Position numbers and translations under genes: made by a program. Positions 1 through 56,501 of a DNA stretch of 56,501 nucleotides are shown piece after piece (position 1 is the first letter of the stretch; the number at the start of each line of letters is the position of its first letter). The notes under the pieces were generated by a model. That model worked only from the letters and a program-made list of their open reading frames with translations, made no database searches and was not told where the DNA came from. Source of the stretch: Alistipes sp. (lineage in GTDB: Bacteria; Bacteroidota; Bacteroidia; Bacteroidales; Rikenellaceae); assembly GCA_017531305.1 (NCBI GenBank), contig JAFXLG010000071.1, positions 1 through 56,501 on the forward strand, given 5' to 3'.

Positions 1-125
1 TATATTGTCTCCATGGTCGCCATAATAACCGCCAAACCGAGAGTTAGTGGAACGAATAGCCAGTGATAGCCAGCCGTAAGTGCAAATTGCATCCTTGACC
101 AATCTACTAATGCAGTTTCTACCAT
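1..125 (-). CDS. cydA: Cytochrome bd oxidase subunit I, N-terminal part (cut by window edge)
   Basis: Only the first 41 codons are present; the gene runs off the left edge. The translation contains [15 protein letters not shown] followed by [18 protein letters not shown], which is the characteristic first helix of CydA, the quinol-oxidising subunit of cytochrome bd oxidase in the inner membrane. His21 matches the conserved haem b595 ligand of the family (His19 in E. coli). It begins 20 bp after the stop of the DUF4492 gene, so the two are probably one operon, with cydB expected beyond the edge. No strong ribosome binding site is visible, as is usual in Bacteroidota. Confidence 0.93.
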
Positions 126-145
126 AATTATGAAGTTTTATAAAG

Positions 146-358
146 TTAATAGCTGGGGTTTGTGAGCTGATCTCCAATATATTCGATGCGTTGCTGTTTG
201 CTTTTGCCTGCGAGTGTGGGGCGGAAGAAGAAGCCACGCAGTACCACAAACAGAATGATTACCTTTAGAAGAATCAACCACCATAATTGTCGACCCCAGG
301 TCATCGACCTGAATCCGTCAACATAGAAGTTCCATATCGCAATCATCCGTTTTTTCAT
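146..358 (-). CDS. DUF4492 small membrane protein of the cytochrome bd operon
   Basis: A 70-residue protein with a basic N-terminus, the motif FYVDGFRSMTWGRQLW and a single hydrophobic helix at about residues 25-45, followed by a polar tail. This matches DUF4492, a family of small proteins found in front of cydA in Bacteroidota. Its role is not established; by position it may assist assembly or stability of cytochrome bd. It is the first gene of the operon, 20 bp before cydA, and has a good promoter 25 bp upstream of its start. Confidence 0.85.
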   Translation of the reverse strand: MKKRMIAIWNFYVDGFRSMTWGRQLWWLILLKVIILFVVLRGFFFRPTLAGKSKQQRIEYIGDQLTNPSY

Positions 359-382
359 TGCCTATAGAGCTGTTTGTTATTA

Positions 383-414
383 CAAATATACGAAAAATAA
401 ACTCCTGAAGCAAA
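383..414 (-). promoter_or_regulatory. Promoter of the DUF4492-cydA operon
   Basis: On the minus strand TTTGC (414-410), a 19-bp spacer and TATATTTG (390-383) match the Bacteroidota housekeeping promoter TTTG-N19/20-TAnnTTTG. It lies 25 bp before the ATG of the DUF4492 gene. Confidence 0.7.
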
Positions 415-603
415 GAGATCTCTGGGTTTAAGGACAAACCTTATTATCAATTTGCCATATTCCTTTTCAAGTTTTTTGTCCTACACGTCAAAATTAGTAC
501 ATTTTTTATTAAATACGAATCATTTAAAAGAAAGATACGGGCGATTCACCCTCAGATTATGACGTTTCGCCAAGAATATATGGGAAAATCGAGATACAAG
601 TAT

Positions 604-611
604 TACTTTTG
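604..611 (+). promoter_or_regulatory. -7 box for the outer-membrane barrel gene
   Basis: TACTTTTG fits TAnnTTTG and lies 26 bp before the ATG at 638. No convincing -33 TTTG is seen at the usual spacing. The rest of the 359-637 gap holds only AT-rich sequence and the two divergent promoters. Confidence 0.5.
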
Positions 612-637
612 TGGCAAACTAAAAAAAGTTATATCCC

Positions 638-3505
638 ATGAGAAAATTTTTATTACTCTCTCTGACAATCATGATTTCGATGACTGCTCTTGCGCAGTCT
701 AAAACAACTCAGATCAACGGTACATTGATCAGCATCGAGCAGAAGGATACCGTAGGAGTTGTAGGTGCTGCCATCGAGCTTACATCATTACGCGACACTT
801 TGGATAAAAAATACACCATCTCGGCAATCCGAGGTGCATACCAATTCAAGAATATCCCAGCAGGAGAGTATCGTATGACAGCAACTTCGTTGGGTTATAA
901 GACAGCCGTTCAGCAGATCAAGGTTACGGGCGAAAAGACCATGACTATTCCCGCATGGATGATTGAGGAGGATAATCTCCGAATCGAGGCGGTAAGTGTA
1001 ACCACTCAAGCTGTGCGCACCACTATCAACGGTGATACTATTGTATATAATGCCGCTGCATATAAGGTTCTTCCCGATGCCGATGCCGATGAATTGTTGG
1101 CAAAGATGCCAGGTATCAAGGTTGATGGCGGTACGGTAGAGGCTCAGGGTGAGGCAGTGCAGAAAATCTTGATTGATGGACGTGAGTTCTTCGGTAATGA
1201 CGTTTCTACCGCTATCAAGACCCTGCCAGCCGAGGCTATCAAGTCGGTAGAGGTATTTGATAAGCTCAGCGATGAGGCAGAGTTTTCGGGTATTGACGAT
1301 GGTAACAGCTACAAGGCTATCAATATCGTCACTCACAACAAGATGAAGACCGCCATCTTCGGTAAGATGAATGCTCAATACGCCTTCGAGCCTCGCTCAT
1401 ACGAGGAGACTCAGCACTACGGTAGCGTTGACGGCAACCTGAACTTCTTCCGTGAGAAATCTAAGACTACGCTTCGTTTCCGCGCCAACAACATGAACGG
1501 AAATGCCGATTCTAAGATGGGTATGGGAGGTTTGAACTACATCAATGCTTGGGGTGATAAGGATGCCATCAAGTTGGAAGGTAGTTACACTTTCAATGCC
1601 AACAACAATAAGCATAAAAGCTGGACTGAGCGCGATTACTTCCTGACCGAGGAAGAGCTCAACTCACCAAATCCAGACGAGATCTATGAGCACTACGAGA
1701 GCAATAGCCACAACCAGAATAAGAGCTATAACCACAACTTCAACTCTCGTTTCGAGTGGCGTATATCTCCTCGTCAGCGACTTATGTTGCGTGCACAGGT
1801 ATCCTTCAACGACAACAGTGGCAATAATGGTAGCATAAGCGACTACTACCCTATCAGCGGTATAGATTATATCACACTGCAGAACTGGGGTCACAGCAAT
1901 AGCAATGGTCTGAATACCAATATCAATGGTAACTACTTCTTGCGCTTGGGCGAGAAGGCTGGTCGTACGCTTAACATCAACTTCAACGCCAACTATTCGG
2001 ACAACAACTCTGGTAGCGAGAACTACTCAGAGCGTAGAGTTGATGAAGCTGTGCAGCAGCGTTCAACTTCAGACAACCACAACTACCGTATCAATGGAAA
2101 TATTACATACGCTGAGCCTATCGGTGACCGCGCTCAGGTAACCGTTGGTTACAACGTGAATTATAGCGATTCAAATGCCGACCGTCTGACTCACCTCTAT
2201 GATTTCGAGAATCAGATCTATCAGGAGCAGATCAGCCCTGAGTATTCGAATCGTAACGCCACTACATACCTCACTCAGCGTGTAGGTCCTGGTTTCCGTT
2301 TCAGCAACGATGGTACCACTATCTCTGGTATGCTTAACTATCAGCACGTGGCAATGAACTCGGAGCGAGTATATCCAGCAGTCTTTGTATTGCCTCGTAA
2401 GACATTCGAGAATTTGACTTACTCGGTGATGACTCGTATCAAGCTCAACATGGAGAACCGTATCTCATTGCGCGTAAGTTCCAATACCAGCAACCCATCG
2501 GTAAATCAGTTGCAGGATGTAGTAGATATTTCGAACGTCAACCACATTTCGGCAGGTAATCCAAACCTTAAGCCATCGTACTCACACCGTGCCAACTTCA
2601 ACTATACTCATTCGGGTATTGAGCGTGGTACAACATTCTCTATCAACTTTGGAGGATCGAAGGTACAGCGTGCTATCGTAAATTCAGTGATCAAGAACCA
2701 GCCTGGTTATCCTATCTATAGTGCCGATGGCAAGGAGTTGCTCACTACCCTTTCGCCAACAGGTCAGTATTCACGTCCTGTGAACATCAACGGTGATTGG
2801 AGTTACAACGGAGGTGTCTCATACGGATTCCCTCTTAACTTCATCGGCTGTAACTTCAACATCGATGCTCACGGATCATACTCTCAGCAACCTTCGCTCA
2901 TCAACGATATCCTCAATAAGTCGAAGCGTTACACTTTGGGTGGTGGCGTTATGTTGGGTTCAAACTTCAGCGAGTACGTAGATTTCCGTTTCCGTTACTC
3001 ACCTAACTACAACAACGTACGCAACACCATGTCAACAAACGGTGACAACGAGTATATCCAGCACAACCTCAACGGTAACATCCGCGTGGTATTTGGCTTC
3101 GGTCTTACTCTGCACGCCAACGGTAACTACTTCAAGTATGTGGGTCTTAATAACACAGCCCAGAACTTGGATCGTGAGGAGTTGATCTGTAACTTCGGTA
3201 TCGGTATGAAGATTTTGAAGAAGCTCGGCGAGGTTCAGCTCATTGCAAACGATGTATTCAACCAGAACGAGGGCTTCAACCGCTCATGGAACTCACAGTT
3301 CATGCAGAACTCTACAAGCAGTGTGATTGGTCGTTACTACGGCGTACGCTTCACATACAACCTGCGTCACTACGGCAAAACTCGCAAGGGTAATGTAATT
3401 GACGATAGTCGTCATCGCGACAGCGAGGGTGGATTCATGCCAGGTGGCATGGGTGGCTATGGCGGCGGATTCGGCGGTGGCGGTGGATTCCGTGGCGGAT
3501 TCTAA
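638..3505 (+). CDS. TonB-receptor-like outer-membrane beta-barrel protein with Gly-rich tail
   Basis: A 955-residue outer-membrane protein. It has a signal peptide (about 1-19, ending TALA/Q), a carboxypeptidase-regulatory-like beta-sandwich (about 25-110), a plug-like segment with ELLAKMPGIKVDGG and ILIDGREFFGND (about 150-190), and a long aromatic- and Asn-rich barrel to about residue 925. This is the OMP_b-brl_3/TonB-dependent receptor architecture. No SusD-like partner is nearby, so substrate binding by a Sus-type pair is unlikely; metal or peptide uptake, or surface anchoring, is possible. The last 25 residues are almost pure Gly/Phe/Met, beyond the expected barrel end. It stands alone, with a strong terminator 22 bp downstream. 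Confidence 0.88.
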   Translation: MRKFLLLSLTIMISMTALAQSKTTQINGTLISIEQKDTVGVVGAAIELTSLRDTLDKKYTISAIRGAYQFKNIPAGEYRMTATSLGYKTAVQQIKVTGEKTMTIPAWMIEEDNLRIEAVSVTTQAVRTTINGDTIVYNAAAYKVLPDADADELLAKMPGIKVDGGTVEAQGEAVQKILIDGREFFGNDVSTAIKTLPAEAIKSVEVFDKLSDEAEFSGIDDGNSYKAINIVTHNKMKTAIFGKMNAQYAFEPRSYEETQHYGSVDGNLNFFREKSKTTLRFRANNMNGNADSKMGMGGLNYINAWGDKDAIKLEGSYTFNANNNKHKSWTERDYFLTEEELNSPNPDEIYEHYESNSHNQNKSYNHNFNSRFEWRISPRQRLMLRAQVSFNDNSGNNGSISDYYPISGIDYITLQNWGHSNSNGLNTNINGNYFLRLGEKAGRTLNINFNANYSDNNSGSENYSERRVDEAVQQRSTSDNHNYRINGNITYAEPIGDRAQVTVGYNVNYSDSNADRLTHLYDFENQIYQEQISPEYSNRNATTYLTQRVGPGFRFSNDGTTISGMLNYQHVAMNSERVYPAVFVLPRKTFENLTYSVMTRIKLNMENRISLRVSSNTSNPSVNQLQDVVDISNVNHISAGNPNLKPSYSHRANFNYTHSGIERGTTFSINFGGSKVQRAIVNSVIKNQPGYPIYSADGKELLTTLSPTGQYSRPVNINGDWSYNGGVSYGFPLNFIGCNFNIDAHGSYSQQPSLINDILNKSKRYTLGGGVMLGSNFSEYVDFRFRYSPNYNNVRNTMSTNGDNEYIQHNLNGNIRVVFGFGLTLHANGNYFKYVGLNNTAQNLDREELICNFGIGMKILKKLGEVQLIANDVFNQNEGFNRSWNSQFMQNSTSSVIGRYYGVRFTYNLRHYGKTRKGNVIDDSRHRDSEGGFMPGGMGGYGGGFGGGGGFRGGF

Positions 3506-3527
3506 TCAACCTGATCAAGAGAAGACA

Positions 3528-3566
3528 AAAAAATATCCTGTTGCTTTTCGCAACAGGATATTTTTT
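3528..3566. terminator. Bidirectional terminator between barrel gene and folB
   Basis: A 17-bp perfect stem (3528-3544 with 3550-3566) with a 5-base loop, A-rich on the left and T-rich on the right, so it can serve both convergent genes. Confidence 0.9.
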
Positions 3567-3576
3567 ATACCAAGCA

Positions 3577-3930
3577 CTACCCTTTCAAAGTTACGCTCGC
3601 CTTGGCAACCTTACCACCAAGTGGTGGAGCGAGTTTTGCTACCGTACACTCTATCTGCTCGATATGAGGATAGAGAGCTCTTACCGCAGAGATTATTCTC
3701 AACGCAACAGCCTCGATGGTACGTTGCTTATGAGCCATTACCTCCTTCACCTTCTGATACACCTCAAAGTAGTTCACCGCCTGAGAGACATCGTCCTGCT
3801 CAGCCACTGCGCCCAACTCGGTAGTGATCTTCAGATCGACAGTGAAACGATTGCCCACCTTCTGCTCCAGATCGTAGCACCCATGATAGGCACGAAATTC
3901 CATCTGGTGAAGTTCTATGGTGTAGAGCAT
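3577..3930 (-). CDS. folB: Dihydroneopterin aldolase
   Basis: A 117-residue protein of normal length for FolB, which converts 7,8-dihydroneopterin to 6-hydroxymethyl-dihydropterin and glycolaldehyde in folate synthesis in the cytoplasm. Family motifs are present: FRAYHGCYDLEQKVGNRF near the N-terminus, VNYFEVY, TIEAVA, and KLAPPLGGKV near the C-terminus. It is last in a minus-strand run with tyrS (19 bp upstream) and dnaX; the terminator at 3528-3566 closes the unit. Confidence 0.95.
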   Translation of the reverse strand: MLYTIELHQMEFRAYHGCYDLEQKVGNRFTVDLKITTELGAVAEQDDVSQAVNYFEVYQKVKEVMAHKQRTIEAVALRIISAVRALYPHIEQIECTVAKLAPPLGGKVAKASVTLKG

Positions 3931-3949
3931 AGCTTTATTTTCCGATTAA

Positions 3950-5248
3950 TTATTCTACGATAATCAGGTAATAATTTTTCTTACCACGCTGTGCGATCAT
4001 ATACTTACCAGCGATAAGGTCCTCCTCGGTAACCTGACGCATGGCATCGGCAACCTTCTCCTTATTCAACGATACGCCACCGCCCTGCACCATCTTGCGG
4101 CACTCGCCCTTCGATGGGAATACCTTGGTAAGATCTGCTGCCATATCGACAAACGAGCAGCCCAACTGCTCACGCTTGATGGTGAACTGAGGTACGCCCT
4201 CGAATACCTGCAACAAGGTCTGCTCATCCAACTTATGCAAAGCCTCCGATGTAGTACCACCGAAGAGTATCTGCGAAGCCTCAACAGCCTTCTCATACTC
4301 CTCAGCCGAGTGAATCATGATGGTGATCTCCTTAGCCAAAGTCTTCTGCAACTCACGCATATGAGGAGCCTCCTCGTGACGAGCGATCAACGACTCGATA
4401 GTCTCACGGTCGAGGAGTGTAAAGATCTTGATATAACGCTTAGCATCCTCATCGCTCACGTTGAGCCAGAACTGATAGAACTTATATGGCGATGTGTAGC
4501 GCGGGTCGAGCCATACGTTACCACTCTCGGTCTTACCAAACTTAGTACCATCTGCCTTGGTGATCAGAGGGCAAGTGATGGCAAAAGCCTCAGCCTCAGA
4601 GCCCAACTTACGGCGGATAAGCTCAGTACCTGTAGTGATGTTACCCCACTGATCGGCACCACCCAACTGAACCTTGCAACCCAAAGTCTGGTAGAGGTGC
4701 AAGAAGTCATAACCCTGCAAAAGCTGGTATGTAAACTCCGTAAACGACATACCCTCGCCCTCGCCGCTGAAACGCTTCTTGACAGAATCCTTAGCCATCA
4801 TGTAATTAACGGTGATGCACTTACCGATATCGCGAGCAAAATCGAGGAACGAGAACTCCTTCATCCAATCGTAGTTATTTACCAAGAGAGCCTTATTATC
4901 AGCCTCCGACTCAAAGTCGATAAGCTTCGACAGCTGACGCTTGATAGCCTCCTGATTGTGACGCAAGGTCTGCTCATCCAACAGGTTACGTTCCTGAGAC
5001 TTACCACTTGGATCACCGATCATACCTGTCGCACCACCAATCAGGGCGATAGGACGATGCCCACACATCTGAAAATGCTTCAAAATCATCACACCGACCA
5101 AGTGACCGATATGCAATGAATCAGCCGTAGGGTCAATACCCAAGTAGGCTGTTGTCATCTCCTTCTCGAGCTGCTCCTTGGCACCAGGCATGATCGTGTG
5201 GATCATACCGCGCCACTCCAACTCCTCAACAAAATTCTTTGTAGCCAT
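3950..5248 (-). CDS. tyrS: Tyrosine--tRNA ligase
   Basis: A 432-residue class I aminoacyl-tRNA synthetase that charges tRNA-Tyr. The HIGH signature is HIGHL at residues 46-50; the KMSKS-equivalent loop reads KFGKT near residue 235, as in bacterial Tyr[11 protein letters not shown] and the tyrosine-binding YQLLQGYDF segment are present. A C-terminal S4-like RNA-binding domain covers about residues 360-425 ([13 protein letters not shown]). It lies 23 bp after dnaX and 19 bp before folB on the minus strand, so probably one transcript. Confidence 0.97.
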
Positions 5249-5271
5249 ATTAATTTTAGTTTTTGTATATT

Positions 5272-7092
5272 CTATTCATACTCCATGTCGAGCTCCTTCT
5301 TGAGTTTTAGGATCAATGGGCTCTTCTGTGTCATGTATTGTATTCTATCCTCCAACTTTATTGGGCGAGACGTTTTGACCTGCTCGTTAACCACAACCTT
5401 CAGATCAATCATACCCTTGATCCCTGCCGAGCGTACTATCATCAGCAGAATCTCGGTCTTAGATCGCATAATCTCTTCGTAGAGTGCTTTGGTAGGCACC
5501 TCCACGCTAATGGTATGACCGTTGAATGTCATCGCCTCAAACGCCGTTACGAAACGTGGTCGCTCGCGCAAGATAGATTTCAGCACCTGCTCTCTATTAG
5601 CAGCTATTTTCTCAGCGCACTGCTCATCATACTCAGACTCCTTGACATCCTCCTTCTTTGTCTGAGATTCCACAACCTGTGGCACATCGTCCCTCATCAA
5701 AGAGAGTATGGATAAACCCGCAAGCGAAGAGTGATGCACCGTCTGCTGCTCTTTGGGTTGACTCTCCACCGTAGGCTTCTCAGTAACGACTGTCTCCTGC
5801 GCAACATTATTAGGCGCAGCCATAGACGACATCTGCGGCTGAACCACGGCAGATGATGCTACCACCGAAGAGGCTACACTCTTTTCTATAGGATTGCTCT
5901 TAGGAGATGGATTAACTACTGCGACACCTACAGGCGTGATTTGAGATGGCAATTCTGGAAGCAGATACTCCTCCAGAAACTCTATTACGGAGTCATTATT
6001 TTTTTTTTTGCCGAGACCTGCTATCTTCATCAGTCCCAGTTCCACGAGCAATCTCTGATTAGATGATTGTTTGATCTTACCATCTGCCTCCATTAGAATA
6101 GATATCGCACCGAAGAGGAAGTTGGTTTCACACCTTTGAGCTTGTTGCTTGTAACGCTCCATCAATCCACCCGTAAGTTCAATGAGAGATATAGCTGGAC
6201 CCTGAGCCAGCAACAAGTCTCGCATATGTTGATTCAGACCACTCATAAAAGTCTGAGCCGAGAATCCTTTGGCAAGTACCTGATCGAATTGGAGCAATGC
6301 CTCGACATAATCGCCTCCAAGCAAGAGATCAGTCATTCTAAAGAAGGTATCGTAATCAAGCACATTGAGTGTCTGCGCCACCTGCTTGTATTGCAATTCC
6401 GAGTTACAGAATGACACAGCCTTATCAAACATCGACAAGGCATCACGCATACCACCATCTGCCTTCTGGGCAATCAAGTTCAACGACTCCTCATCATACT
6501 TTACGCCTTCTGCCTGAGCAATCTGCTTGAGATATCCTACCGAATCCTCGACACGGATACGATTGAAGTCATATACCTGACAACGCGACAGAATGGTAGG
6601 GATGATCTTATGTTTCTCGGTAGTTGCCAATATAAAAATCGCGTGCTTGGGTGGCTCTTCCAAAGTCTTTAGAAAAGCATTGAACGCCTGCTGCGAAAGC
6701 ATATGCACCTCATCGATGATAAAGAGCGAGTATTTACCGATCTGAGGCATGATACGCACCTGCTCGATCAAGGCTCTGATATCATCCACCGAGTTATTCG
6801 ATGCAGCATCCAACTCGTGTATATTAAGCGAACGTCCCTCATTGAAGGCGCGGCACGACTCACACTCATTGCAAGCCTCTGCACCATTGGGGTTCATACA
6901 ATTTATAGCCTTAGCAAATATGCGGGCACATGTGGTCTTACCCACTCCGCGAGGACCGCAGAACAGATATGCGTGCGCCAACTGACCACGCTCGATAGCA
7001 TTCTTGAGCGTAGAGGTTATACTCTGCTGACCCACTACCGTAGAGAATGTGGCAGGGCGATATTTACGTGCCGATACTATAAATTCACTCAT
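5272..7092 (-). CDS. dnaX: DNA polymerase III subunit gamma/tau
   Basis: A 606-residue clamp-loader ATPase and replisome organiser. Domain I has Walker A GPRGVGKT (46-53), the four zinc cysteines C65, C74, C77 and C80, Walker B IIDEVH near 125-130, and the SRC finger near 169-171. The collar (domain III) ends near residue 358 (LVELGLMKI). A linker rich in Pro/Ser/Val/Gln (about 375-480) and a C-terminal tau-type domain follow. The codons for residues 362-365 lie in a run of eleven A (5999-6009), just after the collar; loss or gain of one A stops translation at once, which would leave a 365- to 368-residue gamma-like form (see findings). Full length is only read with exactly eleven A (or a change of three). 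First gene of the dnaX-tyrS-folB run. Confidence 0.96.
5999..6009 (-). other. A11 slippery run in dnaX (candidate transcriptional slippage site)
   Basis: On the coding strand the run is GGC, eleven A, then TAATGACTCC. In the main frame it reads Lys-Lys-Lys-Asn-Asn. With twelve A the next codon is TAA after four Lys; with ten A the frame reads Lys3-Ile-Met-Thr-Pro-TAA. Both alternatives end at the border between the clamp-loader core and the tau tail. Confidence 0.6.
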
Positions 7093-7100
7093 AACTTCCG

Positions 7101-7108
7101 CAAAGATA
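7101..7108 (-). promoter_or_regulatory. -7 box of dnaX, very close to the start codon
   Basis: Minus-strand TATCTTTG lies 8 bp before the dnaX ATG (7092-7090). If used, the transcript would start within a few bases of the ATG, giving an almost leaderless mRNA. No clear -33 element is seen. Confidence 0.45.
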
Positions 7109-7163
7109 TAAAAAAGTCCGAAATGGGAGGTAATTTTTATAGATATTTACCAAATAAAAGTTT

Positions 7164-7934
7164 CTACGCCTCCACAACTGTCACCTCGATGCCCCTTCCT
7201 CTAAGCATAGAGAGCATATGTGGCGAGATCCCCGAATCGGTGATAATCTGATCTATATCGTCTATCGAGCAGATGCGGCTGAAGCCTCGTCTGTCAAATT
7301 TTGAACTGTCACACAAAACTATGGTTTTCTGAGCCGAATTGATCATTGCGCGATTGAGATTAGCCTCCAAGAGGTTGGTGGTCGAGAGACCATGTTCGGG
7401 GTCGATGCCATCCACTCCGATAAAGAGCTTGCTACCCGTAAAATTCTCCAGCATGCGCTCAGCATCGCAACCTACGGCAGAAAGTGAACTGCCTCGTATA
7501 ATGCCACCAAGCTGGATAACCTCTATACGAGAAGACTTGGAAAGTACCGAAGCCACATTCAACGCCGAGGTAATTACCGTCAGACGCCCCTGCTCGACAT
7601 TGATCTCGCGTGCAAAATATTGCACCGTAGTACCCGATGCGATGATTATAGAGTCGTTGGGCTCGATGAGTTCAACAGCAGCTTTGGCAATAGCTCGCTT
7701 TTCGGCAGGCGACTGATGCTCCTTGACGTTGACATCACGGTCGCTGATATATGGGCTCATCTTGATAGCCTTGCCATGAGCTCGATAAAGTTTATTCTCA
7801 CTCTCGAGTTGAGTCAGATCCTTACGAATCGTAACTTCCGAAACGTTGAGCATGGTCGATAGCTCGGTCACGCTGAGTGATCCTTTAGCATTTAGCTCGC
7901 CGAGAATAAATTCGTGTCTTTCGCTTAATGTCAT
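7164..7934 (-). CDS. DeoR-family transcriptional regulator, probably of glycerol-3-phosphate genes
   Basis: A 256-residue regulator with an N-terminal DeoR winged helix-turn-helix (about 1-57: LSVTELSTMLNVSEVTIRKDL) and a C-terminal sugar-phosphate-binding domain (about 75-235, with IASGTTV, GGIIRGSS and LFIGVDGID). DeoR-type repressors are released by sugar phosphates. It is divergent from glpD (215 bp apart) and has the size and layout of GlpR, so glycerol-3-phosphate is the likely effector. A TTTCG-type inverted repeat at the glpD start is the probable operator, with a second copy inside glpD. Effector and target are inferred from context. Confidence 0.85.
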   Translation of the reverse strand: MTLSERHEFILGELNAKGSLSVTELSTMLNVSEVTIRKDLTQLESENKLYRAHGKAIKMSPYISDRDVNVKEHQSPAEKRAIAKAAVELIEPNDSIIIASGTTVQYFAREINVEQGRLTVITSALNVASVLSKSSRIEVIQLGGIIRGSSLSAVGCDAERMLENFTGSKLFIGVDGIDPEHGLSTTNLLEANLNRAMINSAQKTIVLCDSSKFDRRGFSRICSIDDIDQIITDSGISPHMLSMLRGRGIEVTVVEA

Positions 7935-7968
7935 CGCTTACTTGGTCTAAGTTTTGTTTTCGATGATG

Positions 7969-7999
7969 TAAAGGTAGTAATTTTGAGGCAAATGGCAAA
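7969..7999 (-). promoter_or_regulatory. Promoter of the DeoR-type regulator
   Basis: Minus-strand TTTG (7999-7996), 19-bp spacer, TACCTTTA (7976-7969), one base off the TAnnTTTG consensus, 34 bp before the start codon at 7934. Confidence 0.55.
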
Positions 8000-8045
8000 A
8001 AAATGCAAGGAAATGAGCCTTTGCGATAAAAATAGTGTAAAAATA

Positions 8046-8077
8046 TTTGCACAGGTTTTGAAATAACACTACTTTTG
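8046..8077 (+). promoter_or_regulatory. Promoter of glpD
   Basis: TTTGC (8046-8050), 19-bp spacer and TACTTTTG (8070-8077) give a full consensus Bacteroidota promoter, 71 bp before the glpD start. Confidence 0.75.
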
Positions 8078-8091
8078 TTTCGAAACGAAAG
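8077..8091. promoter_or_regulatory. Candidate DeoR-family operator at the glpD transcription start
   Basis: GTTTCGAAAC (8077-8086) is a perfect 10-bp palindrome and runs on as TTTCGAAACGAAAG (8078-8091). It starts on the last base of the -7 box, so a bound repressor would cover the transcription start. TTTCG repeats are common in operators of DeoR-family proteins. The identical 14-mer recurs inside glpD. Confidence 0.6.
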
Positions 8092-8148
8092 CAACCTTAA
8101 ATCTTCATGCAAAAATTGCATCAAAGGAAGGAATAAATTTTAGCAACA

Positions 8149-9720
8149 ATGGATAGAAACAACATTCTTTCACGTCTTAACGAGAGCGACAAAATCTGGG
8201 ACGTGGTGGTTATCGGAGGTGGTGCAACAGGTCTTGGTTGCGCCGTAGATGCAGCATCGAGAGGTTACGAAGTGGCTCTTTTTGAGCGCGAGGACTTTGC
8301 CAAATGTACCTCAAGCCGCAGCACCAAATTGGTACACGGCGGTGTGAGATACCTTCAGAAGTTGGAGGTCGATCTGGTACGCGAAGCTCTTCACGAGCGC
8401 GGACTCATGAAGCAGAACGCCCCACACTTGGTCAAAGATCAAGCATTTGTCATCTCCAACTACAGCTACTGGGACAATTTCCTATATTTCTGCGGTTTGG
8501 CATTCTACGACATTCTCTCGTTTGGCTTCGGTTACGGACGCTCACGTTTTATCTCAGCCAAAAAAGTACTGGAGTATTTACCCACTTCGGCTGTCAAGGG
8601 CTTGAAGGGTGGCGTTGTCTATCATGACGGTCAGTTTGACGATTCGCGCATGGCTGTGAATTTGGCTCAGACCGCCGTTGAGCAAGGGGCTATGGTAGCC
8701 AACTACACCGCCGTTGAGAAAGTTTTGCACGACAAGGATGGCAAAGCTGCGGGTGTTGTGGTGCGCGACCTTATAAACAATAAGGAATATACCGTAAAGG
8801 CTAAGGCTGTGATCAACGCGGCTGGTATCTTTGTAGATGAAGTGATGCAGATGGATGAGCCTAATATGCCAAAGATGGTCGTTCCAAGTCAGGGCGTGCA
8901 CATCGTTTTGGATATGAAGTTCTTGCAGAGCGATTACGCCATCATGGTGCCAAAGACATCGGATGGTCGAGTACTCTTTGCCGTACCTTGGCACGACAAG
9001 GTTGTGGTAGGTACTACCGACATCCAGCGTCCTAAGGCTGAGAGCGAACCCAAGCCGTTGGATGAGGAGATTGACTTTATACTCTCTACCGCATCGCTCT
9101 ATATGAATCCTGCCCCTACACGCAAGGATATAGTATCGGTATTTGCTGGTCAGCGTCCTCTGGCTGCACCCAAGAAGGAGGGCAAGAGCTCGAAGGAGGT
9201 ATCTCGAAGCCACAAAATTATCGTTTCAGACCACGATCTGGTCACAATCACAGGTGGCAAGTGGACCTCATATCGCCGCATGGCAGAGGACACCATCGAC
9301 AAGGTCATTGCGCTGGGTAAAATTTCGAAACGAAAGTGCGTAACCCGTAAGCTCAAGGTTCATGGATGGCGACCAAACCCCGATTTGACGGATCACATGT
9401 ATGTATATGGTAGCGATGAGCCATTAATTCGCGACATGATCAAGCAGAATCCAACACTGGGCGAGAAGCTCTCCGAGAAATATGGTTACACCGTAGCCGA
9501 GGTGTTGTGGGCAATACGTCATGAGATGGCTCATACGGTAGAGGATGTCTTGGCACGCCGAGTAAGAATGCTCTTTGTGGATGCTCGCGAAGCACAGAAG
9601 GTTGCACCACGTGTAGCCCAGATCATGGCTCAGGAGTTGGGTAAGGATCAAGCATGGATTGACGCTCAGGTTGCTGCATTCAAGAGTGTTTCGGACAACT
9701 ACATCGTAGTAAAAGATTAA
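8149..9720 (+). CDS. glpD: FAD-dependent glycerol-3-phosphate dehydrogenase
   Basis: A 523-residue flavoprotein that oxidises sn-glycerol-3-phosphate to dihydroxyacetone phosphate and passes electrons to the quinone pool at the inner membrane. It has the FAD-binding VVIGGGATGLG (residues 20-30), the GlpD/GlpA-specific CTSSRSTKLVHGGVRYLQ (about 52-69), VVVGTTDIQ, and VTITGGKWTSYRRMAEDT (about 364-381), followed by the C-terminal DAO_C domain. The ATG at 8149 is supported by AAGGAAGGA about 15 bases upstream. It is divergent from a DeoR-type regulator and followed by a glpT-like gene. The codons for Lys-Ile-Ser-Lys-Arg-Lys near residue 393 contain the same 14-bp motif as the upstream operator. 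Confidence 0.95.
   Translation: MDRNNILSRLNESDKIWDVVVIGGGATGLGCAVDAASRGYEVALFEREDFAKCTSSRSTKLVHGGVRYLQKLEVDLVREALHERGLMKQNAPHLVKDQAFVISNYSYWDNFLYFCGLAFYDILSFGFGYGRSRFISAKKVLEYLPTSAVKGLKGGVVYHDGQFDDSRMAVNLAQTAVEQGAMVANYTAVEKVLHDKDGKAAGVVVRDLINNKEYTVKAKAVINAAGIFVDEVMQMDEPNMPKMVVPSQGVHIVLDMKFLQSDYAIMVPKTSDGRVLFAVPWHDKVVVGTTDIQRPKAESEPKPLDEEIDFILSTASLYMNPAPTRKDIVSVFAGQRPLAAPKKEGKSSKEVSRSHKIIVSDHDLVTITGGKWTSYRRMAEDTIDKVIALGKISKRKCVTRKLKVHGWRPNPDLTDHMYVYGSDEPLIRDMIKQNPTLGEKLSEKYGYTVAEVLWAIRHEMAHTVEDVLARRVRMLFVDAREAQKVAPRVAQIMAQELGKDQAWIDAQVAAFKSVSDNYIVVKD
9323..9336. promoter_or_regulatory. Second copy of the DeoR-type operator motif, inside glpD
   Basis: TTTCGAAACGAAAG is identical over 14 bp to the copy at 8078-8091, 1245 bp downstream within the coding sequence. 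Chance repetition of a given 14-mer in a window of this size is unlikely (expected well below 0.01). Intragenic auxiliary operators are known for E. coli GlpR. Confidence 0.5.
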
Positions 9721-9740
9721 CGAAAGAGAGCCCAAACTTA

Positions 9741-9933
9741 GAATCTGTTTGAATTTTATTTCGAGATTATTTGAGGACTATTTTTCGAGCATATTTCTGT
9801 TTGGGCTATGCAGGTAATAGCGGGCTATTTTCAAATAGCACAAACGAAAAGATGCCGAAAAGAGTCTCAAAGAAGCCGAAACTAATTTTCGCAGCAACGG
9901 ACTAACTCTTTTAATAAAATTCAAAACAGATTC
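9741..9933. mobile_element. MITE-like inverted-repeat element between glpD and glpT
   Basis: The ends are GAATCTGTTTGAATTTTATT at 9741-9760 and its reverse complement with one extra base at 9913-9933. TTA flanks both ends (9738-9740 and 9934-9936), a possible 3-bp target duplication. The interior has no coding capacity and contains a hairpin, GCTATTT/AAATAGC, around 9823-9839. AGCCCAAAC (9729-9737) can also pair with GTTTGGGCT (9799-9807). It fills most of the 235-bp glpD-glpT gap. No transposase is present, so it would be mobilised in trans if it is a MITE. Confidence 0.5.
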
Positions 9934-9955
9934 TTAAAATAACACCAGATAATTT

Positions 9956-11377
9956 ATGTTTAACTTCTTTGCTCCCCCTGCGGCTAAGCCACTCATTGCT
10001 GCCGATAAAATAGATGCAGAATACCGCCGTATGCGTATCAAGGTATTTGCTGGAGCATATCTCGGATATGCAGGCTACTACTTGGTTCGTAAAAACCTTT
10101 CGTTGGCTGCACCCGGGATGATCGCCGAAGGTCTTTTGGATAAGGAGACCGCGGGTTTCGCCATGGCAGGTATTCCAATCGCCTACGCATTCAGTAAATT
10201 CCTGATGGGTAGCCTTTCGGATCGCTCCGATGCACGCAAATTCTTGGTCATTGGTCTTATCATCGCCTCGCTGGTGATGATAAGCGTAGGATTGGTACCC
10301 TACTCGGCTTCGATAGCAGTAAATGGCGCAATGTTGTTTTCGTTCATGCTGGCGGTAGGTTGGCTTTCGGGTATGGGATGGCCTCCTTGCGGACGTATCA
10401 TGGCACATTGGTTCTCGCAGAACGAGCGCAGCTTCAAGATGTCGGTCTGGAATACCTCACATAATATTGGAGGTGGATCGCTGGCTCTGCTCGTAACCAT
10501 GGGTATCACTATTTTTGCCTCGCTGGGTATCGCCGAGAGTTGGCGAGCAGCATTCATCGCCCCCTCTATTGTGGCAATATGCTTGGCTCTGTTCTGCTGG
10601 TGGGCACTCCGAGACACCCCCGAATCGTGCGGTCTGCCCTCTATCGAGGAGCATCGTCAGGATTTCACCGCCCGCAAAGCTGCCAAAGGCGAGGAGATAA
10701 AAATCCCATTCAGACGTCTGTTTGTCGATTATATCTTCCGCAACAAGCTACTCTGGATGGTAGCCATCGCCAACGTATTTATCTACTTCATCCGCTACGG
10801 CGTGAGCGACTGGTCGCCCACATACCTTCAGGAGATGAATGTAATGAACGCCGATGAGAGCCACTTGGCATTTTCACTGTTTGAGTACGCTGGTATCCCT
10901 GGCACTATAATCTGCGGATGGATGGCATCGAGATTCTTCGCTGGTCGTTGCGCACCTGTCAACGTTATCGCCATGGTCATGGTGCTGCTCGGCATATTGT
11001 GCTATTGGTAAGCCGATACCTTGGGCATGATGCTTGGCTCGGAGAACGTGGTGAAATGGATTGTCTATATCTCGCTCTCTATTACAGGCTTCGCTCTTTA
11101 TGGTCCTATTGCTCTGATCGGCATACAGACCCTCAGCTTCGTTCCGAAAAATGCGGCTGGCACAGCGGCTGGATTCGTTGCCTTGTTCGGCTATCTGTTT
11201 GGTGATGCTGTACTTTCGAAGATCGTCATCGGTCAGGTTGCAGGCAACGCTTCATTGGGTTGGGGTGTTACATTCTGGATGTTTATCGTGGCTGCCGTTT
11301 TGTCGATCCTTATCTGCGCCATTACATGGAGAAGGGAGTACGACATGATGCAGGAACGTATGGCACAAGGCAGATAA
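9956..11377 (+). pseudogene. glpT: GlpT-like glycerol-3-phosphate/phosphate antiporter, interrupted by one TAA
   Basis: A major facilitator of the organophosphate:phosphate antiporter family. The N-terminal motif GAYLGYAGYYLVRKNLSLAAP, the loop KFLMGSLSDRSDARKFL and the C-terminal PKNAAGTAAGFVALFGY are GlpT-like. The frame is open from 9956 to 11008 (351 codons, through about helix 9), meets TAA at 11009-11011, and then stays open in the same frame to 11377, encoding the missing last helices. Together they make 473 codons, close to the 452 residues of E. coli GlpT. Only the stop separates the halves; there is no frameshift. The downstream part begins GCC GAT ACC TTG GGC ATG and has no good start of its own. 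A change from CAA or AAA to TAA would explain it. Readthrough or a sequence error are alternatives. Likely to have been expressed with glpD. Confidence 0.85.
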
Positions 11378-11420
11378 TTTTTGAGAAAACTTCTATCCTA
11401 ATAAAACTTTAAACTTCGCG

Positions 11421-11454
11421 ATGCGGTTGACCATAAGGGGTTGACCGCATTTTT
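11421..11454 (+). terminator. Terminator after glpT
   Basis: A 12-bp stem with some G-U pairs, 11421-11432 with 11439-11450 (arms begin ATGCGGT and end ACCGCAT), followed by TTTT. The rest of the 246-bp gap before clpB shows no clear consensus promoter. Confidence 0.75.
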
Positions 11455-11623
11455 CATATCTGCCGACTCGGGGTTCTGCCACAAGAGTGCCACAATGTCG
11501 TATATTGTCATAAATATCTGCCAACTTCTGCCAAAGCACACACAAAAATGTTCGATTTGGGTTCATGGCAAAGGTTTTGCTTAATATGAGAGCAGAACGA
11601 AAGACAAAAACATAATAAAAGCT

Positions 11624-14227
11624 ATGAACATTAACTCTTTAACTATTAAAGCGCAGGAGGTCTTGCAGGCGGCATTCTCTCTTGCACGTGAGCGTGGTCA
11701 GCAAGCCGTTGAGCCAATGCATTTGCTCAGCGTGATTATCTCGGAGGATGACTCTTTAGGAGCATTTCTATTGGGGCGTGTCGGCGTAAATCTACCTCAA
11801 CTTCGTGAGCAGGTTGCTTCACGCCTGAACTCTATGCCAAAGGTATCGGGCTCCAACTCAGAGCAATACTTTTCGGCGGACTCATCAAAGGTGATTCAGC
11901 GCGCAGTTGACTTCACCCGTACCTTTAACGACAAATACGCTTCGGTAGAGCATCTTCTCCTCGGTCTTGTTGCCGAGAAGGGCGAGTGGGCTACAATTTT
12001 GAAGCAGGCGGGAGCCACCGAAAAGGAGATTGTGGAGGCAATACGCTCATTCCGCAAAGGTGCTACCGTAGATTCACAAACCTCTTCACAGGAGTTTAAC
12101 GCCTTGGGCAAGTATGCCATCAACCTCAACGAGTTGGCACGTCAAGGCAAACTCGATCCCGTCATCGGGCGAGATGATGAGATCCGCCGCGTATTGCAGA
12201 TTCTCTCGCGCCGTACGAAAAACAATCCGATACTTGTCGGCGAGGCTGGAGTCGGTAAGACTGCTATTGCCGAAGGAATTGCCCACCGTATAATAAATGG
12301 CGATGTGCCAGAAAACCTAAAATCGAAGCTCATCTTCTCGCTCGACATGGGAGCATTGGTTGCTGGAGCGAAGTATCAGGGAGAGTTCGAGGAGCGACTC
12401 AAAGGTGTAGTGCAGGAGGTCATTGCCAGCGATGGAGAGATTCTGCTCTTCATCGATGAGATCCACACGCTGGTCGGAGCTGGTAAGTCAAGCGGAGCGA
12501 TGGATGCAGCCAACATCCTCAAGCCAGCTTTGGCACGAGGTGATTTGCGCACCATAGGAGCAACTACCCTTGATGAGTTCCAGAAATATTTTGAGCAAGA
12601 CAAGGCTTTGGAACGCCGTTTCCAGAAGGTTATGGTCGATGAGCCTACGACCGAAGATGCAATTTCGATTTTGCGAGGTCTCAAGGAGCGTTATGAGAAT
12701 CACCACAAGGTGAGAATCAAGGATGAAGCCATAATTTCGGCTGTGGAGCTTTCGCACCGATACATCACTTCGCGTTTCTTGCCCGACAAGGCAATTGACC
12801 TGATTGACGAGGCTGCTGCGCACCTGCGTCTGGAGATGAACTCCGTACCAGAGGATATAGACAATCTGGATCGCCGCATACGCCAGTTGGAGATTGAGCG
12901 TGAGGCAATACGCCGAGAGAATGATGAGAAGCGAGTGGAAAATCTGACTCGCGATATCGAGGAGCTTAAATCCAAGGAGGCAGCCCTGAGAGCCAAGTGG
13001 CAAGGCGAGAGAGACCTCCTGCAGAAGATTCAGAGCAACAAGGACTCTATCGAGCAGTACAAGATCGAGGCACTGCAAGCAGAGCGTCAAGGCGATTATG
13101 GTCGCGTGGCGGAGCTTCGTTACGGAAAAATCGTGGAGGCTCAGAAGCAGATCGAAGCACTTGAGGAACAACTTCGCATGACCACACAAAACGGTGAAGC
13201 CATGATCAAGGAGGAGGTTGACTCATCGGATATTGCCGAGATTGTAAGCCGCTGGACAGGCATCCCCGTCACACGTATGCTCTCTTCCGAGAGAGAGAAG
13301 CTGCTCAACATGGAGGCTGAGTTGCATAAGAGAGTGGTAGGTCAGCAACACGCCATCGAGGCAATTTCCGATGCCGTACGCCGTTCTCGTGCAGGATTGA
13401 GCGATGCCCGCAAGCCTATTGGATCGTTTATCTTCCTCGGCACTACGGGAGTAGGTAAAACCGAGTTGGCAAAGGCTTTGGCAGAATTCCTATTCAACGA
13501 TGAGCAGATGATCACACGTATCGACATGAGCGAATATCAGGAGCGACACAGCGTTTCGCGTCTGGTAGGTGCGCCTCCAGGATATGTAGGCTATGATGAG
13601 GGTGGTCAGCTCACTGAGGCGGTACGCCGCAAGCCATATTCGGTGGTACTGCTCGATGAGATCGAGAAGGCTCACCCCGATGTCTTTAACATATTGTTAC
13701 AGGTATTGGATGATGGACGTTTGACCGACAACAAGGGACGTACGGTGGATTTCCGCAACTCTATTATCATCATGACCTCGAACATGGGTTCTCACATCAT
13801 ACAAGAGAACTTCGCCAAGGCATTCGATGGAGAGTCACTCTCCGAAGATGTGGTCGAGCGCACCAAGGAGGATGTGGTGGAGATGCTCAAAATGCAACTC
13901 AAACCTGAGTTCTTGAATCGAATAGATGAGATAGTGATGTTTGAGCCACTCTCGAAACGAGATATTGAGCAGATTGTAGATATCCAATTCTCGATCATTC
14001 GCCGCATGCTACACGAAAACGGAATCGAGCTTTCGTACAGCAACGCTGCCAAGGAGTATATCGCCAAAGTAGGATATGATCCGATGTTTGGAGCCCGACC
14101 TGTAAAGCGAGTCTTGCAACGCGAGGTGATCAACACCCTATCGAAGCAGATTCTGGCAGGCAAGGTAAGCCAAGAGAGTGAGATTAAAATTGATGCCGAT
14201 GAGAATGGTTTGATATTTAAGAACTAA
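11624..14227 (+). CDS. clpB: ATP-dependent disaggregase ClpB
   Basis: An 867-residue Hsp100 chaperone that works with DnaK to pull apart aggregated protein in the cytoplasm. It has the Clp N-domain (about 1-145, two repeats), AAA+ domain 1 with Walker A GEAGVGKT at 206-213, the long coiled-coil middle domain (about 405-525, rich in Arg/Glu) that separates ClpB from ClpA/ClpC, and AAA+ domain 2 with Walker A GTTGVGKT at 606-613 and [14 protein letters not shown]. Length is normal. It is a single-gene unit bounded by terminators on both sides; no HrcA-type CIRCE element was seen upstream. Confidence 0.97.
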
Positions 14228-14246
14228 CTCACAGGCGAAAAACAAG

Positions 14247-14280
14247 GGAGCTGTCCAACGTGCTTGTTGGACAGCTCCTT
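14247..14280. terminator. Terminator of clpB
   Basis: A 13-bp perfect stem, GGAGCTGTCCAAC (14247-14259) with GTTGGACAGCTCC (14266-14278) and a 6-base loop. It lies between convergent genes and may also stop the M60 gene. Confidence 0.85.
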
Positions 14281-14308
14281 AACTTTTAAGAACTCTCTAT
14301 CGAAAAAA

Positions 14309-17212
14309 CTACTCTACAACGATTCTCTCTCCATCGGCTTGAACCGCCTTCACCGTTACGCTATCATCCAATGTAATGGCAGAAGGAACGGAGAAGTTAA
14401 ACTTATTAGAGAAGAATACCAGCTTATCATTCTTATACAGCTCAAAAGCTACCGCCTCATCACCATCCTTGATGCTGATACTCTGACCGCTACGAGTATG
14501 AGTAATGGTCTTGGTAATCTTCTGATTATCCTTGAACTGAGTATAATAACCCACATTACCCGGATCTACATCTAATCCAACATCACCACTCTTACGATCC
14601 TCCAAGTACTGGAATGGAGCAGCCTTCTTTGGGAATGTTGCCATATAAGCCTTGGTCTGATCAATCATCGCTTGAGTTACATTGTAATTCCATGTACCAT
14701 ACTGCTCCAAGGTCTTATTATTCACAGGCACGAAGAATCCCCACATCTCAAAGAAATCTGTCAAATCCTCATTTGCAACCTCACATGCTGTGCGTGCAAA
14801 TAACATCTGAGCAGCTCCAGGATCAGATTCCACGATGCGAGTCTCACGCAGAGCCTTGAACATCTTAGGCCAGAAATCAGTCATATAGCCACAACGATGA
14901 TAGTAGTTAAACAACTGCCAATGCATACGCAAGTGAAGATCAGGAGCCTCGCCTTGATAAGCCGACTCAAAGCCCTCACCCAAATTGAACCAACTATTGC
15001 CATCCTCGAATCTGGCACGTGCCAACTTATCCAAAGATCTGCCTCGAGAACAATACTTGCCTAACTTATAAAGGATCAGATTCGAGAACAGATTATTCGA
15101 TGACTCCGTACAACTTGGCCAATTGATCGCCTTCTGATGAATATGTCCGATCTCATGAGCAGGACCCCAAGCGTTATCCTTTTGAGCCATCACATTATTC
15201 TTCAAAAGGATATTATCCAAATAAGTATAGACAAACGCTACTCGATAATCACTCGCCCACATATAACTACCCTCAGGCGAAATAGCAAACAAGTGGTTGT
15301 TCATCTGAGCAGGGAATACATCATCGAATCCCATCAATTCATGCTGCCATCTTACAATATCATCCCACAAACTAATAGCAGAATTGATATCCTCTGGCAC
15401 AGCGGTCTTCATCTTATCGCGGTGGAAATAGAAGATCATTCGCTCGCCGCGCACGCAGAAATACTTATAGTTTGATTTGCTGATCAGCTCCTTATACTTT
15501 GCGTTTGTCTTATGCTTCTCCAGATCCCAATAACCAGCAACCTCGCCACAATCAATCGGAATATGAATCTTGATAGGTTTAGGGTTTGTGGTCAAATCGG
15601 CATGATAAATAATGAACAACATACCGGTTTTATTGATCTTGATCTTATTTACACCCGACTCCAAGAAATATGGGTCACCCGTAGCCTCGGTCTGCACATA
15701 ACTATTGTCTGCGCCAAAATTGGTCTGCTCCTCGCCGACATTTTGCACACTTATGCTATGACCATAGGTATCGCCTACCAAAATGATGATTTCATCGCCC
15801 TGCTTTACAGTGATACCTGTTGGATTATCCAACATTGTATATTTCTTGGTCATAAACTTCTCTGCCGCATCAGCAGGATTGCTATAAGCCTTGTACTCCT
15901 GAATACGAAACTCCTTCTCGTAATCAGAATACAATCCATCACGGATAGTCATTGCCAATTTGGCAAAATATGCAGGCAAACTTAATATATCCTCATCCGA
16001 AACACCCTCCTTCAGCTCAGAGCAAGTCAAATCAGTAAAGACACCCAACAACTGAGCATCCAAGCTCTTCTCCGTATTTTTGAGATAGAACTCCATCTCT
16101 GCACAGCTGGCGTATGTGTTACCCGTGCCATCACCACTTCCGCTTAGCACCTCAAATTTCACCTTCTTCACGCCTTCGATTCGAGATGGAAGATCGATTC
16201 GGCTCGAACCACCCGCACCCTTCAAGTCATACTCGCTTACAAACTCATAATTCTCGTTTGCTTGCGTAGCCACATATAGCTTGAACTGCCCGAAGTTACC
16301 ATTTCCGTTACGCGAATGATAAATTATATAGTCCAGAGCTTTGCTGCCATCAAAATAATACTCCAAAATTACAGGCCATGTGGTATTTGCACCCCAAGGC
16401 GAGTGGTAATGCGTATCCTTGTTACCATCGTAAGAGTATCTGAACTCATTGTTGGCACCCGACTGCTCCTGATTGGCTTGTCCTCCAGTGACATTCAACT
16501 TAATATCGCCTTCAACCTCAACATCCGAAGGCTCTCCATCCATCGCCTCCTGCTTAAATACAAGAGTTACCGATTTAGCCTTCTCCTCATCTTTTACGCC
16601 TTGTCTATTATCCGAAAACGTAATTGAAGCAGTACGCTCCTCGAAGCTCTGATTCTTCTCTACCGTATAGTTATGAGTATAGTTCTCAAAACCTCTGGTA
16701 GAAGAGCTGCTAACAAACTCTTTTACCCAATTGGCATCGGGAGCAGAGACTGTATAATCCACATTGGTCGTTACTACAATCTCCTGTTTACCACCCTCTA
16801 CGGCAATTGTCTTTACCAAATTAGGTATAGATTTCAGAAGAATTGCAGGTCCGTAACCAAGTTGTTTTATTGTTATGGTGTAACTCTTTACAGTAGAGTT
16901 TACCGTAATATTCGCACTACGAATATCAACTTCTTCGCTGGACTCAACCGAGACCTCAATATTTTTTCCGTCCCATGACTTACCAGCCCTGCACCAACTT
17001 GCATCAGAGGCTACGTCCCATTGCTCAGCCTTCAAATCTGTTTTCACAGGAATTAACAACGTAGAAGCATTCTTACCAACGTTTTGTACCAACTCACTCT
17101 CCTCTATTTCAAACACACTTCCCGATGTGGCGCCACCACCATCATCCTCGCTACTGCTACACGAAAAGATGAAGCAGGTCAGCATTAGCATAAATAGTTT
17201 TAGGTATCTCAT
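14309..17212 (-). CDS. M60-family metallopeptidase lipoprotein with BACON and F5/8C domains (mucinase-like)
   Basis: A 967-residue secreted lipoprotein: signal peptide with lipobox FIFSC (Cys18), then a Ser/Asp/Gly-rich linker. Two BACON-like beta domains follow (about 35-120 and 125-225), then an F5/8 type C/CBM32-like domain (about 235-380, with YDGNKDTHYHSPW), then the M60 catalytic region. HEIGH lies at residues 686-690, followed by QKAINWPSCTE, the gluzincin pattern HExxH...E of M60. Bacteroides M60 proteins with this domain order cleave O-glycosylated mucin-type proteins at the cell surface. A C-terminal beta domain ends the chain. It stands alone on the minus strand, convergent with clpB; the promoter is not clear. 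Substrate is inferred from family. Confidence 0.9.
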   Translation of the reverse strand: MRYLKLFMLMLTCFIFSCSSSEDDGGGATSGSVFEIEESELVQNVGKNASTLLIPVKTDLKAEQWDVASDASWCRAGKSWDGKNIEVSVESSEEVDIRSANITVNSTVKSYTITIKQLGYGPAILLKSIPNLVKTIAVEGGKQEIVVTTNVDYTVSAPDANWVKEFVSSSSTRGFENYTHNYTVEKNQSFEERTASITFSDNRQGVKDEEKAKSVTLVFKQEAMDGEPSDVEVEGDIKLNVTGGQANQEQSGANNEFRYSYDGNKDTHYHSPWGANTTWPVILEYYFDGSKALDYIIYHSRNGNGNFGQFKLYVATQANENYEFVSEYDLKGAGGSSRIDLPSRIEGVKKVKFEVLSGSGDGTGNTYASCAEMEFYLKNTEKSLDAQLLGVFTDLTCSELKEGVSDEDILSLPAYFAKLAMTIRDGLYSDYEKEFRIQEYKAYSNPADAAEKFMTKKYTMLDNPTGITVKQGDEIIILVGDTYGHSISVQNVGEEQTNFGADNSYVQTEATGDPYFLESGVNKIKINKTGMLFIIYHADLTTNPKPIKIHIPIDCGEVAGYWDLEKHKTNAKYKELISKSNYKYFCVRGERMIFYFHRDKMKTAVPEDINSAISLWDDIVRWQHELMGFDDVFPAQMNNHLFAISPEGSYMWASDYRVAFVYTYLDNILLKNNVMAQKDNAWGPAHEIGHIHQKAINWPSCTESSNNLFSNLILYKLGKYCSRGRSLDKLARARFEDGNSWFNLGEGFESAYQGEAPDLHLRMHWQLFNYYHRCGYMTDFWPKMFKALRETRIVESDPGAAQMLFARTACEVANEDLTDFFEMWGFFVPVNNKTLEQYGTWNYNVTQAMIDQTKAYMATFPKKAAPFQYLEDRKSGDVGLDVDPGNVGYYTQFKDNQKITKTITHTRSGQSISIKDGDEAVAFELYKNDKLVFFSNKFNFSVPSAITLDDSVTVKAVQADGERIVVE

Positions 17213-17355
17213 AAGCTCAAAATTTTGTATAAAGTTATAAAAAATTAACTACATCATCATCTTTTACATATAAAATATATTTATAGCGTTATAAATACTT
17301 ACATCATTCCTCATCACAAACCCATCGTAAGTGAACATTGGATTCTCTAAAGATA

Positions 17356-17393
17356 GCTCTTGACAAAAGAAGATTATATCTCTTGTCAAGAGC
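17356..17393. other. Hairpin upstream of the M60 gene
   Basis: A perfect 11-bp inverted repeat, GCTCTTGACAA (17356-17366) and TTGTCAAGAGC (17383-17393), in the gap before the M60 gene. It has no T-run on either strand, so it is a poor terminator; it could be an operator or an RNA structure. The rest of 17213-17355 is AT-rich with no recognised signal. Confidence 0.4.
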
Positions 17394-17434
17394 AAAACAA
17401 TTTTACAAAATATCAACTTCCAGACGCCATAAAA

Positions 17435-17471
17435 AAATAGGACGCAAATCCTTTAGATTCGCATCCTATTT
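17435..17471 (-). terminator. Terminator of the META-domain gene
   Basis: A 16-bp stem (17435-17450 with 17456-17471). Two positions that mismatch on the plus strand become G-U pairs in minus-strand RNA, and the minus strand continues into a run of U, so it serves the META gene. Confidence 0.75.
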
Positions 17472-17490
17472 AATACCTAAAAAGCTATCT

Positions 17491-17913
17491 TTACTTTACA
17501 GCCTGCAAAATCGCCTGCAATTCGCCATTACTCAGAAGCAACAACATATCGCCATCGACCTCATAGTGTGTGATCTGCGATATAATTTTGGTAAACTCCG
17601 CCTCCAGAGCCTGATCAGGACACATTCTGCGAGTTCCAGCCAACGCACCGATCTGCATCACGCCTTTGTCACTGCTCTTATAATCTGCCATCATACGATT
17701 ACAAGCTCCTGCTCCCGTAAAACGGCCATCTGCAGAGAAGGTAAAGACAAATTGCTCGGGCTTGAGTTGCAAATCGCGCCCCATCATACGTTTAAGTTGC
17801 CATGTGGTACCCACAAGAGGCTTATTATTTTTACCTTTACGGCACGCACAGCATCCCGCTGCAATCGAGGCTGTCAAAATAGCCATCAGTGCCAAAACCA
17901 AAAATCTTTTCAT
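17491..17913 (-). CDS. META-domain lipoprotein (HslJ-like)
   Basis: A 140-residue lipoprotein. I chose the ATG at 17913 because it gives a proper signal peptide (MKRFLVLALMAILTASIAAG) with the lipobox Cys at residue 21; an ATG 54 bases further upstream would add 18 residues in front of it. The mature part is one META domain (LVGTTWQLKRM, FTFSADGRFTGAGACNRM, MCPDQALEAEF), as in E. coli HslJ, an outer-membrane protein linked to heat shock and novobiocin resistance. The exact function is unknown. It is divergent from ridA and closed by its own terminator. Confidence 0.82.
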   Translation of the reverse strand: MKRFLVLALMAILTASIAAGCCACRKGKNNKPLVGTTWQLKRMMGRDLQLKPEQFVFTFSADGRFTGAGACNRMMADYKSSDKGVMQIGALAGTRRMCPDQALEAEFTKIISQITHYEVDGDMLLLLSNGELQAILQAVK

Positions 17914-17987
17914 CTCTACTAAAAAAAGTAACCCAAACTCTATAATATTTCTAAAAAAACATGACAAACTTCTTGCCGTTAATAGTG

Positions 17988-18014
17988 CAAAGATAGATTA
18001 TTTTCGTATCTTTG
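17988..18014. promoter_or_regulatory. Back-to-back -7 boxes for META gene and ridA
   Basis: TATCTTTG on the plus strand (18007-18014) faces ridA, and its exact reverse complement CAAAGATA (17988-17995) serves the META gene. The two are 11 bp apart. Neither has a strong -33 TTTG. Confidence 0.5.
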
Positions 18015-18068
18015 TTCTACCGATTGGAAATATTTATTAATATAAAGGTATATAAAAACTCTGAAATT

Positions 18069-18443
18069 ATGAAAAAGATCATTGCTTCACCACTCGCCCC
18101 TAAAGCCGTAGGTCCATACTCTCAAGCAGTAGAGGCTAACGGCACACTCTATATCTCAGGTCAGTTGCCAATCGACTCATCGACAGGCAAGATGCCAGAG
18201 ACCATCGAGGAGCAGACTCGTCAATCACTCACCAACCTGAGCCATATCGCCAAGGAGGCTGGTTATGAGTTAAGCGATGCGGTAAAGGTATCGGTATTGT
18301 TGGATGATATTGCCGACTTCGCAGCCATGAACGGAGTGTATGCTCAGTTCTTTACCGAGAATATGCCTGCCCGCGTTTGCTATGAGGTTGCCAAACTCCC
18401 TATGGGAGCAAAGGTCGAGATTGACGCCATACTCGCCAAGTAG
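18069..18443 (+). CDS. ridA: RidA-family reactive enamine/imine deaminase
   Basis: A 124-residue YjgF/YER057c/UK114 protein, which forms trimers and hydrolyses reactive 2-aminoacrylate and related imines made by PLP enzymes. Family motifs: APKAVGPYSQAVEANGTLYISGQ near the N-terminus and the substrate-binding Arg in PARVCYEVAKLP near residue 105. The ATG at 18069 begins MKKIIASPLAPKAVGPYSQ, the usual N-terminus; an in-frame extension starting at a TTG near 18012 would overlap the -7 box and is rejected. Single-gene unit with terminator 32 bp downstream. Confidence 0.95.
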   Translation: MKKIIASPLAPKAVGPYSQAVEANGTLYISGQLPIDSSTGKMPETIEEQTRQSLTNLSHIAKEAGYELSDAVKVSVLLDDIADFAAMNGVYAQFFTENMPARVCYEVAKLPMGAKVEIDAILAK

Positions 18444-18474
18444 AGAATCAAATTTTCTCACAAAACCCAAATAT

Positions 18475-18504
18475 TGCGTCAGGCACACACCTGACGCATC
18501 TTTT
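18475..18504 (+). terminator. Terminator of ridA
   Basis: A 9-bp perfect stem, TGCGTCAGG (18475-18483) with CCTGACGCA (18490-18498), 6-base loop, then TCTTTTTT. Confidence 0.85.
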
Positions 18505-18666
18505 TTCGATTTGTGGAGAAGGTGTTGAAAACTTCAAAAGAAAAAGAGGTTTTTAGCTTCATTTTTTCAGATCTTTGTATAGTCGGATTATCCCCACTTC
18601 ATTAGACTGGGTGGGTGACAACTTTTTAAGAGAGAAGAAATAATATAAATAATACAAAATAGAGTC

Positions 18667-21210
18667 ATGTCAAAAAAACCATCAGCACTCACTGAGGTGA
18701 GCTACAACGATGCCGTGGCGGCATCGAAGGAGTATTTCGCCGGCGATGAATTGGCCGCGACAGTATGGGTGAGCAAATATGCGCTGAAGGATTCGTATGG
18801 TCATATCTACGAATCTAATCCTGAGCAGATGCACCACCGCTTGTCAGCCGAATTGGAACGCATCGAGCAGAAATATCCTAATCCGATGAGCAAGGAGGAG
18901 ATCTTCTCTCTGCTCGACCATTTCCGTTATATCATCCCACAGGGAGGTCCTATGACGGGTATCGGTAACAATCTGCAGATTGCTTCGCTCTCAAACTGCT
19001 TCGTTATCGGTAATAACAAACACGCCGACTCATACGGTGGTATTTTCCGTATGGATGAGGAGCAAGTACAGCTCATGAAACGCCGTGGCGGTGTAGGTCA
19101 CGACCTTTCGGAGCTTCGTCCTACAGGCACACCTGTACTCAACTCGGCTCTCACATCGACAGGTATCGTTCCTTTCATGGAGCGTTACTCAAACTCTACT
19201 CGCGAGGTGGCTCAAGATGGTCGCCGCGGAGCTTTGATGCTTTCGCTCTCGATCAAGCACCCCGATGCCGAGAAGTTTATCGATGCCAAGACTCAGTCGG
19301 GTAAGGTTACTGGTGCCAACGTATCGATCAAGATTGATGATGAATTCATGCGTGCTGCTGCCGAGGGTCGCACCTACCGCCAGCAGTTCCCTATAAACTC
19401 TTCAGAGCCTAAGCTCACCACTGATATCGATGCCAAAAAGTTGTGGGAGAAGATTATCCACAATGCATGGCAGTCGGCTGAGCCAGGTGTACTCTTCTGG
19501 GATACTATCATCCGTGAGAGCGTGCCCGATTGCTATGCCGATTTGGGATTCAACACCGTTTCCACCAACCCTTGTGGCGAGATTCCATTGTGCCCATACG
19601 ACAGTTGCCGATTGTTGGCACTGAACTTGCTTAGTTACGTAGATAATCCTTTCACCAAGGATGCTAAGTTTAACTTCGAGCTCTTCCGCACGCACGTTGC
19701 TAAGGCTATGCGCATGATGGATGATATCATCGATCTGGAATTGGAGAAGGTTGAGCAAATTATCAATAAGGTAGCCTCAGACCCAGAAGAGGAGGATATC
19801 CGCAAGGTTGAGTATGAGCTTTGGAAAAAGATCAAGGAGATGGCATTGAAGGGTCGCCGTACAGGTCTCGGCATTACCGCCGAAGGTGATATGTTGGCAG
19901 CATTGGGCTTAAGATATGGTTCTGATGAGGCTATCGACTTCGCTGTAAGCGTACATCGCACATTGGCTGTAGAGGCTTACCGTGCATCAGTTAAGATGGC
20001 TGAGGAGCGTGGCGCATTCCCTATTTATGACACCGAGCGCGAGAAGGGTAATCCAATGATCGAGCGCATTAAGGAGGCAGATCCCGAGCTTTATGCTCAA
20101 ATGGAGAAGCATGGTCGCCGCAATATCGCAATGTTGACCATCGCCCCAACAGGTACTACATCACTCATGTCTCAGACAACGTCTGGTATTGAGCCTGTGT
20201 TCCGTCCTGTATATAAACGCCGCCGCAAGATCAACCCTTCAGATAGAGATAAGGTGGCAACTTTCATCGACCAGACAGGCGAGAAGTTTGAGGAATACTA
20301 TGTATATCACCACCAATTCGTGAAGTGGTTGGAGAAGAATGGCTATGACACTTCTAAGTTGCAGACAATCTCTGACGAGGAGCTCAACAAGTGGTTGGAG
20401 GCTTCACCTTACCATGGTGCTACTGCCAACGATATCGATTGGGTGGCAAAGGTTCGTATGCAGGGTGCTATCCAGAAGTGGGTTGACCACTCTATCTCGG
20501 TTACAGTAAACCTTCCTCACGATGTTTCGGAGGAGTTGGTTGCCAATGTATATCGTACAGCATGGGAGTGTGGCTGTAAGGGCGTAACAGTATATCGTGA
20601 CGGCTGCCGTGAAGGTGTTTTAGTGGATGCTAAGAAGAAAGCCGACATGGCTGGCTGCAAGAGTCCTAACCTCAACAAACGTCCTAAATCAATCCCTGCC
20701 GACATTGTACGATTCAAGAATGGCAGCGAGGACTGGATCGCATTTGTGGGTATTCAGGATGGTCGTCCATACGAGATCTTTACGGGTAAGATCGAGGAGG
20801 ACGCTATGTATATCCCTCGCAAGATCACCAAGGGCTGGATCATAAAGGTTCGCGAAGAGGATGGCTCGAAGCGTTACGACTTCCAATATGCTGACCGCTA
20901 TGGCTATATCAACACTATCGGAGGTATCTCACGTCTGTTCGATGAGGAGTTCTGGAACTATGCGAAGTTGATTTCGGGCGTATTGCGTCATGGCATGCCT
21001 ATCGACAAGGTTGTTCATCTGATTGACGGTTTGCACCTCAACAGCGAGAGCATCAACACTTGGAAGAATGGTGTGCAACGTGCCCTCAAACAGTATATCG
21101 CAGACGGAACTAAGTCAAAGGGCAAATGTCCTCAGTGTGGACAGGAGGAGATGGCATATCAGAACGGTTGTCTGACTTGTATGTCATGCGGATACTCTAA
21201 GTGCGGTTAA
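18667..21210 (+). CDS. nrdJ: Adenosylcobalamin-dependent (class II) ribonucleotide reductase
   Basis: An 847-residue class II ribonucleotide reductase that reduces ribonucleotides to deoxyribonucleotides with a coenzyme B12 radical, independent of oxygen. Seen: SNCFV with Cys111, RRGGVGHDLSELRPTG, NPCGEIPL with Cys303 and Glu305 (the radical Cys and its Glu partner), and TIAPTGTTSLMSQTTSG. After about residue 680 comes a TSCPD-type region, and the C-terminus is a zinc-ribbon/redox-Cys tail (CPQCGQEE...CLTCMSCGYSKCG). No NrdB-like subunit is nearby, as expected. The 160-bp leader after the ridA terminator shows no B12-riboswitch box. Single-gene unit. Confidence 0.94.
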   Translation: MSKKPSALTEVSYNDAVAASKEYFAGDELAATVWVSKYALKDSYGHIYESNPEQMHHRLSAELERIEQKYPNPMSKEEIFSLLDHFRYIIPQGGPMTGIGNNLQIASLSNCFVIGNNKHADSYGGIFRMDEEQVQLMKRRGGVGHDLSELRPTGTPVLNSALTSTGIVPFMERYSNSTREVAQDGRRGALMLSLSIKHPDAEKFIDAKTQSGKVTGANVSIKIDDEFMRAAAEGRTYRQQFPINSSEPKLTTDIDAKKLWEKIIHNAWQSAEPGVLFWDTIIRESVPDCYADLGFNTVSTNPCGEIPLCPYDSCRLLALNLLSYVDNPFTKDAKFNFELFRTHVAKAMRMMDDIIDLELEKVEQIINKVASDPEEEDIRKVEYELWKKIKEMALKGRRTGLGITAEGDMLAALGLRYGSDEAIDFAVSVHRTLAVEAYRASVKMAEERGAFPIYDTEREKGNPMIERIKEADPELYAQMEKHGRRNIAMLTIAPTGTTSLMSQTTSGIEPVFRPVYKRRRKINPSDRDKVATFIDQTGEKFEEYYVYHHQFVKWLEKNGYDTSKLQTISDEELNKWLEASPYHGATANDIDWVAKVRMQGAIQKWVDHSISVTVNLPHDVSEELVANVYRTAWECGCKGVTVYRDGCREGVLVDAKKKADMAGCKSPNLNKRPKSIPADIVRFKNGSEDWIAFVGIQDGRPYEIFTGKIEEDAMYIPRKITKGWIIKVREEDGSKRYDFQYADRYGYINTIGGISRLFDEEFWNYAKLISGVLRHGMPIDKVVHLIDGLHLNSESINTWKNGVQRALKQYIADGTKSKGKCPQCGQEEMAYQNGCLTCMSCGYSKCG

Positions 21211-21258
21211 AACGAGCCGAAAGAAGTGGATAAAAAAGCTAAAAAATTATAATATTTC

Positions 21259-21289
21259 TTGTTTTTTTGTAATTTTATTCACAACTTTG
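21259..21289 (+). promoter_or_regulatory. Promoter of the OmpA-family gene
   Basis: TTG (21259-21261), 20-bp spacer, CAACTTTG (21282-21289), one base off TAnnTTTG. It predicts a leader of about 125 nt, long and AT-rich, as often found for abundant outer-membrane proteins. Confidence 0.5.
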
Positions 21290-21420
21290 CATTTGAATAT
21301 AGATCTACAAAAGGCGCACACAAGGGCATCTAACTGAGTATGAGCCGATTGCAGGTTATATTTAGAAATTATGTGTAAACAAGTTTATTAATTCACAGCA
21401 CAATAAACTAAAATTAAATT

Positions 21421-22578
21421 ATGAAAAAGATTTTACTTTCTATCGCTATGGTAGCGATCTCTTTGGGCGCTTTCGCTCAGGAGAATTCAGCTGAGGGTCT
21501 CCGCTGGAAGGGTATAATGAACAACGGTTTCTGGTCAAACTGGGAGATTGGTTTGGCTGGTGGTGTTAACGCTACAGCTTGGAATGAGTTGGGTGGCGTT
21601 GATAACCAGCGTTCAGTAGGTGACCTCGGTTGGCAGATTGAGGGTAACCTCACAAAGTGGTTCAACCCAATCGTAGGTGCACGTCTTCAGGTTACAGGAG
21701 GTAAGCTTAACTCTTCTGAAGACCGTACAAGTAGCTGGGTAATGCCACACTTTGACGGTGTATTGAACCTTTCTAACTGGATCGGTGGTTACCGTGAGGA
21801 TCGTGTTTACTACGCTAAGTTGTTCGCAGGTTTCGGTGTTAGCTGTGTAAACGTTGATACTGAGACTGCAACAGGTTTCGCTGCAACTGGTGGTTTGATC
21901 AACACATTCCGTGTTTGCAAGCAGTTGGATATCAACCTTGAGTTGAAGGCTACTCTTGCTCCAGGTCGTGACATGCCTGCAGCTATTGCATCTAGCAACA
22001 TCGGTAAGTATGGTCAGATCTACGCTGCTACATTGGGCGTAGCATACCGTTTCAACAAGCGTGACTGGGATAAGGCTTACTCACAGGAGGAGGTTGACGG
22101 TTACTTAGCAGCTATCGCAGCTTTGGAGGCTGGTTTGGCTGACGCACACCGCAACGAGGGCAAGCTCGCAGAGCGTTTGGCTGCTCAGAAGGCTGCTACA
22201 GATCAGGCTTTGAAGGACAACGAGGCTTTGCGTGCTGAGTTGGCTAAGCGTAAGACCTCTGTAGTTTCTTCTACAGCTTTGTTCTTCAACCTCAACAGCG
22301 CACGTCTTTTGGACCGTGCTAAGTCTTCAATGCAGATTTTGGCTGAGACTATCGCAGCTGCTCCAAAGGATCAGGTATTTACACTCGTAGGTCATGCTGA
22401 CGATGAGACTGGTACTCCAGAGTACAACCAGAAGCTCTCTGAGAAGCGTGCTAAGGCTGTTTACGATTACCTCGTAGAGCAGGGTGTAAACAAGGATCAG
22501 TTGACTTGGAAGGGTGTTGGTTCTTCACAGAACATCTTCCCAATCAACAGCACTAACCGTGTAGTTATCGTTAAGTAA
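21421..22578 (+). CDS. OmpA-family outer-membrane protein
   Basis: A 385-residue major outer-membrane protein. Signal peptide MKKILLSIAMVAISLGAFAQ, then an eight-strand-type barrel (about 25-215), an Ala/Glu/Leu-rich coiled-coil linker (about 220-275), and a C-terminal OmpA peptidoglycan-binding domain (about 280-385) with GHADDETGTPEYNQKLSEKR, the family motif that binds meso-diaminopimelate. It ties the outer membrane to the cell wall. Codon use is strongly biased (nearly all Gly GGT, Ala GCT, Arg CGT), much more than its neighbours, as for a highly expressed gene. Single-gene unit. Confidence 0.93.
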   Translation: MKKILLSIAMVAISLGAFAQENSAEGLRWKGIMNNGFWSNWEIGLAGGVNATAWNELGGVDNQRSVGDLGWQIEGNLTKWFNPIVGARLQVTGGKLNSSEDRTSSWVMPHFDGVLNLSNWIGGYREDRVYYAKLFAGFGVSCVNVDTETATGFAATGGLINTFRVCKQLDINLELKATLAPGRDMPAAIASSNIGKYGQIYAATLGVAYRFNKRDWDKAYSQEEVDGYLAAIAALEAGLADAHRNEGKLAERLAAQKAATDQALKDNEALRAELAKRKTSVVSSTALFFNLNSARLLDRAKSSMQILAETIAAAPKDQVFTLVGHADDETGTPEYNQKLSEKRAKAVYDYLVEQGVNKDQLTWKGVGSSQNIFPINSTNRVVIVK

Positions 22579-22598
22579 TTATAACGAAACAAAGTTTC

Positions 22599-22625
22599 AG
22601 GCTCACCTTCGGGTGGGCCTTTTTT
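22599..22625 (+). terminator. Terminator of the OmpA-family gene
   Basis: A 9-bp stem, AGGCTCACC (22599-22607) with GGTGGGCCT (22612-22620), closed by the stable TTCG tetraloop and followed by TTTTT. Confidence 0.9.
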
Positions 22626-22656
22626 GTTGTGATATGAGGAATGGTATAGACACAAA

Positions 22657-22686
22657 AAGAGGCTATTCCGTGTGGAATAACCTCTT
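22657..22686 (-). terminator. Terminator of recF-DUF721
   Basis: A 13-bp stem, 22657-22669 with 22674-22686, with a G-U pair in minus-strand RNA, followed on the minus strand by a U-run. It serves the gene ending at 22706. Confidence 0.75.
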
Positions 22687-22705
22687 AACATAAATATAAG
22701 CCTTT

Positions 22706-22996
22706 CTACCTTATAATCACCACATTGACTAATCGCACGCCCGACAAACGATTAATCTCTTGCATCAGACTCTCGCGGCGGTAAAACAACTCTGAGCGGA
22801 CAACACTTGAGGAGATATGTGCCGTCAGAACATGATTCTCCAACTTCAAACTCGTAGTCAGATCAGCAACCCTGTCACCCACTATCTCGCGCCATGTATC
22901 AGGCAAACGCCCCTCAGCAACCTTAGCGGCAACGTATGGTCGGGAGAAAAACTCCTTGAGCACATCCCCCACTATCATAGTTTTGGTTCGTCTCAT
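22706..22996 (-). CDS. DUF721 protein (DciA-like)
   Basis: A 96-residue DUF721 protein with the family core LPDTWREIVGDRVADLTTSLKLENHVLTAHISSSVVRSEL. Its start overlaps the recF stop by 4 bp (ATGA), so the two are translationally coupled. DciA, in the same family, loads or operates the replicative helicase DnaB in many bacteria that lack DnaC; the Bacteroidota version is a minimal form. A replication role is inferred from family and from pairing with recF. Confidence 0.85.
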   Translation of the reverse strand: MRRTKTMIVGDVLKEFFSRPYVAAKVAEGRLPDTWREIVGDRVADLTTSLKLENHVLTAHISSSVVRSELFYRRESLMQEINRLSGVRLVNVVIIR

Positions 22997-24081
22997 AGCA
23001 TCACCTCTCCTGCCTCTACCTTAAATAATTTATACTCTACGCCTGCCGAAAGCAACGTATCCTCCAAACGCAACTTATTGCAATCGGTTATGAAGATCTG
23101 CCCAAACTCCTCGGCAGAGACTAAACTCAGAAGACGTTGCACGCGCCCGATATCCAACTTATCGAACAAATCGTCCAACAACAATATAGGTCGCTCCTGA
23201 GTATGCTCCGCAAGCATACGGAATTGTGCCAACTTAAGTGCCATCAAAAAAGATTTCTGCTGCCCTTGAGAGCCATACTTACGGAGTGGATAGCCTCCGA
23301 TCTTAAATATCAGATCATCACGATGCACTCCCGAGCAAGTAAACTGATTGATGATATCTCGCTCGCGCGAGCGCAACAACAACTCCGAGAGTGGCATCTG
23401 CTCAAGCTCCGAGCGATAGGCTATCTCGACCGTCTCCTTATCCTCCGAAAGATAACGATAATACTCCTCGACCAAGCCTCGCATCTGCTCCACAACAGCA
23501 CCTCTGCGCTCATAGACCTTTGTGCCATGCTCGGCAAGCTGCATATCATAAATTAGCAACATCTGCTCATCCGAAGAGCCCTTCAAAAAACGATTTCGCT
23601 CCGCCAACACCGCATTATATCGCATCATCGATGCCAGATACGATCGGTCGAGCTGCGAGATAAAGCCATTGAGATAACGGCGCCTCTCATCGGCAGCATC
23701 CATGATAAGCTCCGTATCGCGTGGTGATACGATCACCAAAGGGAAGCTCCCGACATGATCTGCCAAACGATCATACTCCTTGCCATTACGCTTCAGGATT
23801 TTACCTCCCTTGCGAGAGAACGTGCAATTCACACTCTCCTGACGCTCAGACTCAGCAACATAAGTTCCTTCGGCTACAAAGAAGTCTTCGCCATGGCTTA
23901 CACTTTGCCCATCGGTCATGGTAAATGCCGACTTGGACATCGAGAGATAATACACCGCATCCAACACATTGGTCTTACCTGCACCGTTATCTCCCACAAA
24001 GCAGTTAAAACGCTCAGATAGATCAATATCTGCCTGACGAATATTCTTAAAATTTATGAGCGAAAGCCTCTTTAACCACAT
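22993..24081 (-). CDS. recF: DNA replication and repair protein RecF
   Basis: A 362-residue SMC-like ATPase that binds single-strand gaps and helps RecOR load RecA. Walker A is GDNGAGKT at residues 30-37; the signature LSSGxG-type region appears as YGSQGQQKSFLMALKLAQ, and Walker B is ILLLDDLFDKLD. I chose the ATG at 24081 (MWLKRLSLINFKN) because it matches the usual RecF N-terminus and because a -7 box lies at 24102-24109; a start 39 bases upstream at 24120 would fall outside the predicted transcript. Operon with DUF721. Confidence 0.94.
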   Translation of the reverse strand: MWLKRLSLINFKNIRQADIDLSERFNCFVGDNGAGKTNVLDAVYYLSMSKSAFTMTDGQSVSHGEDFFVAEGTYVAESERQESVNCTFSRKGGKILKRNGKEYDRLADHVGSFPLVIVSPRDTELIMDAADERRRYLNGFISQLDRSYLASMMRYNAVLAERNRFLKGSSDEQMLLIYDMQLAEHGTKVYERRGAVVEQMRGLVEEYYRYLSEDKETVEIAYRSELEQMPLSELLLRSRERDIINQFTCSGVHRDDLIFKIGGYPLRKYGSQGQQKSFLMALKLAQFRMLAEHTQERPILLLDDLFDKLDIGRVQRLLSLVSAEEFGQIFITDCNKLRLEDTLLSAGVEYKLFKVEAGEVML

Positions 24082-24101
24082 AACAAAATATATTTGCACG
24101 A

Positions 24102-24109
24102 CAAAGTTA
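24102..24109 (-). promoter_or_regulatory. -7 box of recF
   Basis: Minus-strand TAACTTTG, 20 bp before the ATG at 24081. It decides the recF start. A separate TACTTTTG at 24195-24202 on the plus strand serves the TPR gene. Confidence 0.5.
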
Positions 24110-24243
24110 CAATTTTTCATGAGTTTTACGGCTTTTACCCACTCCGAATTACAATTTAAAGTGCCGAATATGCGTTTTTTTGCTTTTTTTATTTTACTTT
24201 TGCAAATTGAATCAAATGAATATTAACTAAAAAGATAAAATTT

Positions 24244-24918
24244 ATGGCAAAAGAGGTATTGACACCTGAAGAGCAGATGCTCCAGAATGCACAGGAGCAG
24301 ACTGAAAATTTCTTTGAGAAACACAGTAAGATGGTAGTTGCAGCTATCGTTGTTATCTTCGTATTGGCAGCAGCTATCTTTGGTTACAAGAAGCTCGTTT
24401 CAGAGCCACGCATGAACAAGGCACAGGAGATGCTTTATCAAGCACAGTATCGTTTTGAGCAGCAGAATGCAGACTTTGCATTGGCTCTCAACGGTGACGA
24501 GGTTGCCCCAGGTTTTGCTGAGGTAGCAGATGAGTATGCAAACACTCCAGCAGGTAACCTTGCTAACCTTTACGCTGCAGCTTGCAACTTGCGTCTTGGT
24601 GATTTCGATGCAGCACAGAAGTATATCGAGAAGTACTCAGCAGTAGATGGTATCCCAGGTGACGTAGTTAACGCTATGGCAGCAGGTATCAAGGCTGAGA
24701 TCGCAGTAGAGAAGAAGGAGTATGAAAAGGCTGCTACACTCTTCGAGCAGGCAGCAAAACTCAGCGAAAACGAGTTCACTACACCTATGTACTTGCGCAA
24801 GGCTGCGTTGGTTTACAAGGAGTTGGGTCAGGAGGAGAAGGCTAAGGAGCTTTACAAGACTATCAAGGAGTCTTACTCTTCTTCTTATGACGCTCGCGAG
24901 GCAGAGAAGAATCTTTAG
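24244..24918 (+). CDS. Membrane-anchored tetratricopeptide protein (YfgM-like)
   Basis: A 224-residue protein with a cytoplasmic N-terminus, one transmembrane helix (about 30-47: VVAAIVVIFVLAAAIFGY) and TPR-like helical repeats to the end (for example EYANTPAGNLANLYAAACNLRLGDFDAAQKYI). This is the layout of YfgM, an inner-membrane partner of the SecYEG translocon and periplasmic chaperones. A -7 box TACTTTTG lies at 24195-24202. In Bacteroidota this gene usually sits between recF and ribH, and here the next gene is the ribH-like one, 50 bp on. Codons are biased toward highly expressed usage. Function inferred. Confidence 0.8.
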   Translation: MAKEVLTPEEQMLQNAQEQTENFFEKHSKMVVAAIVVIFVLAAAIFGYKKLVSEPRMNKAQEMLYQAQYRFEQQNADFALALNGDEVAPGFAEVADEYANTPAGNLANLYAAACNLRLGDFDAAQKYIEKYSAVDGIPGDVVNAMAAGIKAEIAVEKKEYEKAATLFEQAAKLSENEFTTPMYLRKAALVYKELGQEEKAKELYKTIKESYSSSYDAREAEKNL

Positions 24919-24968
24919 TAGTTCATACGCCTTCTGTTTTCAGACGAGGGGATAGCACCTGAGTGGCT

Positions 24969-25370
24969 ATGGCACAATATAAAGTAGGTATAGTGATAGT
25001 TGATGAGCAAAGTGAATTTGCACATGGCAATCTATCGGCAGCCAAAGAGAGTCTCAAGGCAATGGGATGCGTAGAGCAGAATATCCTGCTTCGCCATGCA
25101 CCCAGAGTCTATAACGCCGCAATGGTGACTCAGTTCTTTGCCGAATATACCGATGTAGATGCCGTAATCATCCTCTTGGAGCCAGATAACTCTCCCGAAT
25201 ATAGGGCTCTGCTCGATGGGTTGATGAAGTTGCAAATCGCATGGAACATGCCTATCACCATTGGAGATTGTACGGCAGCTTCGGAAGCCATAGAAATGGT
25301 AGCCATGCATAACGAGATGGAGGCTGCAGCTCCCGAACACTTAGCATCTGAAAACAAACAGGTAAATTAG
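24969..25370 (+). CDS. Degenerate lumazine-synthase-like protein at the ribH position
   Basis: A 133-residue protein, start taken at ATG 24969 (a GTG two codons earlier is possible). It aligns over its length with 6,7-dimethyl-8-ribityllumazine synthase: KVGIVIVDEQSEF with the first strand, YTDVDAVIILLE with the strand before the active site, and NMPITIGDCTAASEAIEMV with the PVIFG..T..N.EQA segment. The conserved catalytic block RGxTxHxDY is replaced by PDNSPEYRAL, the FE(I/V)P substrate loop by RVYNAA, and the AGNKG phosphate loop is absent. It therefore cannot be a normal RibH. Position after the TPR gene is where ribH usually lies in this phylum. Role unknown; a non-catalytic assembly or regulatory protein is possible. 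Homology is my reading and needs a profile search. Confidence 0.6.
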   Translation: MAQYKVGIVIVDEQSEFAHGNLSAAKESLKAMGCVEQNILLRHAPRVYNAAMVTQFFAEYTDVDAVIILLEPDNSPEYRALLDGLMKLQIAWNMPITIGDCTAASEAIEMVAMHNEMEAAAPEHLASENKQVN

Positions 25371-25400
25371 AATAATCTAATTCACAGCACTCTGTAAACA

Positions 25401-25434
25401 AAAACGTCTGAGTTTCAAAAAACTCAGACGTTTT
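25401..25434. terminator. Bidirectional terminator between the RibH-like gene and lysC
   Basis: A 15-bp perfect stem, 25401-25415 with 25420-25434, 4-base loop, A-rich and T-rich flanks on the two sides; the genes converge. Confidence 0.9.
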
Positions 25435-25452
25435 TATTATTATATGCTATGA

Positions 25453-26715
25453 CTAAAACTTAGGATCGCGTAACACCACACGAACTGACTCAGGATTAAT
25501 CTGACGTACAATATGATTCTGCTGACGCACATAACGCTGATAGAGATCATCTGTGTAGTTGCGAATTGTTAACAAACCTACATTGTCGTGCAGCTCAACC
25601 TCAAAATCCTCAGCCTCCAAAGCCTTAATCAAATCCTCAATATGCCATGACGAATCGACACAAAGACCCAAATCGACAGCCGAGTTGTTGATCAGGTGTG
25701 TCTTGATGCGGAAACGCTCTAACAACGAGAAGATTACTGCAAACTTCTCTTCCATCACAAACGAGAAATCCTTTGAGCGGACAATCAGCAACACCTGATC
25801 ACGCTTATAGATCAAAATCGGCATCGTTGCGTGTGGCGTGTCGGCATTAATCACTGTTCCAGGCTTGGTCTTGTCACCAAACGGACGGACATACAACGGA
25901 ATACCCTTATTTTGCAATGGCTTGATAGTCTTCGGGTGAATGATCTGCGCACCGCTATACGCCAACTCGATGGTATCAAGGTAGTTCAATGCATCAATCT
26001 TCTCAGCATCCTTAAAGATCTTAGGATCGGCATTTAACACTCCCTCAACATCCTTCCAAACTGACATTGACTCAGCATCCAGAATGTGGGCAACCACAGC
26101 CGCTGAGTAATCTGAGCCCTCGCGTCCCAAAGTGGTAGTTGTACCATCAGGTGCCGCACCGATAAATCCCTGTCCTACGAAAACATCCACACCCGTATTC
26201 TCCAACGAAGCCATCAAGCGCATACGCGAAGCCTTGATATCGACATTTGCATCCTTATGACGTTGGTTGGTGATAAAAGTTGTACGCATATCAATCCAAC
26301 GATTGCGCAGACCTGTGTGGTTGAGATATTTCGAGATAATTGTGGTCGAGATCAACTCTCCGAAAGCCACGATCGTATCGTACCACAATTCAGCATCTGC
26401 CTTGCGATACTTGATATCGTTGATGATGGTACGCAACTGCCCGAAAAGTAATGTCACTTCGTTAATCTCGGTTGGCTCGCCCCACAAATCGTTGATAATC
26501 TCGGCATGATACGCCTGAATCTGTTTTATCTCTTGATTGGCAGCCTCTTTTTCGCCCTTCTGCATGTGAGAAAACACTCGCTCCAAAGCATTTGTGGTTT
26601 TACCCATAGCAGAAACCACGATAAACAACTCCTGCTCGCCATCTACGATATGACGCAAATTTCTCACTCCATCGGCATTTCGCACCGAAGCACCTCCAAA
26701 CTTATAAACCTTCAT
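25453..26715 (-). CDS. lysC: Aspartate kinase (monofunctional)
   Basis: A 420-residue enzyme that phosphorylates aspartate, the first step to lysine, threonine and methionine. Seen: KFGGASV at residues 5-11 (ATP/aspartate loop), FVGQGFIGAAPDG and TTLGREGSDYSAA (about 205-217), and a C-terminal ACT-domain region (about 305-400) for feedback control by amino acids. There is no homoserine dehydrogenase domain. It is a single gene; the next enzyme of the pathway, asd, lies 13 kb away in this window. It is divergent from the NUDIX gene. Confidence 0.95.
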   Translation of the reverse strand: MKVYKFGGASVRNADGVRNLRHIVDGEQELFIVVSAMGKTTNALERVFSHMQKGEKEAANQEIKQIQAYHAEIINDLWGEPTEINEVTLLFGQLRTIINDIKYRKADAELWYDTIVAFGELISTTIISKYLNHTGLRNRWIDMRTTFITNQRHKDANVDIKASRMRLMASLENTGVDVFVGQGFIGAAPDGTTTTLGREGSDYSAAVVAHILDAESMSVWKDVEGVLNADPKIFKDAEKIDALNYLDTIELAYSGAQIIHPKTIKPLQNKGIPLYVRPFGDKTKPGTVINADTPHATMPILIYKRDQVLLIVRSKDFSFVMEEKFAVIFSLLERFRIKTHLINNSAVDLGLCVDSSWHIEDLIKALEAEDFEVELHDNVGLLTIRNYTDDLYQRYVRQQNHIVRQINPESVRVVLRDPKF

Positions 26716-26838
26716 CTTTCTATCTATATATTGTATAATCGGCTACATAGGTATGAATTTTTGGTTTTATGCATAATGGTTATCCTATTTTTTATCTATC
26801 TTTACACATTAAAACACCAAAAACAAGCAATAAACCCT

Positions 26839-27390
26839 ATGAAAAAGCCCCTTCATCGCCCATGGAAGGTACTCAGTAGCGAGTATCTGGCTAATCGCCC
26901 ATGGTTCACCGTAAGACGCGAAAAGGTAGAACTACCCACAGGAGCCATCGTGCCTGAGTGGTATATCTTCGAGTTCCCCAATTGGGTAAATGTGATAGCC
27001 ATCACCAAAGATAAAGAGTTTGTGATGATCAGCCAATATCGCCACGCCTTAGGGCAGACTCACTTCGAGTTGGTGGCAGGGTGTTGCGAGCAGGGCGAGA
27101 CCGTGTTGCAGAGTGCCCAGCGAGAGCTTTTGGAGGAGACTGGTTATGGTGGCGGAGAGTGGCATGAGTTTATGATCACATCACCAAATCCTACAAACCA
27201 CAACAATTTTGCATACACTTTCCTTGCCACCAATGTGGAACGCATCGCTGAGCAACATACCGAGGCGGGCGAAGATATCGAAGTACACCTGATGAGTAAG
27301 GATGAGGTCTTGGAGCTTCTTCACTCAGATCAGATCATACAGTGCCTGCACGCGGCACCATTGTGGAAATATTTTGCATCAGAGAAATGA
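26839..27390 (+). CDS. NUDIX hydrolase (ADP-ribose pyrophosphatase-like)
   Basis: A 183-residue protein with a full NUDIX box: G81, E87 and REL-L-EE-TGY at 95-103, which binds the metal for hydrolysis of a nucleoside diphosphate linked to another group. The preceding QYRHALGQTHFELVAGCCEQGE resembles ADP-sugar pyrophosphatases. The start at 26839 gives a natural N-terminus; longer readings upstream overlap lysC on the other strand and are not protein-like. Its stop overlaps the start of birA by 4 bp (ATGA), so they are coupled. Substrate is not certain. Confidence 0.87.
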   Translation: MKKPLHRPWKVLSSEYLANRPWFTVRREKVELPTGAIVPEWYIFEFPNWVNVIAITKDKEFVMISQYRHALGQTHFELVAGCCEQGETVLQSAQRELLEETGYGGGEWHEFMITSPNPTNHNNFAYTFLATNVERIAEQHTEAGEDIEVHLMSKDEVLELLHSDQIIQCLHAAPLWKYFASEK

Positions 27391-28109
27391 TTTACCATTT
27401 TCAGGAGTTAAGCTCCACCAACGATCAAGCCACCCAACCCTCCTATCACGAGGGCGATGTGATATGGGCTGAACGACAGAGCGCGGGACGTGGTCAGCGA
27501 GGACATAGCTGGGAGAGTGAAGAGGGTAAAAACCTCACATTCTCGGTACTGCTTGAGCCAACTTTTCTGGCTCCGCAAGATCAGTTTATGTTGCTCAGAG
27601 TTATCGCCTTGAGCATGGTCGATACACTCCTCCGATTCGGTATTGAGGCACGCATAAAATGGACTAACGACATATATGTGGGCGACAAGAAAATTGTCGG
27701 CATACTCATGGAACACAAATTGCAGGGTTCTGAGCTTTCGCGAGCCATAGCAGGCATAGGGATAAATGTCAATCAGCAAGAGTTCTCGCCCAAGCTCCCC
27801 AACCCTACCTCAATGGCATTGCTCAAAGGCAAGGAGTTTGATAGAGAGCAAGTACTTCAAGTTTTCCTCGAATCGCTCATGACTCGCTACGATATGTTGC
27901 GTCAGAATCAGCCAGAGCGTCTGATCGCTGATTACAACTCGTTGCTTTACCGCCTAAACGAGTGGCACACCTACGCTCTGCCCGATGGCGAGTTATTTGA
28001 AGGAAGGATTCTTGGAGTCGAGCAGCAGGGAGCTTTGAGAATAGAGCGAAAAGATGGTTCGGAATGTCAATTTTTATTTAAAGAGGTCGAATTTGTGCTA
28101 AATAATTAA
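27387..28109 (+). CDS. birA: Biotin--[acetyl-CoA-carboxylase] ligase
   Basis: A 240-residue biotin protein ligase that attaches biotin to the carrier protein of acetyl-CoA carboxylase and related enzymes. Seen: SSTNDQA, the biotinyl-AMP loop ERQSAGRGQRGHSW (about 33-46), KWTNDIYVGDKKIVGILME (about 91-109) and a small C-terminal SH3-like domain. There is no N-terminal helix-turn-helix, so it is not a repressor like E. coli BirA. The ATG lies inside the end of the NUDIX gene (ATGA overlap); a longer reading would only duplicate NUDIX coding sequence in another frame. Confidence 0.94.
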   Translation: MIYHFQELSSTNDQATQPSYHEGDVIWAERQSAGRGQRGHSWESEEGKNLTFSVLLEPTFLAPQDQFMLLRVIALSMVDTLLRFGIEARIKWTNDIYVGDKKIVGILMEHKLQGSELSRAIAGIGINVNQQEFSPKLPNPTSMALLKGKEFDREQVLQVFLESLMTRYDMLRQNQPERLIADYNSLLYRLNEWHTYALPDGELFEGRILGVEQQGALRIERKDGSECQFLFKEVEFVLNN

Positions 28110-28162
28110 TAAATAGCCTTCAAATTTAGCCCCAAAACGTAGCAATATAAAGAAAATAATCC

Positions 28163-28279
28163 TATCTTTGTATGGATATTGCGTAATTATGTCCTAAGAC
28201 TCTTTCGCTTCGTGCAGACAAAGCGCTTAGGCGAGCGATAGATTAAGCAGGCAACAAAAACATACAAACATATACTACT
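28163..28279 (+). promoter_or_regulatory. -7 box and structured leader of gcvH
   Basis: TATCTTTG at 28163-28170 predicts a leader of about 100 nt. In it CCTAAG (28193-28198) can pair with CTTAGG (28226-28231), enclosing CGCTT (28206-28210) with AAGCG (28221-28225). It does not look like a glycine riboswitch. Confidence 0.4.
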
Positions 28280-28657
28280 ATGAATATTCCTTCTACACTT
28301 AAGTATTCGAACGACCACGAGTGGTGTCGTATCGAAGGAGAGTATGCCTATGTAGGCATTACTGATTTCGCTCAGAGCCAGCTGGGTGACATTGTATTTG
28401 TTGACGTTCCAACCGTAGGCGAGACTTTGGCTGCGGGTGAGGTTTTCGGTTCTATCGAGGCTGTTAAGACCGTTAGTGACGCATTCTTGCCTGTAGGAGG
28501 CGAGATCGTGGAGTTCAACGAGGCTGTAGATGCAGATCCTGCGTTGGTTAACTCAGATCCATACGGCGAGGGTTGGATGGTCAAAGTTAAGGTTTCAGAT
28601 CCAGCAGAGTATGATGCACTTCTCTCTTCTGAGGCTTATGCAGAGTTGATCGGATAA
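28280..28657 (+). CDS. gcvH: Glycine cleavage system H protein
   Basis: A 125-residue lipoyl carrier of the glycine cleavage complex in the cytoplasm. The lipoylated residue is Lys63 in [11 protein letters not shown], and the GcvH features [28 protein letters not shown] and [10 protein letters not shown] are present. Start and length are normal. The other glycine cleavage genes (gcvT, gcvP) are not next to it. It is 31 bp before mdh on the same strand and the pair probably shares a transcript. In Bacteroidota GcvH may also serve in lipoate transfer. Confidence 0.96.
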
Positions 28658-28688
28658 AGTATTAAACCAATAAAACAAAAAGAAAATT

Positions 28689-29630
28689 ATGTCAAAAGTA
28701 ACAGTTATCGGTGCTGGTATGGTGGGCGCAACTTGCGCTAATGTACTTGCAGCACGCAACGTAGCAGACGAGGTAGTATTGATCGATATCAAGGAGGGTC
28801 TTTCTGAGGGTAAGATGCTCGATATGTATCAGGCTTCAGCTACAACAGATTTCAAGACTAAGCTCACAGGGTGCACAAACGACTATAAGAAGACTGCGGG
28901 CTCTGACGTTATCGTTGTAACTTCAGGTATTCCACGTAAGCCAGGTATGACTCGTGAGGAGTTGATCGGCACTAACGCGAACATCGTTAAGAGCGTAGTT
29001 TCTCAGGCTTTGGCTCACTCTCCACGTGCTATCTTCGTTATCGTATCTAACCCAATGGATACAATGGCATACCTTACTCTCAAGTCAACAGGTCTTCCCA
29101 AGAACCGCGTAATCGGTATGGGTGGTGCTTTGGATTCTTCACGTTTCCGTTGCTACTTGGCTAAGGCTACAGGTGCTAACATCCACGATGTTGACGGTAT
29201 GGTTATCGGTGGTCACGGTGATACTACTATGATTCCACTTACTTCAAAGGCTACAATCAAGGGTGTTCCTGTATCACAGTTCCTCTCAAAGAAGAAGCTC
29301 CAGCAGGTTGCTGCCGACACTATGGTAGGTGGTGCTACATTGACAGGTCTTTTGGGCACATCAGCATGGTACGCTCCAGGTGCTGCTGCTGCATCTGTTG
29401 TAGAGGCTATCTTGGGTGACCAGAAGCGCATCATCCCTTGCGGTGCATACCTTGAGGGTGAGTATGGTCAGGAGGATATCATGATCGGTGTACCTGTAGT
29501 GATTGGTCGCAAGGGTATCGAGAAGATCGTGAAGATTGATCTTACTAAGGAGGAGCAGGCTCAGTTCGAGGCTTCAGCTGCTGCCGTACGCAAGGTCAAC
29601 CAGATCCTTTACGACACAAAGGCTATCTAA
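28689..29630 (+). CDS. mdh: Malate dehydrogenase
   Basis: A 313-residue NAD-dependent LDH-like malate dehydrogenase that interconverts malate and oxaloacetate. Seen: GAGMVGATCA (8-17, NAD loop), the Arg-bearing loop RKPGMTREEL near residue 83, NPMDTMAYL, and the catalytic GGHGD with His176. Arg in the mobile loop (rather than Gln) fits malate. Codon use is strongly biased, as in the OmpA-family gene, so it is highly expressed. It lies 31 bp after gcvH and is closed by a strong terminator. Confidence 0.96.
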   Translation: MSKVTVIGAGMVGATCANVLAARNVADEVVLIDIKEGLSEGKMLDMYQASATTDFKTKLTGCTNDYKKTAGSDVIVVTSGIPRKPGMTREELIGTNANIVKSVVSQALAHSPRAIFVIVSNPMDTMAYLTLKSTGLPKNRVIGMGGALDSSRFRCYLAKATGANIHDVDGMVIGGHGDTTMIPLTSKATIKGVPVSQFLSKKKLQQVAADTMVGGATLTGLLGTSAWYAPGAAAASVVEAILGDQKRIIPCGAYLEGEYGQEDIMIGVPVVIGRKGIEKIVKIDLTKEEQAQFEASAAAVRKVNQILYDTKAI

Positions 29631-29653
29631 GAAAATTTTGCTTATAATGAAAG

Positions 29654-29688
29654 AAATATCCGAGATCCTTTTTGAATCTCGGATATTT
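29654..29688. terminator. Bidirectional terminator between mdh and the GH43 gene
   Basis: A 13-bp perfect stem, AAATATCCGAGAT (29654-29666) with ATCTCGGATATTT (29676-29688), 9-base loop, followed by TATTTTA. Confidence 0.85.
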
Positions 29689-29709
29689 TATTTTATACGC
29701 CCGCCTAAT

Positions 29710-30861
29710 TTACTTCTTCTTATCAAAATAATCCAAAGTCCAGCTGTCGCGCCACTCCACTACAGGAGTACCGTCTGCCTTGAAGTCGATTGGCAACCAG
29801 ATGTAACGTGCATCGCTCGGATGGCGTGGACGCCAGATATCTGCCATAAATATAAAGGCATCTTTCTTACCCTGCACAGGCAGGATATAGGTACTCTGTC
29901 CGCCAAATGTAAGCTTGGCATTTGGTCCTACGCATGGGCTCGGATGCTTTGTCCATGGACCATAGATATTATCGGCAGAGAACATACGCGCCTCATTAGG
30001 ATCCCAGCCCGTGCAACCTGAGCAGATCATCCAATACTTGCCGTTACGCTTGAAGATAGCAGGAGCCTCGTTGTGTCCTGCAGGAGCAAAACGCACATAG
30101 CGACCATTATGCGAGAGGTAATCATCGCTCAACTCGGCAATATGCAACGTGAGGTTATCCTCCGAAGAGTAGATATGGTATGCCTTGCCATTATCATCCA
30201 CATACAAGGTCATGTCGCGTGACATCTGACCACCCTGAAGATCACGCTTTACGAACAAGCCCTTCTCAATAGCCTTATACCACTTTGGAGTCCACCAATC
30301 CTTATAATCATCGGGATTCAACGCCTCCATCTCGGCTTTAGCCGCCGCATCCATATTCATTGGCACAACACCGGGGTTTACACGTCCCGAGCCGAGGAAC
30401 TTATAAGGACCTTCGGGTTTGTCAGCCACCGCAACGGCAGCTCGCGCCGCAGCATAGCCGCGACCTTTAAGCTCGAGGTGGAACCACATGACAAACTTCT
30501 TGGTCTTTTTATTGTATATAACCTTTGGACGCTCGATGGTACATCCTCTGACAATGTCACTCTTAGGATCATTCTCCACCTTCAGAGCAACACCCTCTTG
30601 AGTCCAATCGGTCAGATTCTTCGATGAGTAACACATCACACCCACCAAAGCAGCACTTGTGTGATCGCTCTTGTTCTCTCCAAACCAATAATATGTACCC
30701 TTGTGGAACAAGACGCCACCACCATGCGCATTAACATGAACACCCGTATTGTCGAGCCACTTCTCGCCCGACTTAATAGGTTTCAACGGAGCTTTTGCAT
30801 CCACACACATTGCCGTCAGCACCAACGCTACGAGCAACGAAAAAAACTTTCTCATAATCAT
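29710..30861 (-). CDS. Glycoside hydrolase family 43-like enzyme, secreted
   Basis: A 383-residue protein with a signal peptide (about 1-22, ending CVDA/K) and a five-bladed propeller of the GH43 type: WLDNTGVHVNAHGGGVLFHKGTYYWFGENK, IERPKVIYN, SRDMTLYVDDNGKAYHIYSS, NEAPAIFKRNGKYWMICSG. The NAHGGG..(Y/F)..GTYYW(F/Y)GE start is typical of the subfamilies that act on galactans (GH43_24/34), so arabinogalactan side chains are a likely target; this is inference. Met3 (30855) is an equally good start. It lies 6 bp after the GH78-like gene on the same strand and is its partner. Confidence 0.87.
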   Translation of the reverse strand: MIMRKFFSLLVALVLTAMCVDAKAPLKPIKSGEKWLDNTGVHVNAHGGGVLFHKGTYYWFGENKSDHTSAALVGVMCYSSKNLTDWTQEGVALKVENDPKSDIVRGCTIERPKVIYNKKTKKFVMWFHLELKGRGYAAARAAVAVADKPEGPYKFLGSGRVNPGVVPMNMDAAAKAEMEALNPDDYKDWWTPKWYKAIEKGLFVKRDLQGGQMSRDMTLYVDDNGKAYHIYSSEDNLTLHIAELSDDYLSHNGRYVRFAPAGHNEAPAIFKRNGKYWMICSGCTGWDPNEARMFSADNIYGPWTKHPSPCVGPNAKLTFGGQSTYILPVQGKKDAFIFMADIWRPRHPSDARYIWLPIDFKADGTPVVEWRDSWTLDYFDKKK

Positions 30862-30867
30862 ATTGTT

Positions 30868-32553
30868 TTATTGTTGAAAAATATCTTTGTATTTGTTGAT
30901 GAAATAGACTGGCGTACAACTCCATGCATGGCATGCACTATTGACCACATGTGCTCCATAGGGTGAACGCTTATCATCTTTGGGATCATATACCTCCCAG
31001 AAGGTATCGGCACCCTTCTGGATCATACCGCCCCAATACTTCAACATAAGCTCACGCGCCTCGGTCTCCATACCACAATGCAGGAGAGCCTCAATTATGT
31101 AGTGGTATGCGTATGGCGAGCCAGGGTAGCACGTATCCTCATTCTCCAGCACATAACGCATAGCACGCTGAGCCTCCTTACGCGAGAAAGTATCCGACAA
31201 GGTCATCCACGCCTGCGAGAGATACGATACCTGCCCTTGCTCTCCCGAGAGCATCACACCCCTTTGTTTGTCATAGAGTTTGGATTTTGAGGCTCGGCGC
31301 ATTTGATCCAACACCTTACTCCACTCCTTTACCGTAGCACGATCCTCATATCCCAACATCTCAGCCAACTCCAGACTCTTGGCAATGCAGAATGTCATCA
31401 AGCCCTGCATAGGTGTTGCACGATTCAGATCATCCTTCCAATCAAATACCAGCCACCATGCAGGCTGCTTATTCACATCGTAGATTCCATCTTTGAGGTA
31501 TGTGCGTGCAAATTCCACCTGATACTCGACCACCGACCACAGATCCTCGGCGGTCTGGCGATCCCCCGTCTCCTTCAGATACTCCAAAAGAGCTACTCCA
31601 TACAAAAGACTATAATCGTGAACATGTTGATTTATCTGAGGCATAGGAGTGGGATATTCATAGACTGTTGCGTGCAGATAGCCATCCTCGTCAGCCAACG
31701 CAGCTAACAGATACAAGCATCGCTTGGTCAAGGTGTGGTTGCGATAAGAGTAGGCATTTGCCAACGCCTCCAGATAGAGATCGCCGATCCACAATCGCTG
31801 ATCGCGCTTAGGACCATCCTCATATACGGTCTGCATACACTCGGCAAGAGTCTTGAGTCCCACCTCGTTGATACGGCGGATCATAGGATCACACTCTGCT
31901 CTCAACTCCATAGGATCACCCGTAGCCGAAGTCACAGCATCGAACGAGAAATCCTCGATCACAAAATCGAAATACGATTGCGCCAGCACCTCGATCTTCA
32001 CATATCGGCATGCCAAACGGCGAGGAATACGCACCTCCTCGGGCAGACGCATAATGGTCACCACCTCATCCTGCAACCATGCTCGGCTAAGACCACCCTC
32101 ATATGGATCAAACGGCGTCATCACCTCAGCAGGCAACTCGGCAAAGGTCAATTTCAAACGCACGGGAGCATCGGCTGGCATACCCGTATGATTCACTTTC
32201 AGCGTAAGATATCCCGTATAGTGATCACCCAAATCGAGTATGATGGGAGCATGACTTTTAAGCGAGGTCTTATAAAAACTCTCTATTGGCTCGCCGCTTG
32301 GCTCCATACGCCAACCCTGAAACGAATTCTCATCCTCTACCCCCTTGACAATGGCTACAGGTTTTACCAACGTGTGTTTGAGCTCTGGCATATTTGCCTG
32401 AGCCTTATTTAGCCAATCCACACGTTTATCAGCCCATTTTATTGAACTTGGCTCCGAGAGCGATAGTTTAGACATCTTGGTCTGAGCTACAGCCATCGAC
32501 ACGACCATATTAGTCGCCAAAAGCATTAAAAAAAGTCTAAAAACACGTTTCAT
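30868..32553 (-). CDS. GH78-like (alpha-L-rhamnosidase-type) protein, secreted
   Basis: A 561-residue protein with a signal peptide (about 1-23), an N-terminal beta-sandwich (about 30-210) and an (alpha/alpha)6 barrel of the bacterial rhamnosidase type (about 225-555). The motif EDGPKRDQRLWIGDLYLEA carries the acid residue region of GH78. It is shorter than classical GH78 enzymes (often 800-1100 residues) because it lacks extra beta domains. With the GH43 protein 6 bp downstream it suggests attack on rhamnose-capped arabinogalactan or rhamnogalacturonan. It starts 9 bp after the DUF4435 gene, so the three genes look like one operon. Confidence 0.82.
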   Translation of the reverse strand: MKRVFRLFLMLLATNMVVSMAVAQTKMSKLSLSEPSSIKWADKRVDWLNKAQANMPELKHTLVKPVAIVKGVEDENSFQGWRMEPSGEPIESFYKTSLKSHAPIILDLGDHYTGYLTLKVNHTGMPADAPVRLKLTFAELPAEVMTPFDPYEGGLSRAWLQDEVVTIMRLPEEVRIPRRLACRYVKIEVLAQSYFDFVIEDFSFDAVTSATGDPMELRAECDPMIRRINEVGLKTLAECMQTVYEDGPKRDQRLWIGDLYLEALANAYSYRNHTLTKRCLYLLAALADEDGYLHATVYEYPTPMPQINQHVHDYSLLYGVALLEYLKETGDRQTAEDLWSVVEYQVEFARTYLKDGIYDVNKQPAWWLVFDWKDDLNRATPMQGLMTFCIAKSLELAEMLGYEDRATVKEWSKVLDQMRRASKSKLYDKQRGVMLSGEQGQVSYLSQAWMTLSDTFSRKEAQRAMRYVLENEDTCYPGSPYAYHYIIEALLHCGMETEARELMLKYWGGMIQKGADTFWEVYDPKDDKRSPYGAHVVNSACHAWSCTPVYFINKYKDIFQQ

Positions 32554-32562
32554 CTTATCTAT

Positions 32563-33615
32563 TTATCTTGGAATTACCGAGCCTCGCTTACTCTTGATTT
32601 TGAATATTGCTCGCTCGATATAGTTTTGTATATCGGCGCGTAGTTTGTTATAGAGCGGACATGATGTATAATTTTCATTATCGAGCAGAACGTCTCGTAT
32701 CGAGCGCAATTGATTCATATAGTTGCTCATCTCGTTTTTAAGCGAGATACCCTCCTTGCTCGAGGACTCAATCTGCGCCACAGACATCTTACGCAACTTA
32801 TCGCATACGCTGTTCAACATCACCATCACCACATTATCCATCAGCGTGTGTCCATGCATGAAAAGATATGTATTCTCAGGCTCAACTCCCTTCTCGCGGA
32901 GCATCTGCGCAAACTCTGCCATGTGTGATGCCATCTGCGGATAACGCTCCTCTAATCGTTGCAACTTACGACTCACCTGACGCTCAAGCCACTCCAAAGT
33001 GTCGGCACCATTATTCTCCACCTCCAGATAGCCCAAACGCACTGTATTCTTAAACTCGATAAGTGGCAAAACCGATTGACTATCAATCTGAGCCGAATAA
33101 ACATACCACAAAAACAACGGATAGACTATGCGCGAGTATTGAGCCATGAACTCCACGAAATCGAAAATTTTACTATCGTTTTTAGTCGCCTTGACACATA
33201 CGTTATGTAGCGTAGGGGCATAGCACAGATAGTTCTCGGTAGCGTAGGTGTAGGTATGAAACATAAACTCTGCGTCACAAATCTCCTTAGCCTGAGGAGT
33301 AAGATCGCCAAAGAGATAGTCGAAATCGGAATCTACGCATAGCAACAAATGATCGTTCGACTGAGGGATCATCGACATCAACACCTTCTTGCCTTTGGGG
33401 AGATCTGCTCGTGTAGGTACAGATATTTCGAAACGCAGATATTCATTATCGAAGTGGTCGAAAATAGCTCGCCAGAAGGCTACATCCTCGTAACCTTCGA
33501 CATATACACGCACCACCTCTCTGCCATCATCAATCCTAAGCGGTGCTACAAACCGCTCATGTGATGGAGTGTAATTGGTCTGTCGCGACCTTTTTTCCGT
33601 TTTAGAGTGTTTCAT
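32563..33615 (-). CDS. DUF4435 protein with TOPRIM-like motifs
   Basis: A 350-residue cytoplasmic protein; start taken at ATG 33615 (MKHSKTEKRS), since the extension to 33666 is hydrophobic and unlike the family. The N-terminal half has VRVYVEGYEDVAFWRAIF and HLLLCVDSDFDYLFG, the Glu and DxD arrangement of TOPRIM-like domains in DUF4435, a family related to OLD-type nucleases. The C-terminal half is helical. No ATPase partner is next to it. It is the first gene before GH78-like and GH43 (9-bp gap), an unexpected partnership. Function unknown. Confidence 0.7.
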   Translation of the reverse strand: MKHSKTEKRSRQTNYTPSHERFVAPLRIDDGREVVRVYVEGYEDVAFWRAIFDHFDNEYLRFEISVPTRADLPKGKKVLMSMIPQSNDHLLLCVDSDFDYLFGDLTPQAKEICDAEFMFHTYTYATENYLCYAPTLHNVCVKATKNDSKIFDFVEFMAQYSRIVYPLFLWYVYSAQIDSQSVLPLIEFKNTVRLGYLEVENNGADTLEWLERQVSRKLQRLEERYPQMASHMAEFAQMLREKGVEPENTYLFMHGHTLMDNVVMVMLNSVCDKLRKMSVAQIESSSKEGISLKNEMSNYMNQLRSIRDVLLDNENYTSCPLYNKLRADIQNYIERAIFKIKSKRGSVIPR

Positions 33616-33617
33616 AA

Positions 33618-33649
33618 TTTGTTGTAAATATAATAAAATAGTAAATTTG
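33618..33649 (+). promoter_or_regulatory. Promoter of the SUI1/YciH gene
   Basis: TTTG (33618-33621), 20-bp spacer, TAAATTTG (33642-33649), a consensus match, 110 bp before the start at 33759. Confidence 0.65.
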
Positions 33650-33758
33650 CACCAAACATTAAACACGGTTTTACACTCGCCAAGAGCAAAAAAGGAGATT
33701 TAATTCGCCCTTTGGCACCTTTTGGCAATGGATCACAGCCGATAAAACAGAGAAAACG

Positions 33759-34100
33759 ATGACCGATTGGAAAGAACGTCTGGGGATGGTATATTCGACA
33801 AATCCCGATTTTCAATACACCACTTCACAAGAAGAGGAGGCAACAACACTTTCGCCCCAAGAGCAGAATCTGCGCGTATGGCTGGATCGCAAGCAACGTG
33901 GCGGGAAAGTTGTTACCCTTGTCAAGGGTTTTGTCGGCACAGAGGCAGACCTTTCAGAGCTGGGACGTATGCTCAAGAGCAAATGCGGGGTCGGCGGATC
34001 GGCTAAGGATGGAGAGATCATCATTCAGGGCGACCATCGTGACCGTGTAGTTGAACTGCTCATCAAGGCGGGTTATAAATGTAAAAAGGCTGGAGGCTAA
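33759..34100 (+). CDS. SUI1/YciH-family translation factor
   Basis: A 113-residue protein with an SUI1 (eIF1-like) domain in its C-terminal two thirds: RKQRGGKVVTLVKGF, LKSKCGVGGSAKDGEIIIQGDHRD. Bacterial YciH proteins bind the small ribosomal subunit and influence start-codon choice under stress. The N-terminal 35 residues are an acidic, Gln-rich tail. It lies 11 bp before the large HEYRH protein gene on the same strand, so they may share a transcript. Confidence 0.9.
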   Translation: MTDWKERLGMVYSTNPDFQYTTSQEEEATTLSPQEQNLRVWLDRKQRGGKVVTLVKGFVGTEADLSELGRMLKSKCGVGGSAKDGEIIIQGDHRDRVVELLIKAGYKCKKAGG

Positions 34101-34111
34101 CCTCCGAAAAT

Positions 34112-37087
34112 ATGCAACTGCGAGGCAAGATACTATCACTCATCTTTGCGCTATTTTCTTTGTTTGGCGCATACGATCTGCACGCCCAATATTATAGTTG
34201 GGGTGCCGATCCTGCACGCTTTAAATGGATGGTGGCAAAAGGTGATAAATCGACTGTAATCTACCCCCAACACGCCTCGCGCATAGGTCTTACCACACAC
34301 TACTTCGCCGAGCGGATGAAGCCTTACGTATCGTACGGGCTACAGCTTCCGCCACTCAACCTGCCGTTTGTCGTACACCCCGAAAATATGCGTTCCAACG
34401 GACTTGTGATGTGGCTTCCCAAGCGCATAGAGTTTCTCTCCACGCCTTCGATTGACGGCTATTCGATGCCATGGATCAAGCAACTTGTCGCCCATGAGTA
34501 TCGTCATGCGGCACAATACAACAATCTGAATGTCGGAGTAGTCAAATTTCTGAGTTATCTGCTGGGCGAACAGAGTTCTACCGTGGGACTTATCTTTCTG
34601 CCACTATGGATGATGGAGGGCGATGCCACCATGTGTGAAACTCAGGCTTCGACCTTCGGACGAGCATTGCAACCATCCTTCACGCTCGAATATCGCGCCA
34701 TGGGCGACATTACCCAACGCTACCGCAATATAGACAAACTCTTCTGCGGATCGTACCGCGATTTCATTCCCGACCACTATCAGCTGGGCTACCAACTTGT
34801 GGCTCAAGGCGATGAGATGGCGGGCGAGGTGATGACCGACAAGATGGGAGCTTTTCGCGCCCGCCGCCCATGGTATATCATATCTACGGGTATGACGATG
34901 AAGAAACTCTTTGGCTTCAACATCAATACCCTTTTCGACAGCACATTTAATACCCTGACTAAGCATTGGGCATCCATACCTCAGGTGGATAATTCCTCCC
35001 GACTGCTCCCCGCACCCAAAATTACAAGCTACACCACATATTCCAATCCGATAGCCATCGGCGAGGAGTTGCTCATCACAAAGCGAGATTTAGACAAGCC
35101 TTCGCGTTTTGTCGCTCTCGACCCCAAAACGGGGCGTGAGCGCACACTCAGCTATACGGGTAACATCTCTACCCGACCAGCCTACGATAAAGTTAACAAC
35201 CGTATCTGGTGGACCGAATACAGACGTAGCACGATGTTCGAAGAGAAGGTGCTTTCGACACTATGCTACATGGATCTGGATCGGTTAAAGCCTCGTACCC
35301 AACCCATGCAAAAGAGAAATATCCTCTACCCCACACCCGACAACAAGGGTGGCTTGGCGTGGGCTGAATATGCGGCAGACGGACACTACTCATTCCACCA
35401 TCGCACGTGTGACGGCAAAGAGTTAGATGTAGAGCTTCCGTTTGGACTTGAGATACACTCTTTGGCGTGGGATAATCTCACCGATCTGCACTATTGTATC
35501 ATAACCTCCGACAAGGGTATGGCAATTTGCAGCATCGACTCCGAAGGCAAACTCTCTCACATCACTCAACCTGCATACATCACATTGAGTCGCCTGAGAG
35601 CCAAAGATGGCAAGCTCTACTTCGGCTCGATAGCTTCGGGCAAGGATGAAGTTCACTACATAGACCTCTCATCGCGCAAAGAGTATCAGATCTCGGAGTC
35701 AACCTACGGCTCATTCGATCCCGCGCCGATGGAGGATGGAATGGTCGTAATGACTACATACGATTCGATGGGATACCACCCTGCCGTGCAACACATCGAC
35801 AAAACGATACGCGAGATCGGCTACTCGCCTACTCCACTTAACTTGGTAAACCCTCCGCGCAAGAGTTGGGGTATAATAAATCTCGATACGGTCAGCATCG
35901 CTCAATCGGAATCTACACTCAACGCCTCACCTCGCAAAGTGCGCCGCTACCGTAAAGGGCTGACTCTGTTCAACTTCCACAGCTGGGCTCCACTCTCGTA
36001 CAACCCATTCCAACTTAGCGAGGATAGCTCCATCAGCCTCAATGCTGGAGCTACAATCATGACCCAAAACCTACTCTCTTCGATGCAGGGCTTCTTCAGC
36101 TATGGCTACAACCGCCATAACGGCAGCATCTGGAAGGGCGAATTACGTTATTACGGATTAGGTCCAACGATCAGCATCAATGCCACCTACGGAGGTCATC
36201 AAAACATCTACCCAATCTACACTTACGACCCCGAGAAGCATGAAATCAACCTCCCCGAAGCACCACACACAGGCAAATACTACTCTTTTGGAGTAAATAT
36301 TTCCCTGCCTCTGATGTTTGAGCGAGGTTATCACACGCGCTACCTCATTGCTTCCTCAGGATGGGACTATTCAAATGGATTGGTTGCCAATACAGGCAAA
36401 TTCAAGATAGATGAAAGCGGTATCAGCAATATCGCCACCATAGGTTATAAGAAGGGAATACATCTGACGCAGTTTGCATTGGCATTTCAGGATTTTGTCA
36501 AGCTCTCGCACCGCGATTTTGCACCCCGCTGGGGCGTTGTATCATCCGTAAACTACGCCATGAACCCTGCCAACGAGGGTTTTAGCGATCTCATTTCGCT
36601 CTACGCAAAGCTCTACACACCTGGAATTTTTGCACACAACTCTCTCTCTTTGGCTTTGGCTTATCAGACCTCGATCGGAGGCTTCAAAAGCTCCGATGCC
36701 CTATCTGCCCTACGCTTCAAGGCAACAAGGCTTCTGCCAAGAGGTTTCGATTCAACTCAGATCGAGAATCGTAACTACATCGCTGGCTCTATAAATTACC
36801 AATTCCCATTCTGGTATCCCGATGGCGGATGGCAGGGTATAATCTACTTTAAACGCTTGCGAGCAAACCTCGGATTTGACTATGCCCAATTCGAAAAAGC
36901 ATTTTTCCGTCAGGACGGCAAGCTCTACCACCAATTGCATCGAATCAACTCTTGGGGTGCAGATCTGATCGTGGATTGCAATCTACTGAGCCAACCAGCA
37001 GCTGGCACCACCGCCCTCAAATTCTCGGTTTACCGCCCCAACGAAGGAGGAATATTCTTCTCCGTAGGCATGGAATTGCCTTTCTAA
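34112..37087 (+). CDS. Large secreted protein: HEYRH zincin-like head, propeller and C-terminal barrel
   Basis: A 991-residue protein. Signal peptide about 1-25 (DLHAQ). The N-terminal part (about 60-290) carries LVAHEYRHAAQYNN with HExxH at residues 128-132 and MMEGDA with Glu169, 37 residues later, the ligand pattern of gluzincin metallopeptidases. Residues about 300-600 are repeating WD40/TolB-like strands (GRERTLSYTG, NNRIWWTEYR, DGKLYFGSIASGKDEVHYIDL). From about 640 to the end there are alternating aromatic strands ending GGIFFSVGMELPF, typical of an outer-membrane barrel with a terminal Phe. I know no named family with this order. It may be a surface protease or a structural relative with a dead site. 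It follows SUI1/YciH by 11 bp and precedes PBP1A. Confidence 0.7.
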   Translation: MQLRGKILSLIFALFSLFGAYDLHAQYYSWGADPARFKWMVAKGDKSTVIYPQHASRIGLTTHYFAERMKPYVSYGLQLPPLNLPFVVHPENMRSNGLVMWLPKRIEFLSTPSIDGYSMPWIKQLVAHEYRHAAQYNNLNVGVVKFLSYLLGEQSSTVGLIFLPLWMMEGDATMCETQASTFGRALQPSFTLEYRAMGDITQRYRNIDKLFCGSYRDFIPDHYQLGYQLVAQGDEMAGEVMTDKMGAFRARRPWYIISTGMTMKKLFGFNINTLFDSTFNTLTKHWASIPQVDNSSRLLPAPKITSYTTYSNPIAIGEELLITKRDLDKPSRFVALDPKTGRERTLSYTGNISTRPAYDKVNNRIWWTEYRRSTMFEEKVLSTLCYMDLDRLKPRTQPMQKRNILYPTPDNKGGLAWAEYAADGHYSFHHRTCDGKELDVELPFGLEIHSLAWDNLTDLHYCIITSDKGMAICSIDSEGKLSHITQPAYITLSRLRAKDGKLYFGSIASGKDEVHYIDLSSRKEYQISESTYGSFDPAPMEDGMVVMTTYDSMGYHPAVQHIDKTIREIGYSPTPLNLVNPPRKSWGIINLDTVSIAQSESTLNASPRKVRRYRKGLTLFNFHSWAPLSYNPFQLSEDSSISLNAGATIMTQNLLSSMQGFFSYGYNRHNGSIWKGELRYYGLGPTISINATYGGHQNIYPIYTYDPEKHEINLPEAPHTGKYYSFGVNISLPLMFERGYHTRYLIASSGWDYSNGLVANTGKFKIDESGISNIATIGYKKGIHLTQFALAFQDFVKLSHRDFAPRWGVVSSVNYAMNPANEGFSDLISLYAKLYTPGIFAHNSLSLALAYQTSIGGFKSSDALSALRFKATRLLPRGFDSTQIENRNYIAGSINYQFPFWYPDGGWQGIIYFKRLRANLGFDYAQFEKAFFRQDGKLYHQLHRINSWGADLIVDCNLLSQPAAGTTALKFSVYRPNEGGIFFSVGMELPF

Positions 37088-37152
37088 TGGGGTAAAATCT
37101 CACTTATAGCGTTATTATGCATGATGTGGCTAAATTTATAAAAATAAATTTA

Positions 37153-37160
37153 TAACTTTG
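37153..37160 (+). promoter_or_regulatory. -7 box of the PBP1A gene
   Basis: TAACTTTG followed by CACG, 30 bp before the ATG at 37190. No clear -33 TTTG at the right spacing. Confidence 0.5.
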
Positions 37161-37189
37161 CACGTTGGATAAATAGCGAAAGTAGTTTG

Positions 37190-39589
37190 ATGAAGAATTT
37201 TTTTAAATCTCAGAAGAATATCATAAAGCTGATGTGGATCTGCGTGATGGGTCCCGTGGCTTTGATCTTTTTGATGCTCACATTTGCTGCATTGGGCATC
37301 TTTGGGCGTATGCCTTCGTTCGAGGAGCTGGAGAATCCCAAAAGCAACCTCGCCACAGAGATTTACGGTGACAATGGTCACGTCATAGGCACTTTCTTTG
37401 TGCAGAATCGCTCCTTCGTGCAGTATGAGGAGCTTTTCCCTGAAGATCCAGCACGTCATATCTCGCTCGATGGAAGAGATGTACCTCCCGTGGTAGCCGC
37501 ATTGATCGCTACCGAGGATGTACGTTTTCGCAGCCATTCGGGTATCGATATTCCTTCGCTGTTCCGCGTAGGAATCAAGACCATCGCTTTGCAGAACCAC
37601 TCTCAGGGAGGTGGTAGTACCATCACCCAGCAGTTGGCAAAGAATCTTTTCCCTCGTGATACGGTGCGTAATCGTGGCAAGATCGGACGTACGATGAAAC
37701 TCGTGCAGTCGAAGTTCAAGGAGTGGATCACGGCTCTGAAGCTGGAGCATAACTATACCAAAGATGAGATCGCTGCAATGTATCTGAACATCGTGGGTTA
37801 TGGCTCCAATGCCTATGGTATCAAGTCGGCTGCCAGTACCTTTTTCGGCAAGTCACCAGAGGAGTTGAACATTCAGGAGGCAGCTATGCTTGTCGGCGTG
37901 GTAAACGCTCCTACTCGCTACTCTCCTGTAAGAAATCCTGAGAACGCTTTGGCACGCCGCAATTTGGTGCTTGACCGTATGCGCTCGGCAGGAGCCATCT
38001 CGCGCAAAGTGTGCGATTCGCTCTCGGCTCTGCCCATCACACTCCAATACAAACCTATCTCTCACAACGAGGGAGAGGCTACATATTTCCGTGAGATGTT
38101 GCGTAACGTCATGAATGCCAAGCGTCCTACCCGCCGTCAGTTCCTCACCGATTGGGATTACGAGCAGGCAATAAAGGAGTATGACGAGAATCCACTTTAC
38201 GGCTGGTGCTTGAAAAACAAGAAGGCTGACGGCTCCAACTACAATATCTATCGCGATGGTTTGCGCATCTACACCACCATCAGCCCTGCCATGCAGGAGT
38301 ACGCCGAGTACGCCGTGCAGAAACAGATGGAGTCGGTGATTCAGCCTCGTATGGATCGACAGGTTAAAGCCACAGGAGTTCTTTTCCAAGATACCGAGCC
38401 AGAGGAGAGAGAGGCAATCATCAAGCGCGCCATGAAGAATTCGGATCGCTATCGCGAGCACAAGAAGTTGGGCATGAGCGAGAAGGAGATCTTCGCCTCA
38501 TTCGACAAGAAGTGCAAGATGCGAATCTTTACATTCAAGGGCGAGCGCGACACACTTTTGTCTCCAAGGGATTCTATCCTCCACCACAAGCGTATCATGC
38601 GCGCCAGCTTGGTAGCGATGGATCCTCGTACGGGTCACGTCAAGGCGTATGTCGGAGGTCCTAACTTCCGCTACTTCAAGTACGATATGGCTAAGCAGGG
38701 TAAGCGACAGATCGGCTCTACGGTAAAGCCTTTCATCTACACCTTCGCCATCGACCAGCTTGGACTTACCCCTTGTACCTATGCCCCTAACCTGCCTGTG
38801 TCGATCGAGACTCCTGCAGGTATCTGGTCTCCTAAGGAGGCTGGTAAGGTTGAGTATGACGGAGTGCAGCACCCTCTTTATTGGGGTTTGGCAAACTCTC
38901 GCAACAACTACTCAGCATGGATCATGAAGCAGGCAAAACAGCCTGAGACGGTTGCAGACTTCCTGCACAACATGGGTATCCGCAGCTATATCTACCCAGC
39001 ATACGCACTCTGTTTGGGAGCCTTCGAGTCAAATGTATTCGAGTTGGTTTCTGCCTACTCAACATTCGTAAACGAGGGAGTTCACATTGATCCTATTTTT
39101 GTTACTCGCATCGAGGATCGTCAGGGTAATCTGATCTCAAGTTTTATCCCCAAATCGCAGGATGCAGTCAACAAACATACGGCATACACCATGCTCACCA
39201 TGCTTCAGCGTGTAATCACCGCTGGTACGGGAGGTCGCCTTCAGTGGCAGTTCGGCATGGAGAATATGGAGATTGGCGGTAAAACAGGTACTTCAAACGA
39301 GAACCGCGATGCATGGTTCATGTGCGTCATGCCGCAGCTCGTGGCAGGCTCATGGGTAGGTGGTGAGGATCAGTCGGTACACCTCAACAATCAGGGAGAG
39401 GGTAGTATCATGGCATTGCCTATCGTGGGCGAGTTCCTCAAAAAGGTTTACGATGACAAGACTTTGGGCATCAGCCGTAACGCCAAATTCTCACGCCCCG
39501 AGGGGTGGCAATCATACGACTGTCCTAAGGAGATGGCTGCAGACGCCAACGTGGCAGCAGACCAACATTCAGACGAATTTTTTAATTAA
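37190..39589 (+). CDS. Penicillin-binding protein 1A (transglycosylase/transpeptidase)
   Basis: A 799-residue bifunctional class A PBP that polymerises and cross-links peptidoglycan outside the inner membrane. One N-terminal transmembrane helix (about 15-38). GT51 domain: ATEDVRFRSHSGID with catalytic Glu109, QGGGSTITQQLAKNLF (about 140-155) and MLVGVVNAPTRYSP. Transpeptidase: SxxK is Ser510-Thr-Val-Lys513, SxN is SRN (NSRNNYS), and KTGT begins at Lys698. I use ATG 37190; a TTG one codon earlier is less likely. The 3' neighbour asd makes diaminopimelate precursors for the same wall polymer; both may be in one transcript. Confidence 0.95.
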   Translation: MKNFFKSQKNIIKLMWICVMGPVALIFLMLTFAALGIFGRMPSFEELENPKSNLATEIYGDNGHVIGTFFVQNRSFVQYEELFPEDPARHISLDGRDVPPVVAALIATEDVRFRSHSGIDIPSLFRVGIKTIALQNHSQGGGSTITQQLAKNLFPRDTVRNRGKIGRTMKLVQSKFKEWITALKLEHNYTKDEIAAMYLNIVGYGSNAYGIKSAASTFFGKSPEELNIQEAAMLVGVVNAPTRYSPVRNPENALARRNLVLDRMRSAGAISRKVCDSLSALPITLQYKPISHNEGEATYFREMLRNVMNAKRPTRRQFLTDWDYEQAIKEYDENPLYGWCLKNKKADGSNYNIYRDGLRIYTTISPAMQEYAEYAVQKQMESVIQPRMDRQVKATGVLFQDTEPEEREAIIKRAMKNSDRYREHKKLGMSEKEIFASFDKKCKMRIFTFKGERDTLLSPRDSILHHKRIMRASLVAMDPRTGHVKAYVGGPNFRYFKYDMAKQGKRQIGSTVKPFIYTFAIDQLGLTPCTYAPNLPVSIETPAGIWSPKEAGKVEYDGVQHPLYWGLANSRNNYSAWIMKQAKQPETVADFLHNMGIRSYIYPAYALCLGAFESNVFELVSAYSTFVNEGVHIDPIFVTRIEDRQGNLISSFIPKSQDAVNKHTAYTMLTMLQRVITAGTGGRLQWQFGMENMEIGGKTGTSNENRDAWFMCVMPQLVAGSWVGGEDQSVHLNNQGEGSIMALPIVGEFLKKVYDDKTLGISRNAKFSRPEGWQSYDCPKEMAADANVAADQHSDEFFN

Positions 39590-39601
39590 CCAATAAACAA
39601 C

Positions 39602-39649
39602 ATGAAGCCGTTAGGCAAACCTTATGTCGGATGGGCTTCCAATTTATAA
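39602..39649 (+). other. 15-codon mini-ORF just before asd
   Basis: ATG at 39602 opens MKPLGKPYVGWASNL and stops at TAA 39647-39649, three bases before the asd ATG. AAGCC near its start can pair with GGCTT near its end. It could be a coupled leader peptide. It is not rich in Lys, Thr or Met codons, so classic attenuation is not indicated. It may be chance. Confidence 0.25.
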
Positions 39650-39652
39650 CAC

Positions 39653-40660
39653 ATGAAAATTGCAATTGTAGGCGCAAGTGGCGCAGTAGGTCAGGAGTTT
39701 CTGACAATACTCAATGAGAGAGTTGATTTCCCGATAGATGAATTGGTATTGTTCGGTTCGGAGCGTAGTGCAGGACGTAAATATAACTTTAGAGGTAAAG
39801 AGATCGAGGTTAAATTGCTCCAGCATAATGATGACTTCAAGGATATCGATATAGCCCTCACTTCAGCAGGTGCTTCGACCTCTAAGGAGTACGCCCAGAC
39901 CATCACCAAGCATGATACATTGATGATCGACAATTCAAGTGCCTTCCGCATGGATGAGGATGTGCCATTGGTTGTGCCTGAGGTTAATGCCGAGGATGCT
40001 CTGAACGCTCCACGCCGCATTATCGCCAACCCAAACTGCACCACAATCCAGATGGTGGTAGCACTCAACGCTATCGAGAAACTCTCGCACATCAAACGAG
40101 TACACGTTGCCACCTACCAGTCGGCAAGTGGTGGCGGTGCGCAGGCTATGGCTGAGTTGGAAAATCAGTATAAGCAGATCGTTGCGGGCAAGGAGCCTAC
40201 GGTAGAGAAGTTCGCCTACCAGTTAGCATTCAACGTCATTCCTCACATTGATGTCTTCACCGAGAACGACTACACCAAGGAGGAGATGAAAATGTACCAC
40301 GAGACTCGCAAAATCATGCACTCCGACATCAAGGTTTCGGCTACCTGTGTGCGTGTTCCTGTCATGCGCGCCCATTCGGAGAGTATCTGGTTGGAGACAG
40401 AGCGCGAGATCTCGGCTAAGGAGGCACGCGAGGCATTCCAATCGAGCGTAGGCTTGGTATTGATGGATGAGCCTGAGCAGAAGATCTACCCTATGCCACT
40501 CTTTATCGCAGGCAAGGATCCAGTCTATGTAGGTCGTGTGCGTAAGGATATCAGCACCGAGAACGGACTTTCGTTCTGGTGTGTAGCAGACCAGATCAAG
40601 AAGGGTGCGGCACTCAACGCTTTGCAGATCGCCGAGTGGATCATCCGCAACCGCAAGTAA
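39653..40660 (+). CDS. asd: Aspartate-semialdehyde dehydrogenase
   Basis: A 335-residue NADP-dependent enzyme that reduces aspartyl-phosphate to aspartate semialdehyde, the branch point to lysine/diaminopimelate, threonine and methionine. Seen: [13 protein letters not shown] (NADP loop, 4-16), [18 protein letters not shown], the catalytic Cys129 in [10 protein letters not shown], and [13 protein letters not shown]. The substrate-handling [10 protein letters not shown] follows. Length is normal. It begins 63 bp after the PBP1A gene and ends at a strong terminator. Confidence 0.97.
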
Positions 40661-40682
40661 AAGATTTATACTTAAAAATAAG

Positions 40683-40723
40683 AAAGAGGTTGTCCAACAA
40701 GTTTTTTGAAGGACAACCTCTTT
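40683..40723 (+). terminator. Terminator of asd
   Basis: A 13-bp perfect stem, AAAGAGGTTGTCC (40683-40695) with GGACAACCTCTTT (40711-40723), 15-base loop containing six T. Confidence 0.8.
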
Positions 40724-40728
40724 ACGTT

Positions 40729-40850
40729 GAAGTTGTATAACGAGGGGGATTTTTAGGACTGCGAAGCACTTAAAACCGCAGCATACTAAGCGTATGTGAG
40801 GATTTTAGGGGCGAGCGTGACGCCAAAATCACCTTGTTATACAAAACTTC
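40729..40850. repeat. Structured inverted-repeat element (about 122 bp)
   Basis: The ends are GAAGTTGTATAAC (40729-40741) and GTTATACAAAACTTC (40836-40850), complementary except for two extra bases. The pairing continues imperfectly inward (GAGGGGGATTTT with AAAATCACCTT). A central hairpin CATAC-TAAGC-GTATG lies near 40783-40797. No coding capacity. A possible half copy, TTTGTATAGCAAGGGGG, lies at 53461-53477, also right after a terminator. A MITE or a REP-like structural repeat fits best. Confidence 0.5.
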
Positions 40851-40911
40851 TTTTTGTTGGCATTAACATTATAAATCTTGGGTTTCCAAACCTCGACTTT
40901 CGGCTCATATA

Positions 40912-43281
40912 TTACATTCTTGACTCGCCTTCGGTCTTCTCCACTGTTCGGGCGCGGAACTGCTTACCACTCTTGAAGCTCCATGTCAAACCCAAACGCA
41001 CTCGCATTCGCTCGTTAAAGCCATCCTGACGCAAGACTCTGGAGAACTCCTCCCCGCCGAAGATAAGTTTCTGACGGCGTGGTACAAGCTCGTTGAGCAT
41101 ACATGAGATGGTCCACTGATCCTTGATTTGCTTCTTAAGTGTGAGTGATAAAGAGTGTTTGCTCTTAACTTTTACGTTACTCACCACCACATCGGTATGC
41201 CCCCAATAATCAACGTCCACGTAGAATGACTTAGGCAGAGTAAAGGTCATCGAAGAGTTCCACTGCATGAATGAATTATGCTCTGTTGCAGATTCCGAAG
41301 TGAGTTTCTGCTCCTGAATACCTCCCGTCAGATTTGTGTTCCACGTCCACCACTTCGCAAGCGTCACAGGTAGGCTCGCAGAAGCTACATATTGGTGTAA
41401 CACAGGCATATTCACAATCGTCAGGTTCATCATCTGTGTATCCAACTCGTCTGCTATGATCATCTGCTGGATAGCATCCTTCTGACGCTTTACCGCCAAC
41501 GTAAGGCTATACTTCTGCGCTACGACAGCTGTCAAGGAGTAGGTGTTGATATAAGCAGGATTAAGCATAGGATTTCCCGTCTGATAGGTATAATCCGAGA
41601 TCTGCATACGGTCGGGTGTCAAGTTCCAGAAGTTCGGGCGCGAGATTGAACGCGAATACTGCGCTACCAGCGAATGGCGTCCCTGCTTATCCAACGCAAA
41701 TGAGAAATTGGCATTAGGGAATATCGAAAAATACTCTTGTCCCACATCAGAGTCCTTGCCATCGGTGTAGGTATATTCGCCTCGCAAACCTACAACGGCA
41801 CTAAAACGCCCCTTGCGAAGTGTTGCGGTAGCGTATGCCGCAGCGATATTCTCGGTGTAGGAGATATCATAATCGCTCACCGTTGATGGTACCCACGCCG
41901 AGCCTTTCAGGTAGCGATATGTAGCATCGGCATTAATCTCGTTGTAGGTATATTTTGCGCCATACTTCAAGACTGCCGCCTGACTCAGCACCTTTTCGCG
42001 CGCCAACGAAGCTGTCGCTACGCGGAATAGGTTGTTGTTGTGGTAGAAGTATGTAGAATCTGTTGTGATGCCCATTGCCGACTGCTTGGTCTGGCTATCG
42101 TTTCGTGAATAAGAGTCGCGATGGGTATATTCGCCAATAAATTTCAGATTTGAGCCCTTATCATCGGTCTTAAAGATGTAATTTGCCGTTGCCGAATATG
42201 TATCACGAACCGATGAAGAATCATAAAAGCTGTCGTTTAGAACCTCTCCCTCGGGGGTAACCATCTTTGTCCACGAATCGGTTGGCTGAATATCCTTATT
42301 CGTATTATACCCCAACGAAAGAGCTACCGAGTGGCGTGGGTTAATCTCGGCAAAAGCCGAAAAATGAGCTCCGCCCGTAGTACCTTTGTTGGGTAATTCG
42401 GTTGCCGATTCAAGATGGGAAGCTGAATTGTGATAAGTGGTATTCTCATTCACGTTAAAGACATATTTATATTCCGAATACCACCCCGAAGCCGAGAGGT
42501 CGAACTTACCCACATGAGCATTAATCGAAGCCGAAGGATCATAATCCCATCCCAAGCCCTTAAAACTCTGATTGGAATACATGCTCACCGATCCCATCAC
42601 ACCGTTATCCAGACGGCGGCGCAACCATATCTTGATTATTCCAGCCGAGGAGTCGGCATCATGGTCGGCACCTGTCTGTGGGATGATCTCGATCTTCGAT
42701 ATATCCTCGGCACGCAGATTTTTCAGGTAACGTACCTGATCCTCCACCGAGAGTTTCAGCTCGCGATCGTTGATAAAGAGTCGCGCACCCGAAGCACCGT
42801 TAATCGAAATCTCATCGTCCTTGAGCCACACACCCGGCGATTGACGTAAAAGTTCATCTCCCGTACGACCTACGGCTGATGCCGAGTTAGTGATATCAAC
42901 CACAAAACGATCAGCCTCGCGGCGAATCATATTTGCCTGCACCACAACTTCGCCAATCTGAGTCGAAGACTCCTCCAAAGTCAAAACACCCAAGTCACTA
43001 TCTGCCGAAACTTTGATTTTACGACTCAGGCTTTTGTAACCCACATAATCCACCGAAAGGTCATACTCGCCTGCCGAGAGTCGCAAGACAAAATAACCCT
43101 TATCATCGGTTGTCGAGCCATCGCGCTGCACACCGCCCTGCATGGCCACAACGGTGGCATAACTAATGCTCTCGCCTTTGGCATTTACCACACGACCACT
43201 CACCGTTTGCTGAGTTCTCGCCCAGAGTTGGGCGCAACTGAGGATGCTTAGGAGCATCACGAGAAATGATAATTTCTTCAT
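40912..43281 (-). CDS. TonB-receptor-like outer-membrane beta-barrel protein
   Basis: A 789-residue outer-membrane protein: signal peptide (about 1-22, LWA/R), a carboxypeptidase-regulatory-like domain (about 25-115: VSGRVVNAKGESISYATVV, DYVGYKS), a plug domain (about 120-225: LLRQSPGVWLKDDEISING, FINDREL, IEIIPQTGADHDADSSAGII) and an outer-membrane barrel to about 780. It is in the OMP_b-brl_3 group like the protein at 638-3505 but only distantly similar and without the Gly-rich tail. No SusD-like gene accompanies it. Substrate unknown. A -7 box, TATATTTG on the minus strand (43358-43351), lies upstream. Confidence 0.88.
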   Translation of the reverse strand: MKKLSFLVMLLSILSCAQLWARTQQTVSGRVVNAKGESISYATVVAMQGGVQRDGSTTDDKGYFVLRLSAGEYDLSVDYVGYKSLSRKIKVSADSDLGVLTLEESSTQIGEVVVQANMIRREADRFVVDITNSASAVGRTGDELLRQSPGVWLKDDEISINGASGARLFINDRELKLSVEDQVRYLKNLRAEDISKIEIIPQTGADHDADSSAGIIKIWLRRRLDNGVMGSVSMYSNQSFKGLGWDYDPSASINAHVGKFDLSASGWYSEYKYVFNVNENTTYHNSASHLESATELPNKGTTGGAHFSAFAEINPRHSVALSLGYNTNKDIQPTDSWTKMVTPEGEVLNDSFYDSSSVRDTYSATANYIFKTDDKGSNLKFIGEYTHRDSYSRNDSQTKQSAMGITTDSTYFYHNNNLFRVATASLAREKVLSQAAVLKYGAKYTYNEINADATYRYLKGSAWVPSTVSDYDISYTENIAAAYATATLRKGRFSAVVGLRGEYTYTDGKDSDVGQEYFSIFPNANFSFALDKQGRHSLVAQYSRSISRPNFWNLTPDRMQISDYTYQTGNPMLNPAYINTYSLTAVVAQKYSLTLAVKRQKDAIQQMIIADELDTQMMNLTIVNMPVLHQYVASASLPVTLAKWWTWNTNLTGGIQEQKLTSESATEHNSFMQWNSSMTFTLPKSFYVDVDYWGHTDVVVSNVKVKSKHSLSLTLKKQIKDQWTISCMLNELVPRRQKLIFGGEEFSRVLRQDGFNERMRVRLGLTWSFKSGKQFRARTVEKTEGESRM

Positions 43282-43594
43282 AGTTGAGAATTTTTTGTTT
43301 GTTGTAACTTTTTTAAAGTTGAGATTTATAGTTTCTTATGTTTGACAAGGCAAATATACAAAAAATTCGCTACTTTGTATCACATAGTTATGTTTTTTAT
43401 ACAGTTTTTTTTTATACCTATATCTTAAATATCTGTAAACTTAAATTTGCACCCTTGCTACATATCATTAGTCGCTCACGAGATATAAAAAACTACACAT
43501 ACTATAAATTTTTTCTTCGCAAGGGCGCAAACTTCAGAAAATTATCACTAACTTAGAGCCAATTATGATATCTAAAACTAAAACCACATAAACT
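43282..43594. promoter_or_regulatory. Divergent promoter region with a long-range inverted repeat
   Basis: The 313-bp gap holds TATATTTG on the minus strand (43358-43351) for the barrel gene and TAAATTTG (43442-43449) for the oxidoreductase gene. TTTGCACCCTTGC (43446-43458) and GCAAGGGCGCAAA (43519-43531) are complementary at 12 of 13 positions; the left arm overlaps the plus-strand -7 box. The rest is AT-rich. Confidence 0.4.
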
Positions 43595-45046
43595 ATGAGC
43601 GAGAAAATTTCACGTAGCGACTTTCTCAAGAAGTCAGGACTTGCTGCCGCAGGCGTTATGATGGGTGGCATGTCAGGAAGCAGCAGCCTTTTCGCTGCCG
43701 AACAACAGGATAAAAAGGAGCGTTTCGCTCGTCTGGGCAAGGTAAATATCGCATGGGTAGGTATGGCAAATCGCGGACGCGAGGTGATGCGCGAGTTTGA
43801 GCGCACAGGACTTGCCAACATCGTTGCCATGTGTGATGTTGATCCTAAATCAAAGGGCAGTCAGGAGTCTATCAAGGCTCATCCCGATGCAAAGGTTTAT
43901 ACCGACTTCCGCAAGATGTTCGATGAGATGGGCAACAAGTTTGAGGCGGTAGTTGTGGAGACTCCCGACTTCTCTCACTTCCCTTGCGTGATGCTGGCTC
44001 TGAATCAGGGTAAGCACGTCTATGTCGAGAAGCCAATGGGTCGTACATTCCTTGAGTGCGAACTTATGATCGCTGCTGCAAAGCGTAACCCAAATCTTGT
44101 AACACAAGGCGGTAATCAGGGTCACTCTGAGGCTAACTACTTCCAATTCCGCGAGTGGGTTAAGGCTGGCATCATCAAGGATGTTACACACGTTGACGCC
44201 CACATGAATAACTCTCGCCGTTGGCATGGCTACGATGTAAACATCGACCGCTATCCTCAGGCAGAGCCAATCCCTGCAGGCATGGATTGGGACTTGTGGC
44301 ACACAACACAGCAGTTCCACGAGTTCAACGGCAAGTATCACCCAGGTAACTGGCGTTCATGGTACGATTTCGGTATGGGAGCTTTGGGCGATTGGGGTGC
44401 GCACCTGATCGACACCATCCACGAGTTCCTTGATTTAGGTCTGCCTACCGAGATTACTCCTGTCAAGTTTGAAGGTTGGAATACATACTTCTTCCCAATG
44501 TCTTCGACTATCAACTTCAAGTTCCCACGCCGTGGCAAGATGCCAGCGATGGATATCACATGGTGGGATGGTATCGGCAACTATCCTCCTGTACCAGAGG
44601 GTTACGGCATCTCAGAGATGAGCAGCGATGTACCAATGATCAATGGTAAGCCTGCTGCAGCTTCGGCTGTGAAGCTCAATCCTGGTACAATCATGTACTC
44701 TAAGGATCTCATCTTCAAGCGTGGCTCACACGGCGCGACAACTCAGATCATTCCTGAGTCAAAGGCTAAGGAGATGGCAAGCAAGTTGCCAGAGGTACCA
44801 AAGAGCCCATCGAACCACTACGAGAACTTCCTTTTGGCATGTATGGGCGAGGAGAAGAGCCGTTCTCCATTCGAGAAGTTCGGTCCATTGTGTCAGGTAT
44901 TCTGCTTGGGCGTGATGGCTCAACGTCTGAACGAGAAGATTATCTTCGACCGCGAGACAAAGCGCATCGTGAACAACCGTTTTGCCGATGCAATGCTCAC
45001 CTCTACCCCACCACGTAAGGGCTGGGAGGAGTTCTATAAGATGTAA
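43595..45046 (+). CDS. Gfo/Idh/MocA-family oxidoreductase with Tat-like signal
   Basis: A 483-residue NAD(P)-dependent oxidoreductase-fold protein. The N-terminus SRSDFLKKSGLAAAGVMMGG looks like a twin-arginine signal in which the second Arg is Ser, followed by a hydrophobic stretch; export is likely but not certain. The Rossmann part has VNIAWVGMANRGREV, AMCDVDP and the family hallmark HVYVEKPMGRTFLE. The C-terminal sheet includes GDWGAHLIDTIHEF and DITWWDG. Proteins of this type act on sugars or inositols in Bacteroidota; it is not clearly GH109. Substrate unknown. Single gene. Confidence 0.88.
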   Translation: MSEKISRSDFLKKSGLAAAGVMMGGMSGSSSLFAAEQQDKKERFARLGKVNIAWVGMANRGREVMREFERTGLANIVAMCDVDPKSKGSQESIKAHPDAKVYTDFRKMFDEMGNKFEAVVVETPDFSHFPCVMLALNQGKHVYVEKPMGRTFLECELMIAAAKRNPNLVTQGGNQGHSEANYFQFREWVKAGIIKDVTHVDAHMNNSRRWHGYDVNIDRYPQAEPIPAGMDWDLWHTTQQFHEFNGKYHPGNWRSWYDFGMGALGDWGAHLIDTIHEFLDLGLPTEITPVKFEGWNTYFFPMSSTINFKFPRRGKMPAMDITWWDGIGNYPPVPEGYGISEMSSDVPMINGKPAAASAVKLNPGTIMYSKDLIFKRGSHGATTQIIPESKAKEMASKLPEVPKSPSNHYENFLLACMGEEKSRSPFEKFGPLCQVFCLGVMAQRLNEKIIFDRETKRIVNNRFADAMLTSTPPRKGWEEFYKM

Positions 45047-45060
45047 GATATAGAATGCAT

Positions 45061-45102
45061 AATAATAAACGCCGTAACCCAAAAGTTACGGCGTTTATTA
45101 TT
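45061..45102. terminator. Bidirectional terminator
   Basis: An 18-bp perfect stem, 45061-45078 with 45085-45102, 6-base loop, between the convergent oxidoreductase and sulfatase-like genes. Confidence 0.9.
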
Positions 45103-45114
45103 TCAAGAAATTGA

Positions 45115-47070
45115 CTACTCCTCCGATGCGAGCTCATCATGCACCACATAATCCTTCGCCTCGATGCGCGAATAATAGCTCTGAATCATAGCCTTGATCT
45201 TCTGCTCAAGAGCAGACAAATCCACCTCCGCGGCAAGATTATGCTTCTTGACTAAATCCGAATAACGATATACGCCCACGATTTGCTTCTCATCGAAATG
45301 AACTACATATTCTGATGTAATAGCCTGAAAAACATTGTTGTCATAATTCAACGAGAAAGGCTCATCGCTATGCTCCGCAAAGATATCGCGACCAAAGGCG
45401 AAATATGGCTCCTCATTACCCATCAAGCCCAACACGGTAGGCATCAGATCAATCTGCGAAACAACCTGACGATGCTCACCCACAAGCGATGAATCGGGAG
45501 CATACATAAATCCCACAACATGATAATCTCCGGGGGAGGTACGAAACTCCTCGGAGAACTTCTCGCTCGACACGTGATCCGCCACAAATACAAACAACGA
45601 ATTGCGGAACCACTCCTGCTCCCCATACTTCTCGAAGAAAGCCTTCAGCGAACGATCCACATACGCCACGCACTTATGGTTGGGCGTCAGACCCTCGGGC
45701 AGATCCTTTTCACCCTCTGGTACTACGAAAGGATGGTGAGACGTGAGAGTAAATATGGTCGAGAAGAATGGTTGCTGAGCCTTACTCAGCTCCTCGCCCA
45801 TGTAGTCTATAAACTTGCCATCCCAAATACCCCAATAGCCATCAAAATCGCCCTTGCCGCGGCTCTTCTCATAGGTCTGGCGCGAGTAGAGATTATCTAT
45901 GCCGACTGCTCTGGCATAGGCTCCAAAGCCCATCGAGCCATGATCCGATCCGCAGAAGAACATCGTTTCATAACCTTTATCCTTAAAGATCTGAGGCATG
46001 GCGCGTCCTGCCGCCACCGACTGAGGCATCAGCACAAAAGGGGCTTTATATGAAGGTATGGAACTCCACACCGCAGGCAGGGCTTGAATCGAACGGCGAC
46101 CATTGGCATACATATTATAGAATGTATAGCTTTGACGCATGAGCGAATCCAAGAATGGAGTATAACCCTTTTCTGGGCTCTGCTCATACAAATCGGGACG
46201 TAACAGCAAGGAGTGTTCTGCCGAGAAACTCTCCATCACAAATACTATCACATTACGCCCTTCGAGTTCCGTTGAGGAACTTGCTGCCGCAGGATAGTGC
46301 TCAGGGGAGTAGATCTCAGACAGTTCCTCTGGCGAAAAGTATTTTTCGTAGGCAATTTTACCACTCGACCCAATGGTGCGCAAGACACAGAACGGATTGC
46401 TAAGTATCATCGTGGCACGCGCCTGATTCGATGTGTAGAGCGTAGCATTGGAGATAGTGATAGGACGTGTCATCTTGGTAAAGCCTCCTCTTATGCCTCC
46501 TATGCACAAACCTACCGCCAAGCACAACACAAGAGTTGAGCTGACATAATACCACACACCCGAAAATAACGACTTGAAACGTATCTTACGGCAATAGCCC
46601 ATCGCCAAGACCAAGATAAATGCCGCACCGACCAAAACCATAAACCAATTCTCTATAGCAAACTTCAATATCAGCCACAGAGAGTTGTCGTTGTCGGCAA
46701 AAAATATCTCATCAGCAGAGAAACGCTTCTGCGTATAGTGGAAATATATGGCATCGGCAAAATTCAGCCCTACGATCAACAGCGAATTGACCACCACATA
46801 GTACCAATAGAGCATTCTTTTCCACCAACTGCGCTCACGTAACTTTAGCGGAAGAAGCGACAAAAGGATGAAAATTGCATTGGCATAGATGATCGACACG
46901 GTATCGAATTTAAGCGATCCACACAAGAGCGACCACAACTCCTCGTATGGCAACTCACCGATCAGAGTGCTGTTATATGCGTAGAATACCGCGCGACAAA
47001 GCATCATCACTACATAGAGCAAGATGATTCGCCACACTAAAAGTGCTGCATGAGTCTTGATAAGTTTCAT
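45115..47070 (-). CDS. LTA-synthase-family sulfatase-like transferase
   Basis: A 651-residue inner-membrane enzyme: about five N-terminal transmembrane helices (to about 210) and a large periplasmic alkaline-phosphatase-superfamily domain (about 250-580). Metal and nucleophile motifs: NVIVFVMESFSAEH, the nucleophile loop YANGRRSIQALPAVWSS (Ser or Thr position), CGSDHGSMGF and FVFVADHVSSEKF. LtaS relatives in Gram-negatives transfer phosphoglycerol or phosphoethanolamine to glycans or lipids; the exact donor is unknown. Lying in an operon with rlmH (2-bp gap) and a GH2-like gene, it is last in the unit. Confidence 0.87.
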   Translation of the reverse strand: MKLIKTHAALLVWRIILLYVVMMLCRAVFYAYNSTLIGELPYEELWSLLCGSLKFDTVSIIYANAIFILLSLLPLKLRERSWWKRMLYWYYVVVNSLLIVGLNFADAIYFHYTQKRFSADEIFFADNDNSLWLILKFAIENWFMVLVGAAFILVLAMGYCRKIRFKSLFSGVWYYVSSTLVLCLAVGLCIGGIRGGFTKMTRPITISNATLYTSNQARATMILSNPFCVLRTIGSSGKIAYEKYFSPEELSEIYSPEHYPAAASSSTELEGRNVIVFVMESFSAEHSLLLRPDLYEQSPEKGYTPFLDSLMRQSYTFYNMYANGRRSIQALPAVWSSIPSYKAPFVLMPQSVAAGRAMPQIFKDKGYETMFFCGSDHGSMGFGAYARAVGIDNLYSRQTYEKSRGKGDFDGYWGIWDGKFIDYMGEELSKAQQPFFSTIFTLTSHHPFVVPEGEKDLPEGLTPNHKCVAYVDRSLKAFFEKYGEQEWFRNSLFVFVADHVSSEKFSEEFRTSPGDYHVVGFMYAPDSSLVGEHRQVVSQIDLMPTVLGLMGNEEPYFAFGRDIFAEHSDEPFSLNYDNNVFQAITSEYVVHFDEKQIVGVYRYSDLVKKHNLAAEVDLSALEQKIKAMIQSYYSRIEAKDYVVHDELASEE

Positions 47071-47072
47071 AT

Positions 47073-47546
47073 CTACTCGTGGTGATAAGGTTCGTTATTA
47101 AGGATAGTGAAGGCTCGATACAACTGCTCGGCAAAGATAGCGCGCACGATCTGATGCGAGAAGGTCATCTTCGAGAGCGAAATTTTCTCATTGGCACGTT
47201 GATAGACCTCCTCCGAAAAGCCATAAGGTCCGCCTATGACAATCGCCAGACGTTTCACTCCGCTAAGCATACGTTTCTGCAACCAAGAGGCATACTCCAT
47301 CGAAGTGAATTGTCTGCCGCGCTCATCCATCAGCACCACCCAATCGCCTTCCGATATGAGGCGAAGGATCATCTCACCCTCCAACTGTTTTTGGCGCGAA
47401 GGAGCCATATTGCGAGTGTTCTTCACATCGGCGATGGTGGTGACCGTAAACTTACAGTAATGATTCACTCGCTTGGCATACTGCTCCACAAGCGAAGCCA
47501 CCTCCTGCTGATCGGTCTTGCCGATTACGATGAGTTCGATGTTCAT
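47073..47546 (-). CDS. rlmH: 23S rRNA (pseudouridine1915-N3)-methyltransferase
   Basis: A 157-residue SPOUT methyltransferase that methylates pseudouridine 1915 in helix 69 of 23S rRNA on the 70S ribosome. Seen: VVLMDERGRQFTSMEYASWL, the SAM-knot VIGGPYGFSEEVYQRANEKISLS, and the C-terminal TFSHQIVRAIFAEQLYRAFTI with YHHE at the end. Normal length. It lies between the GH2-like gene (5-bp gap) and the sulfatase-like gene (2-bp gap). Confidence 0.96.
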   Translation of the reverse strand: MNIELIVIGKTDQQEVASLVEQYAKRVNHYCKFTVTTIADVKNTRNMAPSRQKQLEGEMILRLISEGDWVVLMDERGRQFTSMEYASWLQKRMLSGVKRLAIVIGGPYGFSEEVYQRANEKISLSKMTFSHQIVRAIFAEQLYRAFTILNNEPYHHE

Positions 47547-47551
47547 CTTCT

Positions 47552-48859
47552 CTAATTATCGGTATTCCACTCACCTTCGGCACCCTCATAGAATACAGGG
47601 CGGCGTTTCTCCACTGACTTCAACCACTCGTATGCCTTGTAGAGATTGTATCCGTTACCCGACTGCTCGCCCGCCAAACGGTAGGCAATGATGCAGGAGT
47701 GGTTACGCGAACGGTAGTACATAGACTTTACTCTGGTCATATACTCATCGTAGAGCTTAGGATCGTTGGCAGGCGTACCGCCCACAGAACGAATGTGGCT
47801 ATTGGTAGGAGAGTTGATATTGGCACACTCGATAACAAACATACCCGCCTTGTCGCACATCTCATAGAACCACTTAGGCTGAGGATAGTCTGGGCACAAG
47901 GTATTATATCCACGGAGTTTAAGCTGCTCGATGGCAACAAAGGTCTTCTGACGATCCTCCGAAGCGTTGAAATGCTCCTTCTTCTGCAGATGCAACACCT
48001 GATCGAAACGGAAATACTTACCATCGCGATACTCGGTCTTACCGAAACCAATCTTCATTGGGATATACTCCCACAACATGCCGTTACGCTTGATATAGAG
48101 CGTCAAGCTATAGAGTGGCTTCTTACCATCACCCCACTTAAAGTCGTAAGAGTGATATACATCGGGGTTGAAGCGAAGGGTATCCATCGAACGACCCTCC
48201 AACTCGATCTCGTTGACGCTGTACTCCTTGAGTTTGCCCTTAGGATCATAGATATCGAATCCTACCTGAATGGTCTCTTTATAGTTAAAATCGTTGGCAA
48301 CGATTACGTCCAGCTTCAATTTGGCATATTGACGTGTGGTGTCTGGCTCAAGAATCACATCAAAATCTCTGACCGACAATCTGCGCTGAGCAAAGATATA
48401 GCTATTCTCGAACTGCTCGAAATTTGGCTGCACAAGATTCTCCTGCAACTGAGGCGTGCGGCTCATTCTCACACCGACCATCAACTCATTGACACCCTGA
48501 CGCAAGTATGGCGAGAGCAGGAAATCGGCAGGAGTGATGGGATCATCCACCTCGGCAATAGCCTCGTTATTGAGGAACAATGTATATGCCATGCCGACAT
48601 TCTCCAAATGGAAGAACACATTGTAGTCATTCAGCGTAGCATCAATATTTATCTTCTGCACAAAACGTGCCTCACCACCAGCAATGGCAATACGCTCAGG
48701 TTTGAATGGGGTGTAATTGGCTGTCTCGCTGCGTTTATCTGCCACCGCATCTTCACGCTTATCGAAGGTCACAAACTCCGAACGATATACTCGTGGACCC
48801 TGCGCCAAAGCCAACAGAGCCATCATTAAACTCAACCCAAGTAGAAAAATTCTCTTCAT
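47552..48859 (-). CDS. Half-length GH2-like secreted protein
   Basis: A 435-residue protein with a signal peptide (about 1-19). It has a GH2-type jelly-roll sugar-binding domain (about 50-165: VFFHLENVGMAYTLFLNNEAIAEV), an Ig-like domain (about 170-285) and the first half of a TIM barrel (about 290-430). LRGYNTLCPDYPQPKWFYEMCDKAGMFVIEC matches the GH2 barrel start, and YRLAGEQSGNG matches the strand-4 motif with the acid/base Glu. The chain ends about 30 residues later, so the strand-7 nucleophile Glu and the rest of the barrel are missing. rlmH starts 5 bp on, so no remnant follows. It may bind sugar without cleaving it. Confidence 0.75.
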   Translation of the reverse strand: MKRIFLLGLSLMMALLALAQGPRVYRSEFVTFDKREDAVADKRSETANYTPFKPERIAIAGGEARFVQKINIDATLNDYNVFFHLENVGMAYTLFLNNEAIAEVDDPITPADFLLSPYLRQGVNELMVGVRMSRTPQLQENLVQPNFEQFENSYIFAQRRLSVRDFDVILEPDTTRQYAKLKLDVIVANDFNYKETIQVGFDIYDPKGKLKEYSVNEIELEGRSMDTLRFNPDVYHSYDFKWGDGKKPLYSLTLYIKRNGMLWEYIPMKIGFGKTEYRDGKYFRFDQVLHLQKKEHFNASEDRQKTFVAIEQLKLRGYNTLCPDYPQPKWFYEMCDKAGMFVIECANINSPTNSHIRSVGGTPANDPKLYDEYMTRVKSMYYRSRNHSCIIAYRLAGEQSGNGYNLYKAYEWLKSVEKRRPVFYEGAEGEWNTDN

Positions 48860-48901
48860 AATTCAGTTGTAATTATTAAATTAACGCTTCTTGACGTCTC
48901 C

Positions 48902-48918
48902 ACGGTACATAGTACCGT
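48902..48918. promoter_or_regulatory. Palindrome at the GH2-like operon start (possible operator)
   Basis: ACGGTAC-ATA-GTACCGT is a perfect 7-bp inverted repeat with a 3-bp spacer, placed right after the minus-strand -7 box, where transcription of the GH2-rlmH operon should begin. Confidence 0.45.
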
Positions 48919-48922
48919 TTTG

Positions 48923-48953
48923 CAAAGGTACTTTTTTTTTGACAAATATCAAA
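48923..48953 (-). promoter_or_regulatory. Promoter of the GH2-like/rlmH/sulfatase-like operon
   Basis: Minus-strand TTTG (48953-48950), 19-bp spacer, TACCTTTG (48930-48923), a full consensus match. Confidence 0.7.
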
Positions 48954-48969
48954 TTATTATCTATCTTTG
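48938..48969 (+). promoter_or_regulatory. Promoter of asnS
   Basis: TTTG (48938-48941), 20-bp spacer, TATCTTTG (48962-48969), full consensus, 88 bp before asnS. It overlaps the divergent promoter over 16 bp, so the two probably compete. Confidence 0.75.
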
Positions 48970-49057
48970 TAGGTTGATAGGGCAAATGAGCTTTTTCGGA
49001 AGCATTGCCCAAATCCAAATGTTTAAGCGTAGAAGTAAAATTAAAACACTATAAAAG

Positions 49058-50446
49058 ATGAAAACTCAGAGAATTGCAGAGATTCTGAAATCCACCACTA
49101 CCGATTACGACATCACGGTAAAGGGTTGGGTGCGTACCAAGCGCGGTAACAAAAACGTAGCATTCATCGCATTGAACGATGGCTCATGCGTAGGCAACAT
49201 ACAGGTTGTTGTAGATTTGCAGAAGATTCAAGAGGAGGAGCTTAAGGCTGTTACCACAGGATCATGTATCCGTGTTGACGGTAAGCTCGTTAAGTCACTC
49301 GGCGCAGGTCAGGGTGTAGAGGTGCAGGCTGAGAAGATCGAGATATACGGCACTGCCGATCCCGACACATACCCTCTTCAGAAGAAGGGTCACTCATTGG
49401 AGTTCTTGCGAGATATCGCATACTTGCGTCATCGTACCAACACTTTTGGTGCTGTATTCCGCATCCGTCACGCCATGGCGTATGCCATCCATAAGTATTT
49501 CAACGATCATGGCTTCTACTATTGGCACACTCCACTGATCACAGGATCAGACTGCGAGGGTGCAGGTGCTATGTTCAATGTAACAACCTTGGATATGAAC
49601 AACCTCCCACTCACCGAGGAGGGTAAGGTTGACTACACTCAGGATTTCTATGGCAAGCCATGTAACTTGACCGTTTCGGGACAGTTGGAGGGTGAGCTCG
49701 GAGCTTTGGCTTTGGGTCAGATCTATACTTTCGGTCCTACGTTCCGTGCTGAGAAGTCATACACTCCACGTCACTTGTCGGAGTTCTGGATGATCGAGCC
49801 AGAGATGGCGTTCTATGAGTTGGAGGATAACATGGAGTTGGCTGAGGATTTCCTCAAGTACCTGATCCGCTACGCTTTGGAGAACTGCCGCGAGGATCTA
49901 GAGTTCATGAACAAGATGTGGGACAAGGAGCTTATCGAGCGTCTGGAGTTTGTAATCAAGAACGACTTCGTGCGTTTGGATTACACCGAGGGTATCGAGA
50001 TCCTGAAGGCTTCGGGTCGTAAGTTTGAGTTCCCATGCGATTGGGGTTGCGATTTGCAGTCTGAGCATGAGCGTTATCTGGTAGAGGAGCACTTCAAGCG
50101 TCCTGTAATTCTGATCAACTACCCTAAGGAGATCAAGGCATTCTATATGAAGCAGAACGAGGACGGCAAGACAGTACGCGCCATGGACGTTTTGTTCCCA
50201 AAAATCGGCGAGATTATCGGCGGTTCGGAGCGAGAGGCAGACTATGGCAAGCTTACTGCAAGAGTCAAGGAGCTTCAGATGAGCGAGGCTGAGCTTTGGT
50301 GGTACCTCGACACACGCCGTTGGGGTTCTGCACCACACTCAGGCTTCGGTTTGGGCTTCGAGCGATTGTTGTTGTTCGTGACAGGTATGGCTAACATCCG
50401 CGATGTGATTCCATTCCCACGTACTCCAAATAACGCCGAGTTCTAA
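49058..50446 (+). CDS. asnS: Asparagine--tRNA ligase
   Basis: A 462-residue class IIb synthetase. An N-terminal OB-fold anticodon domain (about 1-115, [22 protein letters not shown]) is followed by the catalytic domain: motif 2 [25 protein letters not shown] (about 228-252) and motif 3 [15 protein letters not shown] (about 430-444). The EFWMIEPE segment separates it from AspRS, and the length is that of bacterial AsnS. Its presence means Asn-tRNA is charged directly. It has its own promoter and codon use typical of an expressed gene. Confidence 0.96.
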
Positions 50447-50504
50447 ACCGCGCTGCGCACGTAGAAAACTTTCGCAAGAGAATAAACAACCAAAAGTGAA
50501 GAAT

Positions 50505-51272
50505 ATGAAGAGGCTACTTACCATCCTGCTCATCGCCTTTGTTGCGTTGAGCTACCAGACGCAGGCAGCGAATAAAATTAAGACCTGCAATGTCATATAT
50601 ATCGGCAACAGCATCACTGCCGGTGCTGGTCATAAAGAGAGCCTGAAGAGTGCTCCACCTGTGATCTCTGCACAGATTCTGAAGAAGAAGCTCGGCAAGG
50701 ATGTCAACTTCCGCAATTGTGGACGTTCGGGTGCTACCACTCTGGACTTTGTACCTTCACACAACAGAGACTTTAAGCGTGTAGAGAAGGCTGTCAAGGA
50801 GATTCAAGACATCAGTCAAGAGCCGATAATCTTCTCTATCATGCTTGGTACCAACGACTCGGCATCTACAGCATGCTACGGAGCACCTGCTTCGAATGTC
50901 CAATACAAAAAGAACCTCATGGAGCTAATCTCTCGACTGAGGAAGATGGCTCCAGGTGCGATTTTTGTATTGCAGCGTCCTATCTGGTATAGCCCCAACA
51001 CCTATAATGGAGCGATGTACCTTACGGCAGGACTAAAGCGTGTTACCAACTACGCCAACGTGTTGCTTGAGCTTGCTCAGCAGGAGGATGATGTATTTGT
51101 GGGCGACTACGAAGCATTTGATTTCTTCAAGCAGCACTACCGCAAATATATGTTTGCCGAGAATGGCAATGCAGGCGTATTCTTCTTGCACCCCAACGAG
51201 GATGGAGCCAAGGAGTTAGCGAAGTTCTGGTCTAAGGGTATTGTAAACGCCTTGAAGAAGAACCGTAAATAG
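50505..51272 (+). CDS. SGNH/GDSL-family hydrolase, secreted
   Basis: A 255-residue protein; ATG 50505 gives a good signal peptide (MKRLLTILLIAFVALSYQTQA), while a GTG three codons upstream is less likely. Block I is GNSITAG with nucleophile Ser36, block II CGRSGAT, block III GTND, and the catalytic Asp/His block HPNEDG near residue 232. Such enzymes deacetylate sugars (rhamnogalacturonan or sialic acid esters) in Bacteroidota; the substrate here is unknown. It follows asnS by 58 bp and precedes rpoN by 96 bp. Confidence 0.86.
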   Translation: MKRLLTILLIAFVALSYQTQAANKIKTCNVIYIGNSITAGAGHKESLKSAPPVISAQILKKKLGKDVNFRNCGRSGATTLDFVPSHNRDFKRVEKAVKEIQDISQEPIIFSIMLGTNDSASTACYGAPASNVQYKKNLMELISRLRKMAPGAIFVLQRPIWYSPNTYNGAMYLTAGLKRVTNYANVLLELAQQEDDVFVGDYEAFDFFKQHYRKYMFAENGNAGVFFLHPNEDGAKELAKFWSKGIVNALKKNRK

Positions 51273-51368
51273 TCCCTGTGGCATCCTTATTGGGAGAGGC
51301 AGGCATGAGAGCTGACCTAAAGAAGATAAAGAAGAGAACTTAGCAAGTAAAACTTTAACAAGAAAACT

Positions 51369-52784
51369 ATGGCTATTTCGCAACGTCAGATTCAGAGTCA
51401 GCAACAGACACTCTCGCCACAACAGATCCAGATGATAAAGTTGTTGGAGCTGCCCATCACGCAACTCGAGCAACGCATCAAACAGGAGATCGAAGAGAAT
51501 ATCGTTTTGGAGGAGGAGAGTCACTCCGATGAGGATGAGGAGCAGCTCTCGGTCGAGGAGTACATCGCCGAAGATGATACTCCGAGCTATAAGAGTCGCA
51601 TCAATAACTTCTCGAAGGATGACAAGGAGCGTCCAATAAATATCACAGGGGGGCTATCCATCCAAGAGTATCTGGCGGAACAGCTGGGCTACCGCAACCT
51701 GAGCGAAAGGGAGTATAAGATCACCCTCTTTCTGGTCGGTAGTATAGATGAGGATGGTTACCTGCGCCGCGATATGGAGTCTTTGTCGGACGATATACTC
51801 TTTTCGTTGGGCATAGATGTTATGCCTTCGGAGCTTGAACAACTTCTTGGCATCATACACCAATTGGAGCCTGCTGGCATAGGAGCGCGTAACTTGCAAG
51901 AGTGCCTGCTTCTGCAGATGCGCCAACGCTCGATGGATACTCCAGCCAAGCGACTCGCCAAAAAGATCCTCAACTCTCATTTCGAGGAGTTTACCAAGAA
52001 ACACTACGAGAAACTCATCTCGCGCTTGGGCGTGAGCGAGGATCAGTTCCGCGATGCCATAGATGAGATCCGCCACCTCTCACCCAAACCCGCCAACCTC
52101 TACTCCGAGGGGGGCAGTTTCGATGTGGCTCCGTATGTTATCCCCGATTTTAGACTTGACTACCACGATGGGCAGTTCGATCTGTCGCTGACCTCTTATA
52201 ATATCCCCGACATAAAGATCAGCCGCCGCTATGTCGATATGATTCGCGACATGGCTTCACCCAATGGCACAATCTCCGAGAAGGACAAGGAGGCTGTGCA
52301 GTTTGTCAAGAGCAAGATCGACTCCGCCAAATGGTTTATCTCAGCCATCAAACAACGCCATGACACGCTGATGCGCACCATGCAGGAGATACTCAACTTC
52401 CAGAAAGAGTATTTCAAGGATGGAGACAAGAGCCATCTGCGCCCCATGATTCTCAAAGATATTGCTGACCGCACGGGATTGGATGTTTCGACAATCTCAC
52501 GCGTAGTGAACAGTAAATATGTGCAGACTCACTTCGGCATCATACTACTCAAATCACTCTTTTCGGAGGCTATGCAGACCGAAAACGGAGAGGTGGTGTC
52601 GAGCTACGAAATTAAAAATATATTGCAAAAGTGTATCGAGGAGGAGGACAAACGTCATCCGCTGACAGACGAGACGCTGATGAATATCCTCAACAGCAAA
52701 GGATATTGCATTGCCCGCCGTACGGTAGCCAAGTATCGAGAGATGCTCGACATCCCCGTAGCACGACTTCGCAAACAGATTTAA
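51369..52784 (+). CDS. rpoN: RNA polymerase sigma-54 factor
   Basis: A 471-residue RpoN. Region I is the Gln/Leu-rich start (LSPQQIQMIKLLELPITQLEQRI, about 18-40), followed by an acidic region II, a core-binding region, a helix-turn-helix (DVSTISRVVNSKYVQT, about 377-392) and the RpoN box ARRTVAKYRE near residue 450, which reads the -24 promoter element. It needs enhancer-binding ATPases, none of which is in this window. Normal length. The PAP2-like gene starts 22 bp after it. Confidence 0.96.
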   Translation: MAISQRQIQSQQQTLSPQQIQMIKLLELPITQLEQRIKQEIEENIVLEEESHSDEDEEQLSVEEYIAEDDTPSYKSRINNFSKDDKERPINITGGLSIQEYLAEQLGYRNLSEREYKITLFLVGSIDEDGYLRRDMESLSDDILFSLGIDVMPSELEQLLGIIHQLEPAGIGARNLQECLLLQMRQRSMDTPAKRLAKKILNSHFEEFTKKHYEKLISRLGVSEDQFRDAIDEIRHLSPKPANLYSEGGSFDVAPYVIPDFRLDYHDGQFDLSLTSYNIPDIKISRRYVDMIRDMASPNGTISEKDKEAVQFVKSKIDSAKWFISAIKQRHDTLMRTMQEILNFQKEYFKDGDKSHLRPMILKDIADRTGLDVSTISRVVNSKYVQTHFGIILLKSLFSEAMQTENGEVVSSYEIKNILQKCIEEEDKRHPLTDETLMNILNSKGYCIARRTVAKYREMLDIPVARLRKQI

Positions 52785-52806
52785 AAGTGACAAAAAACTA
52801 TCCATT

Positions 52807-53418
52807 TTGATACTTCGCAAAATTGCCAAGATATACTCTTTCGTGCTGCATCCATTCCTTATACCCATATATGTGATGGCTGCGTTGCTGTTTTGCCCCA
52901 CGGTATATTCATATTATCCTATCAAGGGCAAACTATATCTAATGTGGATAGTGACACTCTTTTCGCTGATACTCCCCGTCTTAACCATTGCTTTAGTCAA
53001 GCGTATCAGCCGACTCTATTTCAGACACTTCACACGTAAGCAATTCTACGTCATGTCGATTATGATATGCTCGATTTGCTATCTGCTGTGCGCCATTACA
53101 TTCATGGACGTTCCATCGCTTCTGATCTTCCGCAAGATGATAGTGGCGGCATTGATGTGCGAACTTTTCTGCCTTGTGACAATCCCATTTGTCCGCATCA
53201 GTCTGCATCTGACGGCATTGGGTACCGCCATCGGAATCTTCTCGATGCTCAACATCGTAGGCGAGACTGCCCTATTCTGGGTACTGCTTGGGGCAATACT
53301 CTCGGCAGGATTACTCTCTTCGGCAAGACTCTATATGGGACGCAACCGCCCGCGACATCTGCTAATTGGATTTGTCGCTGGTATAGTTATCGCATTTATG
53401 ACTATGTTATTTATATAA
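52807..53418 (+). CDS. PAP2-superfamily-like membrane protein, catalytic motifs degenerate
   Basis: A 203-residue protein with about five to six transmembrane helices. The N-terminus IYSFVLHPFLIPIYVMAALL and the C-terminal SARLYMGRNRPRHLLIGFVAG resemble Bacteroidota PAP2-like phosphatases, in which the second segment normally reads ARL...H.P..V..GF.LG. The KxxxxxxRP and PSGH motifs of active lipid phosphatases are not found, so activity is doubtful. No ATG is available at the right place; TTG at 52807 is the likely start, 22 bp after the rpoN stop, suggesting coupling. Confidence 0.6.
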   Translation: MILRKIAKIYSFVLHPFLIPIYVMAALLFCPTVYSYYPIKGKLYLMWIVTLFSLILPVLTIALVKRISRLYFRHFTRKQFYVMSIMICSICYLLCAITFMDVPSLLIFRKMIVAALMCELFCLVTIPFVRISLHLTALGTAIGIFSMLNIVGETALFWVLLGAILSAGLLSSARLYMGRNRPRHLLIGFVAGIVIAFMTMLFI

Positions 53419-53451
53419 AAATAGGTTACTCCTTTCGGGAGCAACCTATTT
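53419..53451. terminator. Bidirectional terminator between PAP2-like and GDPD genes
   Basis: A 14-bp stem, 53419-53432 with 53438-53451, 5-base loop; the one A-C mismatch becomes a G-U pair on the minus strand. Confidence 0.8.
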
Positions 53452-53459
53452 ACTTCTAA

Positions 53460-53481
53460 GTTTGTATAGCAAGGGGGGGGG
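53460..53481. repeat. Possible half copy of the 40729-40850 repeat, with G9 run
   Basis: GTTTGTATAGCAAGGGGG resembles the left arm of the element at 40729 (GTTGTATAACGAGGGGG). It continues into nine G (53473-53481). No right arm is seen before the GDPD stop at 53490. Confidence 0.3.
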
Positions 53482-53489
53482 CGAAACCC

Positions 53490-54425
53490 TTAGTCGTGCA
53501 GCCCTCGCTCACGCAAATACTCCAGCAGGAACTCTGGTCTGTCGGTCTGGATCATCGTAGCACCCATATCCACGATTTTACCATACACCTCCTCTGCCGA
53601 TGTTGTATAGGCAACGTCATCACTCAATCCGCCACACAACGAATTCCAGAGCGTATTTACCCACAATTTAGAGCCATCGGCAATAACCTGTTTCATCGCC
53701 TGCTCAACCTCTGGCGTATATTTGTTCCAGCACACCTCATAGGCAAGCTGTGGCTCATCATCTGCCAGATACTCACTCAACATATCACGACTTTTGGCAT
53801 TCTGAGGTGAGACAATCGGCATATACATCATGTTATTCTCGTACTTCGACAATTTCTCCTTGATATCTGCCAGAGGCTTGCCACCCTTGATCAGGATCTG
53901 GTTCGTTACACCCATCTCCTCGGTCAAAGCCAACACCAAATCGTAGTAGTCGTAGCCCTTGTCGATGTTAACCACTATACGATCACGGCACACCTCCAAC
54001 GCCTCACGCAGTGTAGGAATCGGAAGGTTGAGCGAATTTTGCGCACCATGAGCCGATTTAAGACGCAACTTCTCGATCTCGGCATAACTCTTCTCGGCAA
54101 TCAGACCCTTACCATTTGAGCAGCGATCCAAGGTTCTGTCATGCATCAATATCAAGACGCTATCCTTGGTCAGAGCCACATCCAGCTCCACCACATCGGC
54201 ACCCATATCAATCACCGCCTCGATAGCTGGGATAGAGTTCTCGGGGAAGTTTCGCCAATCGCCTCGATGACAGATTACAAGCACCTGATCAGACTTGGGA
54301 TTATGGATCTGCTCAACAACATAAGCGGCACGTTTGTCACACTTTTTCTGACCTTCACAAGCCACCAAAAAAGACAAGACACCCACCATAACAATCAGCG
54401 GGAAGAAAAAAGTAAGTTTTCTCAT
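53490..54425 (-). CDS. Glycerophosphodiester phosphodiesterase family lipoprotein
   Basis: A 311-residue lipoprotein; start taken at MRKLTFFFPL (54425), since four residues upstream add nothing. The lipobox is SFLVAC, with Cys about residue 23. The GDPD domain has HRGDWRNFPENSIPA, ELDVALTKDSVLILMHDRTLDRCSNGKG and a final MIQTDRPEFLLEYL. These enzymes release glycerol-3-phosphate and an alcohol from deacylated phospholipids at the cell envelope. The product would feed the GlpT/GlpD locus of this window. Single gene with -7 box TATATTTG on the minus strand (54468-54461). Confidence 0.9.
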   Translation of the reverse strand: MRKLTFFFPLIVMVGVLSFLVACEGQKKCDKRAAYVVEQIHNPKSDQVLVICHRGDWRNFPENSIPAIEAVIDMGADVVELDVALTKDSVLILMHDRTLDRCSNGKGLIAEKSYAEIEKLRLKSAHGAQNSLNLPIPTLREALEVCRDRIVVNIDKGYDYYDLVLALTEEMGVTNQILIKGGKPLADIKEKLSKYENNMMYMPIVSPQNAKSRDMLSEYLADDEPQLAYEVCWNKYTPEVEQAMKQVIADGSKLWVNTLWNSLCGGLSDDVAYTTSAEEVYGKIVDMGATMIQTDRPEFLLEYLRERGLHD

Positions 54426-54460
54426 GATCACACTCATTTAAAAATAGAATTTCTCTACCA

Positions 54461-54508
54461 CAAATATAGCTATTTTTTTCGTTTTCGACATAAATTATTG
54501 TATCTTTG
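54461..54508. promoter_or_regulatory. Divergent -7 boxes for the GDPD and ROK genes
   Basis: CAAATATA at 54461-54468 is TATATTTG on the minus strand, 36 bp before the GDPD start; TATCTTTG at 54501-54508 serves the ROK gene, 31 bp before its ATG. Confidence 0.55.
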
Positions 54509-54538
54509 GAGAGTTTTGAACCCCTAAAATCTACAACT

Positions 54539-55642
54539 ATGTATCGTAACGACACACGTACAGTAATAACACTTGACGCCGGAGGTACCAACTTCGTATT
54601 TGGTGCCATGCAGGGCAATAAATTCATCATCGACCCTATCACCATGCCAGCAAATGCCCACGACTTGGACAAGTGCCTCAGCACTATGGTAGAGGGCTTC
54701 GAGCAGGTTATCGCAAAGATTGACCATAAGCCTGTGGCTATCAGTTTTGCTTTCCCCGGTCCAGCCGACTATGCCAACGGCATTGTGGGTGGTTTTTATT
54801 TGCCTAACTTCCCATCGTTCCGTGATGGAGTGGCTTTGGGACCATTCTTGGAGGATAAGTTCGGAATCCCTGTATATATCAACAACGATGCTGACCTCTA
54901 TGCCTACGGCGAGGCTTTGGCAGGAGCATTGCCTCAGATCAACGAGAAGTTGGAGGCATTAGGCAGTGCAAAGCGATACCGCACACTGCTCGGCTACACA
55001 TTCGGAACAGGTTTCGGCTTCGGCTTTGTAACCAACGGAGAGCTACATACAGGCGATAACTCATGTATCGAGACTTTCTGCCTGCGCCACAAGCATATGC
55101 CAAACATAATGGTGGAGGATGGCGTGGCAGTACGTGCCGTAAAGCGAGTTTACAAAGAAGAGTCGGGCATTGATGATCCTTCGCTTCAGCCAAAGGATAT
55201 TTTCGACATTGCCGAGGGTACTCGCGAAGGTAATCAAGAGGCTGCGCGTAAAGCATTTGCCACTATGGGCGAGGTTGCGGGCGATGCAATGGCAACAGCC
55301 GTAACTCTGATTGACGGTGTGATTGTTATCGGCGGCGGTATCACAGCTGCCAAAAAGTATATCATGCCATCTCTAATTAATGAGTTGCGTTCACAGATGC
55401 ACTCAATCGGTGGTGACACTTTCGACCGTGTACAAATGAAGGTCTATGACCTTAACAACGAGGAGGAGTTTAAGCTATTCGCTAAGGGTGCATCGCGCGA
55501 TTTGAAGGTTTACGGCACAGACAAGGTCGTAACTTACGATCCCGAGAAGCGTGTGGGTGTGATGATCTCCAATATCGGAGCCAGCACTGCAATCTCACTT
55601 GGTGCATACGCCTTTGCACTTAACGAATTGGATAAGAAATAA
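54539..55642 (+). CDS. ROK-family sugar kinase
   Basis: A 367-residue ROK protein. ATG 54539 (MYRNDTRTVITLDAGGTNF) lies after a -7 box and is preferred to a start 33 bases upstream. ATP-binding phosphate 1 loop is LDAGGTNFVFGAM, the catalytic Asp lies in NNDADLYAYGEAL, GYTFGTGFGFGFV is the second phosphate loop, and GGGITAAKKYI the adenosine part. The usual CxCGxxGCxE zinc motif is absent, as in a subset of ROK proteins. A glucose- or amino-sugar kinase role is likely; the substrate is not clear. It is 7 bp before the YeiH-family gene. Confidence 0.88.
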   Translation: MYRNDTRTVITLDAGGTNFVFGAMQGNKFIIDPITMPANAHDLDKCLSTMVEGFEQVIAKIDHKPVAISFAFPGPADYANGIVGGFYLPNFPSFRDGVALGPFLEDKFGIPVYINNDADLYAYGEALAGALPQINEKLEALGSAKRYRTLLGYTFGTGFGFGFVTNGELHTGDNSCIETFCLRHKHMPNIMVEDGVAVRAVKRVYKEESGIDDPSLQPKDIFDIAEGTREGNQEAARKAFATMGEVAGDAMATAVTLIDGVIVIGGGITAAKKYIMPSLINELRSQMHSIGGDTFDRVQMKVYDLNNEEEFKLFAKGASRDLKVYGTDKVVTYDPEKRVGVMISNIGASTAISLGAYAFALNELDKK

Positions 55643-55649
55643 TCGATAG

Positions 55650-56501
55650 ATGATGAAAAAACTATTGGCAACTCTTAAAAACGAAGATTGGGTAATCGTC
55701 TATGCAGGTGCCATCATCCTGCTTTTGGCGGTACTCTTCCCCGAAGCGATGCCTTCGATGCCCAAGAAATTAGCCGACTCCGCGTCATGGATCAAGGCTG
55801 CAACCATGTTTGTCTCGATTTTGGGTCTGACGTATCTTTGTCAGGCAGTCTTGCGCCGACCTCTGAAGGGCATATTCTGCTCGTTGTTGGTGATCTTCGC
55901 TCTCTCGCTGGGTGCGCAGGTTGTAGCCAACATCCCCATAATCAAGGAGTGGGGTCTGGAATCGGTATTCTTCTCGGTGATCTTCGGACTCATCGTGAGC
56001 AATATTTTCCGTGTACCCGATTGGCTTAAACCAGCCATCCAGAGCGAGTTCTATATCAAGATCGGCATCGTATGCTTAGGTTCGACAATCCTATTTGGAG
56101 AGGTACTCAAATCAGGAGTCTTCGGTTTGGCTCAGGCACTCATCGTGGTATTCTGCGTATGGTTCTTCGCCTACCGCATATCAAGGAAGATGGGTGTCGA
56201 TGACGAGATGTCAACCATGTTGGCAAGTTCGGTTTCGATATGTGGAGTCTCTGCCGCCATCGCCACTGCAGGCGTAATCAAGGGTGACAACAAAAAACTC
56301 TCGTACATCATCTCGCTTGTTCTGGTATGCGCCATCCCAATGATGTATCTTATGCCGTGGATCGCCAATCTGATAGGTCTAAGCGAAGAGGTTGCAGGTG
56401 CTTGGTTGGGTGGTACTATCGACACCACAGGAGCTGTTGCCGCTTCGGGCACTATGCTTGGCGAGGCTGCAGCACAGACTGCCATCATCGTGAAATCTTC
56501 A
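55650..56501 (+). CDS. YeiH-family putative sulfate exporter, N-terminal part (cut by window edge)
   Basis: 284 codons are present before the right edge. The start ATG ATG AAA AAA at 55650 follows the ROK gene by 7 bp. At least eight hydrophobic segments are seen; the motifs FFSVIFGLIVSN, KIGIVCLGSTILFG, SVSICGVSAAIA and GGTIDTTGAVAASG are characteristic of the YeiH/PSE family of ten- to eleven-helix membrane proteins. Transport substrate is putative (sulfonate or sulfate) from family only. Pairing with a ROK kinase is not explained. Confidence 0.9.
   Translation, partial: MMKKLLATLKNEDWVIVYAGAIILLLAVLFPEAMPSMPKKLADSASWIKAATMFVSILGLTYLCQAVLRRPLKGIFCSLLVIFALSLGAQVVANIPIIKEWGLESVFFSVIFGLIVSNIFRVPDWLKPAIQSEFYIKIGIVCLGSTILFGEVLKSGVFGLAQALIVVFCVWFFAYRISRKMGVDDEMSTMLASSVSICGVSAAIATAGVIKGDNKKLSYIISLVLVCAIPMMYLMPWIANLIGLSEEVAGAWLGGTIDTTGAVAASGTMLGEAAAQTAIIVKSS

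What the first reader, a model, noticed from the sequence alone, without database searches (positions are those of the whole stretch)
5999..6009. Eleven-A slippery run in dnaX exactly at the gamma/tau boundary
The dnaX coding strand carries GGC-A11-TAATGACTCCG at codons 362-365, directly after the clamp-loader collar domain and before the linker of tau. Adding one A gives Lys4 then TAA; removing one A gives Lys3-Ile-Met-Thr-Pro then TAA. So slippage by one base in either direction makes a gamma-like protein of 365-368 residues holding domains I-III. E. coli makes gamma by programmed -1 frameshifting, and Thermus thermophilus by RNA polymerase slippage on an A9 run. The A11 run is kept although AAG codons would avoid it, which suggests selection. 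I do not know of a report for Bacteroidota.
Basis: partly seen in the sequence, partly recalled or inferred. Interest (0 to 1): 0.75.

Follow-up and report, generated by a model that had tools for sequence, protein, structure and literature searches.

The report
Hairpin and A-run slippage switch, dnaX
A gut bacterium's clamp-loader gene carries a run of eleven A's behind a conserved RNA hairpin exactly where the protein must end early or run on, and the way relatives keep the run while shifting reading frame suggests that RNA polymerase slips there on purpose to make two proteins from one gene.

Summary
Observation confirmed: A11 (window 5999-6009, minus strand) at dnaX codons 362-365, right after collar domain III. 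Adding one A stops after KKKK; removing one stops after KKKIMTP.

It is conserved. All 51 distinct Alistipes-group genes keep A10-A12 there; all 153 third positions of the run codons are A (41.9 expected); both non-tau frames stop within 11 codons in 51 of 51. In other orders of the class 46 of 48 sampled genomes have the run, plus 54 of 55 more of one family; within the order it is missing from 55 Prevotellaceae/Bacteroidaceae-type loci and 14 of 27 others. The tau frame is not fixed: in 54 of 191 run-bearing genes gamma is the plain product and tau needs a slip, of either sign, with at least 29 switches on the tree.

New here: a hairpin abuts the run. In Alistipes it ranks first of 38,816 possible helices of the gamma region for pairing, covariation and double changes; an unlike hairpin ranks jointly first in a second family. 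This favours polymerase slippage over ribosomal frameshifting.

Two-ORF dnaX with A10 was reported before (Antonov 2013), and Thermus slips on A9. No RNA or protein data could be checked.

The parts
5272..7092 (-). dnaX, tau as encoded in the zero frame (606 aa)
   Evidence: ORF, Pfam, PDB sequence matches to DNA polymerase III gamma/tau
5999..6009 (-). A11 slippery run, codons 362-365
   Evidence: sequence; A10-A12 in 51 of 51 distinct Alistipes-group genes
6011..6039 (-). RNA hairpin abutting the run: stem 6032-6039 with 6011-6018 (8 bp in this genome, 10 bp in the genus consensus), 13-nt loop, one C before the run
   Evidence: folds at -9.0 kcal/mol; covariation in 51 sequences
5996..5998 (-). 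TAA stop reached if one A is added (or the ribosome shifts -1): gamma of 365 aa
   Evidence: reading of the sequence
5985..5987 (-). TAA stop reached if one A is lost (or two added): gamma of 368 aa
   Evidence: reading of the sequence
6016..6390 (-). collar domain III (residues 235-359), last domain of the predicted gamma
   Evidence: Pfam PF12169
5275..5998 (-). tau-only tail: variable linker, then a conserved C-terminal domain (about 5275-5649)
   Evidence: tail intact to the C terminus in the 6 Alistipes-group genes where it lies in another frame; alignment A2 of 34 sequences; no PDB sequence match

Best explanation
The cassette is a programmed transcriptional-slippage site that makes two clamp-loader proteins from one dnaX gene. 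RNA polymerase copies the T-run, a nascent RNA hairpin forms directly behind the RNA:DNA hybrid, and the A-run RNA realigns on the template, so the mRNAs carry A-runs of mixed length. Messages with the encoded number (or plus or minus multiples of three) give tau (606 aa); the others meet a stop within a few codons and give gamma (365-368 aa, domains I-III). Because all three frame classes are produced, it hardly matters which frame the tail has in the DNA, so the tail frame drifts in evolution. Shown by sequence: conserved run, closed alternative frames, frame reversals, covarying hairpin, no shared 3' structure. Inferred: that slippage happens, that polymerase rather than ribosome does it, that the hairpin stimulates it, the product ratio, and that gamma is used.
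For: Run kept in 51/51 Alistipes-group genes; third-position A 153/153 vs 41.9 expected, the only 3 of 35 K/Q/E columns that are 100% A-ending. Both non-tau frames stop within 11 codons in 51/51; tail-wide control medians 32 and 19 codons. Tail frame: 45 in frame (one, L026, cut by its contig end), 3 need -1 A, 3 need +1 A, tails intact in these six; over 191 run-bearing genes 137/46/8 with at least 30 state changes on the tree. By a published criterion (PMC3711429, section 10) mixed direction among orthologues points to transcription. Run in 46/48 same-class genomes of other orders and 72/73 of family f29, and in none of the other 50-codon windows tested in those genes. Hairpin abutting the run: rank 1 of 38,816 helices on three measures; its best pair has the highest mutual information of 36,046 pairs of variable third positions, and GC3-stratified shuffles reach the observed pairing 0/2000 times; a second, unlike hairpin in f29 is jointly rank 1 of 36,740. 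No shared 3' structure.
Against: No RNA-seq or protein data. An A-run is slippery for ribosomes too; the commoner out-of-frame class (tau at +1 A, 46 vs 8) is the one a -1 ribosomal shift would serve; and in 8 of 51 Alistipes-group genes the run ends in G in the reading frame, which makes the E. coli heptamer A_AAA_AAG. Hairpin: against codon-preserving recoding the energy gain is modest (mean z -0.89; 25 of 51 below -1) because the peptide favours the stem; RNAalifold on the same alignment predicts only the outer 5 pairs at -0.74 kcal/mol; two of five shuffle measures show no excess (275/500 and 116/500); pair 12/42 ranks only 11,939th by mutual information and pair 21/33 is unpaired in 24 of 50. 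Several genes lack a clear hairpin (e.g. L015, L036, L067), L036 having a shifted tail. In f29 the helix is rank 44 for pairing alone and 41 of 72 have all 8 pairs; more distant phylum members show no signal (mean z +0.6). For this genome alone, one of three folded pieces (run plus 3' side) was unusually stable (z -2.63). The run is missing from 55 of 55 Prevotellaceae/Bacteroidaceae-type loci.
Confidence: 0.75

Rival explanations
1. Ribosomal -1 frameshifting on the A-run (E. coli-like): ribosomes slide back one base on the A-run and stop at once, giving gamma.
For: The -1 ribosomal frame stops within 6 codons in 41 of 45 tau-in-frame Alistipes-group genes. In 46 of 54 out-of-frame genes tau would be reached by a -1 shift. 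Eight of 51 genes hold A_AAA_AAG in frame. Ribosomes slide on homopolymeric A (title of PMC4363877 in the listing).
Against: 8 genes need the opposite shift; the frame that a +1 ribosomal shift would reach is also closed within 9 codons in 45/45 tau-in-frame Alistipes-group genes; no shared 3' structure over 50 genes; the conserved structure abuts the run on the 5' side, where it would lie inside the ribosome (inference).
Confidence: 0.17
2. Phase variation: the run changes length by replication slippage and switches tau on and off in a population.
For: A10-A12 tracts are mutable (general knowledge), and run length differs by one between close relatives (L025 A12 among A11 genomes).
Against: 137 of 191 genes are in frame rather than a third, f29 keeps exactly A10 in 59 of 72, a shifted frame is shared by two related species (L037, L038), tails stay intact in the six shifted Alistipes-group genes, and the hairpin has no role in this reading.
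Confidence: 0.05
3. No recoding: a Lys-rich peptide at the domain border happens to be written with A, and split genes are assembly errors.
For: A Q/K/E-K-K peptide is conserved at the site; many genomes here are metagenome-assembled with unverified homopolymers.
Against: Synonymous bias 153/153; closure of both frames in 51/51; covariation at third codon positions; split genes also in single-contig genomes (G117, G230).
Confidence: 0.03

Closest known systems
Thermus thermophilus dnaX transcriptional slippage (A9)
   Same: A-run in dnaX, tau in one ORF, nearby stops in both other frames, gamma from slipped mRNAs (as told in PMC5009743 and PMC1088944, passages read)
   Different: Here A10-A12, a covarying hairpin abuts the run (whether Thermus has one was not checked), and relatives reverse which product is in frame
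Two-ORF dnaX genes of Antonov et al. 2013 (PMC3711429)
   Same: A-run (nine of 17 with A10), gamma in the zero frame and tau by realignment, as in 54 of 191 run-bearing genes here
   Different: This window has tau in frame; they report 17 genes from 12 genera in one direction (-1 at DNA level); both directions, the many switches and the hairpin are added here
E. coli dnaX programmed -1 ribosomal frameshift
   Same: Same kind of product pair from dnaX; 8 of 51 relatives also hold A_AAA_AAG
   Different: No such heptamer in the window and no shared 3' stem-loop; the conserved structure is 5' of the run
Roseiflexus IS630 stem-loop-mediated transcriptional slippage (Penno 2015, seen only through passages of PMC5009743)
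   Same: Nascent RNA stem-loop directly 5' of the slippery motif
   Different: Slippery motif there is T5C5 with loss of one base; here a homopolymeric A-run whose relatives need slips of either sign

Membership tests
dnaX transcriptional slippage (Thermus type) | A-run of 9 or more at the gamma/tau border | tested here: met
   A11; A10-A12 in 51/51 of the group
dnaX transcriptional slippage (Thermus type) | both non-tau frames closed near the run | tested here: met
   4 and 7 codons here; at most 11 in 51/51
dnaX transcriptional slippage (Thermus type) | mRNAs with heterogeneous A-run length | not testable with these tools
   no RNA reads available
dnaX transcriptional slippage (Thermus type) | two DnaX proteins in similar amounts | not testable with these tools
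   no protein data
Two-ORF dnaX (Antonov 2013) | gamma ends in the zero frame, tau tail in another frame | tested here: not met
   tau is in frame in this window; the feature is present in 6 of 51 Alistipes-group genes and 54 of 191 run-bearing genes
E. coli-type -1 ribosomal frameshift | A_AAA_AAG slippery heptamer | tested here: not met
   the window reads AAA AAA AAA AAT; 8 of 51 relatives do hold it
E. coli-type -1 ribosomal frameshift | conserved 3' stem-loop | tested here: not met
   mean z -0.52 and -0.55 just 3' of the run against -0.17 to -0.50 farther on, 50 genes; one favourable fold in this genome alone
E. coli-type -1 ribosomal frameshift | upstream Shine-Dalgarno-like element | not tested
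   not tested
Stem-loop-mediated transcriptional slippage (Roseiflexus IS630 type) | RNA stem-loop 5' adjacent to the slippery motif | tested here: met
   predicted and covarying; its formation in RNA not tested
Stem-loop-mediated transcriptional slippage (Roseiflexus IS630 type) | T5C5 slippery motif with loss of one base | tested here: not met
   A-run instead; direction of slippage not testable

The most novel reading that the evidence does not exclude
Alistipes, a second (probably flavobacterial) family and much of class Bacteroidia, though not the Prevotellaceae/Bacteroidaceae type, run their replicase on a polymerase slippage site, in at least two clades a hairpin-plus-A10 cassette, so efficient and so indifferent to direction that the reading frame of the tau tail has become nearly neutral: the gene makes both proteins whichever frame the DNA encodes, and the frame has switched at least 29 times in the sampled tree.
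Probability: 0.62. Interest if true: 0.78.

Novelty: new variant of a known kind. Interest (0 to 1): 0.66.

Why it matters
It would make programmed RNA-polymerase slippage part of the normal decoding of a replication gene over much of a major bacterial class, with a defined hairpin-plus-run element in place of the ribosomal signal of E. coli. It bears on whether gamma matters outside E. coli, shows a gene whose reading frame is close to neutral, and warns that automatic annotation may call such dnaX genes truncated. Existing RNA-seq could test it at once.

Tried and rejected
3' stimulatory structure: 50-nt windows along 51 genes gave no clear signal 3' of the run. The single-genome fold with z -2.63 is told but not taken as evidence. 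Rfam: no match over window 5200-7150 up to E 1. The promoter/terminator scan gave nothing used here. Structure prediction of the tau tail was not available; the PDB profile search found nothing; Pfam gave only PF11490 at E 0.09, below cut-off. The first f29 helix test looked at the wrong register because of end gaps and was redone anchored on the run; one search's target ranks are not used. Phase variation, coding accident and assembly error were considered and set aside (rivals). The Prevotellaceae/Bacteroidaceae GGGC-loop-GCCC element was considered as another recoding site: I saw no homopolymer after it and the alternative frames are not closed soon in all, so it is left unexplained; that group was picked by a pattern holding GGGC and GCCC, so its 55/55 GGG count is not independent evidence. 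My notebook gives 27 A>=9 runs in the genome; a recount gives 26.

Dropped rows: L002 (no hit to the dnaX query); six duplicate loci; three same-order genomes with only weak matches (G042, G047, G053) were not fetched (21 of 24 were); two of 198 genomes had no match and 86 of the 147 matching 'same phylum' genomes were not fetched; two of 60 genomes had no match; three genes of undetermined frame (L026, L290, L295) were left out of the frame counts. L230 has A10 at codon 398 but is counted as without a run because the window was cut at codon 400.

Full report
What is there. The + strand of the window has T11 at 5999-6009, which is A11 on the coding strand of a 606-codon ORF at 7092..5272. The ORF is dnaX: AAA+ and lid domains, then collar domain III ending at residue 359, with DNA polymerase III gamma/tau chains as best PDB matches. 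The run spans K362, K363, K364 and two bases of N365. One extra A gives KKKK-TAA (365 aa), one A fewer gives KKKIMTP-TAA (368 aa).

Is it chance? In the 2.05-Mb genome A>=9 runs occur at 26 places and this is the only A11. I extracted the site from 139 of the first 140 loci; after removal of six duplicates 51 sequences form the Alistipes group (37 of the genus group including the window, and 14 named records, two of them titled only Rikenellaceae bacterium). All 51 have A10, A11 or A12 beginning at the same codon. Codon usage in the gamma region of the same genes is 28% AAA for Lys and 20% CAA for Gln, and GC3 runs from 0.47 to 0.91, yet all 153 third positions of the three run codons are A where 41.9 were expected; of 35 columns with K/Q/E in 90% of genes only these three are fully A-ending, the next best 71%. 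A>=9 runs were found in 50 of 50 testable genes at codons 351-400 and in none of the other nine 50-codon windows.

Both other frames are closed. In all 51 genes the two frames that do not lead to tau stop within 11 codons of the run; from places in the tau tail the control medians are 32 and 19 codons. Outside the group both are closed within 15 codons in 12 of 13 (further loci of the order), 43 of 46 (class), 28 of 30 (phylum) and 71 of 72 (family f29, overlapping the class set); one class gene (L178) leaves one non-tau frame open for 89 codons. Closing both frames is useful only if slips of both kinds occur (inference).

Which product is in frame changes. In 45 of 51 genes the tau tail is in the DNA frame (one, L026, is cut by its contig end); in three (L025 A12, L035 A11, L039 A11) it needs one A fewer (or two more), in three (L036-L038, A10) one A more, and in these six the tail is intact to its conserved C terminus. 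Sampling the phylum (198 genomes, 196 with dnaX; no genome of the window's own order besides itself was among them) I fetched all 48 same-class genomes and 61 of 147 matching more distant ones: the run lies at codons 350-400 in 46 of 48 and 30 of 61, one more (L230) having A10 at codon 398. In one family (f29; all 18 of that sample plus 55 new) 72 of 73 have it. Inside the order the picture is mixed: 13 of 27 further loci (21 genomes, six records) have it, and 0 of 55 Prevotellaceae/Bacteroidaceae-type loci. Over 297 genes the states are tau in frame 137, tau at +1 A 46, tau at -1 A 8, no run 103, undetermined 3; among the 191 run-bearing genes at least 30 changes of state (29 for in-frame versus shifted) are needed on a FastTree tree of the gamma region. 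Shifted genes also occur in single-contig genomes (G117, G230), so assembly error is not a general answer. Antonov et al. take mixed direction among orthologues as the mark of transcriptional realignment (PMC3711429, section 10).

A hairpin abuts the run. In most of the 51 genes the 42 nt before the run fold into a stem whose base touches the run or is a base or so away; a few (e.g. L015, L036, L067) fold weakly. On the ungapped alignment a 10-bp helix has 85.4% of cells paired and a covariation score of 0.294; sliding the partner gives 0.04-0.10 and shuffling 0.171 +/- 0.013 (0 of 500), while two further measures, pairs with a double change (4 against 3.6) and further pair types (20 against 18.6), show no excess. 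RNAalifold on the same alignment keeps only the five outer pairs at -0.74 kcal/mol. Relatedness is controlled by comparing every possible 10-bp helix (loop 3-40) in the aligned gamma region: of 38,816 this one ranks first for pairing, covariation and double changes. The pairs with many double changes lie at third codon positions. One (columns 18/36: A-U 18, C-G 8, U-A 8, G-U 3, G-C 2, other 11 of 50) has the highest mutual information of 36,046 pairs of variable third positions; another (12/42) is first for pairing and double changes jointly but only 11,939th by mutual information, so part of its covariation may be base composition; 21/33 is poor. Shuffling the 3' side within GC3 strata never reaches the observed pairing (0 of 2000). 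In f29 the hairpin is unlike in sequence and size (8 bp, 4-nt loop, CUCUAUCA...UGAUGGAG) but sits in the same place; 41 of 72 have all eight pairs and no other helix of 36,740 is both as paired and as covarying, though it ranks 44th for pairing, 9th for covariation and 2nd for double changes taken singly. In the other run-bearing loci mean z against synonymous recoding is -0.83 (order, 13), -0.84 (class, 46, of which 18 are f29) and +0.6 (more distant phylum members, 30). The same null in the Alistipes group gives -0.89 against -0.44 to +1.13 for ten other windows, a modest effect because the peptide itself favours the stem. So the hairpin is well supported in two clades, suggestive in others, and not general in the phylum.

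How it probably works. From the hairpin base to the end of the run is 10-12 nt in this window, its tau-in-frame relatives and f29, close to the 9-10-bp RNA:DNA hybrid quoted in PMC5009743 (passage). A polymerase that has just copied the run therefore holds an all-A hybrid with a hairpin at its back, the layout of stem-loop-mediated slippage described there for Roseiflexus IS630. A shared 3' stem-loop of the E. coli kind is not seen, and a hairpin touching the run on its 5' side would lie inside a slipping ribosome (inference). I therefore prefer polymerase slippage, with the ribosome as a possible helper: the excess of +1 A over -1 A genes (46 to 8) fits either insertion-prone slippage or a share of -1 ribosomal shifts, and 8 of 51 Alistipes-group genes (not the window's) have A_AAA_AAG in frame.

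What is known. Thermus dnaX slips on A9 with stops in both other frames (PMC5009743 and PMC1088944, passages). Antonov et al. 2013 found 17 two-ORF dnaX genes in 12 genera, nine with A10, and proposed transcriptional realignment (PMC3711429, abstract, passages and section 10); the passages name only Chloroherpeton and Chlorobium, the supplementary list could not be opened, and it may include Bacteroidetes. Literature searches (for some only 15 of 36 and 20 of 175 papers were listed) showed me no held paper on a hairpin at this site, reversals in both directions, or class-wide conservation; I judged by listings and did not open most of those papers. Larsen 2000 and Penno 2015 are not held and are known here only through the review. 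I file the finding as a new variant of a known kind.

Limits. There are no RNA or protein data; many of the genomes are metagenome-assembled; the tau tail's C-terminal domain could not be modelled, and that it corresponds to domain V of E. coli tau is only a guess from position.

Noticed in passing
dnaX at about codon 370 in L080-L099, L101-L104, L106-L127, L129-L131, L133, L134, L136-L138, L140: 55 of the 60 loci outside the Alistipes group and Tidjanibacter (mostly titled Prevotellaceae/Bacteroidaceae) have no A-run at the border but GGGC-(3-4 nt)-GCCC with an in-frame GGG codon, mostly followed a few codons on by a Leu-Lys pair; GGG is about 11% of Gly codons there. It recalls the Roseiflexus slippage hairpin GCGGGCgcaaGCCCGC quoted, but I saw no homopolymer after it. 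Unexplained.
   Followed up: partly
window 9956-11377 (+): A glycerol-3-phosphate-transporter-like gene (name recalled, not tested) after a glpD-like gene is interrupted by an in-frame TAA at 11009-11011; the rest follows in the same frame. Nonsense mutation or assembly error.
   Followed up: no
L200:2651-2728 (+): A Flavo-1 RNA (Rfam RF01705) lies near dnaX in one family f29 genome, which suggests that f29 is a flavobacterial family.
   Followed up: no
L187, L191 (family f30), L328 (family f29), 14 of 27 further loci of the order: Lineages without the A-run at codons 350-400; run presence/absence needs at least 22 changes on the tree. How these make gamma, if they do, is open.
   Followed up: no
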